Shown here piece by piece: positions 1 through 64,000 of a stretch of 64,000 nucleotides of DNA. Every line of letters starts with the position of its first letter. Within the stretch, counting starts at the first letter, position 1. The stretch is from NCBI RefSeq assembly GCF_010548305.1, contig NZ_JAAGLV010000021.1, positions 1 through 64,000 on the forward strand, in the 5' to 3' direction. Position numbers and translations under genes: made by a program. The stretch is from Streptomyces sp. SID13031 (GTDB lineage: Bacteria; Actinomycetota; Actinomycetes; Propionibacteriales; Kribbellaceae). The notes beneath the pieces are model-generated. The model searched no databases, was not told the DNA's origin, and worked only from the letters and a program-made list of their open reading frames with translations.

Positions 1-78
1 TTCCATCGGCTTATGGCCCTGACTCAACAAGTCCAGCACCAACCGCCGACGCTCCGGCGACAACTTCGATCTCCCCAC
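1..78 (-). CDS. Partial HTH protein, possibly transposase N-terminus
   Basis: Only the first 26 codons lie in the window; the gene runs off the left edge. The GTG start at 78 follows a good ribosome site (TTGGAGGG, 5 nt spacing). The peptide begins MGRSKLSPERRRLVLDLL and continues into SQGHKPME, which resembles the start of a helix-turn-helix region found in transposases, integrases and terminase-like proteins. No catalytic residues are visible, so the family is a guess. Larger ORFs in this stretch lack a ribosome site and look like noise. Confidence 0.4.
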   Translation of the reverse strand, partial: MGRSKLSPERRRLVLDLLSQGHKPME

Positions 79-167
79 AACAGCCCTCCAACTCTGAAAG
101 GCGTTGCGACAATCCCCTGACACCAGGTGCGCCTGGAGCAAGATAGTTTCCCCGTAGATCAACCCGG

Positions 168-198
168 GCACCACGCGTACCCGCGGCACGCGTGGTGC
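168..198. repeat. Perfect 10-bp inverted repeat, 11-nt loop
   Basis: GCACCACGCG at 168-177 pairs perfectly with CGCGTGGTGC at 189-198. A second hairpin (GGGTGGTG at 238-245 with CACCACCC at 260-267) follows. Both lie in the untranslated gap between the edge fragment and the sensor kinase stop at 355. They could be terminator stems for the kinase operon, although no T-tract follows, or the end structure of a mobile element. Otherwise nothing coding is supported in 79-354. Confidence 0.5.
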
Positions 199-354
199 GA
201 CAGTGGGAGTTCGTGATGTCTTCTGCTGTGCGGCCGTGGGTGGTGACGGTCCGGGCCGCCACCACCCACCAACCTCGACTGGTCGCCTGCGGCTGAGCGT
301 GCGTAGTCGCGCTCCCGAGCAAGAACGGTAAGTTGATGTGTGATGGCAGTGCGG

Positions 355-2232
355 TTAGCGCGCAGGCAATTGGATGGTGAAAGTCGAGCCGTGCCCCAGG
401 CGGCTGGTTGCGCCGATGGAGCCGCGATGCGCCTCGACGAGGTGTTTGGTGATGGCCAGGCCGAGTCCGCTGCCGCCGGTGGTCCGGCTGCGGGACTGTT
501 CGGCGCGGTAGAACCGGTCGAAGAGGTAGGGGAGATGCTCGGCCGAGATGCCCGTCCCGTTGTCCGTGACGGTGAGGTTGTAGCCGTTGCCGACCCGGCG
601 TACGCCGACCAGCACCTTGCCGTCGGCCGGGGTGAAGCGGATCGCGTTGGCGACCAGGTTGCCCAGCGCCTGCCGGATCCGGGCGGTGTCCACCACCGCC
701 GGCGCCGGGCCGTTCACCTCGGCGGTCAGCGTGACCCCGGCTGCCTCGGCCGCCGGCCGATGCGCTGACACCACTTGCTGAGCCAGCTCGGACAGGTCCC
801 GGAGCTCAGGGTGGATCCGGAGCTTGCCCGCGTCGGCCAGCGCTAGATCCTGTAGGTCCGAGACCAGCCGCTCGAGCAGCCCGGCCTCCTCCAGCAGCGA
901 GGTGACCAGCTCGCTGTCGAGCGGAACCACCCCGTCCTCGGAGGCGACGAGATAGCCCTTGATGTTGGCCAGCGGCGTGCGCAGCTCATGGGCGACGTCG
1001 CTGACCATCGCCTTGCGCTGGTGGTCGTGGTGCTGGATCGACTCCGCCATCGCGTTGAAGGCGTGCCCGAGCCGGGCCACCTCGTCCCGCCCGGTCACCG
1101 GGACCCGGGCGGCGTGGTCGCCGTTCGTCATTCGCTGGGCCGCGCCGGTGAGGGCCAGGATCGGCCGGACCAGCCGGCGTCCGGCGAACACCATGACGAG
1201 CGCCGCGATCAGGAGTACGCCGAGCGCGGTGGCCGCAGTACGGGCCAGGCCTTCACCGGAGAAAACGTTGAAGGTGCTCTTGGCGCCAAGGTAGAGCTTC
1301 GCCTCCGGCGCGACGTACGGCGTGAGCGCGGCGGCGCGGGCGGTGTTTCCGCACTGGAAGAACGCCTCGGGAATCTCGGTACTGGCCGGGTCGACCGGGT
1401 TGACCACCAGGAGCCCGTCGCCCGGGTTGAGGTTCACGTCGTACTGCTCGCCGGCCGCGTCCAGGCAGTCGGTCGAGCGACGGATCTCGTCGGCGTTGAC
1501 GGCGGCTGCCTTCGCACTCGGCGCGAAGAGGCCGGCCGGTACGCAGGGATCGTCCTGCAGGCTGGCCGGCCGCTGGATCTCCGCCACGGGCATACCTGAC
1601 ACGGACTGCCCACTCGCCATCGAGAACAGCGGCGGGCCGTCCTGCGAGCTGATCACCTGGACGTCCTGGCCCTTGGCCTGGAAACACGCCGACGCCTGGT
1701 TCGCGAGCTTGGCCCGCTCCTCCTTCTCCTGGTCCGTCAGGCCCCAGCTGGCCGAGCCCACCAGTTGCACACCGGCGTACTGGGTGGCGCTGGGCCCGAT
1801 GACGGCGGTGGCCGACCTGGTCGCCATCCGCGTGGTGGCGCCGGCGACCGCGTTGAAGTAGCCGCCGCCCTCGTTGCGGGCGTCGACCGTCGCCGCGGGC
1901 ACCGAGGGGAGGTCCGGCCCGGCTCCGAGCGTCCGGGCCGAGTCGGCGATCACGGCTCCGTCGGCGTCGGTCAGCGCGATCCGCCGGCCGGTCTTGTCGG
2001 ACAAGGTGCCGACCAGCTTGTCCACGCCCGACCAGCTCTCGTGGTCGGCGGCGTACGTGCTCAGCTGGGCGTAGATGTCGCCGTCGACCTGGAGCTGCGA
2101 GGTGTTCTGGTCGATCTCGCCCTGGAGCTTCTCCGAGGTGCTGTAGGTCGCGATCACGGCGGTGGCGATGACGGCACCGAGCGCGACCGCGAGCGAGAGC
2201 CCGAGGAACCTGACCAGGACGCTATGACGCAT
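355..2232 (-). CDS. Two-component sensor histidine kinase
   Basis: Membrane histidine kinase of 625 residues that should sense an envelope signal and phosphorylate the regulator encoded just upstream. There is an N-terminal membrane segment (about 8-30), a long extracytoplasmic domain with several cysteines (about 31-330), and a second membrane segment (about 331-350). A HAMP region (350-403) is followed by the H-box [10 protein letters not shown] with His415, the N-box around Asn525/Asn529, the DNGTGI box at 557-562 and GGSGLGL at 586-592. All catalytic motifs are intact. Its ATG lies inside the 3' end of the response regulator gene (11-bp overlap), so the pair is translationally coupled. 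The ligand cannot be told; the adjacent efflux operon makes a cell-wall or antimicrobial signal likely. Confidence 0.95.
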
Positions 2233-2935
2233 CGCGAGCCACCACCTTGTCGGCGAGCTTGTAGCCCACGCCGTACACGGTCTTCAGGTACGCCGGGCTG
2301 GCCGGTGCCCGCTCGATCTTCTTGCGCAGGTTCATCACGTGCACGTCGATCGTCCGGTCGAACACGTAGTGGTCGAAGCCGAAGGCGTGTTCGAGCAGTT
2401 GCTGCCGGGAGAACGCGCGTCCGGGGGAGGCGGCCAGGCAGGCGAGGATCTTGAACTCGGCCGGAGTCACATCGACCAGCTCGTCCTCCAGCCGTACCTC
2501 GTGCCGGACCGGGTCGATCTCCAGCCCGCCGACCCGGTACACCTCGCCCTCGGTACGGCTGCGCGTGCGGCGCAGTACGGTCCGGACCCGGGCCACCAGC
2601 TCGCGCGGGTTGTACGGCTTGGTCAGGTAGTCGTCGGCGCCCAGGTCGAGGCCGAGCAGCAGGTCGTCCTCGGTGGCCCGGGCGGTCAGCATGATGATCG
2701 GCACGTCACCGTTGCCGGCGGCATCCGCGCGCAGGACGCGGCAGACGTCGAGGCCGTCGACCTTGGGCATCATCACGTCGAGGACGAGCAGGTCGGGGCT
2801 GCGCCGGCGGGCCTCGTCGATCGCGGCCCGCCCGTCGTGCACGACGACCGTCGTATGGCCCTCGCGCTCGAGATAGCGCCGGATCAGCTCCGCCTGCTTG
2901 AGGTCGTCTTCGGCGACGAGGATCCGGGCTGGCAT
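2222..2935 (-). CDS. OmpR/PhoB-family response regulator
   Basis: DNA-binding response regulator, partner of the downstream kinase. The receiver domain begins MPARILVAEDD; the phosphoacceptor is the Asp in LLVLDVMMP and the conserved Lys is in LTKPYNP. The C-terminal half is a winged-helix domain ending with the typical DVHVMNLRKKIE and TVYGVGYKL stretches. I chose the ATG at 2935 because the family usually starts there. In-frame ATGs at 2959 and 2989 are possible and no start has a strong ribosome site. The gene diverges from the lipoprotein/ABC operon, and the intervening DNA holds direct repeats of the OmpR-family type, so control of that operon and autoregulation are both plausible. Confidence 0.93.
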   Translation of the reverse strand: MPARILVAEDDLKQAELIRRYLEREGHTTVVVHDGRAAIDEARRRSPDLLVLDVMMPKVDGLDVCRVLRADAAGNGDVPIIMLTARATEDDLLLGLDLGADDYLTKPYNPRELVARVRTVLRRTRSRTEGEVYRVGGLEIDPVRHEVRLEDELVDVTPAEFKILACLAASPGRAFSRQQLLEHAFGFDHYVFDRTIDVHVMNLRKKIERAPASPAYLKTVYGVGYKLADKVVARDAS

Positions 2936-2950
2936 GGTCTGACAGTGACT

Positions 2951-2977
2951 GATCTTCATGAGATTTCGATGAAGATC
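2951..2977. repeat. 9-bp inverted repeat near regulator start
   Basis: GATCTTCAT at 2951-2959 and ATGAAGATC at 2969-2977 are perfect inverted repeats with a 9-nt spacer. They lie in the leader of the response regulator gene and overlap one of its alternative ATG codons (2959). The repeat may be an operator or a small RNA hairpin; it also argues for the later start at 2935. Confidence 0.5.
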
Positions 2978-3005
2978 GGCTGAGAGCATCGGGTGCTGAT
3001 CGGTC

Positions 3006-3024
3006 CTTCACAGGTTCTTCACAG
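3006..3024 (+). promoter_or_regulatory. Putative OmpR-type direct-repeat operator
   Basis: CTTCACAG occurs twice (3006-3013 and 3017-3024) with exactly 11-bp spacing, and a third partial unit (GCGTTCGC) follows at about 3025-3032. An 11-bp period is the classical arrangement for OmpR/PhoB regulators, and the unit resembles the GTTCACC repeats of actinobacterial PHO boxes. It sits 23 bp before the lipoprotein ATG, within the divergent region, so it may control both transcription units. Confidence 0.55.
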
Positions 3025-3046
3025 CGTTCGCGGCACGCTCCACGGC

Positions 3047-4123
3047 ATGAAGAACTCACGCATAGCGCTCTCCCTGGTTGCCGTCCTGGCACTGGCCGGC
3101 TGTGGAGCCAACAGCTCGGCAGCCGACCAGGAACCAGTGAAGAGCGGCGACGACAAGAGCCCGCTCGCGGAGTACATGGGCGAAGGTTTCTCCGGCTCCG
3201 GTGGCGGCGGCATGGTGGCGACCCGGGCGGTCGGCGGCAGCCAGGAGTCCTCCGAGGAGCAGCTGGCCAAGCAGCGCAAGATGGAGGACGCCGTCGCCGC
3301 CTGTATGAAGGCGGCCGGCTTCGAGTACGTCGCGGTACCGCCGGAGTCGCAGGGGAAGAGCAAGTTCGACGAGGCCTTCAAGCTGCCGCCGGACAAGTTC
3401 GCCGAGCAGTACGGCTACGGCATCTCCACGATCGACTGGGGCAAGCCGTCCGACGATGCCGACAAGGACCCCAACAGCAAGATCCGCAAGGCGCTGTCAC
3501 CGTCCGCGCAGAAGGCCTACGGCAAGGCGCTGAACGGCCAGTTCGACAACCCCGACGGCGGTGCCATCGCGATGGCGCCTTCGACGGGTGACAAGGGCAA
3601 GCCACAGGACACCGGTTGCCGGGGTAAGGCCGCCGAGGAGGTGTTCGGCAAGGCCGACGAGCAGATGGCCGACTTCAAGAAGTTCGACTCGCTGTTCAAG
3701 GACCTCGAGGCGCTGCGCAAGCGGATCGAGGCCGACCAGCGCGTCATCGACGCCACCTCGGCCTGGTCGGACTGCCTGGCCGACGCCGGGCACAGCGGCT
3801 TCAAGAAGGCCGACGATCCGCGCGAATCGATCAGCAAGAAGCTCGATACCCTGACCGGCGCGGACAAGGGCGGCGCCAGTGGACCGGGTAAGCCCGACGG
3901 CTCGATGACAGTGACCGGGCCGCCGTCGTTCGACAAGGTGGACGCCGCCAAGCTGGCCGACCTCCGCAAGGCCGAGATCGAGCTGGCCAAGGCCGACCAG
4001 GGCTGCAAGAAGAAGGTCTACGAGGAGCCGTTCAAGAAGGCGCAGTACGAGCTGGAGAAGGAGTTCGTCGACGCGAACAAGACCCAGCTCGAGCAGTACC
4101 GCGACACGGTGTCGGAGCGGTGA
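3047..4123 (+). CDS. Secreted lipoprotein of ABC efflux operon
   Basis: A 358-residue predicted lipoprotein. The signal peptide MKNSRIALSLVAVLALAGC ends in a lipobox with Cys19. The mature part is Lys/Asp-rich and has two similar patches (ACMKAAGF and CLADAGH) of the C-x-x-x-A-G type that recur in actinobacterial lipoproteins encoded beside ABC exporters. No enzymatic motif is seen. The upstream in-frame ATG at 2993 would spoil the signal peptide, so 3047 was chosen. Its stop overlaps the GTG of the next gene by 4 bp, so it is the first gene of a four-gene operon. A substrate-binding or sensing accessory role for the exporter is an inference. Confidence 0.85.
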   Translation: MKNSRIALSLVAVLALAGCGANSSAADQEPVKSGDDKSPLAEYMGEGFSGSGGGGMVATRAVGGSQESSEEQLAKQRKMEDAVAACMKAAGFEYVAVPPESQGKSKFDEAFKLPPDKFAEQYGYGISTIDWGKPSDDADKDPNSKIRKALSPSAQKAYGKALNGQFDNPDGGAIAMAPSTGDKGKPQDTGCRGKAAEEVFGKADEQMADFKKFDSLFKDLEALRKRIEADQRVIDATSAWSDCLADAGHSGFKKADDPRESISKKLDTLTGADKGGASGPGKPDGSMTVTGPPSFDKVDAAKLADLRKAEIELAKADQGCKKKVYEEPFKKAQYELEKEFVDANKTQLEQYRDTVSER

Positions 4124-5418
4124 CCGCCTCACCCAAGTCGCGTCGCCGGGTGCTGGTCGGAGTCTCCGCGGTGGCGACGCTCTCCCTCGGGGTGGGCGTC
4201 GCGGCCGGCAGCCGGTTGATGTCGCCGGAGGACGCGGCGGCCAAGACGGCGGCGCCGAAGGCCTCCCAGATCACCGTGCCGGTGGAATTGAAGGCGTTGT
4301 CCAGCAAGGTCGTCGGGCGCGGGGACACCTCGTTCGACGGAGCGGTGAACATCCGGGTCGAGACCAGTGGTCTGCACACTCCGGCCGTGGTGACGGGCAA
4401 GGTGCCGAAGGTCGGTTCCACCCTCCAGGCAGGTAAGGCGCTGCTGGAGATCGCGGGCCGTCCGGTGATCGGGCTGCCCGGCGTACTGCCGATGTACCGG
4501 GCCCTCGCGCCGGGCTCCAAGGGGCCCGACGTGCTGCAACTCGAGCAGACGCTCGAGAAGCTGGGATTCGACCCCGGCAACGTCGACACGAAGTACGACA
4601 CCAGTACTTCGCGCGCTGTGGAGAGGCTCTATGAGGCGGCCGGCTACGACGCGCCCGAGCCCGACGAGCAGCTCAAGCAGGCGGTGGATCAGGCGGACAA
4701 GGGTGTCGACGCGATGAAGAACGCCCTCCGGCAGGCGAAGGCCGCGCTCAAGCAGGCCAAGGCAGGCCCGGGCAAGGCGGACACCTCGGTCCAGCAGGGT
4801 CTGGTCGACGACGCGGAGGAGAACCTGGCCGACGCCGTGGAGGACAAGAACGAGGCCGAGTTCAAGGCCGGTACGCCGCTGCCGTTGTCCGAGATCGTCT
4901 ACGTGAAGTCGTTGCCGCGCCGGGTCGACGAGGTGAAGGTCGAGCGTGGCGGCACCGTCAACGGCGTGGTGATGTCGGCCAGCGGTGCCTCGCTGGTGGT
5001 CAGCATCAAGGTGGACGCGGCGACCAAGGACCGGCTCAAGGCCGGGATGCCGGCCAGCTTCGATCCCGGCGACGGTTCGGTCGTCCAGGCCAAGATCGTC
5101 CGGATCACCGGCAGCGGCGACGACTACACCGTGGTGATCGCGCCGAAGTCGCTGACCGCGGCGCAGCTGAACCGGCTGCGTGAGGCGAACGTCAAGGTGA
5201 CCGTCCCGCTCAAGAGCACCAACGGCAAGGTTCTCGCCGTACCGCTGGCCGCCTTGTCGGCGGGCTCGGACGGGGGCTCGCGGGTCGAGGTCCTGCGCAA
5301 CGGCAAGATCGAGCTGATCCCGGTCAAGGTCGGGTTGTCGGCCGACGGGTTCGCCCAGGTGACGGCCAGCGGTGACGCCAAGCTGTCCGAGGGCGACCAA
5401 GTGGTGGTCGGCAAATGA
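4120..5418 (+). CDS. Peptidoglycan-binding membrane-fusion-like protein
   Basis: A 432-residue protein, probably the extracytoplasmic adaptor of the ABC exporter. A basic N-terminus and membrane segment (about 10-30) are followed by a lipoyl-like half, a peptidoglycan_binding_1-like region (about 127-178, with YRALAPGSKGPDVLQLEQTL), a charged coiled coil (about 182-245) and beta-rich barrel-like sequence to the end. This is the HlyD/MFP layout with a cell-wall anchor in the hairpin, as seen in Gram-positive bacteria that lack an outer membrane. The gene starts by GTGA overlap with the lipoprotein gene and ends by ATGA overlap with the ATPase gene, indicating translational coupling. Confidence 0.85.
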   Translation: MTASPKSRRRVLVGVSAVATLSLGVGVAAGSRLMSPEDAAAKTAAPKASQITVPVELKALSSKVVGRGDTSFDGAVNIRVETSGLHTPAVVTGKVPKVGSTLQAGKALLEIAGRPVIGLPGVLPMYRALAPGSKGPDVLQLEQTLEKLGFDPGNVDTKYDTSTSRAVERLYEAAGYDAPEPDEQLKQAVDQADKGVDAMKNALRQAKAALKQAKAGPGKADTSVQQGLVDDAEENLADAVEDKNEAEFKAGTPLPLSEIVYVKSLPRRVDEVKVERGGTVNGVVMSASGASLVVSIKVDAATKDRLKAGMPASFDPGDGSVVQAKIVRITGSGDDYTVVIAPKSLTAAQLNRLREANVKVTVPLKSTNGKVLAVPLAALSAGSDGGSRVEVLRNGKIELIPVKVGLSADGFAQVTASGDAKLSEGDQVVVGK

Positions 5419-6107
5419 CCGCGACGGCCGTGGCGCTGCCGGCGCCGGTGGTCGAGATGATCGGCGTCCGGCGGTTCTTTCCCGGGCCACCGGAGGTGCA
5501 GGCGATCCGGGAGATCGACCTGACCATCCGCGAAGGCGAGTATCTGTCGATCGTCGGCCCCTCCGGGTCGGGCAAGTCGACCTTGCTGCACCTGCTCGGG
5601 CTGCTCGACAACCCGACCGGTGGGATCTACCGGCTGGACGGCGTCGACACGATGAGCCTGCGGGAGCGGCGTCGCGCCGTACTGCGGGGTGAGCGGATCG
5701 GGTTCGTCTTCCAGTCGTTCCACCTGCTCGACCACCGCACGGTGCTGGAGAACGTCGCGCTGTCGATGGTCTATGTCGGAGTACCACGGAAGGAGCGGAT
5801 GGCCCGTGCACGAGTCGCCCTGGAACGGGTCGGGCTGGCACACCGGATGGAGTTCGGGCCCAGCACACTGTCGGGCGGCGAGCGGCAACGCGTCGCGATC
5901 GCCCGGGCGCTGGTGGCCGAGCCGAGTCTGCTGCTCGCCGACGAACCGACCGGAAACCTGGACAGCGCCAATGCGGAGGCGATCCTCGCGGTGTTCGACG
6001 AACTGCACCACGAGGGCATGACGCTGGCGGTGATCACTCACGACGACCACGTCAGTGAGCGGGCCCAGCGCCGGGTCCGGATCGTCGACGGGACGCTGCA
6101 GTGGTGA
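5415..6107 (+). CDS. ABC transporter ATPase, MacB/LolD type
   Basis: A 230-residue nucleotide-binding subunit. Walker A is GPSGSGKS (48-55), the Q-loop Gln is at 100, the signature is LSGGERQ (152-158), Walker B is LLLADE (172-177), and the switch His is at 209. Length and motifs match the MacB/LolD/FtsE-like group that drives mechanotransmission rather than ordinary pore transport. It overlaps both neighbours by 4 bp, so it belongs to the same complex as the adaptor and the permease that follows. Confidence 0.95.
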   Translation: MTATAVALPAPVVEMIGVRRFFPGPPEVQAIREIDLTIREGEYLSIVGPSGSGKSTLLHLLGLLDNPTGGIYRLDGVDTMSLRERRRAVLRGERIGFVFQSFHLLDHRTVLENVALSMVYVGVPRKERMARARVALERVGLAHRMEFGPSTLSGGERQRVAIARALVAEPSLLLADEPTGNLDSANAEAILAVFDELHHEGMTLAVITHDDHVSERAQRRVRIVDGTLQW

Positions 6108-7477
6108 GCTGGCGCCGTACCCCGAAAGCCGGCCTCCCGAAAGCCGGGCCTCCGAAAGCCGGCCCCCCGGATCCCGCCGGCGGGCCGTCCACGTCCCACC
6201 GGCAGCGCAAGTCGGGGCGGCTGGCGCTGGCCGGTGCGGTACGGCGGCTGGCCGGGCCGCGGCGCAAGCGACTCTCGGGTGGACCCGCGCTGCGGGACCT
6301 GCTCGACGAGGCTCTTGCCGGCGTCGCCGCCCGGCCGACCCGCCTGGTACTGACCACGCTCGGCACGGTGCTCGGCATCGCCGCGCTGGTCGGGACGGTC
6401 GGGCTCGGACAGACCGCGGCCGGCCAGATCACCCAGCTGTTCGATCTCGCCGCCGCGACCCGGGTCGTCGTCACACCGGACGACACCGGGCAGCAAGGCG
6501 AGGCGGCGACGCAGCTGCCCTGGGACGCGCCGCAGCGGCTCGTCCGGCTGAACGGGGTGGACGCGGCCGGCACGGTCAGCCACGTCGACGTCGGTGAGGA
6601 CCTGGTCCGCAGTGTCGCCGGGCTGGATGGCGCGAAGGAGGGCTACAAGCTGCAGATCATGGCCGCGTCGGGCGGGCTCTTCGATGCCGTTCGCGCGGCG
6701 CTGAAGACCGGCCGCTTCTTCGACGCCGGCCACGACAGCCGCGGCGACAAGGTCGTCGTACTGGGCAAGAACGCGGCGAAGCGGCTCGGCATCAACCGGG
6801 TCGACTCGCAGCCGGCCGTCTTCATCGGCGACCAGGCCTACACGGTGATCGGCATCGTCGACTCGGTCAGCGGTAAGGCCGAGCTGCTCGACTCGGTGAT
6901 CATGCCGAACGGAACGGCCAAGACGGCCTTCAACCTGAAGGCGCCGGAGTCGGTCGAGATCCGTACGACGGTGGGCGGCGCGCAGCTGATCGCCAAGCAG
7001 GCGCCGGTGGCGATCGACCCGAACAACCCGAGTGCGATGAAGGTCGACGCCCCGCCGAAACAAGGTGGCGTGCGCAAGGGCGTCGAGTCGAACCTGAACG
7101 CGCTGTTCCTCTTGCTGGGCGCGGTCGCGCTGCTGGTCGGCGGTCTCGGCATCGCCAACGTGACGCTGCTGTCGGTGCTGGAACGGGTGGGCGAGATCGG
7201 CCTGCGCCGGGCCCTGGGCGCCGCGCGAAGACACGTGGCCGGGCAGTTCCTGGTGGAGAGCGTGATCGTCGGGTTCCTGGGCGGACTGCTGGGGACGGCG
7301 GTCGGGGTGCTGCTCACGGTCGGGGTCTCCTTCGCCCGCGACTGGACGCCGATCCTGGACAACAAGCTCACCTTCGGAGCGCCGTTCCTCGGTGCCGTGA
7401 TCGGCCTGATCGCCGGCACCTACCCGGCCTGGAAAGCCTCCGCCATCGAGCCGATCACAGCACTGCGGGGGACCTGA
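6104..7477 (+). CDS. MacB-type ABC transporter permease
   Basis: Permease of about 457 residues with the MacB/FtsX topology. The N-terminus carries a short AGPPK/AGLPK-like repetitive basic stretch (about residues 8-27). One membrane helix precedes a large extracytoplasmic domain, and three helices follow near the C-terminus, including the conserved ERVGEIGLRRALGA loop. The GTG at 6104 gives a GTGA overlap with the ATPase gene; GTG 6101 is equally possible. The 3' end overlaps the convergent MFS gene by 23 bp. Export of an antibiotic, peptide or envelope lipid is inferred from the family only. Confidence 0.92.
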   Translation: MSWRRTPKAGLPKAGPPKAGPPDPAGGPSTSHRQRKSGRLALAGAVRRLAGPRRKRLSGGPALRDLLDEALAGVAARPTRLVLTTLGTVLGIAALVGTVGLGQTAAGQITQLFDLAAATRVVVTPDDTGQQGEAATQLPWDAPQRLVRLNGVDAAGTVSHVDVGEDLVRSVAGLDGAKEGYKLQIMAASGGLFDAVRAALKTGRFFDAGHDSRGDKVVVLGKNAAKRLGINRVDSQPAVFIGDQAYTVIGIVDSVSGKAELLDSVIMPNGTAKTAFNLKAPESVEIRTTVGGAQLIAKQAPVAIDPNNPSAMKVDAPPKQGGVRKGVESNLNALFLLLGAVALLVGGLGIANVTLLSVLERVGEIGLRRALGAARRHVAGQFLVESVIVGFLGGLLGTAVGVLLTVGVSFARDWTPILDNKLTFGAPFLGAVIGLIAGTYPAWKASAIEPITALRGT

Positions 7478-8735
7478 GCTCCGATGACCAGCGGGAGTAC
7501 AGGAAGGCGGTCAGCAGGAAGCCGAGAACCACGAAGGCCAGTACGGGGTAGGACTTCCCGTCGTCGGGGAGGATCAGCGCGCCGAGGGCGGCCGCCGAAA
7601 CCTGGCCGACGTTGAAGATCATGTCGTAGAGAGAGAACACGCGACCGCGGTAGACATCGTCGACACCCGTCTGGACGAGGGTGTCGACGCTGATCTTCAC
7701 GCCTTGCGCGCAGAAGCCGGTGAGGAAGCCGGAGACCAGGATCGCGGGTTGGGTGTACAGCCCGCCGGGGACCGCCGTAACCACCGCGGCCGCCACGAAC
7801 AAGACGGTGATCCACCGGCGCAACGTCAGCACCCGGGTGGCCCACGGCGTCACCAGCGCGGCGATGAACAAGCCGGCGCCGACCGCCCCGGTCGCGAGCG
7901 CCAACGCGCCGAACGCCTGGTCGAGCTGGTCGGGGCCGTAGAAATTGTTGCGGTACAGCAGGATCATCGCGACCGTGACGAGCCCGAAGAAGAACCGCAG
8001 CGAACCGATCGCGGCGAGCCCGAGCGCCGCCTGACGCCGCTCCTTGAGATGCCGGCCGCCGTCGATCAGCCCGGCCACGATGCCGCGGACCGCTTCGACC
8101 AGGCCGGGTTCCTCGCCGGTCAGGTCGGGGCCGAGCTGGTTCCGCCCGAGCCGCAACGCGAGGAAGGCCGCGGCGAGGTAGACGGCGGCCGTAGTACCGA
8201 GGACTGCCAGGTCGGAGTCGGAGACGAGTTTGACCCCGGCGCCGACGCCACCGCCGATCAGGAACAGTGCGGTACCTGAGGTCGGCGTGACCGCGTTGGC
8301 CATCACCAGCTCGTCGTTGCCCACGACGTGCGGGAGGCCGGCGGACAAACCCGAGAGCAGGAAGCGGTTGACCCCGAGCGTGAGCAGCACCGCCAGATAG
8401 AACGGCACACCCGCGTTGCCCGCAGCAACGATCCCGCCGACCGCGAGAACCAGCGCGGCCCGGGTCAGGTTCGCCCCGAACAGGATCTGCCGCCGGGACC
8501 AGCGATCGAGCAGTACGCCGGTGAACGGCCCGAGCACCGAGAACGGCAGCAACGCGACGGCGAACAGCCCCGCGATCGCCGCGGCATCCGGCGCCCGCTC
8601 GGGCGAGAACAACACGTATGACGCCAGCGCGACCTGGAAGACACCGTCGCCGAACTGCGACGTCAAACGAACAGCGAAGAGCCGACGGAAATCCCCCCGC
8701 CGCAACAACCTGCCCAGATCCCGCGTGAACTGCAC
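7455..8735 (-). CDS. MFS transporter
   Basis: A 426-residue major facilitator protein with about 12 hydrophobic segments. The loop after helix 2 reads LLDRWSRRQIL, typical of the MFS_3/enterobactin-exporter-like (EntS) drug-efflux group. The start is GTG at 8735. The last 23 bp overlap the end of the MacB-type permease gene. Substrate unknown. No regulator is directly attached, and it is probably monocistronic. Confidence 0.88.
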   Translation of the reverse strand: MQFTRDLGRLLRRGDFRRLFAVRLTSQFGDGVFQVALASYVLFSPERAPDAAAIAGLFAVALLPFSVLGPFTGVLLDRWSRRQILFGANLTRAALVLAVGGIVAAGNAGVPFYLAVLLTLGVNRFLLSGLSAGLPHVVGNDELVMANAVTPTSGTALFLIGGGVGAGVKLVSDSDLAVLGTTAAVYLAAAFLALRLGRNQLGPDLTGEEPGLVEAVRGIVAGLIDGGRHLKERRQAALGLAAIGSLRFFFGLVTVAMILLYRNNFYGPDQLDQAFGALALATGAVGAGLFIAALVTPWATRVLTLRRWITVLFVAAAVVTAVPGGLYTQPAILVSGFLTGFCAQGVKISVDTLVQTGVDDVYRGRVFSLYDMIFNVGQVSAAALGALILPDDGKSYPVLAFVVLGFLLTAFLYSRWSSELRSPAVL

Positions 8736-8856
8736 GCCAGCACTGTAGTCACACCGACCTGACAGCGACCCGCTCGGCCGCCGTCCGACCCCGCCTGTTC
8801 ACCAGGATGACGCCTGCCAACGGTGACTTCCGAGCGCTCAGTCTCCGGGCCGCTGC

Positions 8857-9789
8857 TCAGGCCTGGGCGCGGGCGGCCTGGCGTTCGAGTAGGCGGGTGC
8901 GTTGTTCGACGAAACGGGAGGCCTGGGCGTCGAGGGCGGTCATGAACTCGGCGAGCTCCTCGCGGGCCTTGGCGCCGTCGCCGGACAGGTCCTCGCGGTC
9001 GTAGACCTTCCACATCCGCAGGATCGGGGCGACCACCTCGTCGTGGTGCAGGCGGAGGTCGTAGATGCCGGCCTTGGCGATCGCCACCGAGTTGCGGGCG
9101 AAGCCGTCCATCGTCGCGCCGGGCATGGAGAAGTTGCGGACCTCGTTGGTGACGGCGCGCATCGTCTCGTTCGGCGCGGACTCGAACGCGGCCGAGACCA
9201 GGTTGCGGTAGAAGATCATGTGCAGGTTCTCGTCGGTCGCGATCCGGGCGAGCAGCTGGTCGGCGATCGCACAGCCGGTCGCTTTGCCCGTGTTGCGGTG
9301 CGAGACGCGGGTGGCGAGCTCCTGGAAGCTCACGTAGGCGATCGCCTCGAGCATGTTCTTGTCGACCTCGTGGCCGACGGTCATATGCGCCATCCGGGCC
9401 ACCTCGAGCTCGACCGGGTCGACGCCGCGGGTCACCACCAGGTAGTCGCGCAACGCGATCCCGTGCCGGCCCTCCTCGGCGGTCCAGCGGCCGACCCACG
9501 TCCCCCACGCGCCGTCCAGCCCGAACTGGGTGGCGATCTCGCGGTGGTACGAGGGCAGGTTGTCCTCGGTCAGCAGGTTGGTGATCATCGCGATCTTGGC
9601 GACCGGGTCGAGCCGGGACTGCTCCGGCGCCCAGTCCTCGCCGCCCAGGAAGGCGAAGTCGCGGCCCTCGCTCCACGGCACGTAGTCGTGCGGGTTCCAG
9701 TCCTTCGTGATCGCCAGGTGCCGCTCGAGATTCTCCTCGACGACGGGCTCCAGCTCGTGCAGCAGGTTCGTCACCAGCTTGTCGGTCAC
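8857..9789 (-). CDS. Acyl-ACP desaturase, diiron type
   Basis: A 310-residue soluble fatty-acid desaturase of the plant stearoyl-ACP/mycobacterial DesA type. It should introduce a double bond into acyl-ACP or acyl-CoA with ferredoxin and oxygen. Diiron ligands are visible in EDNLPSYH, EEGRHG and DENLHM. Start is GTG at 9789 with GGAGA 8 nt upstream. It diverges from a thioesterase gene, and the shared promoter region carries repeated CGTAAGTTACG palindromes, a likely TetR-family operator responsive to acyl-CoA. Confidence 0.92.
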   Translation of the reverse strand: MTDKLVTNLLHELEPVVEENLERHLAITKDWNPHDYVPWSEGRDFAFLGGEDWAPEQSRLDPVAKIAMITNLLTEDNLPSYHREIATQFGLDGAWGTWVGRWTAEEGRHGIALRDYLVVTRGVDPVELEVARMAHMTVGHEVDKNMLEAIAYVSFQELATRVSHRNTGKATGCAIADQLLARIATDENLHMIFYRNLVSAAFESAPNETMRAVTNEVRNFSMPGATMDGFARNSVAIAKAGIYDLRLHHDEVVAPILRMWKVYDREDLSGDGAKAREELAEFMTALDAQASRFVEQRTRLLERQAARAQA

Positions 9790-9825
9790 CGGGATTCTCC
9801 TTCGTCGGGGGGCTTCCTCCCACCC

Positions 9826-9860
9826 TACGGCACCGTAAGTTACGCATCCGTAAGTTACGC
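9826..9860. promoter_or_regulatory. Operator array of CGTAAGTTACG palindromes
   Basis: The palindrome CGTAAGTTACG occurs at 9834-9844 and again at 9849-9859, 15 bp apart. A further inverted repeat, TACGGcaCCGTA, overlaps the first at 9826-9837. The array lies between the divergent desaturase (start 9789) and thioesterase (start 9888) genes. Overlapping palindromes of this type are typical of TetR-family regulators of fatty-acid genes; the cognate regulator is not in the immediate neighbourhood. Confidence 0.65.
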
Positions 9861-9887
9861 CGCCGGCCCGGGTCCTATGGTGGGCGG

Positions 9888-10304
9888 ATGGATCGGAGCT
9901 CCTACCCGCACTTCCTCGCGATCGGTACGCGGTGGAAGGACAACGACGTCTACGGGCACGTGAACAACGTCGAGTACTACAGCTTCTTCGACACCGTGAT
10001 CAACGACTTCCTGATCCGGGCCGGCGGGCTCGACATCCATCGCGGCGACGTGATCGGGTTGTGCGTGGAGTCACAGTGCACCTTCAAACAGTCGCTCGCG
10101 TTCCCGGAGACGGTCGACGCGGGGCTGCGGGTGACGAAACTCGGCAACTCCAGCGTGAGCTACGAGATCGGGCTGTTCCGCGACGGCTCCGCCGAGCCCG
10201 CCGCGACCGGCCGGTTCGTGCACGTCTTCGTCGATCGCTCCGACCGCCGGCCCGCCCCGATCCCGCCGGGGATCAGGACCGCTCTGGAGGGGATCACCGG
10301 ATGA
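9888..10304 (+). CDS. Hot-dog acyl-CoA thioesterase (4HBT family)
   Basis: A 138-residue single hot-dog-fold protein. The signature DVYGHVNNVEYYSFFDT near residue 20-36 is the 4-hydroxybenzoyl-CoA thioesterase/YbgC/FadM active-site helix with its Asp. It probably hydrolyses acyl-CoA thioesters. It is translationally coupled (ATGA) to a zinc alcohol dehydrogenase gene and shares a divergent operator region with a desaturase, suggesting a small fatty-acid modification regulon. Confidence 0.88.
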   Translation: MDRSSYPHFLAIGTRWKDNDVYGHVNNVEYYSFFDTVINDFLIRAGGLDIHRGDVIGLCVESQCTFKQSLAFPETVDAGLRVTKLGNSSVSYEIGLFRDGSAEPAATGRFVHVFVDRSDRRPAPIPPGIRTALEGITG

Positions 10305-11494
10305 TCGTGCGAGGCGCAGTACTGCGGGAGATGGGCCTGCCGAGCCCGTACGCCGAATCGCGGCCGCTCACCATCGAGGAGCTGCACCTCGCGCCACCCG
10401 GGCCGGGCGAGTTGCTGGTCCGGATCCGCGCGGCCGGGTTGTGTCACTCGGACCTGTCGGTGATCAACGGATCCCGCCCGCGGGTGATGCCGATGCTGCT
10501 CGGCCACGAGGCGACCGGCGAGGTGATCCAGTCGGAGGCGGCGAACTTCGCGCCCGGCGACACGGTCGGCTTCGCCTTCGTACCGGCGTGCGGCGCCTGC
10601 GCACCTTGCGCCGAAGGCCGCGCCGCCCTCTGCGAACCAGGAGCCGCAGCCAACGCCACCGGCACGCTGCTCTCTGGCGAACGCCGGCTGACCATCCCGC
10701 CCACCAGTGATCTGCCGCCCGCCAGCGACCAGCCGTCACCCTCCGATCGGCCGCCGGCCGCCGGCACCTCGCTCGCGAGCGAGGTGCACCACCATCTCGG
10801 GGTGTCCGGCTTCGCCGACTACGCCGTGGTCTCGGCGCGATCAGCGGTCAGGATCGATCCGTCGTTGCCACCCGAGATCGCCGCGCTCTTCGGGTGCGCG
10901 GTGATGACCGGCGTCGGCGCGGTCGTCAACACGGCCCGGGTGCAGGCCGGCCAGAGCGCCGTCGTCTTCGGGCTCGGTGGCGTCGGATTGTCCGCCCTGC
11001 TGGGCGCCGTGCTCGTCGGAGCGCACCCGATCGTCGCGGTGGACGTAGTACCGGAGAAGCTTTCCCTTGCGCTGGAGCTCGGCGCGACTCATGCAATCGA
11101 TGCCCGAGGCAACGATGTTGCCGAGCAGGTGCGGGAGGCGACCGATGGTGGTGCGCACTACGCCTTCGAGACCGTCGGCAGCGCCGCAGTACTGGGGCAG
11201 GCCTACGCCGCAACCCGCCGGGGCGGAACCACGGTCACGGTCGGACTGCCGGATCCCTCGCAGCTGCTGAGCATTCCGGCCGTCAGCCTGGTCGCCGAGG
11301 AGCGCACGCTGAAGGGCTCCTATCTCGGCTCGGCGATCCCGAGCCGGGACATTCCGCGCTACATCGCGCTCTACCAGGCGGGCCGGCTGCCGGTCGACCG
11401 GTTGCTGACCTCGACGGTCCGCCTGGAGAGCCTCAACGAAGCCTTCGACACCCTGGCAACGGGAACCTCAATCCGCCAGGTGCTGGTGCTCTAG
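10301..11494 (+). CDS. Zinc-dependent alcohol dehydrogenase
   Basis: A 397-residue medium-chain dehydrogenase. Catalytic zinc ligands are Cys48 (GLCHSD) and His69-Glu70 (GHE). Structural zinc cysteines are 97, 100, 103 and 111 (CGACAPC...C). The Rossmann motif is GLGGVG at 224-229. It starts at ATG 10301 overlapping the thioesterase stop. Between the structural zinc lobe and HHHLGVSGFADY there is a Pro/Ser/Asp-rich insert (about 133-155, containing SDLPPASDQPSPSDRPP) that I do not expect in the family. Substrate unknown; a fatty alcohol is plausible from the neighbours. A 23-bp perfect stem begins at its stop codon. Confidence 0.92.
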   Translation: MIVRGAVLREMGLPSPYAESRPLTIEELHLAPPGPGELLVRIRAAGLCHSDLSVINGSRPRVMPMLLGHEATGEVIQSEAANFAPGDTVGFAFVPACGACAPCAEGRAALCEPGAAANATGTLLSGERRLTIPPTSDLPPASDQPSPSDRPPAAGTSLASEVHHHLGVSGFADYAVVSARSAVRIDPSLPPEIAALFGCAVMTGVGAVVNTARVQAGQSAVVFGLGGVGLSALLGAVLVGAHPIVAVDVVPEKLSLALELGATHAIDARGNDVAEQVREATDGGAHYAFETVGSAAVLGQAYAATRRGGTTVTVGLPDPSQLLSIPAVSLVAEERTLKGSYLGSAIPSRDIPRYIALYQAGRLPVDRLLTSTVRLESLNEAFDTLATGTSIRQVLVL

Positions 11495-11553
11495 TCCGTT
11501 GCGTCCGAAGAAGTGACGATGACGTCCCTCCACTTCTTCGGACGCAACGGACT
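11493..11553. terminator. 23-bp perfect inverted repeat, bidirectional terminator
   Basis: The arms 11493-11515 and 11531-11553 are perfect reverse complements over 23 bp with a 15-nt loop. The left arm begins inside the TAG of the alcohol dehydrogenase, and the right arm ends at the stop codon of the convergent chitosanase gene (TGA complement at 11553-11555). No T-tract follows. It is best read as a terminator shared by two convergent genes. Confidence 0.75.
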
Positions 11554-12623
11554 CAGTTGTTGTTGATGAAGGTGCGGGCCAGCTCCTGTCCGCGGGTCAC
11601 GGCGAGGTTGTGGTTCTCGATCGGGTTGATGGTCGAGTTCTTGAACACGATGTAGGTGACGCCGGAGTCGGTGCCGCCGTTCTCCGGGTTGGGGTTGATG
11701 CCCAGCTGGCTGGCCGCGGCGTACGAGGCCTCGCCGATGATGTCGACGGGTCCGGTGTCACCGACGACCGTGTAGCTGACCTGGTTGTTGTAGATCACCG
11801 CGACCACACCGCCACCGGCAATCTGGAAGTTGCGGTAGTCCCAGGTGCTGCTCGGGCTCGGTACCACGACGTACGGGAGGGTCGCCGCGTTCAGCGGCTG
11901 ATCCGTGGACGTGTGGAAGGCGGTGTCCGGCTGGTACCAGGGGTCGGTGTTCTCGTTGCACTGCGAGGTGCGCAAGCCGTCGCAGTCGACGTCCATGTCG
12001 GCCTTCCAGAAGACGGCGCCGTTCTTGCCGCAGACCGGGATGGTTCGGCCGAGCTCGGAGTCGGTCTTGTAGGTGCCGTTGGAGATCTGGCTGCAGCTGG
12101 TCACCTTGGCGAGCAGCTCGGCCGCGGTCGGTGCCCCGCCGCCACCGCCACCGGCGTCCGTGACGGCGAGCGAGTCGAGGTTCGGGCCGCCGTTCGCGGT
12201 CGTGGCGGTGGTCTTGATGGTGTGCGAGCCGGTCGGCAGCGTGGTGTTCACCGTGGTGGTGTTCCAGCTGGTCCAGACGCTCGTACTGGCGAACTGCGGG
12301 GTCGCGATAGTGGTGCCGTCGACCGCGATCGTCATCGGCCGGTTGATCGTGGTGCCGTTGGCGAACCGGAACACGAGCGCCGCGTTGCCGGCCGTGCCGA
12401 CGTTGACGGTGAAGGTGACCGACGAGCCGGCCACGTTGTCGTAGTTGACGAACCCGGTACCGGTGAAGCCGGCGTGGTTGGACTCGACGACACCTTGAGT
12501 CCGGGCCGCGTTCTCGGCCTGGTAGGTGGTGGTCGCGGCGGACGCTGTGGTCGCGGCGGTCGGCACCAGTAACGCGGCACCGAACAAGGCGAGGGCAAGT
12601 GCGATGGGGCGGAACTTACGCAT
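11553..12623 (-). CDS. Secreted GH75 chitosanase with CBM35-like module
   Basis: A 356-residue exoenzyme. The signal peptide (about 1-30, ending ASAA) is followed by a CBM35/CBM6-like beta-sandwich (about 33-157, YQAENAARTQG...). A glycine linker (158-163) leads to a GH75 chitosanase domain (about 166-356). GH75 hallmarks are the Asp cluster in WKADMDVDCDG (209-215), the likely nucleophile/base region, and Glu298 in DIIGEAS, the likely acid. It should cleave chitosan endolytically outside the cell. The ribosome site lies inside a long palindrome that also contains a ROK-type operator, so the gene is probably repressed without chitosan oligosaccharides. Confidence 0.9.
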   Translation of the reverse strand: MRKFRPIALALALFGAALLVPTAATTASAATTTYQAENAARTQGVVESNHAGFTGTGFVNYDNVAGSSVTFTVNVGTAGNAALVFRFANGTTINRPMTIAVDGTTIATPQFASTSVWTSWNTTTVNTTLPTGSHTIKTTATTANGGPNLDSLAVTDAGGGGGGAPTAAELLAKVTSCSQISNGTYKTDSELGRTIPVCGKNGAVFWKADMDVDCDGLRTSQCNENTDPWYQPDTAFHTSTDQPLNAATLPYVVVPSPSSTWDYRNFQIAGGGVVAVIYNNQVSYTVVGDTGPVDIIGEASYAAASQLGINPNPENGGTDSGVTYIVFKNSTINPIENHNLAVTRGQELARTFINNN

Positions 12624-12627
12624 CTTT

Positions 12628-12672
12628 CACCTCTCTGATAGTTAGTAAACTTTCCTAACTATCAGAGAGGTG
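12628..12672. promoter_or_regulatory. ROK-like operator within 18-bp inverted repeat
   Basis: CACCTCTCTGATAGTTAG (12628-12645) and its perfect complement at 12655-12672 flank a 9-nt centre. The core GTTAGTAAACTTTCCTAAC (12641-12659) is an imperfect palindrome of the TTAGgAAA-TTTcCTAA type bound by actinobacterial ROK-family repressors. CsnR of Streptomyces chitosanase genes is the relevant precedent, recalled from memory. On the transcribed strand the outer arm includes the GAGAGG ribosome site of the chitosanase gene. Confidence 0.7.
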
Positions 12673-12728
12673 GATCGCCTCGTCAAGAGCCTGTGGTTCC
12701 GGAACCAGCAAGGGCTTTCCAGCCTGCC

Positions 12729-13367
12729 TCAGGAGTCGACGGAGAAGGTCGAGCTGCCGTCCTCGATCACCGCGGTACCGGTCAGGAACGGGGTCGGCGT
12801 CAGTACCGAGTACACCCCGCCGGTGCCGGTGACGCGGCTCTCGAGGAGCTTGAAGCCGGTCGCCGGAGCGTCCTCGGTGAACAGCCGCTTGCCGGTACCG
12901 ACCGCGACCGGGAAGGTGATCAGCCGGTACTCGTCGATCAGGCCGGCCTGGTGCAGCGAGCGGGCCAGGCCGCAGGAGCCGTGGATCTGCAGTTCGCCAC
13001 CGGGCTTCGCCTTCAGCTCCTCGACCTGCTTGACGACGTCGCCGGTGAGCGCGGTGCTGTCGTTCCAGACCGGCGCCAGCGGCGTGGAGGTGGCGACGTA
13101 CTTCGGCAGGTCGTTCAGGCCGGTGGCGGTGTTGCTGCCGTCGTGCACCTGCGACCAGTAGGACTGCATCATCGTGTACGTCGTCCGGCCGAGCAGGATG
13201 CCGTCCGCGTGAGCGAACCAGCCCTCGACGATCTCGCCCATCACCTCGTCGCCGTACGGCATCAGCCAGCCGCCGCGGTCGAAGCCGCCGCTGCGGTCCT
13301 CCTCGAAGCCGCCCGGGCCCTGCATGACGCCGTCGATGCTGAGGAAGGTGTGCAGTGTGAGCTTCAT
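12729..13367 (-). CDS. Dihydrofolate-reductase-like (RibD C-terminal) protein
   Basis: A 212-residue protein of the RibD C-terminal/DHFR-like superfamily. The N-terminus KLTLHTFLSIDGVMQGPGG and the internal GRTTYTMMQSYW and IHGSCGLARSLH are family hallmarks. It is probably an NADPH-dependent reductase of unknown substrate; many such genes are copied freely in soil actinobacteria. The ATG at 13367 (GGAGA upstream) was chosen over an upstream in-frame start at 13460, whose N-terminus looks non-coding. A Crp-like site lies about 100 bp upstream. Confidence 0.85.
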   Translation of the reverse strand: MKLTLHTFLSIDGVMQGPGGFEEDRSGGFDRGGWLMPYGDEVMGEIVEGWFAHADGILLGRTTYTMMQSYWSQVHDGSNTATGLNDLPKYVATSTPLAPVWNDSTALTGDVVKQVEELKAKPGGELQIHGSCGLARSLHQAGLIDEYRLITFPVAVGTGKRLFTEDAPATGFKLLESRVTGTGGVYSVLTPTPFLTGTAVIEDGSSTFSVDS

Positions 13368-13696
13368 GGTTCTGTCTCCGATTCGTCGCCCCGGTGCTCC
13401 GGGAGTGGTTCTTGCTTTCGATGACGCGTCGGGTGAACCCGGCCTGGATCGACATCCCATCGGATGTGATCCACATCACAGGCTTCGGCTGCCGTGTCAG
13501 GGAGTCTGAAGGCGCCTGGGGCCGCCTCTGGGGAAGGTAAATTCCGCGGAAAAATGTATACAGGGGGGCAACCGATGGGGCACTCTCTACGCAGAGTGCG
13601 CGGAAGCGCACCACAAGTGAGGCAGGACGGTTCCTCCCCGCCGCCCGGCGTACACCGCCGAGGAGCCGCCAGGAGTCCCCGAGGAGGGCCCCCAAG
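13368..13696. other. 329-bp divergent intergenic region
   Basis: This stretch separates the reductase gene from the first metalloprotease gene. It holds a Crp-like palindrome (13465-13480), a GCACTCT/AGAGTGC hairpin at about 13580-13599, and the protease ribosome site GAGGAGG. The two short ORFs that cross it have no ribosome site and are not supported as genes. Confidence 0.6.
13465..13480. promoter_or_regulatory. Crp/Fnr-type consensus site
   Basis: TGTGATCCACATCACA matches TGTGA-N6-TCACA perfectly on both half-sites, the consensus of E. coli Crp and of actinobacterial Crp/GlxR proteins. It lies 98 bp before the reductase start and 217 bp before the protease start, so it could act on either. 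Confidence 0.55.
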
Positions 13697-15157
13697 ATGC
13701 ACAGCAGGTTCCGCCGAACCGGTGCGCTAGTCGGCACCGGTGCCGTTCTGTTCGGAGCGCTGGCCGTCGTCGCCGGCAACCAGGCAGATGCCCAGCAAGG
13801 TCCGTCCCCGGCCCCGTTGGACACACTGCTCGGGCAGTCGCTCCAAGGCCAGTCGCTCCAGGGGAAGGCCGCCCTCAGTAAGCTCCAGCCGCGCCTCGCC
13901 GAATTGGCTGAGCGCAACGGCATCGCCGAGCAGAAGTTGCAGCGGATCCTCGCCACCGACAAGACCAGCTGGCTGGACAAGGACGGCAAGCTCTTCTACT
14001 CCGAGCCGGTCGCCACCGCTAAGGAGCGGGCCAGCACCGCCAAGTCGCCGAAGTGGGCGACCAGTGCGGTCGCCGCCGCGACCGGGCCCGCCTTCGAGCT
14101 GCACAGCAAGGCCGGCTCGAGCAGGGTGATCTACCTGGACTTCGACGGCCACACGATCAGCGGCACCGCCTGGAACGGTAACGGCAGGCCGGCCACCGTC
14201 AACGTGACGGCGTACGACACCGACGGCAACACGGGCAACTGGAGCACCGCCGAGCAGAACGTTGTCCGCGAGGTGTGGGCCCGGGTCGCCGAGGACTACG
14301 CGCCGTTCGACGTCGACGTGACGACGCAGGCACCGGCCGAGTCGGCCATCACCCGGTCCGGTTCGTCCGACCAGCAGTACGGCACTCGCGTCGTGATCGA
14401 TCCGACCACCTGGTACCAGTCCGGCTGCGGTTGTGGCGGCGTCGCATACGTCGGCGTCTACGACGCGACCTCGCAGCACTCGTACTACCAGCCGGCGCTC
14501 GTCTTCACGAAGGGCGTCGGTACCGGTGCGAAGAACATCGCCGAGGCCGCGTCGCACGAGGCCGGGCACAACGTCGGGCTCAGCCACGACGGCACCGCGT
14601 CGGTCGGCTACTACACCGGTCACGGTGCCTGGGCGCCGATCATGGGCGTCGGCTACTCCAAGGCGATCAGCCAGTGGAGCAAGGGCGAGTACTCGGGCGC
14701 CAACAACAAGGAAGACGACTTCGCGGTGGTCGGGCAGAACGGCCTGGCTCTGCGCGCCGACGACCACGGCAACGGCACCGGCGACGCGACCGCTCTCACG
14801 CTGGGCACCGCCGTCAACGGCGTCTACGCCAACGACGCTGACGTGGACAGCTTCCGGATCGATCTGTCGGCCGGCACCTTCACGTTCGCGGCCAACGCCG
14901 CGGCGGCCGGTGGCGACCTGGACGTCAAGCTCCAGCTGCTGGACTCCGCGGGCGCGGTCGTCGCCACCGCGGACCCGGCCTCCGGCCAGACCAACTCCGG
15001 TACGCCGACAGGACTGAGCGCCAGCATCAGCCGTCAGGTGAGCGCCGGCCGCTACTACCTGCGCGTCGAGAACACCGGCTACGGCAACCCGCTGAACACC
15101 GGCTACTCGACGTACGGAAGTCGCGGCGGGTACTCCGTCAAGGTCACCGCCGGCTGA
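13697..15157 (+). CDS. Secreted metzincin-like protease with PPC domain
   Basis: A 486-residue exported protein: signal peptide (about 1-32), propeptide-like helical region (about 35-125), then a catalytic domain containing HEAGHNVGLSHD (His287, Glu288, His291, His297) and a downstream Met-turn-like APIMGVGY (about 313-320). HExxHxxGxxH plus a Met turn is the metzincin zinc site. A CGCGGVAY loop precedes it. The C-terminus (about 375-486) resembles a bacterial pre-peptidase C-terminal beta-sandwich with a YYLRVENTGYG core. The ATG at 13697 follows GAGGAGG. A close paralogue lies immediately downstream. Confidence 0.88.
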   Translation: MHSRFRRTGALVGTGAVLFGALAVVAGNQADAQQGPSPAPLDTLLGQSLQGQSLQGKAALSKLQPRLAELAERNGIAEQKLQRILATDKTSWLDKDGKLFYSEPVATAKERASTAKSPKWATSAVAAATGPAFELHSKAGSSRVIYLDFDGHTISGTAWNGNGRPATVNVTAYDTDGNTGNWSTAEQNVVREVWARVAEDYAPFDVDVTTQAPAESAITRSGSSDQQYGTRVVIDPTTWYQSGCGCGGVAYVGVYDATSQHSYYQPALVFTKGVGTGAKNIAEAASHEAGHNVGLSHDGTASVGYYTGHGAWAPIMGVGYSKAISQWSKGEYSGANNKEDDFAVVGQNGLALRADDHGNGTGDATALTLGTAVNGVYANDADVDSFRIDLSAGTFTFAANAAAAGGDLDVKLQLLDSAGAVVATADPASGQTNSGTPTGLSASISRQVSAGRYYLRVENTGYGNPLNTGYSTYGSRGGYSVKVTAG

Positions 15158-15174
15158 CCACCTAGTTGTGGCCT

Positions 15175-15209
15175 GGGACATGTGGGCGCTCGGCCCGCCC
15201 ACATGTCCC
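15175..15209 (+). terminator. 14-bp hairpin after first protease gene
   Basis: GGGACATGTGGGCG (15175-15188) pairs perfectly with 15196-15209 across a 7-nt loop, 18 bp after the stop codon. No T-run follows directly, but a second hairpin with a T-rich tail comes next. Confidence 0.65.
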
Positions 15210-15214
15210 CGGCT

Positions 15215-15240
15215 ACGTCCCGCGGGGGGACGTTTCTTGT
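15215..15240 (+). terminator. Hairpin with T-rich tail between paralogues
   Basis: ACGTCCC (15215-15221) pairs with GGGACGT (15227-15233) and is followed by TTCTTGT. Together with the preceding hairpin it separates the two protease genes, so the second probably has its own promoter or is attenuated. The gap then leaves a strong AGGAGGA ribosome site for the second gene. Confidence 0.55.
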
Positions 15241-15280
15241 CTGTACTTCAGCTGGGGGGAATCCTTGAGGAGGATTCCAC

Positions 15281-16714
15281 GTGCACAACAAATTCCGCCG
15301 TACCGGTGCTCTGGTAGGAGCCGGTGCCGTCGTCTTCGGAGCGCTGGCCGTTGCTGCCGGCACCCAAGCCGACGCACAACAACTACCGCTCGGCCAAGTA
15401 CTCGGTCAGCCCACGCCGGGTAGGACCGCCCTGGCCAATCTGCAGTCCCGGCTGGGGGAAGTTGCCCAGCGCAATGGTTTGTCCGAGCAGAAGCTCCGCG
15501 AGACGCTCGCCACCGACACGACGGCCTGGCTCGACCCCGCGGGCCGCTTGTTCTTCCGCGAGCCCGTCCTCACCAAAGCCCAGAAGGCTCCCGAGGCATC
15601 ACCGCGCTGGGCGACCGAGGCAGTCGCAGCTGCCGCCGGCCCGGCCTTCGAGCTGCACAGCAAGCCTGGCTCGAACCGTGTCATCTACCTCGACTTCGAC
15701 GGTCACGCCATCACCGGTACGGCGTGGAACGCGGACAAGGGGATCGACCCGGTCAACGTCTCCCCGTACGACACAGACGGGAGCCCGGCGAGCTTCGGTA
15801 CCGCCGAGCAGGACGTAGTACACGAGGTGTGGGCGCGGGTTGCGGAGGACTACGCCGCCTTCGATGTCGACGTGACGACGCAGCAGCCGGCGCAGGACGC
15901 GATCAACCGGACGAATGCCGCGGACCTGCAGTACGGCACGCGCGTACTGATCGATCCGGACACCTGGTACCAGTCGGGTTGCGGCTGCGGTGGTGTCGCC
16001 TACATCGGCGTCTACGACAACTCGGGCCAGCACGACTACTACCAACCCGCGTTGGTATTCACCAAGGGAGTCGGTACCGGCGCGAAGAACCTCGCCGAGG
16101 CCGCCTCCCACGAAGCGGGCCACAACGTCGGCCTCGGCCACGACGGCACCGCATCGGTCGGGTACTACGAGGGCCACGGCTCCTGGGCGCCGATCATGGG
16201 CGTCGGGTACTACCGCGGCATCAGCCAGTGGAGCAAGGGCGAGTACGCCGGCGCCAACAACCCCGAGGATGACTACTCGGTCGTCGGCACCCACGGCCTC
16301 GCCCTCCGTACCGACGAAGCCGGCGACACCACCGGCGCTGCAGCCGCCCTCACGGTAGGGGCTCCCGCTGCCGGCTACATCGCCGCCGAAACAGACACCG
16401 ACGTCTACCGAGTCCAGGTGAGCACAGCCGGCAACTACACCGCCACCGCCGGCGCCTCAGCCCTCGGCGGCAACCTCGACATCAAGCTGGACCTGCTCAA
16501 CTCGTCGGGCGCAGTCGTCACGTCAGCCGACCCCGCCTCCGGCCAGACCAACGCCGGCACCCCCACCGGCCTCGGCGCCACCGTCACCAGCAACCTCCAG
16601 CCCGGCACCTACTACCTCCGCATCGACAACGTCGGCTACGGAGACCCCCTGAACACCGGCTACTCCACCTACGGCAGCCGAGGCGGGTACTCGCTGACCA
16701 TCAACCCGTCCTAA
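15281..16714 (+). CDS. Secreted metzincin-like protease, tandem paralogue
   Basis: A 477-residue paralogue of the preceding protease with the same layout: nearly identical start (MHNKFRRTGALVGAG), HEAGHNVGLGHD (His277, Glu278, His281, His287), an APIMGVGY Met-turn candidate and the same C-terminal beta domain. Divergence is highest in the propeptide and in the substrate-facing loops (for example NGNGRPATV against NADKGIDPV), consistent with an old tandem duplication and altered specificity. Start is GTG at 15281 after AGGAGGATTCCAC. Its 3' end overlaps the convergent M20 gene by 14 bp. Confidence 0.88.
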   Translation: MHNKFRRTGALVGAGAVVFGALAVAAGTQADAQQLPLGQVLGQPTPGRTALANLQSRLGEVAQRNGLSEQKLRETLATDTTAWLDPAGRLFFREPVLTKAQKAPEASPRWATEAVAAAAGPAFELHSKPGSNRVIYLDFDGHAITGTAWNADKGIDPVNVSPYDTDGSPASFGTAEQDVVHEVWARVAEDYAAFDVDVTTQQPAQDAINRTNAADLQYGTRVLIDPDTWYQSGCGCGGVAYIGVYDNSGQHDYYQPALVFTKGVGTGAKNLAEAASHEAGHNVGLGHDGTASVGYYEGHGSWAPIMGVGYYRGISQWSKGEYAGANNPEDDYSVVGTHGLALRTDEAGDTTGAAAALTVGAPAAGYIAAETDTDVYRVQVSTAGNYTATAGASALGGNLDIKLDLLNSSGAVVTSADPASGQTNAGTPTGLGATVTSNLQPGTYYLRIDNVGYGDPLNTGYSTYGSRGGYSLTINPS

Positions 16715-17900
16715 CCGCCGCTACTAGCAGTTTGCTAACGGCCAGCTGAGCCAGGGCGGCCGCCTGATCACCGAGTACCGCGTCGTCGAAGCGGACTTCG
16801 CTTGAATGGTTGGACGGCCCGTCCTCGCCGACATCGTCCGGCCGGGCGCCCAGCATGATGAACGTGCCAGGCACCTGCTCCAGTACCAGCGAGAAGTCCT
16901 CCGAACCCATCAAGGGATTGTCCAGTGGCAGTACCCGTGCCGCACCGAACATCTGCCCGAGCTCGCCGGCCGCCGCGGCGGTACTCGCCGGGTCGTTGAC
17001 CGTCACCGGGTACTGCCGCTGGAAGTCCACGTCGACCGTGCACCCGTAGGCCGAGGCGATTCCCTCGGCCAGCACGGGTAGTTCGCGGGCCAGCTGGTTC
17101 CAGGACGCGTCCGACAGTGTGCGGACGGTAGCCCCGAGGGCCGCGGTGTTCGGGATGACGTTGATCGCGACCCCGGCCGCGAGTTGCGTCACTGTGATCA
17201 CCACCGGGTCGAAAACGTTCACCTTGCGCGTCGCGTAGGTCTGCAGGGCCAGCACGAGCTCGGCGACGACCGGGACCGGATCGACCGTCGTGTCCGGCGC
17301 CGACCCGTGCCCGCCCTTACCGTGCACGGTGATGTGGAGCTGGTTGGAGCCGGCCATCATCGTTCCGGGCCGGGTCAGGAACAGTCCCTTGGCCGCCTGG
17401 GACCAGACATGAACGGCGTACGCGGCCACCGGCTTCTCCCCGGTGGCCCGCAGCAGACCTTCCTCGATCATCCACCCGGCGCCCCGCAGCCCTTCCTCAC
17501 CGGGCTGGAACATGAAGACGACGTTGCCGTGCAGCTCGCCGCGATGTTCGCTGAGCAACCGCGCGGCGCCGACCAGGCCGGCAGTGTGGAGGTCGTGGCC
17601 GCAGGCGTGCATGTTGCCGTTGGCCGAGGCGTACTCCAGGCCGGTCTCCTCGACCACCGGGAGGGCGTCCATGTCGCCACGGAGCAGCACGGTCGGCCCG
17701 GGACGATCGCCGCGCAGTACCCCGACGATCGAGGTCAGTTCTTTACCGGTGGTGATCTCGAGCGGCAGGCCGGACAGCTCGTCGAGCACCATCGCCTGGG
17801 TCTTCGGCAGGTCCAGGCCGACCTCGGGGATCTCGTGCAGCGCGCGGCGCAGGGCGACCAGCCCGGGAGCGATCGCGGCGGCTTCGTCGATGAGACCCAT
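16701..17900 (-). CDS. M20-family amidohydrolase
   Basis: A 399-residue zinc amidohydrolase of the hippurate/N-acyl-amino-acid hydrolase type (M20D). Metal and catalytic motifs are visible: RGDMDALP, MHACGHDLH, PGEEGLRGA and VHVWS, and a late GSEDF with downstream His. It should release amino acids from N-acylated or peptide-like substrates in the cytoplasm. The ATG at 17900 overlaps the stop of the transporter binding-protein gene by one base, so it is the last gene of the peptide-transport operon and probably processes the imported substrate. Confidence 0.93.
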   Translation of the reverse strand: MGLIDEAAAIAPGLVALRRALHEIPEVGLDLPKTQAMVLDELSGLPLEITTGKELTSIVGVLRGDRPGPTVLLRGDMDALPVVEETGLEYASANGNMHACGHDLHTAGLVGAARLLSEHRGELHGNVVFMFQPGEEGLRGAGWMIEEGLLRATGEKPVAAYAVHVWSQAAKGLFLTRPGTMMAGSNQLHITVHGKGGHGSAPDTTVDPVPVVAELVLALQTYATRKVNVFDPVVITVTQLAAGVAINVIPNTAALGATVRTLSDASWNQLARELPVLAEGIASAYGCTVDVDFQRQYPVTVNDPASTAAAAGELGQMFGAARVLPLDNPLMGSEDFSLVLEQVPGTFIMLGARPDDVGEDGPSNHSSEVRFDDAVLGDQAAALAQLAVSKLLVAAVRTG

Positions 17901-19534
17901 CAGCTCGCTCCCTCGAAAGCCCATTGCCCGATGTTCGCCACCGTACCGTTCCAGAACGGCGCCGGGCCGCCGACCGCGACCGACTTTCCGGTCGAGGCGA
18001 CCGCGTGGTCGGAGTACAGGGTCAGGATCGGCAGATCCGTCTGCCAGAGCTTCTGCAGGTCGTTGTAGATCTTGTGCCTGGCCGCGGGGTTCGCCTCGGA
18101 CGTCCCGGCCAGCAGGAGGCGGTCGCTGTCCGGGGAGGCGTAGCCGGTCAGGTTGAAGGATCCGGTCGACCCGTACATGTTGGACACGTCCGGGTCGATG
18201 TTGAAGTTCAGGCCCATCAGGACCAGGTCGTGCTCCTTGGCGCGGGCCTTGGCCAGGGTGGTGGGGAAGTCGTAGTTCGTCTGCACCACGTTCAGGCCGA
18301 TGGCCTTGAAGTTCTGCAGCATGATGTCGGCGGAGCGCTCCCGGATCTTGTTGCCGGTCGGTACGACGAAGTCGATCTTCTTGCCGAAGTCCCAACCGGC
18401 GTCGGTCAGCAGCTTCTTGGCGAGCGCCGGGTCGTAGGTCAGGTCCTTCTGGCTCTTGTCCAGGTACGGGCTCTGGCTGGTGTAAGGGCCGTCGACGATC
18501 TCGCCGTTGCCGAGCAGCAGTTGGTCGACCATCTGCTGCCGGTTGATCGCATGCGCGAGCCCCAGCCGCATTCGCGGATCAGGGAAGCTCTTGACGTTGA
18601 ACTGGATCGTCTGGAAACCGATGGTCGGGTTCACCTTGGTGTTCACCTCGCGCAGACCCTGGACCGTCTTCAGGTCCTGGAACGGGATGTTCCCGATCCC
18701 GCCGCCGGAGTTCATCAGGATGGACTGGGTCTGCAGCTCGCCGGCCAGGTTCGCGGCCGGCATGATCTTCACGATCACCTTGCTGATCTTGGCCGCACCG
18801 AGGTAGTAGTCCGGATCGGCCGTGTACTCGATGCTGGCGTTCTGGGTGTACTTCGCGAACTTGTACGGACCGCTGGTGACATCGGGGAGCTGGGCGAACT
18901 TGCTGTCATCGACCTTGGCCGGCGCGACGCTGCCCAGCACGTGCTCGGGCACGATGACGATCTTGGTGCCCATCATCTCCTTGATGTAGTTGGGATCCAC
19001 CGGCGTCTTCGTGGTGAACACCACGGTGCTGTCATCGGTCGCCTTCAGGCCGGGGACGGCCGTCCCGCCCTTGGGAAGCTTGCCGGTGGCATCGACTCCG
19101 GTGAGCGCGGTGATGTTGCCGCCGAGGGTGGTCAGGGAATCGCGGTTGGCGATCAGGTTGATGGTGAAGACGACGTCCTTCGCGGTGATCGGCTTGCCAT
19201 CGCTCCATTTCGCGCCGGTGTGCAGCTTGACCGTGAAGGTCTTGTTGTCCTGGCTCTGGATCGACTCGGCGAGCTTGGGGACGAATTTCAGCGGCTCGGG
19301 CTGATCGAGCAATGTGTCCATCGCGAACCGCACGGCCCACTGGCCGGCGATGTCCGCCTGGTTGATCGGGTTGAAGCTAGCCGGCGGGTTGACGGTGCCG
19401 ATGTAGAGCGTGTCGCCGGCTGTGCCCCCGCCCGTGTCGCCTGAGCAGGCCGCGGCGGCGAGCAGCCCGCCGGTGGTCAGCGCGGCGATCAGGAGTCGGG
19501 TCGGGCGGCGCCGGGCGGTGGTCGGTGCACTCAT
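17900..19534 (-). CDS. Peptide ABC transporter substrate-binding lipoprotein
   Basis: A 544-residue family-5 extracellular solute-binding protein. Signal peptide and lipobox end at Cys30 (LLAAAAC). The mature part shows the SBP_bac_5 signatures KFVPKLAES, TVKLHTGAKWSDGKPITAKDV (positions about 93-113) and RLGLAHAINRQ. It delivers di- or oligopeptides, or acyl-amino acids, to the two permeases encoded upstream. An in-frame earlier start (19669) would place 45 arginine-rich residues before the signal peptide and was rejected. Confidence 0.93.
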   Translation of the reverse strand: MSAPTTARRRPTRLLIAALTTGGLLAAAACSGDTGGGTAGDTLYIGTVNPPASFNPINQADIAGQWAVRFAMDTLLDQPEPLKFVPKLAESIQSQDNKTFTVKLHTGAKWSDGKPITAKDVVFTINLIANRDSLTTLGGNITALTGVDATGKLPKGGTAVPGLKATDDSTVVFTTKTPVDPNYIKEMMGTKIVIVPEHVLGSVAPAKVDDSKFAQLPDVTSGPYKFAKYTQNASIEYTADPDYYLGAAKISKVIVKIMPAANLAGELQTQSILMNSGGGIGNIPFQDLKTVQGLREVNTKVNPTIGFQTIQFNVKSFPDPRMRLGLAHAINRQQMVDQLLLGNGEIVDGPYTSQSPYLDKSQKDLTYDPALAKKLLTDAGWDFGKKIDFVVPTGNKIRERSADIMLQNFKAIGLNVVQTNYDFPTTLAKARAKEHDLVLMGLNFNIDPDVSNMYGSTGSFNLTGYASPDSDRLLLAGTSEANPAARHKIYNDLQKLWQTDLPILTLYSDHAVASTGKSVAVGGPAPFWNGTVANIGQWAFEGAS

Positions 19535-19563
19535 GGATGGAGCTCCCCTTCTCGGATGACGGC

Positions 19564-20430
19564 TTAGGCGTGGGAGCGGGACTCCATCGAGTCCCGGAGC
19601 CCGTCGCCGACGAAGTTGATCGACAAGACGGCGAGCAGGATCATCAGGCCGGGCGGGATCCAGATCCACGGCTGGCTGGACAGCACGGTGATCGACTGTG
19701 CCTCGCTGAGCATGTTTCCCCAGCTGGCCGCCGGTGGCCGGACGCCCAGGCCCAGGAAGCTCAGGCCCGATTCGAGGATGATCGCCTGCGCCACCCCGAA
19801 GGTCGCGTTCACGATGATCGGTGACAGCGCGTTCGGCAGGATGTGCCGGAACAGGATCCGTGGCGTGCTGTACCCCAGTGTCACGGCGGCCTGGACGTAG
19901 TCGCTCTGCTTGATCGACAAGACGCTGCCGCGGACCAGCCGGCCGATCATCGGCCAGGCCAGCAGGCCGATCACCACGATGATGGTGAGCAGGCTCGGTC
20001 CGAGCACGCTGACCAGGATCAGGATCACCATGAAGTACGGGAAGGACATGAACACGTCGGTGATCCGCATGATCACCAGGTCCACCCAGCGCCCGTAGTA
20101 CCCGGCGAGCAGCCCGAGCAGGACCCCGATCACCAGATAGACGGCGACCGCCCCGACGCCGACACTCATCGACACCCGCGAGCCGTAGATCAGCCTGCTC
20201 AGCACGTCCCGGCCGACCGAGTCGGTGCCGAGCAGGTGGTCCGCCGACGGCGGCGCCTCGAAGGCGTCGAAGATCCGGTTCGGATCGTGGGGCGCCAGCA
20301 GTGGCGCCAGCGCCGCCATCAGGACGAGCAGGGCGACGATGACAAGCCCGGCGACGGCCACCCGGTGACGGAGGAACCGCCTGACCACCAGTCCGGCGGA
20401 CGAACGCTCCTTGCCCCGCGCCTTATGCAT
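19564..20430 (-). CDS. Peptide ABC transporter permease (DppC type)
   Basis: A 288-residue inner-membrane subunit with an N-terminal helix followed by a BPD_transp_1 domain. The conserved GTDSVGRDVLSRLIYGSR (about 67-84) is the DppC/OppC signature, and the EAA-type loop is near AVTLGYSTPRILFRHILPNALSP. The ATG at 20430 overlaps the 3' end of the DppB-type gene by 8 bp. It forms the channel with that protein. Confidence 0.94.
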   Translation of the reverse strand: MHKARGKERSSAGLVVRRFLRHRVAVAGLVIVALLVLMAALAPLLAPHDPNRIFDAFEAPPSADHLLGTDSVGRDVLSRLIYGSRVSMSVGVGAVAVYLVIGVLLGLLAGYYGRWVDLVIMRITDVFMSFPYFMVILILVSVLGPSLLTIIVVIGLLAWPMIGRLVRGSVLSIKQSDYVQAAVTLGYSTPRILFRHILPNALSPIIVNATFGVAQAIILESGLSFLGLGVRPPAASWGNMLSEAQSITVLSSQPWIWIPPGLMILLAVLSINFVGDGLRDSMESRSHA

Positions 20431-21373
20431 AAGCGATCCTCGGATCGACCACGGCGTAGGCGACGTCGGTCAGCAGATTGGCTGCGAAGACCGAGACCGC
20501 CGCGATCAGGTTGATCCCCATCAGTACGGCGTAGTCCCGCGACCCGATCGACTGGATGGTCAGCAGCCCGATCCCGGGCCACTGGAAGATCTGCTCGGTG
20601 ACGATCGCGCCGCCGATCAGGGTGGACAGATCGACGCCGACCACGGTCACCAGCGGGATCAGCGCGTTGCGCAGGGCGTGCTTGCTGGTGATCGTGGACC
20701 GGCCCAGCCCTTTGGCCTTCGCGGTTCTGATGTAGTCCTGGCCGAAAGCGTCGATCATGCTCGAGCGGACATAGCGGGCCATGTTCGCAGCGGTCGCCGT
20801 GGCCAGCACGGCGACCGGCAGGATCAGATGCTCGACCCGGTCGGCGAGCCCGCCGCCGCGGCCGAGGGTGAGCATGCCGCCGGTCGGGAACCAGCCGAGC
20901 GTCAACGCGAAAACATAGATCAGCGCCAGGCCGAGGAAGAAGTGCGGTACCGAGATGCCGAGGAACGACAACCCCACCACCCCGTAGTCGGCCGCGGTGT
21001 TCTTCTTCCTGGCCGCGAAGATCCCGATCGGGATGGCGATCAGGTAGGCGACGACCAACGAGGTACCCATCAGCAGCAACGTCGGGCCGATCCGGTCGCC
21101 GATCAACTGGGTGACCGGCTCGCGATTCTGGAACGACACCCCGAGATCACCCTGGAAGAGCCGGCTGAGCCAGTGGAAGTACTGCACGAAGACCGGCTGA
21201 TCGAGGCCGAGCTCCGCCTCGGCTCTGGCGACGTCTTCCGGCGTCGAGGTCGGGGAGAGGTAGAGGTCGGCCGGGCTGCCCGGCGCCAGGTTGATGATCA
21301 GGAAGTTGATCAGCGTGACGCCGAGCAGGACCGGGATCCCGATCACCAGTCGCCGAATCAGGTAGGAGACCAT
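20423..21373 (-). CDS. Peptide ABC transporter permease (DppB type)
   Basis: A 316-residue permease. It begins MVSYLIRRLVIGIPVLLGVT and contains the DppB features LAPGSPADL near residue 30 and the ARYVRSSMIDAFGQDYIRTA loop (EAA motif region). Six hydrophobic segments are evident. The start ATG at 21373 overlaps the stop of the upstream ATPase gene by one base. The longer ORF start at 21493 lies inside that ATPase gene and is a shadow. Confidence 0.94.
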   Translation of the reverse strand: MVSYLIRRLVIGIPVLLGVTLINFLIINLAPGSPADLYLSPTSTPEDVARAEAELGLDQPVFVQYFHWLSRLFQGDLGVSFQNREPVTQLIGDRIGPTLLLMGTSLVVAYLIAIPIGIFAARKKNTAADYGVVGLSFLGISVPHFFLGLALIYVFALTLGWFPTGGMLTLGRGGGLADRVEHLILPVAVLATATAANMARYVRSSMIDAFGQDYIRTAKAKGLGRSTITSKHALRNALIPLVTVVGVDLSTLIGGAIVTEQIFQWPGIGLLTIQSIGSRDYAVLMGINLIAAVSVFAANLLTDVAYAVVDPRIAYA

Positions 21374-22398
21374 CAGCTCGCCGCCGCCACTGCCGGCGTA
21401 CCGGCTGCCAGGGGAAAATGACAGGCGACCGGATGTCCGCCGGTGCTCAGCTGCGGCACCTCGGTTTTGCAGATCTCCTGGGCATACCGGCACCGGGTGT
21501 GGAAGACGCAGCCCGGCGGCGGCTTCGCGGGACTCGGCACATCGCCCTCGACGATGATCCGCTGCCGGTCGCGCAAGCGCGGATCGGGCTCGGGATAGGC
21601 GTCGAGCAGGATCTGCGTGTAGGGGTGACGAGGCCGGGCGAAGATCTCCGCGGTATCCGCGATCTCCATCACCTTGCCCAGATACATCACCACGACCCGG
21701 TCGCTGATGTATTTGATCGCGCCCAGACCGTGCGAGATGAAGAGGTACGTCAGTCCGAACTCGCCCTGCAGATCCTTGAGCAGGTTCAGCACCTGCGCCT
21801 GGATCGACACGTCGAGCGCGGACACCGGCTCGTCGCAGACGATCAGCTTCGGCTCGAGCATCAGGGCGCGGGCGATCCCGACCCGCTGCCGCTGACCGCC
21901 CGAGAGCTCGTGCGGATAGCGGTTCAGATACACCGTCGGCAGCCCGACCACCTGCAGGATCTCGGCCGCCCTGGCCCGCGCTCCGGCCCGGTCGAGCCGA
22001 CGGTGGGCGATCAGCGGTTCGGCGAGCAGATCGCCGATCCGGATCTGCGGATTCAGGGAGGAGTACGGATCCTGGAAGACCATCTGCAGGTCGGTCCGCA
22101 GCCGCCTCATCCCGCCCTTCGACAACGAGGCGATGTCGGTGCCCTCGAAGATCACCGAGCCGGCGGTCGGCGTTTCGAGCCGGACGACGGCGCGGCCTGT
22201 GGTCGACTTGCCGCAGCCGGATTCCCCCACGATGCCGAGGGTCTCGCCCGGGTACACGTCGAAGCTGACATCATCGACGGCGCGAACCTGACCAACCGTA
22301 CGAGCGAGTACACCTTTGCGGATCGGGTAGTAGCGCTTCAGATTGCTGACCCGCAACAACGGCTGGTCAGCCGGCCCGGGTGGCTTGGTCAGCGTCAT
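21373..22398 (-). CDS. Peptide ABC transporter ATPase (DppF type)
   Basis: A 341-residue ATPase. Walker A GESGCGKST, signature LSGGQRQR, Walker B LIVCDEPVSALD and the C-terminal oligopeptide/dipeptide ABC extension with the cysteine-rich PGCVFHTRCRYAQEIC cluster (an iron-sulfur-like motif of this subgroup) are present. The ATG at 22398 gives a 4-bp overlap with the preceding ATPase gene. Confidence 0.95.
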   Translation of the reverse strand: MTLTKPPGPADQPLLRVSNLKRYYPIRKGVLARTVGQVRAVDDVSFDVYPGETLGIVGESGCGKSTTGRAVVRLETPTAGSVIFEGTDIASLSKGGMRRLRTDLQMVFQDPYSSLNPQIRIGDLLAEPLIAHRRLDRAGARARAAEILQVVGLPTVYLNRYPHELSGGQRQRVGIARALMLEPKLIVCDEPVSALDVSIQAQVLNLLKDLQGEFGLTYLFISHGLGAIKYISDRVVVMYLGKVMEIADTAEIFARPRHPYTQILLDAYPEPDPRLRDRQRIIVEGDVPSPAKPPPGCVFHTRCRYAQEICKTEVPQLSTGGHPVACHFPLAAGTPAVAAAS

Positions 22399-23420
22399 GC
22401 CGGCACCACCGCCGCGGCGGTCTTCGGTAGGGGCGCCCCGTCGTACAGCCAGCACCGTACTGCGTGCGCGCCCTGGCCGGCGGTGCTGAGGAGCTCGGGT
22501 CGCTCGCCCGCGCAGCGGTCCATCGCCTGCGGGCAGCGTTCGTGAAAGCGGCAGCCGGCCGGCATCTGCAGCAGGCTCGGCACCGATCCGGGGATGGCCG
22601 CGAGCCGATCACCTGCCGGGGCGGTCAGGTGCGGGATCGATCGCAGCAGGGCGGTCGTGTACGGGTGCTCGGGCTCGTCGAAGAGGGTGTAGACGTCGGT
22701 CTGTTCGACCACCTGGCCGGCGTACATCACCGCGACTCGATCGGCCATCTCGGCCACCACCCCGAGGTCGTGGGTGATGAAGATCATCGCGGTACCGGCC
22801 TCGTCGCTGAGGTCGCGCAGCAACTTCAGGATCTGGGCCTGGATCGTGACGTCGAGAGCTGTCGTCGGTTCGTCGGCGATGATCAGCCTCGGCTCGCAAC
22901 TCAGCGCCATCGCGATCATCGCCCGCTGCCGCATACCGCCCGACAACCGATGCGGATAGTCGTCCACGACGTCCCGGGCCCGCGGGATGCCGACCTTCTG
23001 CAGCAGGTCGACCACTCGCGCCCTGGCCTGCTTCCTGGTCAGCCCCAGGTGCAGGATCATCGTCTCGGAGAGCTGATCGCCGATGGTCAGCACCGGGTTC
23101 AGCGACGTCATCGGCTCCTGGAAGATCATCGCGATCGAGTTACCGCGAACCGTGCGCAGGCGACTCTCCGGCAGCGTCACCAGGTCCTGGCCTTCGAAGA
23201 CCACCTGGCCCTGGGTGATCCGGCCGTTGTCGGCGAGCAGCCCCATGATCGACAGCGCGGTCACCGATTTGCCGCTACCGGACTCGCCGACCAGACAGAG
23301 GGTCTCACCGGCCGCCAGGCTGAAGCTGACCTCGTCGACCGCGGTGGCGGTGCCTTCGTCGGTGCTGAACTCGGTCTTCAGATTGTCGACCCGCAGCAAC
23401 GCGGGGGCGTCTGTTGACAA
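22395..23420 (-). CDS. Peptide ABC transporter ATPase (DppD type)
   Basis: A 341-residue ATPase, first gene of the operon, with a TTG start at 23420 preceded by GGAGGATCGC. Walker A GESGSGKS, signature LSGGMRQR, Walker [13 protein letters not shown] and the C-terminal [17 protein letters not shown] cysteine cluster are intact. It pairs with the DppF-type subunit. The operon promoter must lie in the 164-bp gap shared with the divergent Lrp-type gene. Confidence 0.94.
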
Positions 23421-23525
23421 GCGATCCTCCGATGGGCGATGGGGAGATCACAGTGCGTCGGTGGACCGTCACCGACGGTCGACCTACTGAGGATGCTCCG
23501 GGCTCCGCGCGGTCGATCAAATTTT

Positions 23526-23535
23526 TGTCATGACA
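23526..23535. promoter_or_regulatory. Palindrome between transporter operon and regulator
   Basis: TGTCATGACA is a perfect 10-bp palindrome in an AT-richer patch (ATTTTTGTCATGACATT) midway between the divergent starts at 23420 and 23585. It is a candidate binding site for the Lrp-type protein, or part of a promoter. Confidence 0.35.
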
Positions 23536-23584
23536 TTGCAGGGAACTTGCGTGCCGACAGCGGTCCATGCAGGGATATTGAGTT

Positions 23585-24613
23585 GTGGACGACGTAGATT
23601 TCGCGCTGATTAACGCTTTACAGATCAGTCCGCGAGCCGGCTGGTCGCAACTCGAAGCGATTCTGGGAGTCGACTCGACGACGCTGTCACGCCGCTGGAC
23701 CAGGCTGGTCGAGAGCGGGCTGGTGTGGAGTTCATGCTTCGCCGTGACCCCGCCGGAGCAGGCTCAGTTGCCGACCGGTGTTCTTGCCCTGGTCGAGGTG
23801 TCCTGCGTCGCAGGCGAGCGCGAGAAGGTGATCGAGAGCATCGTGCTGAACCCCGCCGTCCTCACCATCGACTGCACGTCCGGTTCGCGCGAGTTGATTC
23901 TGACCCTGTCCTTCATGTCGGTCTCCGGGGTGGACGCCTATGTGGCCGCCGAACTCGCCGCGGTGCCCGGCGTGCTGGGCACCAGGACCCACTTCACCCG
24001 CACCTTCTTCAAGGAAGGGACGAGTTGGCGGCTCGGAGTACTCCGCCAGCGCCAGATCCGGGCTCTGCATGACCTGCCTGCGACGGGTATCGACGCACCG
24101 GCCGTGCCGACCCGCCTACATGAACTGGTGATCACCGGACTCGCGGGCGACATCCGCCGGTCGGCCACCTCGATCGCCGATGAGATCGGCAAGAGCGTGG
24201 CCACTGTCACCCGGGCGATCGGCCAGATCATGCATGCGTCCTGGGCCCGTACCCGGATCGACTTCGCGCACAACGTGGTCGGCTACGACGCCTCCGTGAT
24301 GGTCTGGTTCAGCGTTCCGCACCATCAGTTGGAGACAGTCGGAGCCGGGCTGGCGCTGATGCCGGAGACGAGGATGTGCTGCTCGGTGGTCAACAGCGCC
24401 AACCTCGCCGTTGTCCTGTGGTTGCACAACCTGCGGGAGTTCGACGCGATCGAGACCAAGATCGCCCGCGCCTTCCCGAGTGCCCAGATCGAAGATCGCT
24501 GGATGCTTCCCCGCTTCGCCAAGCGGATCGGCCACATCCTCACCCCAGCCGGCCTGCACGCCGAGTTCGTCCGCCCCCACAGAACCCCGCTACCCCTACA
24601 CCAGACCGACTAG
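23585..24613 (+). CDS. Double-length Lrp/AsnC-type regulator
   Basis: A 342-residue regulator containing two Lrp-like units in tandem, each with an HTH followed by a RAM-like alpha/beta domain (about 1-150 and 172-330). The first HTH reads SQLEAILGVDSTTLSRRWTRL and the second SATSIADEIGKSVATVTRAI. Single Lrp proteins are about 150 residues, so this is a fused dimer of the kind common in actinobacteria. It is divergent from the peptide transporter/M20 operon and probably controls it in response to an amino acid. GTG start at 23585. The last 74 bp overlap the convergent HAD gene. Confidence 0.9.
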   Translation: MDDVDFALINALQISPRAGWSQLEAILGVDSTTLSRRWTRLVESGLVWSSCFAVTPPEQAQLPTGVLALVEVSCVAGEREKVIESIVLNPAVLTIDCTSGSRELILTLSFMSVSGVDAYVAAELAAVPGVLGTRTHFTRTFFKEGTSWRLGVLRQRQIRALHDLPATGIDAPAVPTRLHELVITGLAGDIRRSATSIADEIGKSVATVTRAIGQIMHASWARTRIDFAHNVVGYDASVMVWFSVPHHQLETVGAGLALMPETRMCCSVVNSANLAVVLWLHNLREFDAIETKIARAFPSAQIEDRWMLPRFAKRIGHILTPAGLHAEFVRPHRTPLPLHQTD

Positions 24614-25187
24614 CCCGATCGGCAGCGAATCCGGCGCTCCTTGCCCCTTCGATGTTGGCGGCGCTGTCGTCGATGAACAGGATCGCCGACGGGTCGGCTG
24701 CGATCCGCCGCGCGGCTTCGGTGAAGAAGCCCGGGTCCGGCTTGGCGACGCCGAGGTCGTAGGAGTAGCAACTGACATCGAAGAGGAGGTCGTAGCCGAG
24801 CGCTGCGCGCATGTGTCCGCCGCGGTGCCTCTCCTGGTTCGTGCCCAGGTGTACGCCGTAGCCGTTGCGCCGGAGCGTTTCCACGATTGCGAAGGACTCT
24901 TCGACGGGCGCGATGCGGTGCCACACGTCCTGGAAGACGACCGCGGTAGGCGTCAGGACGCCGTACTCGGCGAGTGACGCAGCCAGCATGGGCAGGTAGT
25001 CACCGCGTCCGGCGAGCGTCGGAAGTTCGTCCTTCCAGGTCTTGTGCAGGAACTCGCGTGCTCTGTCGCCGACATACGGTTCCATCGCGGCATACCACCC
25101 ATCGGGGATGTCCTGAAGCACTCCGTCGGCGTCGAAGAGCAGGTGCCGAATCGGCGAGCCGACGACCTGCCGTTCGCTGCCTGTCAT
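24540..25187 (-). CDS. HAD-superfamily hydrolase
   Basis: A 215-residue haloacid-dehalogenase-type phosphatase. Motif I LLFDADGVL (nucleophile Asp), motif II LGTNQ, motif III Lys in GVAKPDPGFF and motif IV LFIDDSAANIEGA are all present. The last 30 or so residues (after GARSAGFAAD) are Gly/Arg-rich, unlike the family, and are encoded largely in the 74-bp overlap with the Lrp-type gene, so the natural C-terminus may have been replaced. Substrate unknown. Confidence 0.85.
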   Translation of the reverse strand: MTGSERQVVGSPIRHLLFDADGVLQDIPDGWYAAMEPYVGDRAREFLHKTWKDELPTLAGRGDYLPMLAASLAEYGVLTPTAVVFQDVWHRIAPVEESFAIVETLRRNGYGVHLGTNQERHRGGHMRAALGYDLLFDVSCYSYDLGVAKPDPGFFTEAARRIAADPSAILFIDDSAANIEGARSAGFAADRASRSGVGVAGFCGGGRTRRAGRLG

Positions 25188-25200
25188 GGCTTCTGGATCA

Positions 25201-25863
25201 TCAGTGCGCGCCTCGGGGCAGGCCGAGGGTTGCGATGAGGTCTTCGTGCAGTTCGAACCAGACGGTGTGGCAGGAGTCGGCGCTGGTTCGGTCGACCCAG
25301 GTGTTGTCTCCTGAGCGCACTCGGTCCAGGGCTGCTGTGAATCTGGTGTCGTAGCCGTGGAAGCGGTGGAGTACGGCGGCGGTCCGCTCCGACACCAGGT
25401 GAAGTGCCTGATCCAAGGCGCTCAGTTGCTCGATGACCTGGCGGTCCCAGTGGGGATCGCTGTGGTCGTTGAAGGCGAGGGCGTCGGTTGCTGTCGGTCT
25501 GATCTGCCAGTTGGTGCAGGTCTGCTGCAGGCGCTCGTTGAGTGGCAGGAATTCTGAGTAGATCTCGTGAATCACCTCGCGCCCGGTTACCTGGTCGAGC
25601 TCGGCGGCGAGTTGCCGTTCGTTCTCCGCGCGTCCGGCGTCGGTGAGCGACCAACCGCCGGTGCCGGCGAACTCGCTCCAGCTGATCCAGCCGAAGGCCT
25701 GGTAGTCGAGCAACAACTCCGTCGTCCCCGCCTGGTCGAGGCTGAACCTTCTGGCGACGGTCTGGTCATCAGCAACGCCCTTGAGCCGAACGGCGTGCAG
25801 TGCCAGCAACTTTGGCGCGGAGACGGAGGCAGGTGCGGGCTGCGATGTGGAGGACCCTGTCAC
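25201..25863 (-). CDS. Winged-helix-like regulator partner
   Basis: A 220-residue cytoplasmic protein with a GTG start overlapping the stop of the upstream HTH gene by 4 bp. The N-terminal region (APKLLALHAVRLKGVADDQTVARRFSL, about 17-43) and the following GWSLTDAGRAENERQL resemble a MarR/PadR-type winged helix with its wing. The rest is helical without known motifs. Coupling with an HTH protein and divergence from a PEP-synthase-like gene suggest that the two proteins jointly control that gene. The upstream extension of the reading frame (to 26184) lies in the neighbouring gene. Confidence 0.7.
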   Translation of the reverse strand: MTGSSTSQPAPASVSAPKLLALHAVRLKGVADDQTVARRFSLDQAGTTELLLDYQAFGWISWSEFAGTGGWSLTDAGRAENERQLAAELDQVTGREVIHEIYSEFLPLNERLQQTCTNWQIRPTATDALAFNDHSDPHWDRQVIEQLSALDQALHLVSERTAAVLHRFHGYDTRFTAALDRVRSGDNTWVDRTSADSCHTVWFELHEDLIATLGLPRGAH

Positions 25864-26321
25864 GGTGCGAGTCCTTCCGCGGGACGGCTTCCCCGCGCAG
25901 TAAGTCGATCGAGGCGCTGCTGACAGGCTTGCGGCGAATTCAGTCCAAGTGCACTGGCCATCTGAGCCCACGTGAGCCCGAGGCCACGCGCCGCGAACAG
26001 CAGCCCGGTCTCGAGTTGGTCGATCTCGGCTCGCGCGGCCGGCAGCAACTGAAGCGCCGCCACCGCCGCGTCGGTCATCTCCTGGTCCGAACCCGCCGCC
26101 CCGTCGAATGCCGCTGAACTCGACCGCCAGAGGAACAACTGGATCAGGTCGGCGGCCGACGGCGGCATGGAACCGACCTGCCACGGCCGCCGATCGAGCT
26201 GGTCGGCACCAGCCGCCAGCAGTCGCTCCCGAGCCTCTCGCTCCCGCTGTGCCTGGGCATGGTCACTCGCGGGCTCGCCCGCACCGTCGTCATTGCGTTG
26301 CACCCCGAAACAGTCCATCAT
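25860..26321 (-). CDS. Small HTH DNA-binding protein
   Basis: About 153 residues. A C-terminal helix-turn-helix reads GLTWAQMASALGLNSPQACQQRL, a pattern seen in actinobacterial DNA-binding proteins. Two adjacent ATGs (26321, 26318) immediately follow a 27-bp palindrome. An earlier TTG (26354) would translate the palindrome and was rejected. No ribosome site precedes the ATGs, so the message may be leaderless. It is coupled by GTGA to the winged-helix-like gene. Confidence 0.65.
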   Translation of the reverse strand: MMDCFGVQRNDDGAGEPASDHAQAQREREARERLLAAGADQLDRRPWQVGSMPPSAADLIQLFLWRSSSAAFDGAAGSDQEMTDAAVAALQLLPAARAEIDQLETGLLFAARGLGLTWAQMASALGLNSPQACQQRLDRLTARGSRPAEGLAP

Positions 26322-26348
26322 CAACAAAGTGTTGTCAACATTTTGTTG
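26322..26348. promoter_or_regulatory. 27-bp operator palindrome
   Basis: CAACAAAGTGTTG (26322-26334), a central T, and CAACATTTTGTTG (26336-26348) form an inverted repeat with one mismatch in 13 pairs. It touches the HTH gene start and is 101 bp from the start of the PEP-synthase-like gene, so it is well placed for autoregulation of the regulator pair and control of the divergent gene. Confidence 0.65.
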
Positions 26349-26449
26349 AAGCAACTCCAGGTGCCGTTGGCATCCGCGTCCGTCTGCAGTGCTGGTTCCC
26401 GCAGCGGGTTGGCCGGTACGACGACCTTGTTCTCGGAGGAGGAAGCTCG

Positions 26450-27832
26450 TTGATCATCCGTCTCACCGAGGCGACGCCGCAGAACGCCGGCGCCAAGGCC
26501 GCGGTCCTGGGCCGCCTCACCCGGGCGGGTTTCCCGGTCCCGCCGGGTTTCGTGATCCCGGTTGACGCCTACCGCGCTGTCACTGCTCACCTCGCCCTGG
26601 CCCTGGCACTTTCCAGCCGGGATCCGGACGAGGCGCGCCACCTGGTCGAGGCTCAGCCGGTACCGCCGTGGTTGCTCGACGAACTGGCTGAGGCGCTGGC
26701 TGAACTGGGCGACCACCCCATCGCGGTACGGTCCTCAGCCACCACCGAGGACACCCCGACAGCATCAGCAGCCGGACAGTACGACACCTACCTCGGAATC
26801 CACGGCCTCCCCACGATCACTACCAAGATCCAAGCAATCTGGGGATCCCTCTGGAGCCAACGCGCTGTCACCTACCGTCGGCTCCAACCAGCACCAGCAC
26901 CAGCACCAGCACCAGCACCAGCGCCAGGTCTAGGTCCAGGTCCAGCACCAGATCCGGGGATCGCGGTCATCGTTCAGCGCCACATCGACGTGGACGTCGC
27001 GGGAGTGCTCTTCACTGCGGATCCTCGCACTCAGGGCGGGGCAGCAGTTGTGGAAGCCTCCTGGGGGTTGGGGGAGAGCGTGGTGCGGGGGTTGGTGATG
27101 CCGGACACTTACGCGGTCAGTGCCGACGGTCGGATGAGTCGTCACTGCGGCGCCAAGCTCACCCGAAGGGATCGGACCGCCAGTGCTGACGGCATCGTCG
27201 CCAGTGAGGTTCCGGTGGGTCAGCGCGACCAGCTTTGCCTCAGCGACGGGCAGGTCCTGCAGATCGTGGAGTTGGGGCGAGAGGTTGCTGATCGACTCGG
27301 GGGTCCGCAAGACATCGAGTTCGCTCTGGAGAACGACCGGATCTGGCTCCTTCAGTCACGCCCGATCACGGCTCCTCTCGGCGCACCCGACAGCGCCGAG
27401 CAGGAGCAGTTACTCGAACCCGCCATACCGCGAGCAATACCCGAGGCCGCCGTACCGCGAGGTGCGGGCGATCTTGTTGGGCTGCGAGGTGCAGGTGGAG
27501 GTGTTGTGTTGCAGGGGGTTGGGGGGAGTGCTGGGAGTGTTTCTGGGCCGGCGCGGTTGGTGGCGCGGGTTGAGGACTTTGGGCGGGTTGGGGCGGGCGA
27601 CATCCTGGTTTGCCGGTTCACCGATCCTGCGTGGACTCCTTTGTTCGGGCTGGTTGCGGGGGTGGTCACTGAGATAGGTGGCCGGTTGTCGCATGCGGCG
27701 ATCGTTGCTCGCGAGCATCGGATACCCGCCGTGCTAGGGGTTCCCGGCGTTATGAGTGCTCTGGAGGATGGACAGCTGATCACCATCTCGGGGAGCCTCG
27801 GAACTGTCATGGCTCCATCTCTTTCGCGGTAG
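26450..27832 (+). CDS. Minimal PEP-synthase/rifampin-phosphotransferase-like protein
   Basis: A 460-residue protein with an ATP-grasp PPDK/PEP-synthase N-terminal domain (about 1-310; AVRSSATTEDTPTASAAGQ at 92-110) and a phosphohistidine swivel domain (about 350-460; GGRLSHAAIVARE with His415). Rifampin phosphotransferase is about 860 residues and PEP synthase about 790. The antibiotic-binding or PEP-binding barrel is missing, so this is an ATP-to-histidine phosphotransfer core with an unknown acceptor. The TTG start at 26450 has an excellent GGAGGAGG site. An alternating Pro-Ala linker (about 147-167) sits inside the ATP-grasp domain, and a Gly/Arg-rich linker precedes the swivel domain. The 3' end overlaps the convergent gene by 26 bp. 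Confidence 0.85.
   Translation: MIIRLTEATPQNAGAKAAVLGRLTRAGFPVPPGFVIPVDAYRAVTAHLALALALSSRDPDEARHLVEAQPVPPWLLDELAEALAELGDHPIAVRSSATTEDTPTASAAGQYDTYLGIHGLPTITTKIQAIWGSLWSQRAVTYRRLQPAPAPAPAPAPAPGLGPGPAPDPGIAVIVQRHIDVDVAGVLFTADPRTQGGAAVVEASWGLGESVVRGLVMPDTYAVSADGRMSRHCGAKLTRRDRTASADGIVASEVPVGQRDQLCLSDGQVLQIVELGREVADRLGGPQDIEFALENDRIWLLQSRPITAPLGAPDSAEQEQLLEPAIPRAIPEAAVPRGAGDLVGLRGAGGGVVLQGVGGSAGSVSGPARLVARVEDFGRVGAGDILVCRFTDPAWTPLFGLVAGVVTEIGGRLSHAAIVAREHRIPAVLGVPGVMSALEDGQLITISGSLGTVMAPSLSR
26887..26952 (+). repeat. Hexanucleotide tandem repeat (ACCAGC) in coding DNA
   Basis: Six perfect ACCAGC units (26887-26922) are followed by five degenerate units (GCCAGG, TCTAGG, TCCAGG, TCCAGC, ACCAGA). 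The repeat encodes the alternating Pro-Ala linker, and unit gain or loss would stay in frame. Such arrays are prone to slipped-strand length change. Confidence 0.85.
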
Positions 27833-28889
27833 CAGGAACGGCGGTGGGGGTGGTCGGAGGCGGCGCCGTCGGAGGCGAGGGAGCGCGGTGGGTTGGCGGG
27901 CTGATGCCCGCGAATGCGTGCAGGGCGGCCTGGTGGGAGTCGGTCGGCCTGAGTCTGTGCGCCGGTGCCGAGGTGTCCGCAGATGCGGGCGACGGAGTGG
28001 GCATAGGAGTGTTGGTGACGGGGGACGGTGGGGCGGGTAGGCGTGGGGGCGTCAGGTGGATTCGGGTGCGGGTGGGTGTCGGGGTGTAGTGGCGTTCTGC
28101 GGTGGCCAGTTCTTGGTGGAGGAAGGACAGAGTTCTAGTGGTGGCCGCGTGGGAGCGGGAGGCCGCGAAGCCTCGGGGGAAGGGTTCGTAGAGCTCCAGG
28201 CCTTTGAATGACGTGCGGAGTGCTTGCTCGAGGTGGAGGCGGACCGCCGGAGCCTGATCGGGTGGGACCAGGTGTGGCAGGCGGCTCGACTGGTAGATGA
28301 GGGCGACTGCCTGGGGCCACTGGCCTTCGGCGGTTTGGCGGTTGAGTAGGTGCAGGCTCTGGCCGGCGGGTGAACCCGTTTGGCGGTCGAGATCAGCGCT
28401 GAAGAGACGGACGGCGGGGACGAACGCGGCGTACGACGGCTCGCTGTGGGCGTGAAGGATGCCGGGGGCAACTTTGTCGATGCCGAGCTCGCGGATGTAG
28501 TCGTTCAGGTGGTCGTGGGCCCAGACCTCGGCGACGCCCTCCTCCAGCGCTCGCCCGCCAGGGAGTTCGAAGGCAGCGCGGGCCGCCTCCTGGGTGGCGC
28601 CGGCCGGGCCGAGGAAATGCGACTGCTCGTGCAGCAGCGTCATCAACGCCTCGCGACAGCGGCTCAGCTCGGCGTCGGATCGCGGCTCGCCCGGGCGGTC
28701 GTACAGCTCGCTCAACGGCTCGAGGATGCTCTCGCGGTCGAGATGCAGCGTCCCGTCCCAGTGCGCCAGGCCGAGGATCCCGTCACCGGCTTCGACGATC
28801 TCGCCGCTCCAGGAGCTCTGGTCCGCGCCGCTGATCCGCAGCGCGGCCCAGGCATGCCGCTCCAGCAGGCCTTCCAGCGAGGTGATCAC
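27807..28889 (-). CDS. HExxH metallopeptidase-like protein with Pro-rich tail
   Basis: A 360-residue protein of unrecognised family. The N-terminal half contains LLHEQSHFLG (His87, Glu88, His91) and ALEEGVAEVW (Glu116-117), spaced like a gluzincin zinc site. The C-terminal third (about 275-360) is Pro/Thr/Ser-rich and low in structure. There is no signal peptide. The GTG at 28889 overlaps the stop of a 50-residue ORF by 4 bp; a longer reading frame to 29066 runs through that ORF and has no ribosome site. Protease activity is suggested only by the motif. Confidence 0.7.
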   Translation of the reverse strand: MITSLEGLLERHAWAALRISGADQSSWSGEIVEAGDGILGLAHWDGTLHLDRESILEPLSELYDRPGEPRSDAELSRCREALMTLLHEQSHFLGPAGATQEAARAAFELPGGRALEEGVAEVWAHDHLNDYIRELGIDKVAPGILHAHSEPSYAAFVPAVRLFSADLDRQTGSPAGQSLHLLNRQTAEGQWPQAVALIYQSSRLPHLVPPDQAPAVRLHLEQALRTSFKGLELYEPFPRGFAASRSHAATTRTLSFLHQELATAERHYTPTPTRTRIHLTPPRLPAPPSPVTNTPMPTPSPASADTSAPAHRLRPTDSHQAALHAFAGISPPTHRAPSPPTAPPPTTPTAVPATAKEMEP

Positions 28890-29038
28890 GGCTCGAGCGC
28901 CAGGGCTACGCGGACCAAGGAGTCCACGGATCGTCGGAGGTTGGTCTGCTCGCGCGGATCCTCGCAGGCCTCCGCGCGCCGGCGCAGGTCGGCGATCAGC
29001 GACTGGGTGCGGGTGTAGCGATCTTCGACGGATTCCAT
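28886..29038 (-). CDS. 50-residue protein coupled to HExxH gene
   Basis: A short ORF with ATG at 29038 and a good ribosome site (GGGAGG, 6 nt spacing). The product begins MESVEDRYTRTQSLIADLRR and is highly charged and probably helical (coiled-coil-like), ending LVRVALALEP. Its TGA overlaps the GTG of the HExxH gene in a GTGA junction, the strongest evidence that it is real. No family recognised; a partner or chaperone of the larger protein is possible. Confidence 0.65.
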   Translation of the reverse strand: MESVEDRYTRTQSLIADLRRRAEACEDPREQTNLRRSVDSLVRVALALEP

Positions 29039-29127
29039 GGCTGTCCTCCCGGGAGATTGGTCTCACCGGGGAACATATGGATTCTCAGGCCAGGATCAGC
29101 CGCCGATTTCGCAGCTGTGGATAACCC

Positions 29128-29988
29128 TCAGAACAACGTCGGCGGCTCGGCGGGCATCGACGCCGGCTCGGGCAGCGGAGCAAGCTGAGGGACCTGAGCC
29201 CGGACGTCGTCGTAGAAGCGCCGCGCGAGCGCCAGCGCCTCGACGTTGTCAGGCGTGTGCAGGAAGACGGTCGGCGACCGCCCTTCCCGCAGCCAGGAAG
29301 CGGTCTGGTCAGCCAGGTATTGCCAGCCTCGGACCGTCACCTCGAGGTCGTCCCGGCCGATGTACCGCACGATCGGGTACTGCGTGAGTGCCCGCGTCCG
29401 CCGAGGCAACCGTGGCTTGTTCATCCACGCCTCACGCTCGCCATAACTCGAAGCCGCCGTCTGGAACAGCGTCACAGTGTCGAAAGGCACCCACTCGGCC
29501 CCGACCCGGCCGAGCACCTGTTCCAGCTGTTGGGTCGCCCGCTCATCCGAGAAGAAGGCTGGATGCCGGACCTCGACCGCGTACCGGAAGGCCGACGGTG
29601 CGCGACGAAGGAAGGACGCGAGTGAGCCGAGCTCGGAGGGACCGAAGGAAGCCGGCAGCTGGATCCACAAAGCATGGGCCCGCGGGCCGAGCGGCCGCAT
29701 CGCGTTCAGGAATGTACGCAGCTCTGCATCGGCGGCGTCGTGCAACCGAAGGTCGTGGGTGATCACCTTCGGCAGTTTCAGCACGAAGCGGAAGTCGGGC
29801 GGCACCTGCGCAGCCCACATCTCCACGGTCGAACGCGCGGGGATCGCATAGAAAGTGGTGTTGCCCTCGACCGCGTTGCACCAGGTCGCGTAGGCCTCCA
29901 GCCGCTCGCTGGAAGGCAGCGGATGAGGCAGGAACCGCCCGTTCCAGGGCGCGTGCGTCCACATCGCGCATCCCACATGCAGCCGCAT
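29128..29988 (-). CDS. DUF72 family protein
   Basis: A 286-residue TIM-barrel-like DUF72 (YecE/YunF-type) protein. Signatures are the start RLHVGCAMWTHAPWNGRF, EGNTTFYAIP, FRFVLKLPKVITHDLRL (about 74-90) and AVEVRHPAF. The biochemical role of the family is poorly known, with a suggested link to nucleic acid or iron-sulfur handling. The ATG at 29988 fits the family start; longer extensions are non-coding. No operon partner. Confidence 0.88.
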   Translation of the reverse strand: MRLHVGCAMWTHAPWNGRFLPHPLPSSERLEAYATWCNAVEGNTTFYAIPARSTVEMWAAQVPPDFRFVLKLPKVITHDLRLHDAADAELRTFLNAMRPLGPRAHALWIQLPASFGPSELGSLASFLRRAPSAFRYAVEVRHPAFFSDERATQQLEQVLGRVGAEWVPFDTVTLFQTAASSYGEREAWMNKPRLPRRTRALTQYPIVRYIGRDDLEVTVRGWQYLADQTASWLREGRSPTVFLHTPDNVEALALARRFYDDVRAQVPQLAPLPEPASMPAEPPTLF

Positions 29989-30150
29989 GACAAGGACGCT
30001 ACCGAACCACACCGACAGTCCGGTCTGGTGTGCTCGAACGATGCTTGCCGACGTTTCGGTCACGACTAAATCGTGGCGGGCTCAGCAGCCGCACCCTGAG
30101 CCTGCTCTCGTGCCTCTCGTTCGGACAGGGGCCTAGGAACAGGAGTCGTC

Positions 30151-30669
30151 ATGGACCGATCCGCTACCCGCCGCGCTTTACGGTCAAGCATTCTGATCGC
30201 CTCGGCCGTCGTCCTCGCCGTGCCGGGCACCGCCAATGCCGCGTCGGCGGCGGATACCAGCGCAGTGCCGGGCAAAGCCAAGACCTGCGCCCAGAAGCTC
30301 GACAAGGCGCAGCGCACCGACATGGAGTCGTTCCGCGACTTCGATCTGGCCAAGTGGGTCGCCGGGCATGACAAGGGTGTGGTGAGCATCATCGCCGACG
30401 GCCGGACCAGGATCGGCCTGGAGGCGGTCGTCGCGGCGAGCCGGCCACGCTTCATCAGCAAGGACTCGGTGTGGTCGTGGACCGAGAACACCCGCAAGGT
30501 CGACGGCTGCAGCACGGCCTTCGTCGTCTACACCACGAAGTACGCGATCCCGCGCCTCGACTACTGGTTCACGGCCGTCACCAGCGTGACCTACGAGTAC
30601 AAGCGTGGCCGGTGGCTGGTGATCCTGGACCAGAGCACGCTACTCGAGGAGCACGTCGGGTCTGCCTGA
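30151..30669 (+). CDS. Secreted NTF2-like protein
   Basis: A 172-residue exported protein: signal peptide to about residue 34 (VLAVPGTANAASAA), then a domain with the SnoaL/NTF2-like pattern (MESFRDFDLAKWVAGHDKGVV..., YEYKRGRWLVILDQSTLLEEH). Two cysteines (CAQ and GCST) could form a disulfide. Ligand unknown. It stands alone between two leftward genes. Confidence 0.65.
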   Translation: MDRSATRRALRSSILIASAVVLAVPGTANAASAADTSAVPGKAKTCAQKLDKAQRTDMESFRDFDLAKWVAGHDKGVVSIIADGRTRIGLEAVVAASRPRFISKDSVWSWTENTRKVDGCSTAFVVYTTKYAIPRLDYWFTAVTSVTYEYKRGRWLVILDQSTLLEEHVGSA

Positions 30670-30803
30670 ACAACCGGTACTTCCAGCTGCATCGCCACCT
30701 GCAACCCCGGGTGCCGCGTGACCCGGACTTCGACCTCGACCTGCTGCTCGACATTGACGCCGCCCAGGCCCGCTGACCCCGGCGACCTTCGGCAGAAAGC
30801 GCG

Positions 30804-30834
30804 GGGCCCCGCGACCAAGACGGTCGCGGGGCCC
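30804..30834. terminator. 13-bp GC-rich hairpin terminator
   Basis: GGGCCCCGCGACC (30804-30816) pairs perfectly with 30822-30834 around a 5-nt loop. It lies 36 bp beyond the stop of the leftward inositol-phosphate synthase gene and 134 bp after the rightward secreted-protein gene, so it can serve both. Confidence 0.75.
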
Positions 30835-30870
30835 ACGCAGTACAGATCAGTCAGTACCGGGGTACTGCGA

Positions 30871-31950
30871 TCAGCGCTCGACCTCGCCCTTGATGAACTT
30901 CTCCACCAGGTCGCGGCAGACGTCGTCGGCGTACTGCTCCGGCGGCGACTTCATGAAGTACGAGGAGGCGGACAGGATCGGGCCGCCGATGCCGCGGTCC
31001 TTGGCGATCTTCACGGCGCGGATCGCGTCGATGATGATGCCGGCCGAGTTCGGCGAGTCCCAGACCTCGAGCTTGTACTCCAGCGACAGCGGGACGTCGC
31101 CGAAGTTGCGGCCCTCGAGCCGGATGAAGGCCCACTTGCGGTCGTCCAGCCAGGCCACGTAGTCCGACGGGCCGATGTGCACGTTGCGCGGGTCGATCTT
31201 GTCGACCAGTTGCGAGGTGACGGACTGGGTCTTGCTGATCTTCTTGGACTCCAGCCGGTCGCGCTCCAGCATGTTCTTGAAGTCCATGTTGCCGCCGACG
31301 TTCAGCTGGTAGGTCCGGTCGACGGTGACGCCGCGGTCCTCGAACAGCTTGGCCAGCACGCGGTGCGTGATGGTGGCGCCGATCTGCGACTTGATGTCGT
31401 CGCCGACGATCGGGACACCGGCGGCGGTGAACTTGTCCGCCCACTCCTTGGTGCCGGCGATGAACACGGGGAGCGCGTTCACGAAGGCGACGTTGGCGTC
31501 GATGGCGCACTGGGCGTAGAACTTCGCCGCCTGCTCCGAGCCGACCGGCAGGTAGCAGACCAGTACGTCGACCTGCGCCTCACGCAGGGTGGCGACGACG
31601 TCGACGGGCGACGCGTCGGACTCCGTGATCGTCTCGCGGTAGTACTTGCCGAGACCGTCCAGCGTGTGACCGCGCTGCACGGTGATACCGCTCGGCGGTA
31701 CGTCGCAGATCTTGATCGTGTTGTTCTCGCTGGCGCCGATCGCGTCGGCGAGGTCGAGGCCGACCTTCTTGCCGTCCACGTCGAACGCGGCGACGAACTC
31801 GACGTCGCGGACGTGGTAGTCGCCGAACTGGACGTGCATCAGACCGGGGACGCGCTCGTCGGGCTTCGCGTCGCGGTAGTAGTGCACGCCCTGGACGAGC
31901 GAGCTGGCGCAGTTGCCGACACCGACGATCGCTACGCGGATCGAGGTCAT
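30871..31950 (-). CDS. ino1: Inositol-3-phosphate synthase
   Basis: A 359-residue enzyme that converts glucose-6-phosphate to 1L-myo-inositol-1-phosphate using NAD, the entry step to mycothiol and phosphatidylinositol. The NAD motif is GVGNCASS (10-17). The short actinobacterial form with [25 protein letters not shown] and WDSPNSAG motifs is complete. ATG at 31950 with GGAGTTCC before it. A PadR-type regulator gene ends 10 bp upstream, the same pairing as in mycobacteria and streptomycetes, so the two are probably cotranscribed. Confidence 0.97.
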
Positions 31951-31960
31951 CTGGAACTCC

Positions 31961-32542
31961 TTAGTTGGGGGGTGGAACAGGCGGTTGATGCTCTTCAGGG
32001 GGCCGCTGCCGGCTGCGTTCGCCGTCGATCAGCTCGTTCAGCCAGCGGACCTCGCGCTCGGCCGACTCCAGGCCGTGCCGTTGCAGCTCGAGGGTGTACG
32101 CGTCGACGCGCTCCGCGGTCCGGCTCATCGCGGCCGAGAAATTGGCCAGCCGCTCCTCCATCCGGGCCCGTCGGCCCTCGAGGATGCGCAACCGGGTGGC
32201 CGGATCGGTCCGGCCGAAGAACGAGAACCGGACGCCGAACGTGTCGTCCTCCCACGCCGACGGTCCGGCGTCGTGCATCGCTTGCGCGAAGTGGTCCTTG
32301 CCGTCGGCCGTGATCGTGTAGACGATTTTCTGCCTCCGCCCGGCGTCCGGCGTACCGGCGTCGGCGGAGATCAGTCCGTTGCGGAGCATCGCCTTCAGAC
32401 ACGGGTAGAGCGATCCGAACGACAGCACGCGTCCCCAGCCGAACTGGGCGTTGACGCGCTTGCGGAGCTCGTAGCCGTGCATCGGCGCTTCGTGCAACAG
32501 GCCGAGTACGGCGAGCTCCAGGACCCCACTGCGGTTTCCCAT
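31961..32542 (-). CDS. PadR-family transcriptional regulator
   Basis: A 193-residue PadR repressor: N-terminal winged helix ([26 protein letters not shown] reads from residue 1 to 26; wing near [16 protein letters not shown]) and a C-terminal helical dimerisation domain. The start has a strong GGGAGGTGGGTC ribosome site. It lies directly upstream of ino1 and probably regulates it and itself. A GATGTATC/GATACATC inverted repeat lies 45-65 bp before its ATG. Confidence 0.93.
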
Positions 32543-32586
32543 GACCCACCTCCCTCGACCAGTTTGTCATGGCTATGTCATGACCT

Positions 32587-32607
32587 GATGTATCGAGTTG
32601 ATACATC
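32587..32607. promoter_or_regulatory. PadR-type operator candidate
   Basis: GATGTATC (32587-32594) and GATACATC (32600-32607) form a perfect 8-bp inverted repeat with a 5-nt spacer, close to the ATGTA...TACAT pattern known for PadR proteins. It is between the PadR gene and the divergent fatty acid transporter gene. A looser GTCATG/CATGAC repeat lies nearby at about 32566-32584. Confidence 0.65.
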
Positions 32608-32765
32608 GCACCGCCACTGTAAGCACCTCGGTCGGCTGTGGACAACTCCTGACAAAGGTGGACTTTGTTAGCTATCCCACGACCCGCTGCGGCAAAACCT
32701 GTTACGTCAGGCGCCGATCTGCGTTAATCAACTGACACAGAGTCGTGGTCCAGGAGCGGAGGGTC

Positions 32766-34262
32766 ATGGCGGACAGCCATGGGAAGCACACGAAACACGG
32801 CACCGAGGGCGAGGGCCCGTTGGCCCGGATCGCGCTGCGTTTCACTGCCTTCACCGAGAAGTGGTTGCCCGACGCGTTCGGGTTCGTGCTGGTCGGTACC
32901 TTCGTGGTGCTCGTCTTCGGGCTGATCACCGGCGAGCCGCTGTTGAAGCGCCCGGACGACCCCGCGGCGACCAAGGGCTACGGCATGGTCGACGCCTGGG
33001 GCCTGGGGTTCTGGAGCCTGATCACCTTCACGCTGCAGATGGCCATGATCATCATCGGCGGGTACGCCGTGGCCACCAGCGGCCCGGTCGCCCGGCTGAT
33101 CACCAGGCTGGGCCGGATCCCCAAGTCACCTCGTACCGCGGTGGCCTTCGTCGCGGCGGTCGCGATGCTGGCGTCGTACCTCAACTGGGCGTTCAGCCTG
33201 ATCTTCGCCGCCATCCTGGCTCGCGAGGTGGCCCGCAACGTGCCGAAGGCCGACTACCGGGCACTGGGCGCGATGGCGTTCCTGGGGCTCGGCACGGTCT
33301 GGGCGCAGGGCCTGTCCGGCTCGGCCGCTCTGCAGGTGGCGAGTGCGAGCAGCAGCCCCGGCCCGGTCCAGGAGGTGATCCGGGCGGGCGGTCACGCCAG
33401 CGGGCTGATCCCGCTGAGCGACACGATCTTCACCTGGCAGGCGATCGTCGCCACGCTCTTCGTGTACGTCGTGGGCGTGACGATGGCCTGGTTCGTCGCA
33501 CCCGGCGAGGGCAACGCCAGGACGGCGGAGGACATCGGTATCGAGCTACGGCCGCTGATCGGCCGCGGTTCGGCGTACAACGGCAAGCGGGTGGACGGCT
33601 CGGAGGACGAGAAGCGCAGGCCGGGCGACTGGCTCGAGCACTCGCCACTGTTCAGCCTGCTGGTCGTACTGCTCGGCGCGATCTACCTGGTCCGGTACTT
33701 CGACGGCAAGAGCTTCTTCAACGCACTGGACCTCAACACGGTGAACCTGATCCTCTTCCTGCTCGCGATGCTGCTGCACTGGCGTCCCTGGCGGATGGCC
33801 CGGGCAGTGCGCGACGGTGCGCCGGCCGCAGCCGGAGTGCTGCTGCAGTTCCCCTTGTACGGCGGAATCTTCGGCATGATCGCGTACACCGGGATCTCGG
33901 CTCGCCTGGCCGGCTGGCTCGTGCAGGCGAGCAACCAGTTCCTGTTCCCGCCGCTGGTGGCGATCTACTCCTGCATCCTGGGCGTGTTCGTGCCCAGTGG
34001 TGGCAGCAAGTGGGTCATCGAGGCGCCGTATGTGCTGGACGCCGCCAACCAGCTCCAGGTGGACGCCGGCTGGATGGTCGTCGTGTACGACCTCGGAGAG
34101 GCCAGCGCGAACCTGCTGCAGCCGTTCTGGATGCTGCCGACGCTGGCCATCCTCGGGCTCAAGGCGCGCGACATCATGGGCTACACGTTCACCATGTTCC
34201 TGGCCTGCTTCCCAGCGGCCCTGATCGCTGTGACGCTCCTGGCACCGCACGTCACCGGCTGA
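32766..34262 (+). CDS. Short-chain fatty acid transporter (AtoE family)
   Basis: A 498-residue membrane protein of the AtoE/TIGR00366 family with about 10-12 hydrophobic segments. Family marks include ALRFTAFTEKWLPDAF near the N-terminus and VFVPSGGSKWVIEAPYV in the C-terminal half (about residues 408-424). It should take up short-chain fatty acids such as butyrate or acetoacetate. The ATG at 32766 has GGAGCGGAGGGTC before it; the in-frame start at 32745 is less likely. It is absent from this place in the mycobacterial backbone, so it is probably a lineage-specific insertion. Confidence 0.88.
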   Translation: MADSHGKHTKHGTEGEGPLARIALRFTAFTEKWLPDAFGFVLVGTFVVLVFGLITGEPLLKRPDDPAATKGYGMVDAWGLGFWSLITFTLQMAMIIIGGYAVATSGPVARLITRLGRIPKSPRTAVAFVAAVAMLASYLNWAFSLIFAAILAREVARNVPKADYRALGAMAFLGLGTVWAQGLSGSAALQVASASSSPGPVQEVIRAGGHASGLIPLSDTIFTWQAIVATLFVYVVGVTMAWFVAPGEGNARTAEDIGIELRPLIGRGSAYNGKRVDGSEDEKRRPGDWLEHSPLFSLLVVLLGAIYLVRYFDGKSFFNALDLNTVNLILFLLAMLLHWRPWRMARAVRDGAPAAAGVLLQFPLYGGIFGMIAYTGISARLAGWLVQASNQFLFPPLVAIYSCILGVFVPSGGSKWVIEAPYVLDAANQLQVDAGWMVVVYDLGEASANLLQPFWMLPTLAILGLKARDIMGYTFTMFLACFPAALIAVTLLAPHVTG

Positions 34263-34371
34263 TTACCGGTGACCGCTGGGACCGCTACCATCCAGGCGGA
34301 ATAGGGACCGTTACCACATCCGCCGTACTCTGGGTCGCAATGACTTCAGCGAGATCGTCGAGGATTGCACT

Positions 34372-36600
34372 GTGAGTGAAGCTCGTAGGAAGGCTCCTAC
34401 CCGCGCGCGCCGCAAGAAACACTGGGCGCTGAGGGTTCTGGGGTGGCTGCTGGCACTCGGCTTCCTGGGCGTGATCGGCGCCGTCGCCACCTTCTTCATC
34501 GGGTACCAGACGACGGACATCCCGGACACCAACAAGGCGTTCGCGGCGAACACGACCACGGTGTACTACGCCGACGGCACGACGGTGATGGGCACCTTCT
34601 ACGAGCAGAACCGGCGCTCGGTGTCGATCGACCAGATCCCGAAGTACGTCCAGGACGCGATGATCGCCGCCGAGGACCGGACCTTCTGGACCAACCCGGG
34701 CGTCTCGCCGTCCGGGATGGCCAGGGCGGCCTTCAACATCGCCCGGGGCGAGCAGTTGCAGGGTGGCTCGACGATCACCCAGCAGTACGTGAAGATCATG
34801 TACCTGACCCAGGAGCGGACCTTCTCGCGGAAGTTCTCCGAGCTCTTCATCGCCACCAAGCTCAGCCGCTCGCAGGACAAGAAGTCGATCCTCGAGGGCT
34901 ACCTGAACACCATCTACTTCGGTGAGGGCGCGTACGGCGTCGCCGCGGCCGGCGAGGCGTACTTCAACGTGAAGGAGCCGAGCCAGCTCAGCGTTCCGCA
35001 GGCAGCCTTCCTCGCGACCGTGCTGAACAACCCGACTCGCTTCGACCCGGACAACAAGACGCCGGCGGCGCAGAAGCGGATCCTGGAGCGCTACCAGTAC
35101 GTCATCGACGGGATGCGGCAGAGCGGAACGATCTCGGAGGCGAAAGCGCGGCAGTACAGCGCCAGGCTTCCCGAGATCCACAAGCCGGAGAAGAGCACCA
35201 AGTACAACGGCCCGAACGGCTACCTGCTCGACATGGCCAAGAAGGAACTCGCGAAGATGGTCCCGCAGGACCAGATCAGCGGCGGTGGCCTGAAGGTCGT
35301 CACCACCTTCGAGTTGCCCAAGCAGAACGCCATGGTCCGGGCCGCTCAGGAAGAGCTGCCGAAGAAGAACCGGGCGAACCTGCACATCGGGATGGCCTCG
35401 GTCCAGCCGGGCACCGGCCGGCTGGTCGCGATGTACGGCGGGCCCGACTATGTGAAGGCCCCGGGGCTGAACTGGGCGACATCGAAGGGCCGCCCAGGCT
35501 CGTCCTTCAAGCCGTTCGCCGTCGCGGCCGCGCTGCTGGACAACCGGACCATCTACGACACGTTCCAGGGCGACAGCCCGATCGAGGTCAAGGGCAAGAA
35601 GCTCAACAACGAGTTCGACCGGGACTACGGCGACGTCAACCTGCTGACGGCGACCGAGCAGTCCATCAACACCGCCTTCTACGACCTGATCGACAAGCAG
35701 ATGGAGAACGGGCCGTCGAAGCTGGTCGACGCCGCCGAGGCCGCCGGCATCCCGAAGACGAGCATCCTCGAGAGCGCTCGGGACAAGCCGTCGACCGTGC
35801 TCGGCCCGGACCCGTACGCGTCACCGGTCGACATGGCCAGCGCGTACTCGACCTTCGCCGCGAGCGGCAAGTACGTCCCGGTGCACACGCTGAGGTCCGT
35901 GACTGGTCCGAACTTCAAGACGTGGACGGACACGAAGGACGTCATCGCGAAGCAGTCCAAGCAGGCCTTCCCGGCTGAGGTCGCCGACATGGTCAACTAC
36001 GTGCTGGCGAACGTGGTCGAGAAGGGCACCGGCGAGAAGGCCAAGGACCTCGACCGGCCGGCGGCGGGCAAGACCGGTACCGCCGGTGGTGTCGCCCTCG
36101 AGCACCGGGCGGCGAACGCCAAGTGTGACGGCTGCAAGGACGGCGAGGACACCCTGACGTCGTGGTGGGCCGGGTACACGCCGCAGCTGTCCACCGCTGT
36201 GCTGTACCGGGCCGGCAAGAGCGGTGAGGCCGACCTGGACCCGTTCAGCGACGACGAGGCGTTCTTCGGTGGTAACTGGCCGGTGCGGACCTGGCTGGCC
36301 TACATGGAGCCGGTGCTCAAGGGCCTGCCGGACGCGGACTTCGCCCCGGCGGACGAGGACGCGATCAAGGACAGCCCAACGCCGACGTTCACGCCGAAGC
36401 CGACCCCGCCGCCCTCCAGCACGCCGCCGCCGAGTTCGCCGCTCCCGTCGAACACGCCCCCGTCGTCGAACACCCCACCCCCGCCGTCTGACACCCCGAC
36501 GAAGACCAAGACTCCGAAGCCGCCGGGCTGGCCGTCGATCCCCACCAGACCGACCGGCCCACCTGACACACCCGAGACACCCAACGACGACGGCCAGTAG
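34372..36600 (+). CDS. Bifunctional penicillin-binding protein (class A PBP)
   Basis: A 742-residue class A PBP that polymerises and cross-links peptidoglycan at the membrane surface. One N-terminal membrane segment (about 20-44); GT51 domain with EDRTF (catalytic Glu101) and GGSTITQQYVK (131-141); transpeptidase with SSFK (Ser377, Lys380), SIN (431-433) and KTGT (567-570). The C-terminal 70 residues are Pro/Thr/Ser-rich, as in mycobacterial PonA1. GT51 has Asn-Pro where many relatives have His (TNPGVSPSG). Start GTG at 34372. Position between PadR/ino1 and the mannosyltransferase matches ponA1 in the conserved order. Confidence 0.96.
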   Translation: MSEARRKAPTRARRKKHWALRVLGWLLALGFLGVIGAVATFFIGYQTTDIPDTNKAFAANTTTVYYADGTTVMGTFYEQNRRSVSIDQIPKYVQDAMIAAEDRTFWTNPGVSPSGMARAAFNIARGEQLQGGSTITQQYVKIMYLTQERTFSRKFSELFIATKLSRSQDKKSILEGYLNTIYFGEGAYGVAAAGEAYFNVKEPSQLSVPQAAFLATVLNNPTRFDPDNKTPAAQKRILERYQYVIDGMRQSGTISEAKARQYSARLPEIHKPEKSTKYNGPNGYLLDMAKKELAKMVPQDQISGGGLKVVTTFELPKQNAMVRAAQEELPKKNRANLHIGMASVQPGTGRLVAMYGGPDYVKAPGLNWATSKGRPGSSFKPFAVAAALLDNRTIYDTFQGDSPIEVKGKKLNNEFDRDYGDVNLLTATEQSINTAFYDLIDKQMENGPSKLVDAAEAAGIPKTSILESARDKPSTVLGPDPYASPVDMASAYSTFAASGKYVPVHTLRSVTGPNFKTWTDTKDVIAKQSKQAFPAEVADMVNYVLANVVEKGTGEKAKDLDRPAAGKTGTAGGVALEHRAANAKCDGCKDGEDTLTSWWAGYTPQLSTAVLYRAGKSGEADLDPFSDDEAFFGGNWPVRTWLAYMEPVLKGLPDADFAPADEDAIKDSPTPTFTPKPTPPPSSTPPPSSPLPSNTPPSSNTPPPPSDTPTKTKTPKPPGWPSIPTRPTGPPDTPETPNDDGQ

Positions 36601-36608
36601 CTCCACGA

Positions 36609-36646
36609 AGAAGGCACTCCTACCTGAGGGGTGCCTTCTCGGTTTT
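36609..36646 (+). terminator. Rho-independent terminator of PBP gene
   Basis: AGAAGGCAC (36609-36617) pairs with GTGCCTTCT (36631-36639), followed by CGGTTTT. It starts 8 bp after the PBP stop. Confidence 0.85.
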
Positions 36647-36710
36647 GAGGAGCAGTACTCCCGGGCGCAAGGGTTCATCGAGACATTGCGGACAGACTTG
36701 GGGATGAGGC

Positions 36711-37070
36711 GTGGCTGAGGTGATGGGGGTCGAGGGGCGGCCGGGTGCGGCGCGGCTGACATTCGCGCTGTACGGCTGCGGGATCGTGCTGGTCGGCGCG
36801 CTGATCTACGGCTTCTTCCTTGCCTCGGTGTACTCGCCGATCAAGCCGGCGAGCGAAGCCTGCCACACGGGCCGGGCTGGGCATTCCCAGGACTTCGGCG
36901 GAGTACCGACGACGACGCCCGGGACGTTTCCGATCAGCTCGATCTGCCGGTGGCCGGAGACCGGGGAAGAGCTGGAGTTGGTATCCCGCGACATGACGGT
37001 TGTGCCGTTGGTGGTGATGGGGGCCGGGCTGATTGTGGCCCTTGGTGGGGTGGTTTTGGTTCGGCGGTGA
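36711..37070 (+). CDS. Small two-helix membrane protein
   Basis: A 119-residue protein with a membrane segment at about 18-40 and another at about 96-117. Between them is an outside loop with two cysteines (EACHTG and SICRW) that could form a disulfide. It ends in VLVRR. No family recognised. GTG at 36711; the internal ATG at 36723 is also possible. It sits between the PBP and mannosyltransferase genes, as small membrane genes do in related genomes. Confidence 0.65.
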   Translation: MAEVMGVEGRPGAARLTFALYGCGIVLVGALIYGFFLASVYSPIKPASEACHTGRAGHSQDFGGVPTTTPGTFPISSICRWPETGEELELVSRDMTVVPLVVMGAGLIVALGGVVLVRR

Positions 37071-37136
37071 GGGTTGGCTGTTCGACCTGTGAATGCGCGA
37101 TGGGGCACCATGGGGGTGTGAGGGCGGCTAGGCGGT

Positions 37137-38372
37137 TTGTTGCGCAGTGGGCGTCCTGTGCGCAGAAATGGGCGTCTGGTGGTTGTTGAGCGGGCGGCTG
37201 CCGAGGAGCAGCCGCGGCGGGCTCGGCGGGCCAAGGAAGGTACTGCGCTCCGGGTGCGGTGGCGGCCTGATCTGACCGTGCGGGAGACGCTCGGGTGGTG
37301 GCTGGTCAGCCGGGTCGGGATCTTCGTGCTGTCCGTGTCCGCGCCGATGCTGTTCAACCGCGGCAGCGACTACCCGAACGTGTGGCACGCCTGGCTGCAG
37401 TGGGACGTCTGGCACTTCAAGGCGATCGCAGACTTCGGGTACAACCACGGCGAGCCGTCCGGCGCTCCACTGGCCGCGTTCTTCCCCGGCCTGCCGTACT
37501 TGATGCGCGTAGTCGGCTGGACCGGCATCGGCCCAGTGGCCGGCGGCGTGGTGATCTCCCTGGTCGCCAGCGCGGTCGCGGGGGTCTACCTCGCCCGGCT
37601 GGCGCAGTACGAGTTCCCACAGCTGAAGAACCTCGGGCCGAAGGCGGCACTGATCTGGTTTGCGGCGCCGGTCGGGGTCTTCCTCGCCGCGCCGTACACC
37701 GAGGCCCTGTTCTGCGCGTTCGCCTTCCCCGCCTGGCTGGCCGCGCGGCAGGGGCGATGGGCGCGGGCGGCGCTCTTCGTCGCGCTCGCGTCGACCGTCC
37801 GGGTGTCGGGCATCTTCTTGATCTTCGCGCTCGGCGTCGAGTTCCTCACCTCGAAGAAGCGCGACTGGTACTCCCTGCCGTGGCTGTTCTTGCCGGCCGT
37901 GCCGGTGCTCGGATTCATGGCGTACCTGAAGCAGATCCACGGTTCCTGGTTCGCCTGGCAGGAGGCGCAGGAGAAGGGCTGGGCGCGCGAGTTCACCGAG
38001 CCGTGGGTCTCGCTGATGCACACCGTGGAGGCCGCGACCAAGGGCCACTTCGCGGCGGATCGCAGCGACTGGACCTGGATGTTCCGGGCCGAGCTGGTCG
38101 CGCTGGTCGTCGGCCTGGTGGTGCTGGCGTGGCTGCTCTGGCGTCACTCGTGGGGCGAGGCCGCCTGGGTGGCGAGCACGATCGCCGCCTTCGTCACCTC
38201 GTTCTGGATCTACTCACTGACCCGCGCGACCCTGCTCTGGTGGCCGCTCTGGATCGGCCTGGCGGTGCTGGCCGAGCGAAGACCCTGGCTGGGCCGCCTC
38301 TACCTGGCGGTGGCAGTACCCCTCGCAGCCATCTGGGCCGCCGCCTTCTTCACCGGCCGCTGGACCGGCTGA
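37137..38372 (+). CDS. PIG-V-like mannosyltransferase, membrane GT-C
   Basis: An integral membrane protein of about 400 residues with some 8-9 helices, resembling GPI mannosyltransferase 2/PIG-V family proteins and M. tuberculosis Rv0051. The first outside loop carries WDVWHFKAIADFGY, typical of polyprenyl-phosphate-mannose-dependent GT-C enzymes with an acidic residue near the active site. Start is uncertain: TTG 37137, GTG 37158 and GTG 37179 are in frame, and the conserved part begins near RETLGWWLVSR. It probably mannosylates a lipid or protein on the outer membrane face. Confidence 0.8.
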   Translation: MLRSGRPVRRNGRLVVVERAAAEEQPRRARRAKEGTALRVRWRPDLTVRETLGWWLVSRVGIFVLSVSAPMLFNRGSDYPNVWHAWLQWDVWHFKAIADFGYNHGEPSGAPLAAFFPGLPYLMRVVGWTGIGPVAGGVVISLVASAVAGVYLARLAQYEFPQLKNLGPKAALIWFAAPVGVFLAAPYTEALFCAFAFPAWLAARQGRWARAALFVALASTVRVSGIFLIFALGVEFLTSKKRDWYSLPWLFLPAVPVLGFMAYLKQIHGSWFAWQEAQEKGWAREFTEPWVSLMHTVEAATKGHFAADRSDWTWMFRAELVALVVGLVVLAWLLWRHSWGEAAWVASTIAAFVTSFWIYSLTRATLLWWPLWIGLAVLAERRPWLGRLYLAVAVPLAAIWAAAFFTGRWTG

Positions 38373-38449
38373 CGCCCGATCGGGCACACCTGCGTCCCCT
38401 GAGTAGTACTACCGATCCTGTACGTCGTACGCGAACCTAGCGTCGTCTT

Positions 38450-39325
38450 ATGGATACCCGGGGGCAACTGTTTCGCAAGGCGCTCATCCAAGCAGCGATG
38501 GCTGCCCTGGTCACCGGCGTCATCGTCGGCATCTTGTTGGCCGTCCCTACGCCGTTGTGCCCGTCTGAGGCCGAGGACTGCCTCATCGACGAGTACGGGA
38601 CGCACACCCACCTGAGCATCAGCATCGCCGGGATCGCTCTGCTCATCGCACTGCCCATAGCCGCGCTCAAGGCCAGGGTCGGCTCGCTCTACGTCCTGGG
38701 CGGCTTCTTCGCCGTACTACTGGCCAACCTCGCCTGGCACCTGTCCGGCGATGCCGCCTGGGTTCTCGGGCTCGCAGTAGCCGCGGTGGCTCTGCTGGCG
38801 GCCTATGTCCTCGCCACCCGAGGCAAGACCTGGCTCGTCGCGGCAGCCTTCGTTGCCGTCGGCATCGGCTACCCGGTCCTGCTGGAATTCAAGACGATGG
38901 TGCCGATCGTCAACGCCCTGAGAGGTCAGGGCGGAGCGCTCGTGCCGCAGCTCGAGTACGCCCGCGTCACGGATCCGCAGGTCGTCTCGGATGAGGTCAG
39001 CTACCTGGTGGAGAGCACCGACGTGAGCTTGAGCAAGCGGCAGTTGGCCGCCGGCACGATGCCTTGTGTGGGATCGATTGTGAGCTGCGTCGAGGAGGGG
39101 CCGGGTGTCTGGCGCGGTACGGACACCAGCGGCCGGACCCAGTTCTGGGTACACGGGGAGCAGGATCAGTGGGCTCAACTCACGTACGTCGGCAACGAGA
39201 ACGAACCCGGCCCAGTCCGGGACTCCCACTACGCCTACGCCGGCGACCTCGCCCATTCCCTCCGCCCCGCCTCACCCTGGCGGATCGCTGTCGCCGGCTG
39301 CGGAGTCTGCAACCACTTCCGCTGA
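38450..39325 (+). CDS. Polytopic membrane protein of unknown function
   Basis: A 291-residue protein with about five membrane helices in the first 150 residues and a soluble extracytoplasmic C-terminal domain (about 155-291) containing paired cysteines (MPCVGSIVSCVEEG and GCGVCNHF). No family recognised. ATG at 38450. It is followed by two hairpin-plus-T-tract structures on the same strand. Confidence 0.7.
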   Translation: MDTRGQLFRKALIQAAMAALVTGVIVGILLAVPTPLCPSEAEDCLIDEYGTHTHLSISIAGIALLIALPIAALKARVGSLYVLGGFFAVLLANLAWHLSGDAAWVLGLAVAAVALLAAYVLATRGKTWLVAAAFVAVGIGYPVLLEFKTMVPIVNALRGQGGALVPQLEYARVTDPQVVSDEVSYLVESTDVSLSKRQLAAGTMPCVGSIVSCVEEGPGVWRGTDTSGRTQFWVHGEQDQWAQLTYVGNENEPGPVRDSHYAYAGDLAHSLRPASPWRIAVAGCGVCNHFR

Positions 39326-39429
39326 CAAAAGCCCAGGTCAGCGAACATCCTGCCACTGCCGCGTCCAGGATGTGGACTGTTTTGGGTCAAGGCAACCTAA
39401 CCGGAGCCTTGCTCGTCAGTAAAGGTGTT

Positions 39430-39471
39430 GGGGTGGCAGGCCGGGCGGGGTCGCCACCCCTCCATATTTTT
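39430..39471 (+). terminator. First of two tandem terminators
   Basis: GGGGTGGC (39430-39437) pairs with GCCACCCC (39453-39460), and a T-tract follows (39467-39471). It lies 105 bp beyond the preceding rightward stop codon. Confidence 0.65.
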
Positions 39472-39493
39472 CCCGGCCGACTGGCCGCGGACG

Positions 39494-39535
39494 TCCGGCG
39501 GAACCTCTCAGGGGCAGGTTCCGCCGGAAATTTTT
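39494..39535 (+). terminator. Second of two tandem terminators
   Basis: TCCGGCGGAACCT (39494-39506) pairs perfectly with AGGTTCCGCCGGA (39516-39528), a 13-bp stem with a 9-nt loop, followed by AATTTTT. It is a strong intrinsic terminator that would stop rightward transcription entering the convergent GH92 gene. Confidence 0.8.
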
Positions 39536-39569
39536 GTCCTGTTCGACCGCGCCGCCGCGCGTTCTCAGC

Positions 39570-42500
39570 TCAGCCGAAGTTCCGGTCGATGGACTGCGAC
39601 GGAGTCGGGCTCGGCTTGGCCTGGGCGACCCGCTGATCGCTCGGGTGCGTCCCTGCCTCGACACCCTTCAGCGTGCCGAGCAGCTCGAGCTCGGACAGCG
39701 TCACCCCGGTCGCACCGGCCGCCGGAGTCATCACCAGCCGGTACTGCGTGTAGGCCTTCGGCGCTGCGACGCTGAACGACCTGGTGTACGACGTGAACGC
39801 CCATGCCTGGCCGCTCCGCTTGTCCACCTCGGCCCACGTCGTCCCGTCGTTCGACCCCTCCAACGTCCACGCGGAGGGCGCGGTACCGGTGCTTCCACTG
39901 GTCAGCGTGTACATCGTGACCGGACGGCCGTCCTGCAACTGCACCGTCACGGTCGGGGTGGCGCCGGTCAGCGTGACCTGCTTCTTCGAGTCGTTGTCGG
40001 TCAGCGCGGACACGTCCACCCCGCCGGCCGACGTGACGGCCCCGGAGTCCTCGGTCGAGTCACGCCACGTCTTCGGGTCCTCGCCCGGAGTCGTGATCGA
40101 CGGCGGGGCGTCGTTGCGGCCGCTGCCCCAGGTCGACGGCTGGTCCGTCATGTCGAACTCGATCTTGCCGCCGCTCGCGATCAGGTCGTGCGGCAGGTTG
40201 GTCGAGGTCCAGGCCTTGCCGTTGACCTTGACGCCCTTCACGTACTTGTTCGTGGCGCTGTTGTTCGGTGCGCTGATGGTCAGCTTCTTGCCGCCGGACA
40301 GCCGCACCGTCGCCTTGGTGAACAGCGGAGCGCCGATCGCGTACGACGGCGAGCCGACCTGCAGCGGGTAGAACCCGAGCATGCTGAACAGGTACCACGA
40401 CGACATCTCGCCGTTGTCCTCGTCGCCCGGGTAGCCCTGGCCGATCTCGGAGCCCAGGTAGAGCCGGTCCAGGACCTCGCGGACCTTCTCCTGCGTCTTC
40501 GACGGCTGACCGACGAAGTCGTACATGTACGCGATGTGGTGCGACGGCTGGTTGCTGTGGCCGTACTGGCCCATCCGGACGTCCCGCGCTTCGAGCATCT
40601 CGTGGATCGTGCCGCCGTAGCCGCCGGTGTGCAGCGCGTCCTCCGGCGTACTCCAGAACTCGTCGAGCTTCTTCGCCAGACCTTCGCGACCGCCGTACAG
40701 GGCAGCCAGGCCGGCGCCGTCCTGCGGAGTGGAGAACGCCATGTTCCACGCGTTCGTCTCGGTGTAGTCGTGACCCCAGTCCATCGGGTCGAAGGTGGTC
40801 GGCGAGTTGCCCCACAGACCGCTTCCGTCCTTGCCCTGGAAGAAGTTCAGCGCCGGGTCGAACAGCGTGACGTAGTTACGCGCACGGTTCAGGTAGTAGT
40901 TGTAGTTGTCCAGGTACTCCTGTTTGCGCGGGTCGCTCGCCTTCGCGCCGTCGTACAGCGCCTTCGACATGTTGGCGATGCCATAGTCGTTGATGTAGCC
41001 GTCCATCGACCAGCTGAAGCCCTCGCCGGTGGTGCTGGCCGTGTAGCCGGCGAACACCGAGTGGTCCAGACCCTTGCGGCCGACGTTGTCTGTCGGCGGG
41101 CGAGCCGCCGCGTTCTTCAGCGCGGCGTCGTACGCGGCCTGTACGTCGATGCCCTTGATCCCCTTGAGGTAGGCGTCGGCGAAGGCGACGTCCGAGCTGG
41201 TGCCGACCATCAGGTTGGCATAACCCGGCGAGGACCAGCGGGAGATCCAGCCGCCGTCCTTGTACTGCTGGACGAACCCGTTCACCAGGTCGGCCGCGTC
41301 GTCCTGCGAGAACAGGCTGTACGCCGGCCAGACGGTCCGGTACGTGTCCCAGAACCCGTTGTTCACGAAGGTCTGGCCGGCGACGAGCTTCGAGCCGGTC
41401 GTGGTCGGGGTGTCGGCGCCGACCTTGGGCGACGTCGGCGACGCGTAGGTGATCACCGGCTTCGACGCGGTACCGGTGTTCTCCGAGCCGTTGTTCGGGT
41501 AGAGGAACAGCCGGTACAGGTTGCCGTACATCGTGTTGAGCTGGTCGGTGGTCGCACCCTCGACCTCGATGGTGGACAGCTTGGCGTCCCAGGCGTTCTG
41601 GGCCGCGTTGCGGACCTTCTCGAACCGGCTGCCCTCGGCCAGCTCCAGCTCGAGGTTCTTCTTCGCCTGCGCGGTGCCGATCAGCGAGGTCGCGATCCGC
41701 AGTTGCACCTGCTTCACCTTCGGGTCGAAGGAGAAGAACCCGCCGACGTTCGCGCCGCCACCGTTGGACAGCTTGCCGCTGGCAACGACCTTCTGGTCGA
41801 CGACGCCGTAGACGAACAGCCGGCCGGCGCCGGTGGACAGGCCGCTCTTCACGTCGCTGTAGCCGGTGACCACACCGGTCGCCGGGTCGAGCGTGAGGCC
41901 GCCGAGGTTACTGGTGTTGTCGAAGATCAGCTTCGCCTGGCCGGCCGGGAACGAGAACCGCATCATCGCGGCGTGGTCGGTCGGGGTCAGCTCGGCCGCG
42001 TTGCCGTTGTCGAACGTGACGCCGTAGTAGTACGGCCGGGCGACCTCGTTGTCATGGCTGAACGCCCAGGCGCGCGCGTCCCGATCCGCCGTCGGCGTGT
42101 CGGCAGTGGACGGCATCACCTGGAAGGTCTGCCGGTCGCCCATCCACGGGCTCGGCTCGTGGCTGATCGAGAACGCCTGGATCTCCGGCTTGTTCTGGTC
42201 GTTGTTGCCCTTGGCGTAGTCGTACAGCCAGGAGGTCGAGCCGGCGTTCGTCACCGGCGTCCAGAAGTTGAAGCCGTGCGGTACGGCGGTGGCCGGGAAG
42301 TTGTTTCCCCGGGAGAATCCGCCGGTCGAGTTGGTGCCGCGGGTGGTCAGCACCAGGTCGGACGGGTGGTGCCGGGCGGTCAGCTGCGCGGCGGCGTCCG
42401 AGGTGGTCGCCTTGCTGATCCGGACGTCGTCGATCCAGCCACGGAAGTCCGCCGGGCCGGACGGCTTGTCATAGCCGACCAGGATCCGGGTCACCGTCTT

Positions 42501-43598
42501 GCCGGCCGCGACCTTGCCCAGGTCGGCCTCGATGTTGTTCCACTGGTTCGTGGACAGGCCCTTGCCGTCGCCCTGACCGCGCGGGCTGAGCTCGAAGCCA
42601 CGGTGGTCCTTGGCCTTCAGATCGCTCAGGTAGGTGCCGTCGGAGAACGCCAGGTCGACCGCCGCGAAGGTGCTCGGGTAGCTCAGGTCGCCCTCGACGT
42701 GCTCGGGAAAGATCTTGTACGCCAGCTGGGTGTCCGGGCCGACCGTCAGGTCCACGTCGGCGACCTTGTTCCAGGTGTAGCCCCGGCCCTCGGCGGTCTG
42801 GTGTCCGGCGTACCGGAACGACTTGACGCCGGTGAAGCCGGTCCGGGCGCGGGCGTTGTAGGCGCTGGTCGGGCCGGAGTCCAGCCGCGATTCCGCCACC
42901 TCGCCAGGGGGCGGCAGGGGAGCGCCGTTCGACAGGTACCAGTCGGCGAGCTGGACGATGTTCTCGCCGTGGTTCAGCGTGACGTCGAACTTGAAGAACT
43001 TGTACGCCGTGGAGTTGCTGAAGCTGTACTCCTTGGTCTGGAACCGGTTGGCGAAGCTCTCGCCGGTCCGGGTGTCCAGCGTGGTCCAGGTGGTCCCGTC
43101 GTTCGAACCGGACACGGTCCAGTTCTGCGGGTCGCGGCCGTCGGCGTCGTTGGCCGAGGTGAGCGCGTACTTGCGGATCACCACCGGCGCGGAGGTCTCA
43201 TAGGTCAGCCACCCGGTCTTCTGGAAGACCAGCCACTTGGTGAACTTGTCACCGTCGGCGGCGTTGCTCGCGATCTCACCGCCACCGGTGTTCTCGCCGC
43301 TCGCGGTCACCTTGGTGACCTTGTCCATCTCGCTGCCACCGATCCCGGTCGGCGTCGGGCCTTCGACACCGCCGGCCCGTGGCTTCCCGTCCGGTCCGGT
43401 CTCGACCGCATCGGCGTACCCGGGCTGCGGCTGGCCAGGCTCGAAGGAGGTGAAGAAGCTGGAACCGGCGACGACCGGCTGCGCTTCGGCGTTCGGGCTC
43501 GCGGTGGAGCCGGCGCTCGCTGACGTGGAGGACATGGAAGACATTGTCACAACAAGCCCGAGAGCCGTGACGAGCCCCAGGGGACGGCGGAGATCCAT
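39570..43598 (-). CDS. Secreted GH92 alpha-mannosidase, multimodular
   Basis: A 1342-residue exoenzyme. Signal peptide about 1-29; F5/8 type C-like (CBM32) beta-sandwich about 95-225; a GH92-associated N-domain; GH92 catalytic region about 420-1150; and a second F5/8-like domain about 1200-1315. GH92 marks are QTFVNNGFWDTYRTVWP, MDWGHDYTETNAWNM and GYPGDEDNGEMSSWYLFSM, the last holding the likely catalytic acid/base residues. It should remove alpha-linked mannose (exo, calcium-dependent, inverting) from fungal or yeast glycans. ATG at 43598 with AGGAGCG. A LacI-type palindrome lies 70 bp upstream. Confidence 0.95.
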   Translation of the reverse strand: MDLRRPLGLVTALGLVVTMSSMSSTSASAGSTASPNAEAQPVVAGSSFFTSFEPGQPQPGYADAVETGPDGKPRAGGVEGPTPTGIGGSEMDKVTKVTASGENTGGGEIASNAADGDKFTKWLVFQKTGWLTYETSAPVVIRKYALTSANDADGRDPQNWTVSGSNDGTTWTTLDTRTGESFANRFQTKEYSFSNSTAYKFFKFDVTLNHGENIVQLADWYLSNGAPLPPPGEVAESRLDSGPTSAYNARARTGFTGVKSFRYAGHQTAEGRGYTWNKVADVDLTVGPDTQLAYKIFPEHVEGDLSYPSTFAAVDLAFSDGTYLSDLKAKDHRGFELSPRGQGDGKGLSTNQWNNIEADLGKVAAGKTVTRILVGYDKPSGPADFRGWIDDVRISKATTSDAAAQLTARHHPSDLVLTTRGTNSTGGFSRGNNFPATAVPHGFNFWTPVTNAGSTSWLYDYAKGNNDQNKPEIQAFSISHEPSPWMGDRQTFQVMPSTADTPTADRDARAWAFSHDNEVARPYYYGVTFDNGNAAELTPTDHAAMMRFSFPAGQAKLIFDNTSNLGGLTLDPATGVVTGYSDVKSGLSTGAGRLFVYGVVDQKVVASGKLSNGGGANVGGFFSFDPKVKQVQLRIATSLIGTAQAKKNLELELAEGSRFEKVRNAAQNAWDAKLSTIEVEGATTDQLNTMYGNLYRLFLYPNNGSENTGTASKPVITYASPTSPKVGADTPTTTGSKLVAGQTFVNNGFWDTYRTVWPAYSLFSQDDAADLVNGFVQQYKDGGWISRWSSPGYANLMVGTSSDVAFADAYLKGIKGIDVQAAYDAALKNAAARPPTDNVGRKGLDHSVFAGYTASTTGEGFSWSMDGYINDYGIANMSKALYDGAKASDPRKQEYLDNYNYYLNRARNYVTLFDPALNFFQGKDGSGLWGNSPTTFDPMDWGHDYTETNAWNMAFSTPQDGAGLAALYGGREGLAKKLDEFWSTPEDALHTGGYGGTIHEMLEARDVRMGQYGHSNQPSHHIAYMYDFVGQPSKTQEKVREVLDRLYLGSEIGQGYPGDEDNGEMSSWYLFSMLGFYPLQVGSPSYAIGAPLFTKATVRLSGGKKLTISAPNNSATNKYVKGVKVNGKAWTSTNLPHDLIASGGKIEFDMTDQPSTWGSGRNDAPPSITTPGEDPKTWRDSTEDSGAVTSAGGVDVSALTDNDSKKQVTLTGATPTVTVQLQDGRPVTMYTLTSGSTGTAPSAWTLEGSNDGTTWAEVDKRSGQAWAFTSYTRSFSVAAPKAYTQYRLVMTPAAGATGVTLSELELLGTLKGVEAGTHPSDQRVAQAKPSPTPSQSIDRNFG

Positions 43599-43667
43599 CT
43601 ACGCTCCTGACACGACAAGACCGGCGTACGGCGATAGCCGTGTGCCGGAGGTTTTACGCGGCCCCGA

Positions 43668-43681
43668 TGACAAGGTTGTCA
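43668..43681. promoter_or_regulatory. LacI-like operator upstream of GH92 gene
   Basis: TGACAAGGTTGTCA has perfect TGACAA/TTGTCA arms and resembles LacI-family operators of glycosidase genes, which usually have a CG centre (here GG). An imperfect CCGGC...GCCGG hairpin lies between it and the gene (43621-43648). Confidence 0.5.
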
Positions 43682-43788
43682 GCCCGCGTCCGGGCTGATC
43701 CTGCCTACCATCGTCACCCCTGGTCAAGGGTTCATCGCTGACCGCTTGCGGTCGCGGCGAGTTGCAGCCTGACTAGTAAGTTGCTGGT

Positions 43789-44706
43789 ATGGACGGATTC
43801 GAAGACAGGGTGCTCGTGACGGGCGCCTCCGGCTTCATCGGGCGGGCCGTGGTTGCCGCCTTGCGGGCGCGGGACCTGCCGGTGACGGCTGTGGACCGGG
43901 AGCCGGCGGATGCCTCGTGGGACGACGGTGTCACCGCTATCACCGGCGACCTGGCCGAGCAGGAGGTTTGCATCGCAGCCTTCGAGACGCGGCCGCGGGC
44001 GGTGGTGCACCTGGCGGCGCTGACCTCGGTACTGCGGTCTGTCGAGGCCCCGATGCGGACCTTCGCCGAGAACGTCACGATCACCCAGGTGCTGCTGGAG
44101 TTGTCGCGTGGCAGTGGTGTGGACAGCTTCGTGATGGCCTCCACGAACGCGGTGGTCGGCGACGTCGGCACCGAGACCATCACCGCCGAGCGCCCGCTGC
44201 GCCCGCTCACGCCGTACGGCGCGACGAAGGCCGCCGGCGAGATGCTGCTCTCGGCGTACTCCGGCAGCTACGGCCTGGCGACGGCGGCGCTGCGCTTCAC
44301 CAACGTCTACGGCCCGGGCATGTCGCACAAGGACAGCTTCGTCCCGCGGATGATGCGCGCGGCCCTGACCGGCACCGGCGTCAAGGTGTACGGCGACGGC
44401 AAGCAGCGCCGCGACCTCGTGTACGTCGACGACGTGGTCGCCGCCGTGCTCCTGGCCCTCGACACCCGGTACGACGGCCGCGCGATCATCGGCTCGGGCA
44501 ACTCGGTCTCCGTGCTCGACCTGGTCGATGCAGTGCGCGCGGTGACGGGCGCCGAAGTACCGGCTGAGCATGTGGAGGCGCCGGCTGGGGAGATGCCGGC
44601 CGTGGTGGTCGACGTGTCCGCCAGCGCGGAGACGCTCGGCTACCGGCCCACGGTGTCGCTGGAGGATGGCTTGGCACGGACGTGGCAGTACTTCCAAGCC
44701 CAGTGA
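43789..44706 (+). CDS. NAD-dependent sugar-nucleotide epimerase (SDR)
   Basis: A 305-residue extended short-chain dehydrogenase of the UDP-glucose 4-epimerase/dTDP-glucose-type group. NAD motif GASGFIG (12-18); active site Thr/Ser region MASTNAVVG and YGATK (Tyr, Lys). FTNVYGPGM and DLVYVDDVVAAV are family marks. Probably makes a nucleotide sugar for the glycosyltransferase encoded next, whose GTG overlaps this stop by 4 bp. Confidence 0.9.
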   Translation: MDGFEDRVLVTGASGFIGRAVVAALRARDLPVTAVDREPADASWDDGVTAITGDLAEQEVCIAAFETRPRAVVHLAALTSVLRSVEAPMRTFAENVTITQVLLELSRGSGVDSFVMASTNAVVGDVGTETITAERPLRPLTPYGATKAAGEMLLSAYSGSYGLATAALRFTNVYGPGMSHKDSFVPRMMRAALTGTGVKVYGDGKQRRDLVYVDDVVAAVLLALDTRYDGRAIIGSGNSVSVLDLVDAVRAVTGAEVPAEHVEAPAGEMPAVVVDVSASAETLGYRPTVSLEDGLARTWQYFQAQ

Positions 44707-46904
44707 GGCGGACCCTCAGGGCGCACTGGTTGCTCGCCATCTTCCTGGTGGCGGGCCTGGTACTGCGTGTGCTGGCGACCGTCGCCTACCGGCCGGCGAT
44801 CATCTACACCGACTCGGTGCAGTACCTGACCAACATGAAGGACCTGAAGCCCGATCAGCTCAACCCGATCGGCTACGACTTCGTTCTCAAGCCACTGGTC
44901 GACATCGGCGGCCTCACCGGTGTGGTGATCGTGCAGCACCTCGCAGGGCTGGCCATCGGGGTCGCCATCTATGCGCTGGCCCGCAGGCTCACCGTCTACA
45001 AGTGGCTGGCCGCTCTGGCGGCCGCGCCGATCCTGCTCGACGCCTACCAGGTGCAGATCGAGCAGAACATCATGGCCGAGACCACCTTCGACGTACTGCT
45101 CGTAGCGGTCCTCTGGACTCTCCTCGGCTGGGGCAAGCCGGGCTGGAAGCGGGCGCTCGCAGTCGGCCTGCTCCTGGGCGCCGCCTTCGTAGTACGCACC
45201 ATCGGCCTGACCCTGATCGTTGCCGCGGTCCTCTACCTCGTGGTGGTCGGCTCCGACTGGCGTCATCACCGCAGCAGGCTCGTACTACGAACCGCTGCCG
45301 CGCTAGCCGGCTTCGCTCTCGTCTCCGGCGCCTACGTCGGCTACATCCACAGCGAGACGGGCAAGTGGGCCATTTCGGGCGCGGACGACACAGTCCTGTA
45401 CGGCCGGACCGCAGTAGTCGCCGACTGTGCCAAGCTGCCGCTCGACGAGGGCACCAAACTGTTCTGCCCGACGGAGCCGCTCGGTCAGCGCCTAGGCGTC
45501 GACTACTACGCGCACAACCACTACGGCGACCCGAACTGGCCGGGGCCGCTGCCACCTGGCACCACCAAGCAGCAGTTGGCGCACGACTTCAGCATGCTGG
45601 TGATCAAGCACCAGCCGTTCGATGTCGCGTGGGCCGCGGTCAAGGACTTCCTGAAGGGTTTCGCGCCGACCAGGACCACTTCGCCGGACGACGTACCGCT
45701 GGATCGGTGGCAGTTCCAGCTGACCTACCCGAACCTCGCCGACCCGAACACGGCCAAGGCGTCGCAGACCTGGGGCGGGACTGCCCCGCACGTCATCCAC
45801 GGTCCGGCCGTCGTACTGCGGGCCTACCAACTCAACGGTGGCTACACGAGCGGCCTGGCTCTTGGGATCGCAGTACTGATCGCACTGGCCGCTGGAGCCG
45901 GGGTTGGTCGAGCCAAGCAGTCCGGTCTCCGCTCTGCTGCGCTACTGCCCGCAACTGCTGGGGTGATCCTCCTGCTGGGGTCCGCAGCCTTCGAGTTCTC
46001 CTGGCGGTATCAGCTGCCAGGCTTGGTGCTCTTCCCGCTGGCAGGAGCGATCGGCTTGCGGGCCGTGCTGGGCAGGGACCAGGCCCGGCCGCCAATGGAG
46101 AGCTATCCGGACCAGACCGATTCCGAGGCGCTCGACGACTTCCGGGCCAGACATGGCGAGCCGGCCTTCGCGCCACTCGTCGTGGTGATTGCCGCCTACA
46201 ACGAAGCGGGCGGTATCGGCCCAGTGCTGGCGAATATGCCCAAGACGTGCGCCGGGCTGCCGGTCGACGTACTGGTCGTCGTCGACGGAGCCGAGGACAA
46301 CACGGCCGAGATCGCCGCAGCGCATGGTGCCTACGTCTGCGTTGCCCCCCGCAACCGTGGCCAAGGTGCTGCGCTCCGACTCGGCTATCACCTTGCTGGG
46401 CAGGGCAGAGCGGAGTACGTCGCCACTACGGACGCGGACGGGCAGTACGACAACGACGAGCTCGATGTGCTGTTGCGGCCGATCCTGGAGGGCAAGGCGG
46501 ACTTCGTCACCGGCTCACGCCGGTTGGGTGAAGAGGACGCGGACAGCCGGCTGCGGTGGCTCGGGGTCCGCGTATTCGCTGCCCTGGCGTCGATCCTGAC
46601 CCGTCGCCACTTGACCGACACGTCGTTCGGGTTCAGGGCGACGCGGGCAGCCCTTGCCTGCAAGGTGACGCTGCGGGAGCCGCAGTACCAGTCGTCGGAA
46701 CTGCTCCTCGGAGTACTGGCCAGTGGCGCTCGCGTAGTCGAGTTGCCGATGACCATGCGTCGCAGGGGAGACGGGACGAGCAAGAAGGGGCCGGGGCTCG
46801 TCTACGGCGCCAACTACGCGCGGGTGATGACCACTACTTGGTGGCGGGAGTACGTACGGGCTTCGAGAAGACGTATCGGTCGAACAGCACGAACTTCAGG
46901 ATGA
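44703..46904 (+). CDS. Fused membrane GT-C-like and GT2 glycosyltransferase
   Basis: About 733 residues. The first 460 or so form a polytopic membrane region (10 or more helices) with an outside loop holding TDSVQYLTNMKD, as in GT-C/dolichol-phosphate-mannose-dependent enzymes. The C-terminal part (about 485-720) is a cytoplasmic GT2 domain (PLVVVIAAYNEAGGIGPVL; TDADGQYD as the DxD region; RRRGDGTSK). The GTG at 44703 overlaps the epimerase stop; GTG 44682 is an alternative. The GT2 part resembles polyprenyl-phosphate sugar transferases, so one polypeptide may make and use a lipid-linked sugar. The 3' end overlaps the convergent GtrA gene by 71 bp. Confidence 0.82.
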   Translation: MRRTLRAHWLLAIFLVAGLVLRVLATVAYRPAIIYTDSVQYLTNMKDLKPDQLNPIGYDFVLKPLVDIGGLTGVVIVQHLAGLAIGVAIYALARRLTVYKWLAALAAAPILLDAYQVQIEQNIMAETTFDVLLVAVLWTLLGWGKPGWKRALAVGLLLGAAFVVRTIGLTLIVAAVLYLVVVGSDWRHHRSRLVLRTAAALAGFALVSGAYVGYIHSETGKWAISGADDTVLYGRTAVVADCAKLPLDEGTKLFCPTEPLGQRLGVDYYAHNHYGDPNWPGPLPPGTTKQQLAHDFSMLVIKHQPFDVAWAAVKDFLKGFAPTRTTSPDDVPLDRWQFQLTYPNLADPNTAKASQTWGGTAPHVIHGPAVVLRAYQLNGGYTSGLALGIAVLIALAAGAGVGRAKQSGLRSAALLPATAGVILLLGSAAFEFSWRYQLPGLVLFPLAGAIGLRAVLGRDQARPPMESYPDQTDSEALDDFRARHGEPAFAPLVVVIAAYNEAGGIGPVLANMPKTCAGLPVDVLVVVDGAEDNTAEIAAAHGAYVCVAPRNRGQGAALRLGYHLAGQGRAEYVATTDADGQYDNDELDVLLRPILEGKADFVTGSRRLGEEDADSRLRWLGVRVFAALASILTRRHLTDTSFGFRATRAALACKVTLREPQYQSSELLLGVLASGARVVELPMTMRRRGDGTSKKGPGLVYGANYARVMTTTWWREYVRASRRRIGRTARTSG

Positions 46905-47286
46905 ACGTCACCGCGTTCGCGGTGAGAAAGACCGCACCGGCCAGGATCGTCCGCCAGGTGTGGGAATCGACCCAGCCGCGGACGAAGTGGTCGCCGGCGC
47001 TGGTGCCGGCGATGACGACCGCCGCGCTGCCCAGCACGATGATTGCGTAGGGCAACAACTCCCGCCGGGCCGAGATCCGGCCCTGCCGGCGCCAGGCCCA
47101 GCGCCGGTTCAGCACATAGTTGGGCACGGCACCGGCCGCGAAGGCGATCACGCTCGCCACGGCGGACGCAGTACCGATCCAGTAGCAGAGCAGGAAGGCG
47201 ACCTCGCTGGTCAGGGTGGCCACCAATGATGACGCTGAGTACTTGACCCAGGTCAGCAGGTTGGCCGGCTTCTTCACCTGGCCCAT
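46834..47286 (-). CDS. GtrA-like membrane protein
   Basis: A 150-residue GtrA/DPMS-associated protein with four membrane helices (about 12-34, 40-58, 78-98, 115-135) and the loop NYVLNRRWAWRRQG, the family signature. GtrA proteins are thought to help move polyprenyl-linked sugars across the membrane, which suits the neighbouring glycosyltransferase. Its last 71 bp lie antisense to the end of that gene. Confidence 0.88.
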   Translation of the reverse strand: MGQVKKPANLLTWVKYSASSLVATLTSEVAFLLCYWIGTASAVASVIAFAAGAVPNYVLNRRWAWRRQGRISARRELLPYAIIVLGSAAVVIAGTSAGDHFVRGWVDSHTWRTILAGAVFLTANAVTFILKFVLFDRYVFSKPVRTPATK

Positions 47287-47425
47287 TCTGCAACGTCTGC
47301 CCCAGTCGTTGCAGGTGCGCGTCGATTCACAGGAAAATACCAGCTAGCGGGCAGGTGTTTCCTCCACCAGCTGGGTACACAGGACAGGACAAAGGCAATT
47401 TCCGGTCCGGAAGGCGGTTCGATCC

Positions 47426-48583
47426 GTGCGTGTTCTCGTGCTGGGTGGTGACGGTTACCTGGGGTGGCCGACAGCACTGCATCTGTCCGACAGCGGACAT
47501 CAGACAGCGGTGCTGGACAACTTCGCGCGGCGTGGTTACGACCGCGAGCTCGGTGTCGACAGTCTGGTCCCGATCGAAGATCTCGATACCCGGGTCGCCG
47601 CCTGGCAGGAGGTCTCCGGGCAGCAGATCACGGCGTACACCGGTGATCTGTGCGACGCCGACTTCGTCTATCGGGTGCTGCGCGAGTTCAAGCCCGAGGC
47701 GATCGTGCACTTCGCCGAGCAGCGCGCCGCGCCGTACTCGATGATCGACCGGCAGCACGCCGTCTACACCCAGCAGAACAACGTGGTCGGCACGCTCAAC
47801 CTGATGTACGCCATCGCCGAGCTCGACCCCGGCATCCACCTGGTCAAGCTGGGCACGATGGGTGAGTACGGGACGCCCAACATCGACATCGAGGAAGGCT
47901 GGCTCGAGATCGAGCACAACGGTCGCAAGGACCGGATGCTCTACCCGAAGAAGCCGGGGTCGTTCTACCACCTGAGCAAGGTGCACGACTCGCACAACCT
48001 GGAGTTCGGCTGCCGGGTCTGGGGCCTGCGCGTCACCGACCTCAACCAGGGTGTGGTCTACGGCCAGCAGACGCCGCAGACCGTGCTGGATCCACGGCTG
48101 GCGACGCGGTTCGACTACGACGCGGTGTTCGGCACTGTGCTCAACCGCTTCGTCATCCAGGCCGTGCTCGGCGAGCCGTTGACCGTCTACGGCACCGGCG
48201 GGCAGACCCGTGGCCTGCTGGACATCCGGGACACGATCGAGTGCATCCGGCTCGCGGTGGAGAACCCGGCGGATGTCGGTGAGTTCCGCGTCTTCAACCA
48301 GATGACGGAGAGCTGCTCGGTCAGCGAGATCGCCCAACAGGTGGCTGAGTGCTTCCCCGGTCCGGTCCAGATCGACCACCTGGAGAACCCGCGGGTCGAG
48401 CAGCCGGAGCACTACTACAACGTCAAGCACACCGGCCTGGTCGGCCTCGGCCTGCGACCGCACCTGCTCTCGGAGACGCTGATCGAGTCGCTGTTCCCGA
48501 TCGTTGCCGAGCACAAGGACCGGGTGAACCTGGACGCGCTGCTCCCGACGGTTCGCTGGCGGGGCGGCCTCAAGTCCGCCTGA
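47426..48583 (+). CDS. sqdB: UDP-sulfoquinovose synthase-like epimerase
   Basis: A 385-residue extended SDR with the specific SQD1/SqdB signatures: GGDGYLGWPTALHLS at the NAD site, LGTMGEYGTPNIDIEEG, SFYHLSKVHDSHN (Tyr, Lys) and RVTDLNQGVVYGQ. In SQD1 the Thr of the TMGEYG stretch and the Tyr/Lys pair are catalytic; all are present. The expected reaction is UDP-glucose plus sulfite to UDP-sulfoquinovose. No SqdX/SqdD-type transferase is adjacent, so the product may feed a sulfoglycan rather than a sulfolipid. GTG start at 47426 after GGAAGG. Confidence 0.85.
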   Translation: MRVLVLGGDGYLGWPTALHLSDSGHQTAVLDNFARRGYDRELGVDSLVPIEDLDTRVAAWQEVSGQQITAYTGDLCDADFVYRVLREFKPEAIVHFAEQRAAPYSMIDRQHAVYTQQNNVVGTLNLMYAIAELDPGIHLVKLGTMGEYGTPNIDIEEGWLEIEHNGRKDRMLYPKKPGSFYHLSKVHDSHNLEFGCRVWGLRVTDLNQGVVYGQQTPQTVLDPRLATRFDYDAVFGTVLNRFVIQAVLGEPLTVYGTGGQTRGLLDIRDTIECIRLAVENPADVGEFRVFNQMTESCSVSEIAQQVAECFPGPVQIDHLENPRVEQPEHYYNVKHTGLVGLGLRPHLLSETLIESLFPIVAEHKDRVNLDALLPTVRWRGGLKSA

Positions 48584-48611
48584 CGGTCCGATCTGACAGT
48601 CCGATCCCCGG

Positions 48612-49496
48612 TCAGGTCGCGTGGACGTACGAGCGGAAACGTCGCGCGGCCGGGCTGGCGGCGTGACCCTGGGGCAGCACGAGATCGAGACGGCGGGTCA
48701 GCTCGATCCCGGCCAACGGGATCAGCCGGATGGCCGCGGCGACTCGTGGTGCCAGGTCGAATCCGGTCGGCGCCAGGGTCACGCCGACGCCCGCCGCGAC
48801 CAGCTCGAGCACCATCGTCCACTCGTTCACCTCGCAGGCGATCCGCCGGCTGAGGCCGGCGGTCCGGAACGCGTCGTCGATCACGGTCCGGATGGCCCAC
48901 TGCGCGGGCGGTTCGACGAAGCGCTCATCGGCCAGCTGCTCGAGCGTGACCGAGTCGGCTTGCGCGAGCGGATGGTCCTTCGCCGCGATCAGCACGATCG
49001 GCTCGGCGGCCAGCGGCACCACCTCCAGACCGGCGACCCGGGCCGTCGGCAACGAGACCAGCGCGCAGTCGAGTCGTCCGTCCAGGACCAGGTCCACCAT
49101 CTGCATCCCCGGCAACTGCTGCACCGAGATGTTCACCCGCGGGTGCGCCAGCGCGAAGGCCGCCAGCCAGGACGAGAACGGCAGCCGATGCCCACTCGTC
49201 TGCAGCGCCCCGATCCGGAGCTGGCCAGCCAGCACTCCGTGCGCGTCCTGCACTGCCTGCTGGGCCGCATCGGCCGCGTCCAGCGTGTGCCGGGCGGCCG
49301 GCAGCAGCGCGGTTCCTTCAGCCGTCAACCGGACCGGCCTCGTACCGCGGACGAACAGCAGCGCGCCGACCTCCTTCTCCAGCGCCCGGATCGAGGTCGA
49401 CAGACCCGACTGGACGATGAGCTCGCGCGCCGCGGCCCGGGTGAAGTTCCGCTCCTCCGCGAGCGCCACGAAATGCCTCAGATGCCGCAGTTCCAT
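48612..49496 (-). CDS. LysR-family transcriptional regulator
   Basis: A 294-residue LysR protein: N-terminal winged HTH (MELRHLRHFVALAEERNFTR onward) and a periplasmic-binding-like effector domain (about 90-290). It is divergent from the MFS gene 60 bp away, the usual arrangement of a LysR regulator with its transport target. Effector unknown. Confidence 0.94.
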   Translation of the reverse strand: MELRHLRHFVALAEERNFTRAAARELIVQSGLSTSIRALEKEVGALLFVRGTRPVRLTAEGTALLPAARHTLDAADAAQQAVQDAHGVLAGQLRIGALQTSGHRLPFSSWLAAFALAHPRVNISVQQLPGMQMVDLVLDGRLDCALVSLPTARVAGLEVVPLAAEPIVLIAAKDHPLAQADSVTLEQLADERFVEPPAQWAIRTVIDDAFRTAGLSRRIACEVNEWTMVLELVAAGVGVTLAPTGFDLAPRVAAAIRLIPLAGIELTRRLDLVLPQGHAASPAARRFRSYVHAT

Positions 49497-49555
49497 CTCC
49501 TCAGTATCTCCGCCGGAGCTGGAAATGATCTGAATCCGACCCAGGAAAGCTGGTA

Positions 49556-50656
49556 GTGCGCGGATCAGGGCGGCCGTTGACTGGAAAGAGACGACATTTC
49601 GCCGTGCTGGTCGTCGGAACGGCCACCAGTTTCCGCTGGCTCGGTCACCTGTCCGACCGGCTGGGCCGCCGCCGGATCATCGTGCCCGCGCTACTGACCG
49701 GGATCCTTGCCGCCATCGTGCTCGCCGCGTGGCCGGCGCTGCCCGGCCTACTCATCGGCCGGGTGCTGACCGGCGTCGCCGTCGGGCTGATGGCCTCGAC
49801 CGCCACCGCCTACCTCGCCGACCTGTACGCCGAGGCGCGCCCGGCCGAGGCTCGGTCGGCCTTCCCGGGCCTGGTCGCGACCGCTGCGAACCTGGGCGGT
49901 CTCGCGCTGGGTCCGCTGGTCGCGGGCGCCTTCGCGCAGTGGCTGCCCGGTCCCTTGCACACGAGCTACCTGGTGTTCGGGGCGTTGATGGCGATCTTCC
50001 TCGGGTTCGTGCTGGCCAGCCCGGAGACCGTCGACACCGAACTGGCGGAGCGGGACCGGCCGGTGCGGTTCGCGGTCAGGCCCGGCCAGCACGCGGTGTT
50101 CGGCGCGGCCGCCGGCGTCGGGTTCTTCGCCTTCGCCCTGATGGGACTCTTCTCGTCGCTCGGCGCGATCATCGTCCGCGGCCAGCTCGGCATCAGCTCG
50201 TACTTCGTCGCCGGGCTGGCGCCGTTCGTTGCGTTCGCGGCCTCGGCAGTCGGGCAGCTCGCCCTCGGCAAGCTCGCGCTGCCCAAGATCCTGGCGATCG
50301 GCACCGCCCTGTTCCCGATCGGCCTGGCGCTCACGGCGGTGTCGCTCTACCACGCCTCGTTCTGGCTGGTGTTCCTCGGAGCAGGGCTGGCAGGCGCCGG
50401 TGCGGGCCTGCTCTTCAAGAGCAGCGTCACCCAAGCCGCCAAAGCCGCCGAACCCGCCTCGCGGGCCGGGGTACTGGCCGCGTTCTTCGTGATCTCGTAC
50501 TTCGGCATGGGCCTGCCGTCGATCGCCTTCAGCCTGTTCATCCGGCATTTCGACCTGAAGCCGACGATGATCGGCTTCGCCATCGTGTTGTCCGTCGGCA
50601 CGCTCGTCGCCGTGCTGGTCCCTCGCCGGAGGTCGCTACAGCTAGCGAGTGCCTGA
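49556..50656 (+). CDS. MFS transporter lacking N-terminal helix 1
   Basis: A 366-residue MFS protein that begins only just before the LGHLSDRLGRRR loop, which normally follows helix 2. Helix 1 and part of helix 2 are absent, and only 60 bp separate it from the LysR gene, so they are not encoded elsewhere nearby. The rest (about ten helices) is intact and open. No ribosome site stands out before GTG 49556. Either the gene has lost its 5' end (decaying) or it is a natural short form. It overlaps the convergent methyltransferase gene by 15 bp. Confidence 0.6.
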   Translation: MRGSGRPLTGKRRHFAVLVVGTATSFRWLGHLSDRLGRRRIIVPALLTGILAAIVLAAWPALPGLLIGRVLTGVAVGLMASTATAYLADLYAEARPAEARSAFPGLVATAANLGGLALGPLVAGAFAQWLPGPLHTSYLVFGALMAIFLGFVLASPETVDTELAERDRPVRFAVRPGQHAVFGAAAGVGFFAFALMGLFSSLGAIIVRGQLGISSYFVAGLAPFVAFAASAVGQLALGKLALPKILAIGTALFPIGLALTAVSLYHASFWLVFLGAGLAGAGAGLLFKSSVTQAAKAAEPASRAGVLAAFFVISYFGMGLPSIAFSLFIRHFDLKPTMIGFAIVLSVGTLVAVLVPRRRSLQLASA

Positions 50657-51322
50657 GACCTGCAGGGTCGGGGCCACTGCGAGGAAGCGACCGCGGCGGC
50701 CCCGGTCCGCTTGCTCGGCGAGCCAGCCGTCGGCATCGGCCCGGGTGATCAGCGCCTTGTCGACCGCGGCCGTCGCGGCTTCGGCCAACTGGTCGGCCAG
50801 CCGCCGATGGTCAGTGACCACCTCGGTGTGGACGACGACCTCGACATCGTGGAAGCCGGCGTCGAGGAGCAGGTCGCGGAATCCACGCGCCGCCCGTGGC
50901 GCCACCGATCTCGACTCGAGACCCAGCTCGACGACATCGGTCAGGTCTGGGTCATCGCTGTGGAGCAAGAGGAATCCGTAGTCCTGGCCGACCAGCACTA
51001 TGCGCCCGGCAGGGCGTAGTACGCGCCGGGCCTCGGTGATGGTGGGACGGGGGTCGGCCAGCAGGTGGAAGAGGCGGGCGGCGTGGTAGCCGTCGACCGA
51101 TTCGTCCTCGAGCGGCAGGTCGTCGGATGGTGCCACGTGAAACACGGCGTCCGGCGTACGGGCTCGCGCGATGGCGATCGCAGCGGGATCTGAGTCCACG
51201 CCGATCGTCTTGAGGTGTGCATCGGTCAGGTCGGCGACCGCAGTCCCGTCGCCACAGCCCACGTCTACGCAGGTGTCACCAGGCGCGAGTCGGAGCGCCT
51301 CGAGAAGCGTTTGTTCACCCAT
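50642..51322 (-). CDS. Class I SAM-dependent methyltransferase
   Basis: A 226-residue methyltransferase with motif I VDVGCGDGTA (19-28), the acidic VDSDP loop and the VLRPAGRIVLVG post-II strand. Substrate unknown; the Methyltransf_11/UbiE-like group acts on small molecules. ATG at 51322. A perfect 20-bp palindrome 16 bp upstream with a TTGACT -35-like start suggests MerR-family activation. Confidence 0.88.
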   Translation of the reverse strand: MGEQTLLEALRLAPGDTCVDVGCGDGTAVADLTDAHLKTIGVDSDPAAIAIARARTPDAVFHVAPSDDLPLEDESVDGYHAARLFHLLADPRPTITEARRVLRPAGRIVLVGQDYGFLLLHSDDPDLTDVVELGLESRSVAPRAARGFRDLLLDAGFHDVEVVVHTEVVTDHRRLADQLAEAATAAVDKALITRADADGWLAEQADRGRRGRFLAVAPTLQVSGTR

Positions 51323-51337
51323 AGGAGCAACGCTCCA

Positions 51338-51357
51338 ACTTCAGGTGCACCTGAAGT
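51338..51357 (-). promoter_or_regulatory. MerR/SoxR-type promoter palindrome
   Basis: ACTTCAGGTGCACCTGAAGT is a perfect 20-bp palindrome. On the minus strand it is preceded by TTG, giving TTGACT as a -35 element that overlaps the palindrome; the palindrome would then fill a long spacer, the layout of MerR-family promoters. It is 16 bp from the methyltransferase ATG. No MerR gene is seen in the window. Confidence 0.65.
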
Positions 51358-51421
51358 CAAGAGCTCGGCGGTCACCTTGGGCGGGGTGACCGCCATCTTC
51401 CCCTTCCTTCCCTTGAGCAGT

Positions 51422-52423
51422 TCAGTCCATCGAAATCTTGTCGAACACCGTGGTGGTGAAGCGGACGTCGACGCCGACCTCGTCGCCGACGGCCGGCGGG
51501 GCCACCGAGGACGGCAGGAAGAGCATGCTCGCCTGCATGTGCGGCGGCTCGGCGAACCAGCGCTGCTTGCCCTCGATCGTGAACGGCGACAACGCCATCC
51601 CGGCGGCGTCCAGACTGCCCTTGGCCATCGCGATCGCGCGCTGCCGGACGGTCGCCGCCGCGGTGGGAGCCTCCAGGCCGACACCATGCGCGGTACCACC
51701 CGAGACGACCAGGATGTGCCCGTCACCGGCGACGCGGCGCTGCCGGTAGCCGACGCGCTCGCCACGGCGGACCGAGTGCACGTCGAGGACCGTCGCGCGC
51801 ACGGTGAAGGCGCCGCGGTCACCGAGCCAGAGGCCGGTCCCCATCCGGAGCAACACGTTCTCGCCGATGTCCGCGAGTTTCTGGGACGGTACGTGCGACA
51901 CCCACAGCGGTCCGTTGCGAACCGCCCGGGCCGCGCGACCGAGCTCCTGAGCCTCCCTGATGTTCGCGGACGTACCGCCCGCGCCCATCGGGAAGTGCAG
52001 CGACCAGCCTTCGAACTTGATCCGGTCCAGTGCGTTCAGCAGCATCGTGTGCCGCAGCTCGCGGGCGCCGATCCCGTGCCGGCGCATCGACGTCTGGACC
52101 TCGATCAGGACCCGGCTGCCGGCCGGGATCGAGACCAGGTCGGCCAGCCGGCTGACCGTGTGGATGACGTTCTTGCCCTGCGGGATCTCCAGGAACGGCC
52201 GCCACGGCGTGAGCACCACGACGTCGTCCTTGAAGTCGGGCGGGACCTCGTTGTACGTCCCGACCGCGACCGTCCGGGCACCGAGGGCGCGCGACTCGGC
52301 CAGCAGCCGGGTGTTGCCGACGCCGTACCCGTTGCCCTTGGCGACCGGGACGATGTCGGGGTTCCACGTGGAACGTAGATGGTCGCGCCATCGATCGGAA
52401 TCGATGTGCAGGATCAGGGGCAT
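51422..52423 (-). CDS. Alanine-racemase-like PLP protein
   Basis: A 333-residue fold-type III PLP protein. The barrel begins near residue 3, with VPVAKGNGYGVG carrying the Schiff-base Lys29, and RMGTGLWLGD and VSGGTAHGVGL later on. Sequence outside the Lys motif is unlike classical Alr; the C-terminal beta domain is short and divergent and the usual catalytic Tyr is not obvious. It begins 4 bp after the FemX gene, so the two form an operon. Racemisation of a cell-wall amino acid is an inference. Confidence 0.75.
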   Translation of the reverse strand: MPLILHIDSDRWRDHLRSTWNPDIVPVAKGNGYGVGNTRLLAESRALGARTVAVGTYNEVPPDFKDDVVVLTPWRPFLEIPQGKNVIHTVSRLADLVSIPAGSRVLIEVQTSMRRHGIGARELRHTMLLNALDRIKFEGWSLHFPMGAGGTSANIREAQELGRAARAVRNGPLWVSHVPSQKLADIGENVLLRMGTGLWLGDRGAFTVRATVLDVHSVRRGERVGYRQRRVAGDGHILVVSGGTAHGVGLEAPTAAATVRQRAIAMAKGSLDAAGMALSPFTIEGKQRWFAEPPHMQASMLFLPSSVAPPAVGDEVGVDVRFTTTVFDKISMD

Positions 52424-52427
52424 GTTG

Positions 52428-53558
52428 TCATCGCCGTCTCATGTAGAGGTCGAATGCGGTGTAGAGCGCCTTGTTCAACGGCAGATCCCACTCACCGACG
52501 TACTCGACGGCTTCGCCGCCGGTGCCGACCTTGAACTGGATCAACCCGACGTGCGGGTCGTTCTGGTCCAAGGTGTCGGTGATGCCCCGTAGGTCGTACA
52601 CGGTTGCGCCCGCAGCGAGCGCATCCGACATCATCCGCCACTGGATCGCATTCGATCCACGGACGTCCCGCTTCGTTGTCGAGCTGGCACCGTAGGAGTA
52701 CCAGGAGTGACCGCCCACCCGGACCCAGATCGTCGAGGCGACCAGGTCGCCCTCGTGGTAGGCGTTGTAGAGCCGGAAGTCGCAGCAGTCGGCGGGCTGG
52801 CTCGCCATCGCCTCGTACATCTTGACGAAGTACGGCAACGGCCGCGGGGTGAAATGATCCCGCTCGGCCGTCTCGACATACAGCGCGTGGAAGGCCTTCA
52901 GGTCCTCCGGTGTGCCGAGGGTGACCTCGACGCCGAGCTTGGCCGACTTCTTGATGTTGCGCCGCCACTGCTGGTTCATCCCGGTCAGCAGGTCCTCCTC
53001 GGTCTTGCCGGCCAGCGGCACCTGGAAGACGTACTGCGGCTGGCCGGCGGCGAAGCCCTCGCCGACCTTCGGGGCCTTCCAGCCGAGCGCGCGGAGCTGG
53101 GCGGACACGGTCGCGCCGGACGGCTCGATCACATCCGGCCGGACGTCGCCGAGCTTGGGCTGCTGCCCACCGGCGATCGCGTCCTTGATCGTCTTGGCCG
53201 ACCAGCGCCGGGTCGGTACCGGCGCACCCATCCGCAATCCGAACGCGCCCGCCTCCTGCGCGTGCGCGGCCAGCGGTCGCAGGTACCGGCCGAGGTCGAT
53301 CGCGTCCCAGTCGATCACCGGGCCCTCGGGCAGGTACGCGAGGTAGCGCTTGACCTTCGGCATCTGCCGGTAGAGCACCAGCGCGACGCCCAGCAGATCG
53401 TTCGGGGCCGCCGGATCGAACCAGCCCAGCGACTCGGCCTTCCACTCGCTCTTCACCGCCGCCCAGCCCGGGGTCTGCAGGAAGCTCGCCGAAGGCTGCG
53501 CCGCCAGATAGGCGGCGTGCTGCTCGGCTGAGATGGTCCGGATGCTCAAGTCACTCAC
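52428..53558 (-). CDS. FemX/FemAB lipid II aminoacyltransferase
   Basis: A 376-residue FemAB-family protein made of two GNAT-like folds; it should add the first cross-bridge residue (often Gly) from aminoacyl-tRNA to lipid II. Recognisable stretches are PSASFLQTPGWAAVKSEWK, YLPEGPVIDW, NQQWRRNIKKSAKLGVEV and the C-terminal YDLRGITDTLDQNDPHVGL region. GTG start at 53558. Streptomycetes have a femX close to rpsF (from memory), in keeping with this position before the ribosomal operon. Confidence 0.9.
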   Translation of the reverse strand: MSDLSIRTISAEQHAAYLAAQPSASFLQTPGWAAVKSEWKAESLGWFDPAAPNDLLGVALVLYRQMPKVKRYLAYLPEGPVIDWDAIDLGRYLRPLAAHAQEAGAFGLRMGAPVPTRRWSAKTIKDAIAGGQQPKLGDVRPDVIEPSGATVSAQLRALGWKAPKVGEGFAAGQPQYVFQVPLAGKTEEDLLTGMNQQWRRNIKKSAKLGVEVTLGTPEDLKAFHALYVETAERDHFTPRPLPYFVKMYEAMASQPADCCDFRLYNAYHEGDLVASTIWVRVGGHSWYSYGASSTTKRDVRGSNAIQWRMMSDALAAGATVYDLRGITDTLDQNDPHVGLIQFKVGTGGEAVEYVGEWDLPLNKALYTAFDLYMRRR

Positions 53559-53561
53559 GGT

Positions 53562-53616
53562 CGGTCAGGTTACCGGCCCGCGGCGTCAGACCGTAGCCGA
53601 GCCGGAAACCTGACCG
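53562..53616. terminator. Long imperfect hairpin between GH27 and femX-like genes
   Basis: CGGTCAGGTTACCGGC (53562-53577) pairs with GCCGGAAACCTGACCG (53601-53616) with one mismatch and a 22-nt loop. It follows the GH27 stop on the minus strand and may end that transcript or structure the FemX leader. No T-tract. Confidence 0.5.
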
Positions 53617-53657
53617 CTGAATGCTGTCCTTTTACCTCCCCCACCCCACCGCCCCGG

Positions 53658-54998
53658 TCAGGCGATCCTGATCAACCGGGAGCCGTGGGCGGGCACATTC
53701 GTGGCCGTCCAAGAGCTGGTGAAACTGCCCAGATCCGCCCGCGCCACCAGGTCGCGGACGGGCTTGCTGCCACTCAGGCCGAGTGAGCTCCAGCTCACGG
53801 TGATGTTGGTGGCCGACGATCCCAGGTTGTAGACGGCGGCGTAGGTGACGCCGTTGACGACCTTCTTCCAGACCTGGGAGTTGCCGGCGGTGATCCGGGT
53901 CGGCAGCACCGCGGCCTGGTCGAGCGCGACCACCTCGGGGTTGGTCAGGATCGAGATGGCCGCGTTGTCCATCCAGTAGACGTCGCCACCGACGTACAGG
54001 GGAGCCGACGCCATCGACCAGAACGTCATCACCGATTGCCGCTCGGCATCGTTGAGTCCGTCCTGGAGTGCGCTACCGGTGTTGTTGTTGATCGGCATCG
54101 AGTCCAGATCGGGCAGGTAGCTCGGGGTGACCTTGCTCAGCCAGTTGGGCAGATCGGCCCACCGGTCATCGATCGAACTGGTCCAGGTGGACGTCGTACC
54201 GCAGTAGCACTCGACATCGGTATCGATCCGTACGCCGTTCGCCCACGGGCGCAGGCCGTCACCTGCCGCAAGGTCGACCGGCCAGGCACTGGCGGTCAGC
54301 CAGATCGAGCGGCCGGACTGGTCGATCGCCTGGGAGATCGCCTGGATGTCGGGCACGTTGTCGGCGGTCACTCCGTCGACCTTGAGGAAGTCCACGCCCC
54401 AGGACGCGTACTTGTTGATGATCGAGTTGAAGTACGGCTGCGCGCACGGCTTGCTGTAGTCGACCTTCCAGTTGCCGCCCCATTTGTTGGTAGGCGTCAG
54501 CGGCAGCACGACGATGTCGCGGACGGTGCAACTGGTGCCGACGATCGGCGCACTCTTGTTGTAGGCCTCCTGCTCCAGCCCGGCGGCCATGTAGATGCCG
54601 GCCTTCAGGCCTTTGCCATGGATGTAGCCGGCGATCCCGCTGATCCCACTCGGGAACCGGGCCGGATCAGGATCCGGAATTCCGTTGGCATCGCTGTGGA
54701 AACTCCACGCCATCGTCGCGTTCCAGCCGGCGTCGATGTTGATGTAGCTGTAGCCGGCCGACTTCAGCTTGGTCGCCACCGCGTCGGCGGCGTCCTTGAT
54801 GTGCGCCTCGGTCAGCCAGGCCGTGCCGTACGTCGCTCGGGTGGTCGACTGGTTGCTCCAGCTGCTCCAGCCCATGAAGGGTTTGGTGAAGCTGGTCTTG
54901 GCCTCAGTGGTGGTCTTGGCTTCGGCGGTGGTGCCCGGTGAGAGCGCTGCGAGCAGCGGCAGCGCCAGGGCGATTCGCAGTACACGAGTGGAGATCAT
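53658..54998 (-). CDS. Secreted GH27 glycosidase (alpha-galactosidase type)
   Basis: A 446-residue exported enzyme. Signal peptide about 1-26, then a short duplicated EAKTTTEAKT patch, then a GH27 TIM barrel (about 38-350: MGWSSWSNQ; YINIDAGW; VDFLKVDGV with nucleophile Asp208; RIDTDVE with likely acid/base Asp261) and a C-terminal beta-sandwich (about 365-446). It is expected to cleave alpha-galactosides, though isomaltodextranase-like or alpha-N-acetylgalactosaminidase activities occur in the family. AGGGAC precedes ATG 54998. The upstream region is unusually AT-rich (ATAATTAACT), probably its promoter. Confidence 0.9.
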   Translation of the reverse strand: MISTRVLRIALALPLLAALSPGTTAEAKTTTEAKTSFTKPFMGWSSWSNQSTTRATYGTAWLTEAHIKDAADAVATKLKSAGYSYINIDAGWNATMAWSFHSDANGIPDPDPARFPSGISGIAGYIHGKGLKAGIYMAAGLEQEAYNKSAPIVGTSCTVRDIVVLPLTPTNKWGGNWKVDYSKPCAQPYFNSIINKYASWGVDFLKVDGVTADNVPDIQAISQAIDQSGRSIWLTASAWPVDLAAGDGLRPWANGVRIDTDVECYCGTTSTWTSSIDDRWADLPNWLSKVTPSYLPDLDSMPINNNTGSALQDGLNDAERQSVMTFWSMASAPLYVGGDVYWMDNAAISILTNPEVVALDQAAVLPTRITAGNSQVWKKVVNGVTYAAVYNLGSSATNITVSWSSLGLSGSKPVRDLVARADLGSFTSSWTATNVPAHGSRLIRIA

Positions 54999-55070
54999 CG
55001 GGGCGGTCCCTCCATCGGGGGCAGATAGAGGGACCGTACGATAATTAACTCCGGTAAGAAATAGCTCTGC

Positions 55071-55211
55071 TCAGCTGAGCAGCAGGTCGAGCGAAACCTC
55101 CCAGGGCCGGGTGGCGATCGCCGGATCGAGGGCGTGCGCGGCAACCCCGTCGGCCGGTGCGACGTGGGGGAGCGCCTCGTTGTCCTCGAAGTGCCGGCCG
55201 CCGATGCTCAT
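55071..55211 (-). CDS. 46-residue ORF divergent from TetR gene
   Basis: A small ORF, MSIGGRHFEDNEALPHVAPA at its start and ending EVSLDLLLS, with ATG at 55211 and a CAGGAACAG ribosome site. A TetR-type operator lies 35 bp upstream, where its promoter should be. No family recognised. It may be a real small protein under TetR control or the remnant of a larger target gene lost by deletion. Confidence 0.4.
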   Translation of the reverse strand: MSIGGRHFEDNEALPHVAPADGVAAHALDPAIATRPWEVSLDLLLS

Positions 55212-55246
55212 CCGACTGTTCCTGTCCTGAGGTCGAGCTAGACTTA

Positions 55247-55264
55247 ACCGGAGGATCCTCCGGT
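55247..55264. promoter_or_regulatory. TetR operator candidate 1
   Basis: ACCGGAGGATCCTCCGGT is a perfect 18-bp palindrome in the divergent gap before the TetR gene. It shares the core GGAGGA-x-CCTCC with the second site 16 bp further on. Confidence 0.7.
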
Positions 55265-55279
55265 AGATCTCCAATGAAT

Positions 55280-55293
55280 CGGAGGAGCCTCCG
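55280..55293. promoter_or_regulatory. TetR operator candidate 2
   Basis: CGGAGGAGCCTCCG has perfect 6-bp arms (CGGAGG/CCTCCG) around a 2-nt centre. Its similarity to the 55247-55264 palindrome suggests two sites for the same repressor, 68 bp before the TetR start. Confidence 0.65.
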
Positions 55294-55360
55294 TTTCACA
55301 AGCCGGCGAGGGCGTCGGCTAGGTTCGTGGTTCCGGTCAGGGGTCGAGAGGGGGAGCAGG

Positions 55361-55927
55361 ATGGGGGCGACGAGTGAGCGGCCGCTGCGTGCGGACGCCC
55401 AGCGCAACCGCGACCTGCTGCTCGATGCCGCGGGCAAAGCTTTCTCCGAGTGCGGCCTGGAGGCGACGCTCGAAGGCATCGCCAAGAACGCGGGCGTCGG
55501 GATCGGCACGCTCTACCGGCACTTCCCGACCCGCGAGGCGTTGGTCGAGGCGGTCTATCGCAACGAGCTGGCCGTGGTCTGCACCGCTGCGCCCGAGCTG
55601 CTCGCCGCGATGCCGCCGGTCGAGGCGACCCGAGCTTGGATGGATCGCTTCGTCGATTTCATGAGCCGCAAGATCGGGATGGCGGATGCGCTGCGGGCGC
55701 TGATCGCGTCCGGCGCGGATCCGTATGCACACAGCTTCGAGCTGCTGACCGGCGCGATCCAGCCGTTGCTGGAGGCTGCCGCCGCGGCGGGCGAGATCCG
55801 TCCGGACTTCGCTGCTGACGATGTGCTGATGAGCCTGAGTGGAGTCGCGCTGGCCGCGAGCTCCAACCGCGAGCAGGCGGGTCGCCTGCTCGACCTGCTG
55901 ATGGACGGCCTGCGCTACCGCGCCTGA
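55361..55927 (+). CDS. TetR-family transcriptional regulator
   Basis: A 188-residue repressor. The HTH region reads LEATLEGIAKNAGVGIGTLYRHFPTREAL (about 35-63), followed by a TetR_C-type ligand domain. ATG at 55361 after GGGGAGCAGG; the longer reading frame to 55157 crosses the operators and is not supported. It probably represses itself, the divergent 46-residue ORF, and possibly the SDR gene that follows 44 bp downstream. Confidence 0.92.
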   Translation: MGATSERPLRADAQRNRDLLLDAAGKAFSECGLEATLEGIAKNAGVGIGTLYRHFPTREALVEAVYRNELAVVCTAAPELLAAMPPVEATRAWMDRFVDFMSRKIGMADALRALIASGADPYAHSFELLTGAIQPLLEAAAAAGEIRPDFAADDVLMSLSGVALAASSNREQAGRLLDLLMDGLRYRA

Positions 55928-55971
55928 CGCCGGGCCCTGGTCAGTACCGGTGGTGTTTCTAGGGTGTGGTC

Positions 55972-56688
55972 ATGCAGACAGTGGCGTTGGTGACTGGGTC
56001 GACCTCTGGAATCGGGGAGGCGACAGCGCGGCGCCTCGCCGCCGACGGGATGACAGTGGTGATCCACTCGCGCAGTAGTCGCGACGCGGGACTCGCGCTG
56101 GCCGCGGAACTGGGTGGGACCTACCTGCAGGCCGGCCTCGAGCAGGAGGACGAGGCGACCGCACTGGTGCCACAGGTGCTCGCCGCACACGGGCGACTCG
56201 ACGTACTGGTGAACAACGCCGGCATCAGCTGGCCAGTACCGCATGCAGACCTCGACGGCCTGACTGCCGCAGACTGGCGGCGTTTGCTGGAGGTCAACCT
56301 GATCGCCCCCTGGCTGCTCTGCACTGCAGCTCTTCCCGCCCTCCGCGAGTCGCGAGGATCAATCGTCAATGTGACCAGCCACGCGGGCGTACGGCCGAAA
56401 GGCAGCTCGGTCGCCTATGCCGCCAGCAAGGCAGCCCTGAACCACGTGACGAAGCTGCTCGCCGCCGCGCTCGGCCCCGAAGTACGGGTGAACGCCGTTG
56501 CGCCCGGGCTTGTGGATACCCCGATGACAGCCGACTGGACCGCGGCACAGGAGCTGTGGAAAACCAACAGCCCCATGCGCCGAGCCGCCCAACCATCAGA
56601 CGTCGCCGACCTGATCGCCACCATCGCCGCCCATCACTACCTCACCGGCGAAGTGATCCTGCTGGACGGCGGCCTCAACCTCCGCTGA
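55972..56688 (+). CDS. Short-chain dehydrogenase/reductase
   Basis: A 238-residue classical SDR: cofactor motif TGSTSGIG (about 8-15), NNAG, catalytic Ser region NVTSHAG, and YAASK (Tyr, Lys). The sequence after the first strand (IHSRSS) suits NADPH. Substrate unknown. ATG 55972 was preferred to GTG 55966. It may be cotranscribed with the TetR gene. Confidence 0.92.
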   Translation: MQTVALVTGSTSGIGEATARRLAADGMTVVIHSRSSRDAGLALAAELGGTYLQAGLEQEDEATALVPQVLAAHGRLDVLVNNAGISWPVPHADLDGLTAADWRRLLEVNLIAPWLLCTAALPALRESRGSIVNVTSHAGVRPKGSSVAYAASKAALNHVTKLLAAALGPEVRVNAVAPGLVDTPMTADWTAAQELWKTNSPMRRAAQPSDVADLIATIAAHHYLTGEVILLDGGLNLR

Positions 56689-56747
56689 CGAAACCGGCGC
56701 CGGCGAATCTGTCGGTGGCTGCTCCTAGGATCGGCCGATGCCATCCG

Positions 56748-56915
56748 GTGCAGGTGTCCCTGCTGGCCGCGTTGTCGGCCGTGGCGGGCGCAGTACTGGC
56801 GCTACCGATGGGCCTCCGTACGGCGATCTGGGTCGCTGGTGCGCTGTGCCTGGTCAGCGCGTTCGTACTGCCGTGGAAGTCAGCTAGACCAGCCCCATTG
56901 CCTGAGCCAGTCTGA
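56748..56915 (+). CDS. Possible 55-residue membrane protein or MFS remnant
   Basis: From GTG 56748 (or 56754) an ORF encodes two hydrophobic helices (VSLLAALSAVAGAVLALPM and AIWVAGALCLVSAFVL) and a short Pro-rich tail. It looks like the last two helices of an MFS carrier, so it may be a fragment left after a deletion, or a genuine small membrane protein. It overlaps the convergent NUDIX gene by 32 bp. The ribosome site is weak. Confidence 0.35.
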   Translation: MQVSLLAALSAVAGAVLALPMGLRTAIWVAGALCLVSAFVLPWKSARPAPLPEPV

Positions 56916-57423
56916 CCAGGCCGGCCATCACGCCGTTGTTGTCGTCCCTGGCGTCGAGGTAGGTGATCGCCTCATCGGGCGGCAGCACGAGCACCTCGAT
57001 CACCTGCTCGGCGTCGTCGGGATTGCTCGGGTTGCCGTCGACCGTCACGTCGACGACGTAGTTCGCCCAGTACGAGACCGGATGCGGGAGATGCGGCCGG
57101 TACGGTTCGGGCCGGCGTTGGTGGGCGCGGTGCCCGCCGAGCCAGATCAAGGGGCCGGTGACCCGGGCGCCAGCCTCCTCGCGCACCTCGCGTCGCACGA
57201 GGTGCTCGATCGTTTCATCCGGCTCACGGGTGCCACCGGGCAGGAAGCGCCAGCCCCGGTCGTTCTGGCAGACGACGATGCCGCCCTCGGTCCGGCCGAC
57301 CACATGTGCCTTGCCGATCAGCTCGTCCGGTGGCTGCTCGGTCCCGAACTGGAGATCGACCCCACCCTCGGCCCAGTGGCTCGGAGCGTACAAGTGGGGA
57401 AACTGCTGGGCCCAGGTCTCCAT
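56884..57423 (-). CDS. NUDIX hydrolase
   Basis: A 179-residue pyrophosphohydrolase. The NUDIX box GGTREPDETIEHLVRREVRE (start; continues EAG) follows G-x5-E-x7-R-E-V-x-E-E-A-G, with all metal-binding Glu residues. Substrate cannot be told; a nucleoside diphosphate derivative is likely. ATG 57423 was taken as start because the upstream extension is antisense to a membrane-protein gene. Confidence 0.9.
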   Translation of the reverse strand: METWAQQFPHLYAPSHWAEGGVDLQFGTEQPPDELIGKAHVVGRTEGGIVVCQNDRGWRFLPGGTREPDETIEHLVRREVREEAGARVTGPLIWLGGHRAHQRRPEPYRPHLPHPVSYWANYVVDVTVDGNPSNPDDAEQVIEVLVLPPDEAITYLDARDDNNGVMAGLVRLAQAMGLV

Positions 57424-57486
57424 CGGGGCATTCTTGCGTGCTGCTGGTGCGCGGGCGGCTTGGCGGTCTGCGGTAGCGTCCGGCGC

Positions 57487-57909
57487 ATGGCTGTTGCCGA
57501 ACCTGATCCCGAGCGCGCTCAGCGCACCACCGTCCGTGTGCTGTGGGCTTGCGCGGTGCTGACCGTTTTCGTCGGGGTCTTCCTGGTCTCTGATATCACC
57601 AAATCGGCCGACAGCTACCGGCCCGCGGCCTGGGTGGGAGTCACGCTGGCGGCGCTCTGCATGCTGGCGTTGGCGACGCTGTACGTCGGCTGCGCTCTGG
57701 GGCGAGTCACGCTGGGCACCCAGGTTGGGCGCGCGAGCCTCTTCCAGCTCTCGACCGTCTGCCTCGTCGTCGCAGTGGGCGCCGACATCTTCATTCCGTC
57801 CCGGGAGACCGGCGGCCTGGCGCTCGTGCTGCCGTGGGGCATCACCTACTGGCTGCACAACCTGAACCGGCCGCCCGCGGACCACGCGCCCTCCGACGCG
57901 GGGCAGTAA
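57487..57909 (+). CDS. Four-helix membrane protein
   Basis: A 140-residue protein with hydrophobic segments at about 16-35, 48-68, 83-102 and 108-122. No family recognised. ATG at 57487. It ends directly against the stop of the convergent endonuclease-like gene (no gap). Confidence 0.65.
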   Translation: MAVAEPDPERAQRTTVRVLWACAVLTVFVGVFLVSDITKSADSYRPAAWVGVTLAALCMLALATLYVGCALGRVTLGTQVGRASLFQLSTVCLVVAVGADIFIPSRETGGLALVLPWGITYWLHNLNRPPADHAPSDAGQ

Positions 57910-58713
57910 CTACTTCAGGTGTGACCGGAGGTAGTCGATGTCGGCCTTCTGACCGTGGTCGCCGTTGGGGGTCTCGACGACGACCGGTGCGTCGGCGGCC
58001 TTCACCACCGCGACGATCTCGGCCGGGTCGATCTCGCCCTCTTCGAAGTTGCTGTGCCGGTCCGCGCCCGAGCCGAACGCGTCCCGCGAGCCGTTCGCAT
58101 GCACCAGGTCGATCCGGCCGGTGATCGCGACCACTCTCTCCACCACCGTCGGCAGGTCCTCGCCGGCCGCGTGGAAGTGGCAGGTGTCGAGGCAGAAGCC
58201 GACCCGGTCGACGTGCTCGTTGCCGGAGCTCTGCACCGCGTCCCACAGCCGGGCGATCCGCTCCAGCTTGCGCGCCATCGCGTTCTCGCCGCCCGCGGTG
58301 TTCTCGATCAGCAGCGGCACCGGCAGCTCCGCGCGCTCGATGCACTTGCGCCAGTTGTCGAACCCTGCCTCGGGGTCGTCGTCCTCACCGACGTGCCCGC
58401 CGTGCACGATGACGCCCTTGGCGCCGATCTCGGCCGCCTTGTCGAGCGTCTGCTGCAGCAGCTTGCGGCTGGGGATCCGGATCCGGTTGTTGAGCGTCGC
58501 GACGTTCAGCCGGTACGGAGCGTGCACGAAGAGGTCGATCCCCTCCGCCTCCGCCCGCACCTTCAGCGCCTCGGCGCCGTCGGCGTAGGCCACCTTCGGG
58601 GCCTTGTAGTCCTGCGGGTCACCGAGAAAGAACTGAACCACCTCGGCTCCCCGGTCGGCAGCCTCCGCCAGCGGGTCGTTCTGCTCGACGTGCGCACCCA
58701 GTTTCAAGCTCAT
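57910..58713 (-). CDS. Endonuclease IV-like TIM-barrel protein
   Basis: A 267-residue AP endonuclease family 2 protein. Metal-site segments are FVHAPYRLNVA, IVHGGHVGEDD, LLIENTAGGEN, GFCLDTCHFHAAG, DLVHANGS and VVVETPNGD, corresponding to the three-zinc site of Nfo. It should cut abasic sites, but some relatives are sugar isomerases; the conserved NTAGG and DTCH favour the nuclease. ATG at 58713. Confidence 0.88.
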   Translation of the reverse strand: MSLKLGAHVEQNDPLAEAADRGAEVVQFFLGDPQDYKAPKVAYADGAEALKVRAEAEGIDLFVHAPYRLNVATLNNRIRIPSRKLLQQTLDKAAEIGAKGVIVHGGHVGEDDDPEAGFDNWRKCIERAELPVPLLIENTAGGENAMARKLERIARLWDAVQSSGNEHVDRVGFCLDTCHFHAAGEDLPTVVERVVAITGRIDLVHANGSRDAFGSGADRHSNFEEGEIDPAEIVAVVKAADAPVVVETPNGDHGQKADIDYLRSHLK

Positions 58714-58819
58714 GCCGACACCCTAAGACCGCCCGCCGACAGTCCCGCAATCCCGCGGTACGACCGCCAGGACAAAGCCGCTGTACTGCGCTGTCGGTGG
58801 CCGGTCCTAGCCTTGCCGC

Positions 58820-59578
58820 ATGCCAACAGCAGAGACCTTCCGCGCGCTGAAGCCCGGCCCTGTCCTGGTCGGTGAGGACACCTGGACCCTGACGGTGCAC
58901 GACCTGGGCATCCTGCGCGTCCCGAGCGGCCGGCTCGAGGCCTGCGACCCGTTCGTGAATCTGGGCGAGGGTGCCGTCGTCGACATCCCACCGGGCGACC
59001 ACCCGGTCCGGGTGACGGTGGCGGATGTGTCCGATGAGCAGGACGGGAGCCACCTGCGCGAGGCGTACCTGAGCGTTGTTCTGACCGACGGGGAGGCCGT
59101 ATCCCTGGGCACGGCGACCGGCGCGGACCAGACGCTGGAGGACGGCGAGTGGCTCGCGGTCGGCGTGGACGCGGGCACGGTGGGCTTCGTGGACGCCGAG
59201 GCGGTCAGGGCCGCGATGCCGGCTGACGACTGGTACGAGGGGGTTTTCGACAACGGTACGGACGACAGCTGGTTCTCGCTGATGGACTCGGCTGAGCACC
59301 TGATCGCAGGCAGCGCGAACATCGTGATGCCCGCCGCCACCGCGGGGGAGAACGTCGTCCTGGCCCATTCGGGCTGGGGTGACGGGGTCTACCCGGTGCT
59401 GAGCACGCTGGACGGGGACGGCCGTCTGCTGGCGATCCACATCGACCTGCTCGTGGTCGGCGAGGACGAGGATGACGATGAGGACGACGACGAGCTCGAG
59501 GAAGACGGCGATGGCGATGGCGACGGTGCCCAGCCGGTGAAGCGCGGGTTGCTGGCGAGGCTGCTGGGGCGCCAGTGA
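58820..59578 (+). CDS. DUF4241 protein with acidic tail
   Basis: A 252-residue soluble protein. Central segments (EAVRAAMPADDWYEGVFDN, HSGWGDGVYPVLSTLDGDG) match DUF4241, a family found near polymorphic toxin/immunity loci but of unproven function. Residues about 215-236 are a run of Asp/Glu/Gly, followed by a basic end (KRGLLARLLGRQ). It lies just before the ribosomal operon. Confidence 0.75.
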   Translation: MPTAETFRALKPGPVLVGEDTWTLTVHDLGILRVPSGRLEACDPFVNLGEGAVVDIPPGDHPVRVTVADVSDEQDGSHLREAYLSVVLTDGEAVSLGTATGADQTLEDGEWLAVGVDAGTVGFVDAEAVRAAMPADDWYEGVFDNGTDDSWFSLMDSAEHLIAGSANIVMPAATAGENVVLAHSGWGDGVYPVLSTLDGDGRLLAIHIDLLVVGEDEDDDEDDDELEEDGDGDGDGAQPVKRGLLARLLGRQ

Positions 59579-59637
59579 TGCCGACCCGCCGGGAAACTGG
59601 CCTGTGGATAGTGGTCAAGGGCACGTCCAAGCGCTGG

Positions 59638-59757
59638 TATTCTGTTGGCGTGGGCCCGGTCCTTCGACCGGGCTTACTGCTTGACCCAGCTCGGCGCCGA
59701 CGGCGATTGTCGGCGGTGAGCGCACCGCATCGCCCTCCTGCCACGGAAAGACCGTGG
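59638..59757 (+). promoter_or_regulatory. Structured rpsF leader, possible S6:S18 control site
   Basis: An extended -10-like TGGTATTCT ends at 59643. It is followed by a GCCCGGTC/GACCGGGC hairpin (59654-59673), a GCCGAC/GTCGGC stem and a CCACGG-AAAGA-CCGTGG hairpin (59741-59757) just before the ribosome site AAGGAGGTGG. Bacterial rpsF leaders often carry a CCG-containing hairpin bound by the S6:S18 complex; the last hairpin is the candidate. Confidence 0.45.
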
Positions 59758-59789
59758 CCGCCAAAGTCCGAAGGAGGTGGAGTTCGCGC

Positions 59790-60080
59790 ATGCGTCGTTA
59801 TGAAGTCATGGTGATCCTCGACCCTGAGCTCGAAGAGCGCACCGTCGAACCGTCCCTCGACACGTACCTGAACATCGTCCGCAAGGAAGGTGGCACGGTC
59901 GAGAAGCTCGACATCTGGGGCCGGCGCAAGCTGGCCTATGACGTCAAGAAGAAGTCTGAGGGCATTTACGCCATCATCGACCTGACCGCCACCCCGGCAG
60001 TCGTGAAGGAACTCGACCGTCAGCTCACGCTGAACGAGTCGATCCTGCGCACCAAGGTCATCCGCCCGGACCAGCACTGA
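59790..60080 (+). CDS. rpsF: 30S ribosomal protein S6
   Basis: A 96-residue S6 protein: [17 protein letters not shown] at the start and the [18 protein letters not shown] strand pair that contacts S18 and 16S rRNA. First gene of the rpsF-ssb-rpsR-rplI operon. The ATG at 59790 is fixed by AAGGAGGTGG at the usual distance. Confidence 0.98.
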
Positions 60081-60147
60081 TCCCTGGGGCGTCAGGTGGT
60101 CTGGCGTCGTCACACCACTCAACGTCCGCTGTACAGGAGGAGTTGTC

Positions 60148-60774
60148 ATGGCCGGTGAACCACCCATCACGTTGATCGGGAACCTGACGGGAGATCCGGA
60201 GCTCCGGTTCACACCGTCGGGGGCCGCGGTGGCGAACTTCACCGTCGCCTGTACTCCGCGCACGCTGGACCGGCAGAGCAACGAGTGGAAGGACGGGGAA
60301 ACCCTCTTCATCTCGTGCGCTGTCTGGCGCCAGGTCGCCGAGAACGTCGCCGAGTCACTGACCCGCGGCGCGCGGGTAGTCGTCCACGGTCGTCTGAAGG
60401 CACGAAGCTACGACGATCGCGACGGCAACAAGCGCACCGTCTTCGAGTGTGATGTCGAGGAGATCGGCGCGAGCATGAAGTATGCGACCGCGAAGATCAC
60501 CAAGACGACGCGCTCCGGTGGTGACGGCGGCGGCTTCGGTGGCGGCGGTGGCGGTAACCAAGGCGGCGGTTTCGGTGGCGGCGGCGGCAACCAGGGTGGC
60601 GGCTTCGGCGGCAACCAAGGTGGCGGCGCCCCGCAGAACGACCCGTGGGCGACCCCGGCCGCCGGTGGCGGAGCCAGTGGTGGTGGTGGTGGCGGTGGCG
60701 GCCAGGCCGCCCCGCAGAACGACCCCTGGGCAGGCCAGAGTGGCGGCGGCTCGATGGAAGAGCCTCCGTTCTGA
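60148..60774 (+). CDS. ssb: Single-stranded DNA-binding protein
   Basis: A 208-residue SSB: OB-fold (about 1-115; [19 protein letters not shown] at the N-terminus), a long Gly/Gln/Asn-rich flexible linker with [12 protein letters not shown]-type repeats and two QNDPWA boxes, and the conserved acidic-hydrophobic tip MEEPPF that recruits repair and replication partners. Second gene of the operon; AGGAGG precedes the ATG. Confidence 0.97.
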
Positions 60775-60850
60775 TCTCGTCGCAGGACTGTTGTACCGAG
60801 TGACCATTCCGGCAGTCGCCGGGCTCTAGGAGTAGGAACGGAGCACCACA

Positions 60851-61084
60851 ATGGCCAAGATCATTCGGAAGCCCAAGAAGAAGGTTTGCGGCTTCTGCAA
60901 GGACAAGGCAACGTACGTCGATTACAAAGACACCGGCTTGCTGCGCAAGTTCATCTCCGACCGCGGCAAGATCCGCGCGCGTCGGGTGACGGGCAACTGC
61001 GTCCAGCACCAGCGCGATGTCGCAACCGCTATCAAGAACGCTCGCGAGGTGGCTCTGCTGCCTTACACGAGCACCGCTCGCTGA
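60851..61084 (+). CDS. rpsR: 30S ribosomal protein S18
   Basis: A 77-residue S18. The CGFC pair and a later Cys/His (GNCVQH) indicate the zinc-binding (C+) form. [18 protein letters not shown] and the basic RARRVTG are family marks. It is third in the operon. Confidence 0.97.
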
Positions 61085-61098
61085 GGGAGGTCTGAGAC

Positions 61099-61545
61099 AT
61101 GAAGCTCATCCTTGCGCAGGAAGTCGAGGGCCTCGGAGCCCCCGGCGAAATCGTCGAGGTCAAGGACGGCTACGGCCGTAACTACCTCGTACCGCGCGGT
61201 CTGGCCATCGGCTGGACCCGTGGAGCAGAGAAGCAGATCCAGTCGATCAAGCGGGCGCGTGACGCCCGGGCGATCCAGGGCAAAGAGCACGCGAGCGAGG
61301 TCAAGAACCAGCTCGAGCAGCTCGGCGTCACGCTGGACGTGAAGGCCGGCGACACCGGTCGCCTGTTCGGCTCGGTCACCCCGGCGGATATCGCCGGCGC
61401 GATCAAGTCCGCTGGCGGACCGCTGCTCGAGAAGCGGGCGATCACGATCGGCTCGCCGATCAAGACCACCGGCAAGCACCAGGTCTCGGTGCAGCTGCAC
61501 CCGGACGTGGCCGCCACGGTCCGCCTCGAGGTCGTCGCAGTCTGA
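61099..61545 (+). CDS. rplI: 50S ribosomal protein L9
   Basis: A 148-residue L9: N-terminal domain [21 protein letters not shown] and [14 protein letters not shown], a connecting helix, and the C-terminal rRNA-binding domain ([11 protein letters not shown]). Last gene of the operon, 14 bp after rpsR, followed by a strong terminator. Confidence 0.97.
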
Positions 61546-61568
61546 GGCGAAGCCTCACGTAGTACTGA

Positions 61569-61608
61569 CGAAGGCCCGCTCTCCTCGGAGAGCGGGCCTT
61601 CGTGTTTT
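61569..61608 (+). terminator. Rho-independent terminator of ribosomal operon
   Basis: A perfect 15-bp stem (CGAAGGCCCGCTCTC at 61569-61583 with 61588-61602) and a 4-nt CTCG loop are followed by TGTTTT. It lies 23 bp after the rplI stop and would also stop the convergent gene. Confidence 0.93.
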
Positions 61609-61651
61609 GCCTGATCCTGACGAGTGAGGCGCAGCAGCCTCACGAGGTTGG

Positions 61652-61894
61652 TCAGCCTTGTTGGGGGGCCGGCCACTGTGGAGGTTTGGGGTCGTTGGTG
61701 GTGCTGCTGGCGTCGGGCTGGGCGACCTCGGGCCAGTCGGCCGGCTTCGGGTCGTCCGCCGTACCACCGCTGGCGCCCGGGTTCTCGATCGTCGGCCAGG
61801 TCCGCGGGGCCGGGTCGTCGTCGGCTGCTGCCGTGACACTGGGCAGCAGGAGCAGCAGCGAGCCGACGATGCCGGCCAGCAACCGCTTCCTCAC
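61652..61894 (-). CDS. Small secreted protein with DPxPxxWP repeats
   Basis: An 80-residue product with a GTG start at 61894 overlapping the stop of the upstream gene (GTGA). A signal peptide (VRKRLLAGIVGSLLLLLPSVTAAA-like, residues 1-24) precedes a mature part built of three copies of DPxPxxWP (DPAPRTWP, DPKPADWP, DPKPPQWP) about 20 residues apart. No family recognised. It is coupled to the membrane-anchored protein and may be part of the same envelope complex. Confidence 0.65.
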   Translation of the reverse strand: MRKRLLAGIVGSLLLLLPSVTAAADDDPAPRTWPTIENPGASGGTADDPKPADWPEVAQPDASSTTNDPKPPQWPAPQQG

Positions 61895-63294
61895 TTCTTG
61901 TCCAGCGCGTACAGGACCGAGTCGTGCACGACGATCGCATGCGACCCAGCCACACCCCACGGGCGCGCGGTGCCCGGAGGCAACGTGCGGAACCGCCCAG
62001 CCGGTATGCCGGCGACCAGAGCGCTCCCGGTGTTGCCGTAGACCGTCTGGCCGGTGATCGACAGGGGCTGGAAGTCCTTGTAGAACGAGGTCTTCTTCGC
62101 GGTGAAGTTGATCATGCACTCACCCCAGGCAGCCACCTTGTGGGTGTCGTCCGGCAGCCATTGCCAGCCGGCCGCCTGGTTCGGTGCCGCGGTCGGGCAG
62201 GTCGCGACGATGGCACCCGTGTCGGTGGTGTTCACCGTCGGGATCACCTTGTCGGCGGCCGCGGTCTTCCAGATCACCAGCACGCGACCGGGGCTGGCGG
62301 CAACGATGTGGTCGATCGTCGTCGCGCCTCTCGGCTTGGCAGGGGTCAAGGTGACCTCGTCCTTGCCGGGCTGGTCCCAGTACAGCGGACCGCTGTACCG
62401 CGCCAGCAGGGCCTTGTCGCCGTCGGCCAGCAGCAGGGTGCTGCCCCGGCGCGGGGTCGGCAGCGCCTTGAGGTCGCCACCCGATACGACGCTTGCGCCG
62501 CCCTCACTGCCCAGGATGACCAGCGGCGACGGACCGAAGAACTGGACTTCGGCCGAGTTCGGCAGCTCCAGCTCGATCGCCTCGGCACCGTCACCGGCCC
62601 AGTAGTACAGGGATTCCGGCGCGACCACGGCCACTACGGACTTGCCGTCGACAGTGGTGTAGACCGGAGTCTCCGCGCCACGCGGCACCTTGTCCTGCCA
62701 GAGCACCTTGCCGTTGCTGTCGAAGACGGCGATCTTCTCGTCCGGCGTGATGATCGCGACCTCGGTGCCTTTGGGCGAGACGGCGGGGTTGGTGCCCTCC
62801 GCGAGGTTCACGGTCCAGCTGGCGTTGGCCGTCCAGCCCGGTGGTACCGGCCGCGCAGCGAACTGGTCCGGACCGACACTCGGCGCGGACAGCTCCGGGA
62901 GCTTCGGCGACACGGTCGGTTTGGTGATGTCGTCGGACGGCGGCCGCAGGACGACCAGATAGATCACCGTCGCCGCGATCAGTACGCCCGCCAGCGCGGT
63001 CGCCACGATGATCGGCCAGATCGGCTTGTTGCTCTTGGGATCGATCTCGACCGACTCGACCTGGCCGTCCGGGTGGATGATCAGCGGCCAGGACGCGCCG
63101 TCCGACTCGACCGCCGTCGCCTTGACCGGCCGGCCCAGCTGGGCGGCCCGCTCACTGACGAGCTGGATCGCCGCCTGCCGGGGGTCGTGGTGATTCACCG
63201 GATGACTGCGGCCGGCGATCTTCACCTCGGCGTTGTGGTCGTCGTACAGCCGGATCGTCACCTTCGGCCAGGACGGAATGCCCTTCTCAGCCAC
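61891..63294 (-). CDS. Membrane-anchored beta-propeller-like protein
   Basis: A 467-residue protein with a cytoplasmic N-terminal domain (about 1-90, with SWPKVTIRLYDDHNAEVKI), one membrane helix (about 92-115) and a large outside domain of repeated beta segments (AVSPKGTEVAIITPDEKIAVFDSNG is split by me as 168-192) resembling PQQ/WD-type propellers. Function unknown. It is followed by the small DPxPxxWP protein in an overlapping operon and is divergent from a gene for a degenerate P-loop protein, an arrangement I associate with actinobacterial type IV/VII-like secretion loci, from memory. Confidence 0.65.
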   Translation of the reverse strand: MAEKGIPSWPKVTIRLYDDHNAEVKIAGRSHPVNHHDPRQAAIQLVSERAAQLGRPVKATAVESDGASWPLIIHPDGQVESVEIDPKSNKPIWPIIVATALAGVLIAATVIYLVVLRPPSDDITKPTVSPKLPELSAPSVGPDQFAARPVPPGWTANASWTVNLAEGTNPAVSPKGTEVAIITPDEKIAVFDSNGKVLWQDKVPRGAETPVYTTVDGKSVVAVVAPESLYYWAGDGAEAIELELPNSAEVQFFGPSPLVILGSEGGASVVSGGDLKALPTPRRGSTLLLADGDKALLARYSGPLYWDQPGKDEVTLTPAKPRGATTIDHIVAASPGRVLVIWKTAAADKVIPTVNTTDTGAIVATCPTAAPNQAAGWQWLPDDTHKVAAWGECMINFTAKKTSFYKDFQPLSITGQTVYGNTGSALVAGIPAGRFRTLPPGTARPWGVAGSHAIVVHDSVLYALDKK

Positions 63295-63542
63295 GGTGAC
63301 CTCTCATTCCAGCCACAAAACTCCCTCGTTAGACCTTCTCCGACCAGGCCGTTCTAGCATGTCGTCCGCCCGTAACTCATGCTTCCGCCCGATGGCATGC
63401 CAATACGCGAGCCGGCCCGGCTCGTCTGACCCCGACAAGGGGGTAGAAACATCCTCGCCTGTGGATGGGTCACGCCAGTACACCCGGATAGCGAGAGAAT
63501 ACTGTGGGCGACAGCCCGTGACACGCCGCGAGAGGAGGGGCG

Positions 63543-64000
63543 ATGACGCAACCGCAGCAGAACCCGTGGACTCGGCAACAACAGCCGGATCCCGCTCTGC
63601 AGGAGGCTCAGCAGGGCCCACCTCGGCCGGCGGACCTGACTCCGCGCGGGCCCGCGACGCCGCAGCACGGCGTGGTCGCGCCTGCTGAGGACCAGCGGCT
63701 GCCCAAGTTCGCCATCCCCGCTGCCGACACCCTCTGGTGGGTGGGCGTGCACGGCGGGTCCGGCGAGACGACGATGTCGCAACTGCTGCCTGGTACCAGG
63801 GCGTCCGGCCATCGCTGGCCGATCCCGCCGCCGCCGGTGCCGACGCCGGTGGTGCTGGTCGCGCGGACCCACGGATCGGGTCTGCGGGCGGCGCAGCAAG
63901 CCGCGATCGAGTGGGCCTCCGGCGTGGTCCAGGGAGTGTCCGTGCTCGGCCTGGTGCTGATCGCCGACGCGCGCGGTCGGTTGCCCAGGGTTCTCGACGA
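63543..64000 (+). CDS. Partial DUF6668-like degenerate P-loop protein
   Basis: The gene runs off the right edge; 152 codons are visible. ATG at 63543 after GAGGAGGGG. The N-terminus is Gln/Pro-rich and disordered (about 1-50), then comes a Rossmann-like start LWWVGVHGGSGETTMSQLL. The GxxGxGKT position has Glu instead of Lys, so it is a degenerate Walker A. TPVVLVARTHGSGLRAAQQA and VLGLVLIADARG follow. This fits DUF6668-type proteins found with conjugation-like secretion genes. Nucleotide binding is doubtful. Confidence 0.65.
   Translation, partial: MTQPQQNPWTRQQQPDPALQEAQQGPPRPADLTPRGPATPQHGVVAPAEDQRLPKFAIPAADTLWWVGVHGGSGETTMSQLLPGTRASGHRWPIPPPPVPTPVVLVARTHGSGLRAAQQAAIEWASGVVQGVSVLGLVLIADARGRLPRVLD

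Follow-up and report, generated by a model that had tools for sequence, protein, structure and literature searches.

We identified, in a 64,000-nucleotide stretch of DNA (the window) from a host of the genus Kribbella, a cluster of four genes that probably constitutes an extracytoplasmic glycosylation system of the three-component Gtr type equipped to make its own sulfonated sugar donor. An earlier note on this DNA had described a synthase-like enzyme together with an epimerase, a fused glycosyltransferase, and GtrA, and all four genes were found between positions 43789 and 48583. The features of the cluster are the following:

43789..44706, + strand: extended-SDR nucleotide-sugar epimerase (EPI), 305 amino acids (PF01370, E 2.4e-59)
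44682..46904, + strand: fused glycosyltransferase, 740 amino acids (PMT_2 at residues 77-214; PF00535, GT2, at residues 501-654)
46167..46904, + strand: GT2 half of the fusion, from residue 496; predicted cytoplasmic-side loading of sugar onto polyprenyl phosphate
46834..47286, - strand: GtrA/DPMS-TM family protein, 150 amino acids, putative flippase of the lipid-linked sugar (PF04138, E 2.4e-12)
47287..47425, no strand: 139 bp separating the divergently oriented GtrA and synthase genes, by coordinates a candidate shared promoter region
47426..48583, + strand: UDP-sulfoquinovose (UDP-SQ) synthase homologue of the SQD1/SqdB/Agl3 family, 385 amino acids (similarity and active-site residues)

The EPI gene overlaps the fusion gene (43789-44706 versus 44682-46904). 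Three neighboring genes were rejected as parts of the module: LysR (48612-49496) adjoins the synthase in 5 of 30 genus loci, whereas GH92 (39570-43598) and a methyltransferase gene (50642-51322) are both kept in the six genus genomes that lack the synthase. The MFS gene (49556-50656) is as patchy as LysR in these 30 loci.

The product of 47426-48583 is a homologue of UDP-SQ synthases, and its activity is predicted from this homology. Its best solved relative in a phmmer search was Arabidopsis SQD1 (1qrr/1i24; E of about 1e-152 over residues 2-380 of 385), and among NCBIfam models it scored highest, with 471 bits (E 2e-141), against NF041015 for UDP-sulfoquinovose synthase. Since this score and those of the homologues L152 (476), L138 (347), and the SqdX-linked L136 (332) lie below the curated NF041015 cutoff of 575 bits, membership is claimed at the level of the family and not of the NCBIfam equivalog. 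The reference active-site residues, as given in PMC4388408, are Thr145, Tyr182, and Lys186 of SQD1 and His95, Arg101, Met145, Glu147, and Tyr148 of Agl3; in the alignment, the window protein has T144, Y181, and K185 and H95, R100, M145, E147, and Y148, respectively, as well as S179. The active-site residues are mostly kept, with some exceptions, across 118 synthase homologues. A member of the PAPS/APS reductase family, a candidate source of sulfite, is also present.

An AlphaFold model of the fused glycosyltransferase (pLDDT 80.9) has a GT-C fold similar to PMT and OST at residues of about 7-470 and a GT2 domain similar to the polyprenyl-phosphate sugar synthases DPMS, ArnC, and GtrB at residues of about 496-730. 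Structural alignment of the model matched the GT2 half to DPMS (Z 22.4), ArnC (21.1), and GtrB (19.6), of which DPMS and ArnC were also recovered by a profile search of solved structures, and the N-terminal half to Pmt4 (Z 20.3, 332 residues), Pmt1-Pmt2 (20.0, 349 residues), and AglB (19.2, 289 residues). Profile matches of the fusion to solved structures were confined to the GT2 side, and no GT-C protein appeared among the best 50 Foldseek matches listed for the model; the GT-C reading of the N-terminal half is made because of the Pfam PMT_2 match and the second structural alignment. Judging from the aligned model, the two domains would work on opposite faces of the membrane. Because the fusion appears to join a GT-C transferase to a polyprenyl-phosphate sugar synthase, the cluster resembles a three-component Gtr system that also provides the UDP-SQ. 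The GtrA family protein was not found in the corresponding slot in six Kribbella loci, including those of the window's closest relatives, where a methyltransferase fills it. In some relatives, a methyltransferase either replaces GtrA or stands alongside it.

The presence of the synthase, the fusion, and an SqdX-like GT4 was recorded in 37 Kribbella genomes. Synthase and fusion were present in the same 31 genomes and missing from the same six, and in each of the 30 genus loci compared, part of the fusion lay no more than about 1.5 kb away from the synthase; this shared presence and absence, together with the closeness of the two genes, indicates that the grouping is not due to chance. The flanks are kept and the module is gone in five of the six genomes without the synthase. 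These six absences may represent few events.

The class-level sample comprised 394 genomes with the window's own genome and 393 without it. For the GT2 half and EPI, the best two to five candidates per genome were scored; GT2-half matches were counted if they had an E value of 1e-40 or better and reached the end of the GT2 half, EPI orthologues were accepted at E 1e-60 or better, and fusion matches confined to the GT-C half, which came mostly from genomes without a synthase match, were left out of the module counts. GT2-half matches occurred in 12 of the 393 genomes, 11 of which were on the synthase list; in the twelfth, the contig with the match also carries a partial synthase. All 12 matches lie near a synthase gene (co-occurrence with the own genome left out, Fisher p 5e-16 without phylogenetic correction). 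EPI orthologues were found in 7 of the 393 genomes and were synthase-linked in every case. The earlier description of the cluster as unusual for its group is partly right: the synthase is rare in the class (19 of 394 genomes, own included), but it is usual in the genus (31/37) and present in 100 of the 396 genomes of a phylum sample (the own genome and genomes from other classes).

Gene neighborhoods were compared in a set of 58 module loci and a set of 140 synthase loci. The order EPI>GT-C>GT2>GtrA<synthase> was found in 35 of the 58 module loci, including 16 outside Kribbella, and the module was found again in several actinomycete families. In G773, the module shares 64% (EPI), 52% (fusion), and 40% (GtrA) identity with that of the window, yet its synthase, which belongs to a separate deep clade, shares just 44%. 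A GT-C-half homologue was not found within 6.5 kb in 13 of the 58 module loci, and a large neighbor in one locus (L126:4904-6979) had no Pfam match. Domain anatomy, co-occurrence, and synteny across families support the main idea of the earlier note, in which the recipient of a sulfonated sugar may be a lipid-linked or surface acceptor rather than diacylglycerol.

Among solved proteins, EPI is most closely related to MoeE5, a UDP-glucuronate 4-epimerase (profile E 7e-67); EPI has the extended-SDR fold and the S/T-Y-K triad in common with MoeE5 and BcUGAepi. UDP-glucuronate 4-epimerases bind the carboxylate through Thr126-Ser127-Ser128, Thr178, and Arg185 (PMC7984243, PMC12338863). When the BcUGAepi numbering was carried over by alignment to MoeE5 and EPI, this set was replaced in EPI by S118-T119-N120, N172, and H180/K181, with N120, N172, and an HKD motif in EPI versus S, T, and RPD in MoeE5. 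The EPI signature consists of S118-T119-N120 and G-M-x-(H)-K181-D182, and the pocket motif is invariant. A simple GalE or UGAepi label was dropped on the basis of these pocket residues. Because EPI resembles UDP-glucuronate 4-epimerases and has an invariant pocket motif of its own, it may epimerize UDP-SQ. A more specific and tentative reading, possible though not the expected one, is that EPI is a UDP-SQ 4-epimerase producing UDP-6-deoxy-6-sulfo-galactose, which the fusion would load onto polyprenyl phosphate and, through its GT-C half, add to the outer actinomycete envelope, with O-methylation in some strains. To our knowledge, this nucleotide sugar has been described from no source, and the reading as a whole would imply that bacteria have a new family of surface sugars carrying a sulfonate, distinct from SQDG.

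The relationship to the uronate epimerase MoeE5 is also consistent with EPI and the GT2/GT-C protein handling a non-sulfonated uronic acid or hexose (e.g., galacturonate), with the sugar from the synthase entering a different product and the locus being merely shared, as is G022, which keeps EPI and GtrA and lacks both synthase and fusion. We consider this unlikely, given that several of the residues published for uronate epimerases are different in EPI according to the alignment, that the slot is filled in G773 by a synthase of the other deep clade, and that EPI, unlike MoeE5 and BcUGAepi, is linked to UDP-SQ synthases in the class sample, where orthologues at E 1e-60 or better were found solely beside these genes (8/8 with the own genome).

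The transferases of SQDG synthesis are SqdX, a GT4 enzyme, and SqdD, a GT8 enzyme. The earlier note had placed the cluster apart from the usual sulfolipid transferase, and this stands insofar as the cluster contains no SqdX-type GT4 and the own genome has no match to SqdD-type GT8 (PF01501), for which control matches were obtained in 6 of 14 genomes. A caveat is that the genome has, elsewhere, a single full-length SqdX-like GT4 (G000 contig C69:73485-74576), which matched a profile of five GT4 proteins adjoining synthases with E 3.3e-82. The SqdX-like label denotes gene neighborhood, the five proteins being encoded beside synthases; three of them were compared with NCBIfam and matched no SqdX model. 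SqdX-like neighbors accompany other synthases at 8 of the 140 loci. In the class sample, such a GT4 was near the synthase, at the threshold used, in 0 of the 11 genomes that have both synthase and GT2 half versus 3 of the 7 others. Of the 58 module synthases, three (L139, L150, and L154) have a weak GT4 match (27-33%) nearby. The full-length match, and the synthases that adjoin such a GT4 in some actinobacteria (L130, L135, and L136), argue for the synthase feeding the C69 protein to make ordinary sulfolipid, with the adjoining glycosyltransferase belonging to an unrelated system. This GT4 does not track the synthase across genomes, however, being carried by every one of the 37 genus genomes, even the six that lack the synthase, and by 12 of 21 order relatives, none of which has the synthase; moreover, linkage to the synthase is seen for the fusion and EPI but not for this GT4, and no GT8 was matched. 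Ordinary sulfolipid is therefore unlikely as the product of the cluster. It is very improbable that the synthase homologue in this clade has lost sulfite addition and supplies the same transferase with an unsulfonated product, a 5,6-ene or another modified glucose: Agl3 is reported to form UDP-glucose-5,6-ene without sulfite (PMC4388408, PMC8987622) and the window synthase scores below the family cutoff, but all active-site residues checked are kept in this protein, and the deep synthase clade able to fill the same module slot also adjoins SqdX-like GT4s.

For the preferred Gtr-type system, we infer the sugar, the acceptor, and the enzyme activities as follows. The synthase would convert UDP-glucose and sulfite to UDP-SQ, as suggested by homology and the conserved active site, and EPI, given its observed linkage, may use a nucleotide sugar that belongs to the route to this donor, the simplest options being UDP-SQ itself and a neighboring step. 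The GT2 half is predicted to attach the sulfosugar to polyprenyl phosphate on the cytoplasmic side. Flipping of the lipid-linked sulfosugar would fall to GtrA, as expected for the family, or to another small transporter, and the GT-C half would pass it to an acceptor outside the membrane, for which a cell-envelope glycan and a protein are candidates. The methyltransferase linked to the module in some relatives may decorate the sugar.

Sulfoquinovose is best known from two settings: a membrane lipid of photosynthetic cells, in which it is the head group, and the S-layer glycans of some archaea. In a literature search limited to open-licence papers, no sulfoquinovose surface glycan of an actinomycete appeared among the papers listed, and no paper on a UDP-SQ synthase in Kribbella was found. 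If the proposal is correct, Gram-positive soil bacteria could decorate their surface with a sulfonate sugar whose charge is permanent, soil would have an additional possible bacterial source of sulfosugar, and some Actinomycetota genes annotated as sulfolipid genes may have another role. Because the module is small and at least one cultured genus includes genomes that naturally lack it, the question lends itself to direct experiment.

Gtr three-component systems, as described in PMC11127046 and PMC7389260, consist of a GtrA flippase, a GtrB polyprenyl-phosphate-sugar synthase, and a GT-C transferase, with examples including O-antigen glucosylation, teichoic-acid glycosylation by GtcA/GtlA/GtlB, and pentofuranose addition. 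The Kribbella cluster likewise appears to unite a GT2 domain related to GtrB, ArnC, and DPMS, a GtrA family protein, and a transferase with a predicted GT-C fold. It differs from these systems in that GT2 and GT-C form one polypeptide and in that a UDP-SQ synthase and a specific epimerase are added, the predicted sugar being a sulfonate. With the SQDG pathway (SqdB-SqdX, SQD1-SQD2, or SqdBDC), the cluster has in common a UDP-SQ synthase as the first step; in contrast to that pathway, the Kribbella synthase has neither a linked SqdX-like GT4 nor a GT8 match in the genome, and the transferases linked to it are of the type that works with polyprenyl phosphate. Agl3 of Sulfolobus acidocaldarius is reported to be the UDP-SQ synthase for the sulfoquinovose of the S-layer N-glycan (PMC4388408). 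The two systems thus resemble each other in the active-site residues of the synthase and, as proposed for Kribbella, in the use of this enzyme for a surface glycan rather than a membrane lipid, whereas they differ in their setting, which is an archaeal S-layer N-glycan for Agl3 and a module of synthase, fused GT-C/GT2 glycosyltransferase, and epimerase in Kribbella.

The four genes between 43789 and 48583, which the earlier note had described as a surface-glycan cluster with a sulfoquinovose synthase-like enzyme, are real open reading frames that a codon-position gene caller also picked, and that description stands. They lie in a genome of 8.5 Mb and are arranged as follows:

43789-44706, EPI, an epimerase; runs into the beginning of the fusion
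44682-46904, fusion of a GT-C half with a GT2 half; its tail overlaps the tail of the oppositely oriented GtrA
46834-47286, GtrA; orientation opposite to the fusion
47426-48583, synthase, a UDP-sulfoquinovose synthase homologue; begins 139 bases past GtrA, the two genes being divergent

This module most likely encodes a Gtr-like system that places a sulfosugar on the cell exterior. What the analysis shows is the gene content with its linkage and synteny, a synthase swap, residue conservation, and the folds of a structure model; we infer the substrates, direction, and acceptor of the system. Beside the module, a GH92 family protein with an F5/8 type C domain (39570-43598) adjoins it in most of the genus stretches fetched and is also retained in six genus genomes without the module. 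A FemAB-family protein stands next to an alanine-racemase-like protein at 51422-53558, a pair conserved in the genus.

The best solved relative of the synthase is Arabidopsis SQD1 (E about 1e-152), and its top NCBIfam model is NF041015, UDP-sulfoquinovose synthase (471 bits, below the cut-off of 575). The synthase carries the residues whose loss inactivates or impairs Agl3, together with the SQD1 triad, as given in sections of PMC4388408 (i.e., H95, R100, T144, M145, E147, Y148, S179, Y181, and K185). Across 118 homologues (a main set of 107 and a deep clade of 11), no variation occurs at H95, G146, Y148, S179, Y181, H182, or K185. R100 is conserved in 90/107 and 11/11 of the two sets, respectively, and M145 in 105/107 and 10/11; position 144 of the main set is Thr in 96 sequences and Ser in 11. 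E147, whose replacement by Ala impaired Agl3 according to the same sections of PMC4388408, is conserved in 105/107 of the main set. All 11 deep-clade synthases (L132, L134-L139, L087, and L233-L235) have Gly in place of this catalytic-region residue.

A profile of 16 fusions matched 13 solved sequences, led by dolichol-phosphate-mannose synthase (DPMS) and ArnC, and every match fell on the C-terminal half. An AlphaFold2 model built from the 16-fusion alignment (mean pLDDT, 80.9; pTM, 0.66) gave no GT-C protein among the 50 Foldseek rows listed. Second-look structure alignments matched its C-terminal half to DPMS 5mlz (residues 496-725; Z 22.4), ArnC 9bhe (497-733; Z 21.1), and GtrB 9nyd (495-729; Z 19.6), and its N-terminal half to Pmt4 9i5l (7-470; Z 20.3, 332 residues, 11% identity), Pmt1-Pmt2 6p25 (7-468; Z 20.0, 349 residues), and AglB 3waj (16-468; Z 19.2, 289 residues). 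On these matches, the fusion is predicted to be a single protein composed of a GT-C transferase and a polyprenyl-phosphate sugar synthase.

The fusion and the synthase occur together. In 58 relatives, own genome included (37 genomes of its genus, Kribbella, and 21 order relatives), the synthase (E 1e-60 or better) was found in 31, all within the genus (31/37), and in 0/21 order relatives. The fusion was present in the same 31 genomes and absent from the remaining 27 (Fisher p 5e-7 within the genus). Wider samples contained the synthase in 19/394 class genomes and 100/396 phylum genomes (i.e., the own genome and genomes of other classes). In the class sample, where the best 2 to 5 candidates per genome were scored, fusion matches covering the GT2 half to its end (at E 1e-40 or better) occurred in 12 genomes besides our own, 11 of them on the synthase list (Fisher p 5e-16); the twelfth is G548, whose match shares a 7-kb contig with a partial synthase at the contig edge. 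The synthase lies within 3 kb of the GT2-half match in 12/12, and the remaining fusion matches were restricted to the GT-C half. Eight class genomes, including our own, carry an EPI orthologue at E 1e-60 or better, and in each of the eight it adjoins a synthase (Fisher p 3e-8). All three p values exclude the own genome and are uncorrected for descent; those for the GT2 half and EPI count G548 as a miss.

The synteny survey covered 140 synthase loci. Besides the window, it took 40 loci from 20 genus genomes and 20 phylum genomes, the latter chosen down the ranking from the 99 non-own ones that have a synthase; two sets of 14 and 5 loci that together represent G548 and the 18 synthase-bearing class genomes other than our own; and the best 80 of at least 590 synthase loci. 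A few genomes (e.g., G020 and G025) are counted twice. Labels were assigned from neighbors within 6.5 kb, with a module defined by EPI and GT2, each at least 45% identical, and an SqdX-like GT4 by at least 38% identity over 80%. The labels were module (58 loci, 25 of them Kribbella), SqdX-like GT4 (8), GT2 with DUF2304 (13), partial (9), and other (52, some being short contigs or outside Actinomycetota). The order EPI>GT-C>GT2>GtrA<synthase> was seen in 35 module loci, 16 of them outside Kribbella, with hosts including Amycolatopsis, Saccharomonospora, Microlunatus, and Actinopolyspora, the last with GT-C and GT2 parts in separate frames. Six others, all Kribbella, deviate only in having no GtrA match. 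The remaining 17 differ, 13 of them lacking any GT-C homologue within 6.5 kb; in Nonomuraea and Actinomadura, the synthase is accompanied by GT2 and EPI with no nearby GT-C homologue. In other actinobacterial classes (L073, L074, L077, and L211; Pfam on L073, the others assigned by homology), the synthase accompanies a DUF2304-bearing GT2, a distant EPI, a large protein that matches no Pfam family, and a flippase-like protein that scores at the Pfam cut-off, with a TMEM260-like O-mannosyltransferase family protein also at L073 and L074. Such loci may represent the same idea in parallel form.

A quick-method tree of 118 synthases (Kribbella reduced to the window and four others; sequences shorter than 340 aa excluded) placed 32 of 36 module rows in a single starred clade of 37 and two (L185 and L192) in a neighboring clade. 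The other two, L138 (genome G773) and L139, fall in the deep clade behind a long, fully supported branch, along with two synthases adjoining SqdX-like GT4s (L135 and L136). At L138, EPI (64%), fusion (52%), and GtrA (40%) keep the same order, and the synthase is only 44% identical; this exchange within a retained module argues that the module requires synthase activity. Six genus genomes without the synthase retain the flanks (GH92 on one side; methyltransferase, racemase-like protein, and FemAB on the other). In five of these the module is gone, and the sixth (G022; L230), also lacking the fusion, keeps a partial module of only EPI (64%) and GtrA (46%).

At six loci from Kribbella (L088-L091, L097, and L140, with L090 and L140 belonging to a single genome), the slot between fusion and synthase is occupied by a methyltransferase of about 240 aa, and GtrA was not found there; GtrA can thus be missing from the module. 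Homologues (at least 52%) occur near 19/58 module synthases and 1/9 partial ones, and near 0/73 of the SqdX-like, GT2-DUF2304, or other synthases; some loci carry both methyltransferase and GtrA. Pfam labels it a SAM methyltransferase, and its top NCBIfam match, a weak one, is a mycofactocin oligosaccharide methyltransferase. This suggests that the sugar is O-methylated in some strains; the window itself lacks the slot methyltransferase. SAM methyltransferases of about 240 to 250 aa also adjoin the synthase at L126, L127, L152, L153, L156, L157, and L159.

The solved protein closest to EPI is MoeE5, a UDP-glucuronate 4-epimerase (E 3.5e-42 by sequence and 7e-67 by profile). The carboxylate contacts published for UDP-glucuronate 4-epimerases are Thr126, Ser127, Ser128, and Thr178 in sections of PMC7984243, with Arg185 a further contact in sections of PMC12338863; in the alignment to MoeE5, EPI has S118-T119-N120, N172, and H180/K181. 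In 57 EPI rows taken from synthase neighborhoods (25 from Kribbella and 32 from elsewhere; 55 distinct), S118, T119, N120, K181, and D182 never vary, and 49 rows have H180. Nine further synthase-linked rows, excluded for identity below 50% (eight) or length (one), all have Lys at 181; only two, both module rows, have D182, and STN is replaced by SSG in five and STG in two. Lys181 is therefore common to all 66 synthase-linked rows seen, and N120 and D182 mark the module type. The HKD motif was absent in the five readable of seven own-genome epimerase-family paralogues tried, a weak control because two were poorly read and the paralogues are other enzyme kinds. The pocket exactly fits neither UGAepi nor GalE, which, with the linkage to the synthase, suggests that the putative substrate assigned to EPI carries a C6 group other than a carboxylate; a UDP-GlcA epimerase is the less likely reading.

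It is improbable that the synthase instead feeds ordinary sulfolipid (SQDG) through a transferase encoded elsewhere in the genome. The earlier note had called for a genome search for SqdX/SqdD: GT8, which we take to be the SqdD family, gave no match in the own genome, but one unlinked GT4 (C69:73485-74576) was matched over its length (E 3e-82) by an SqdX-like profile of five GT4 proteins adjoining other synthases. However, this GT4 is present in 37/37 genus genomes, including the six without the synthase, and in 12 of the 21 order relatives, all of which lack the synthase; it is presumably an MgtA-type lipid mannosyltransferase with a housekeeping role. SqdX-like GT4s (at least 38% over 80%) lie near the synthase in 0/11 class genomes with the GT2 half and in 3/7 without it (own genome excluded), and weaker GT4 matches (27 to 33%) lie near 3/58 module synthases.

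The preferred reading remains a Gtr-like system. Its parts are of known kinds; to our knowledge their combination is new, and it was not found in the open-licence literature searched. Three-component Gtr systems are described in sections of PMC11127046 and PMC7389260; compared with these, the fusion would represent both catalytic parts and GtrA the third.
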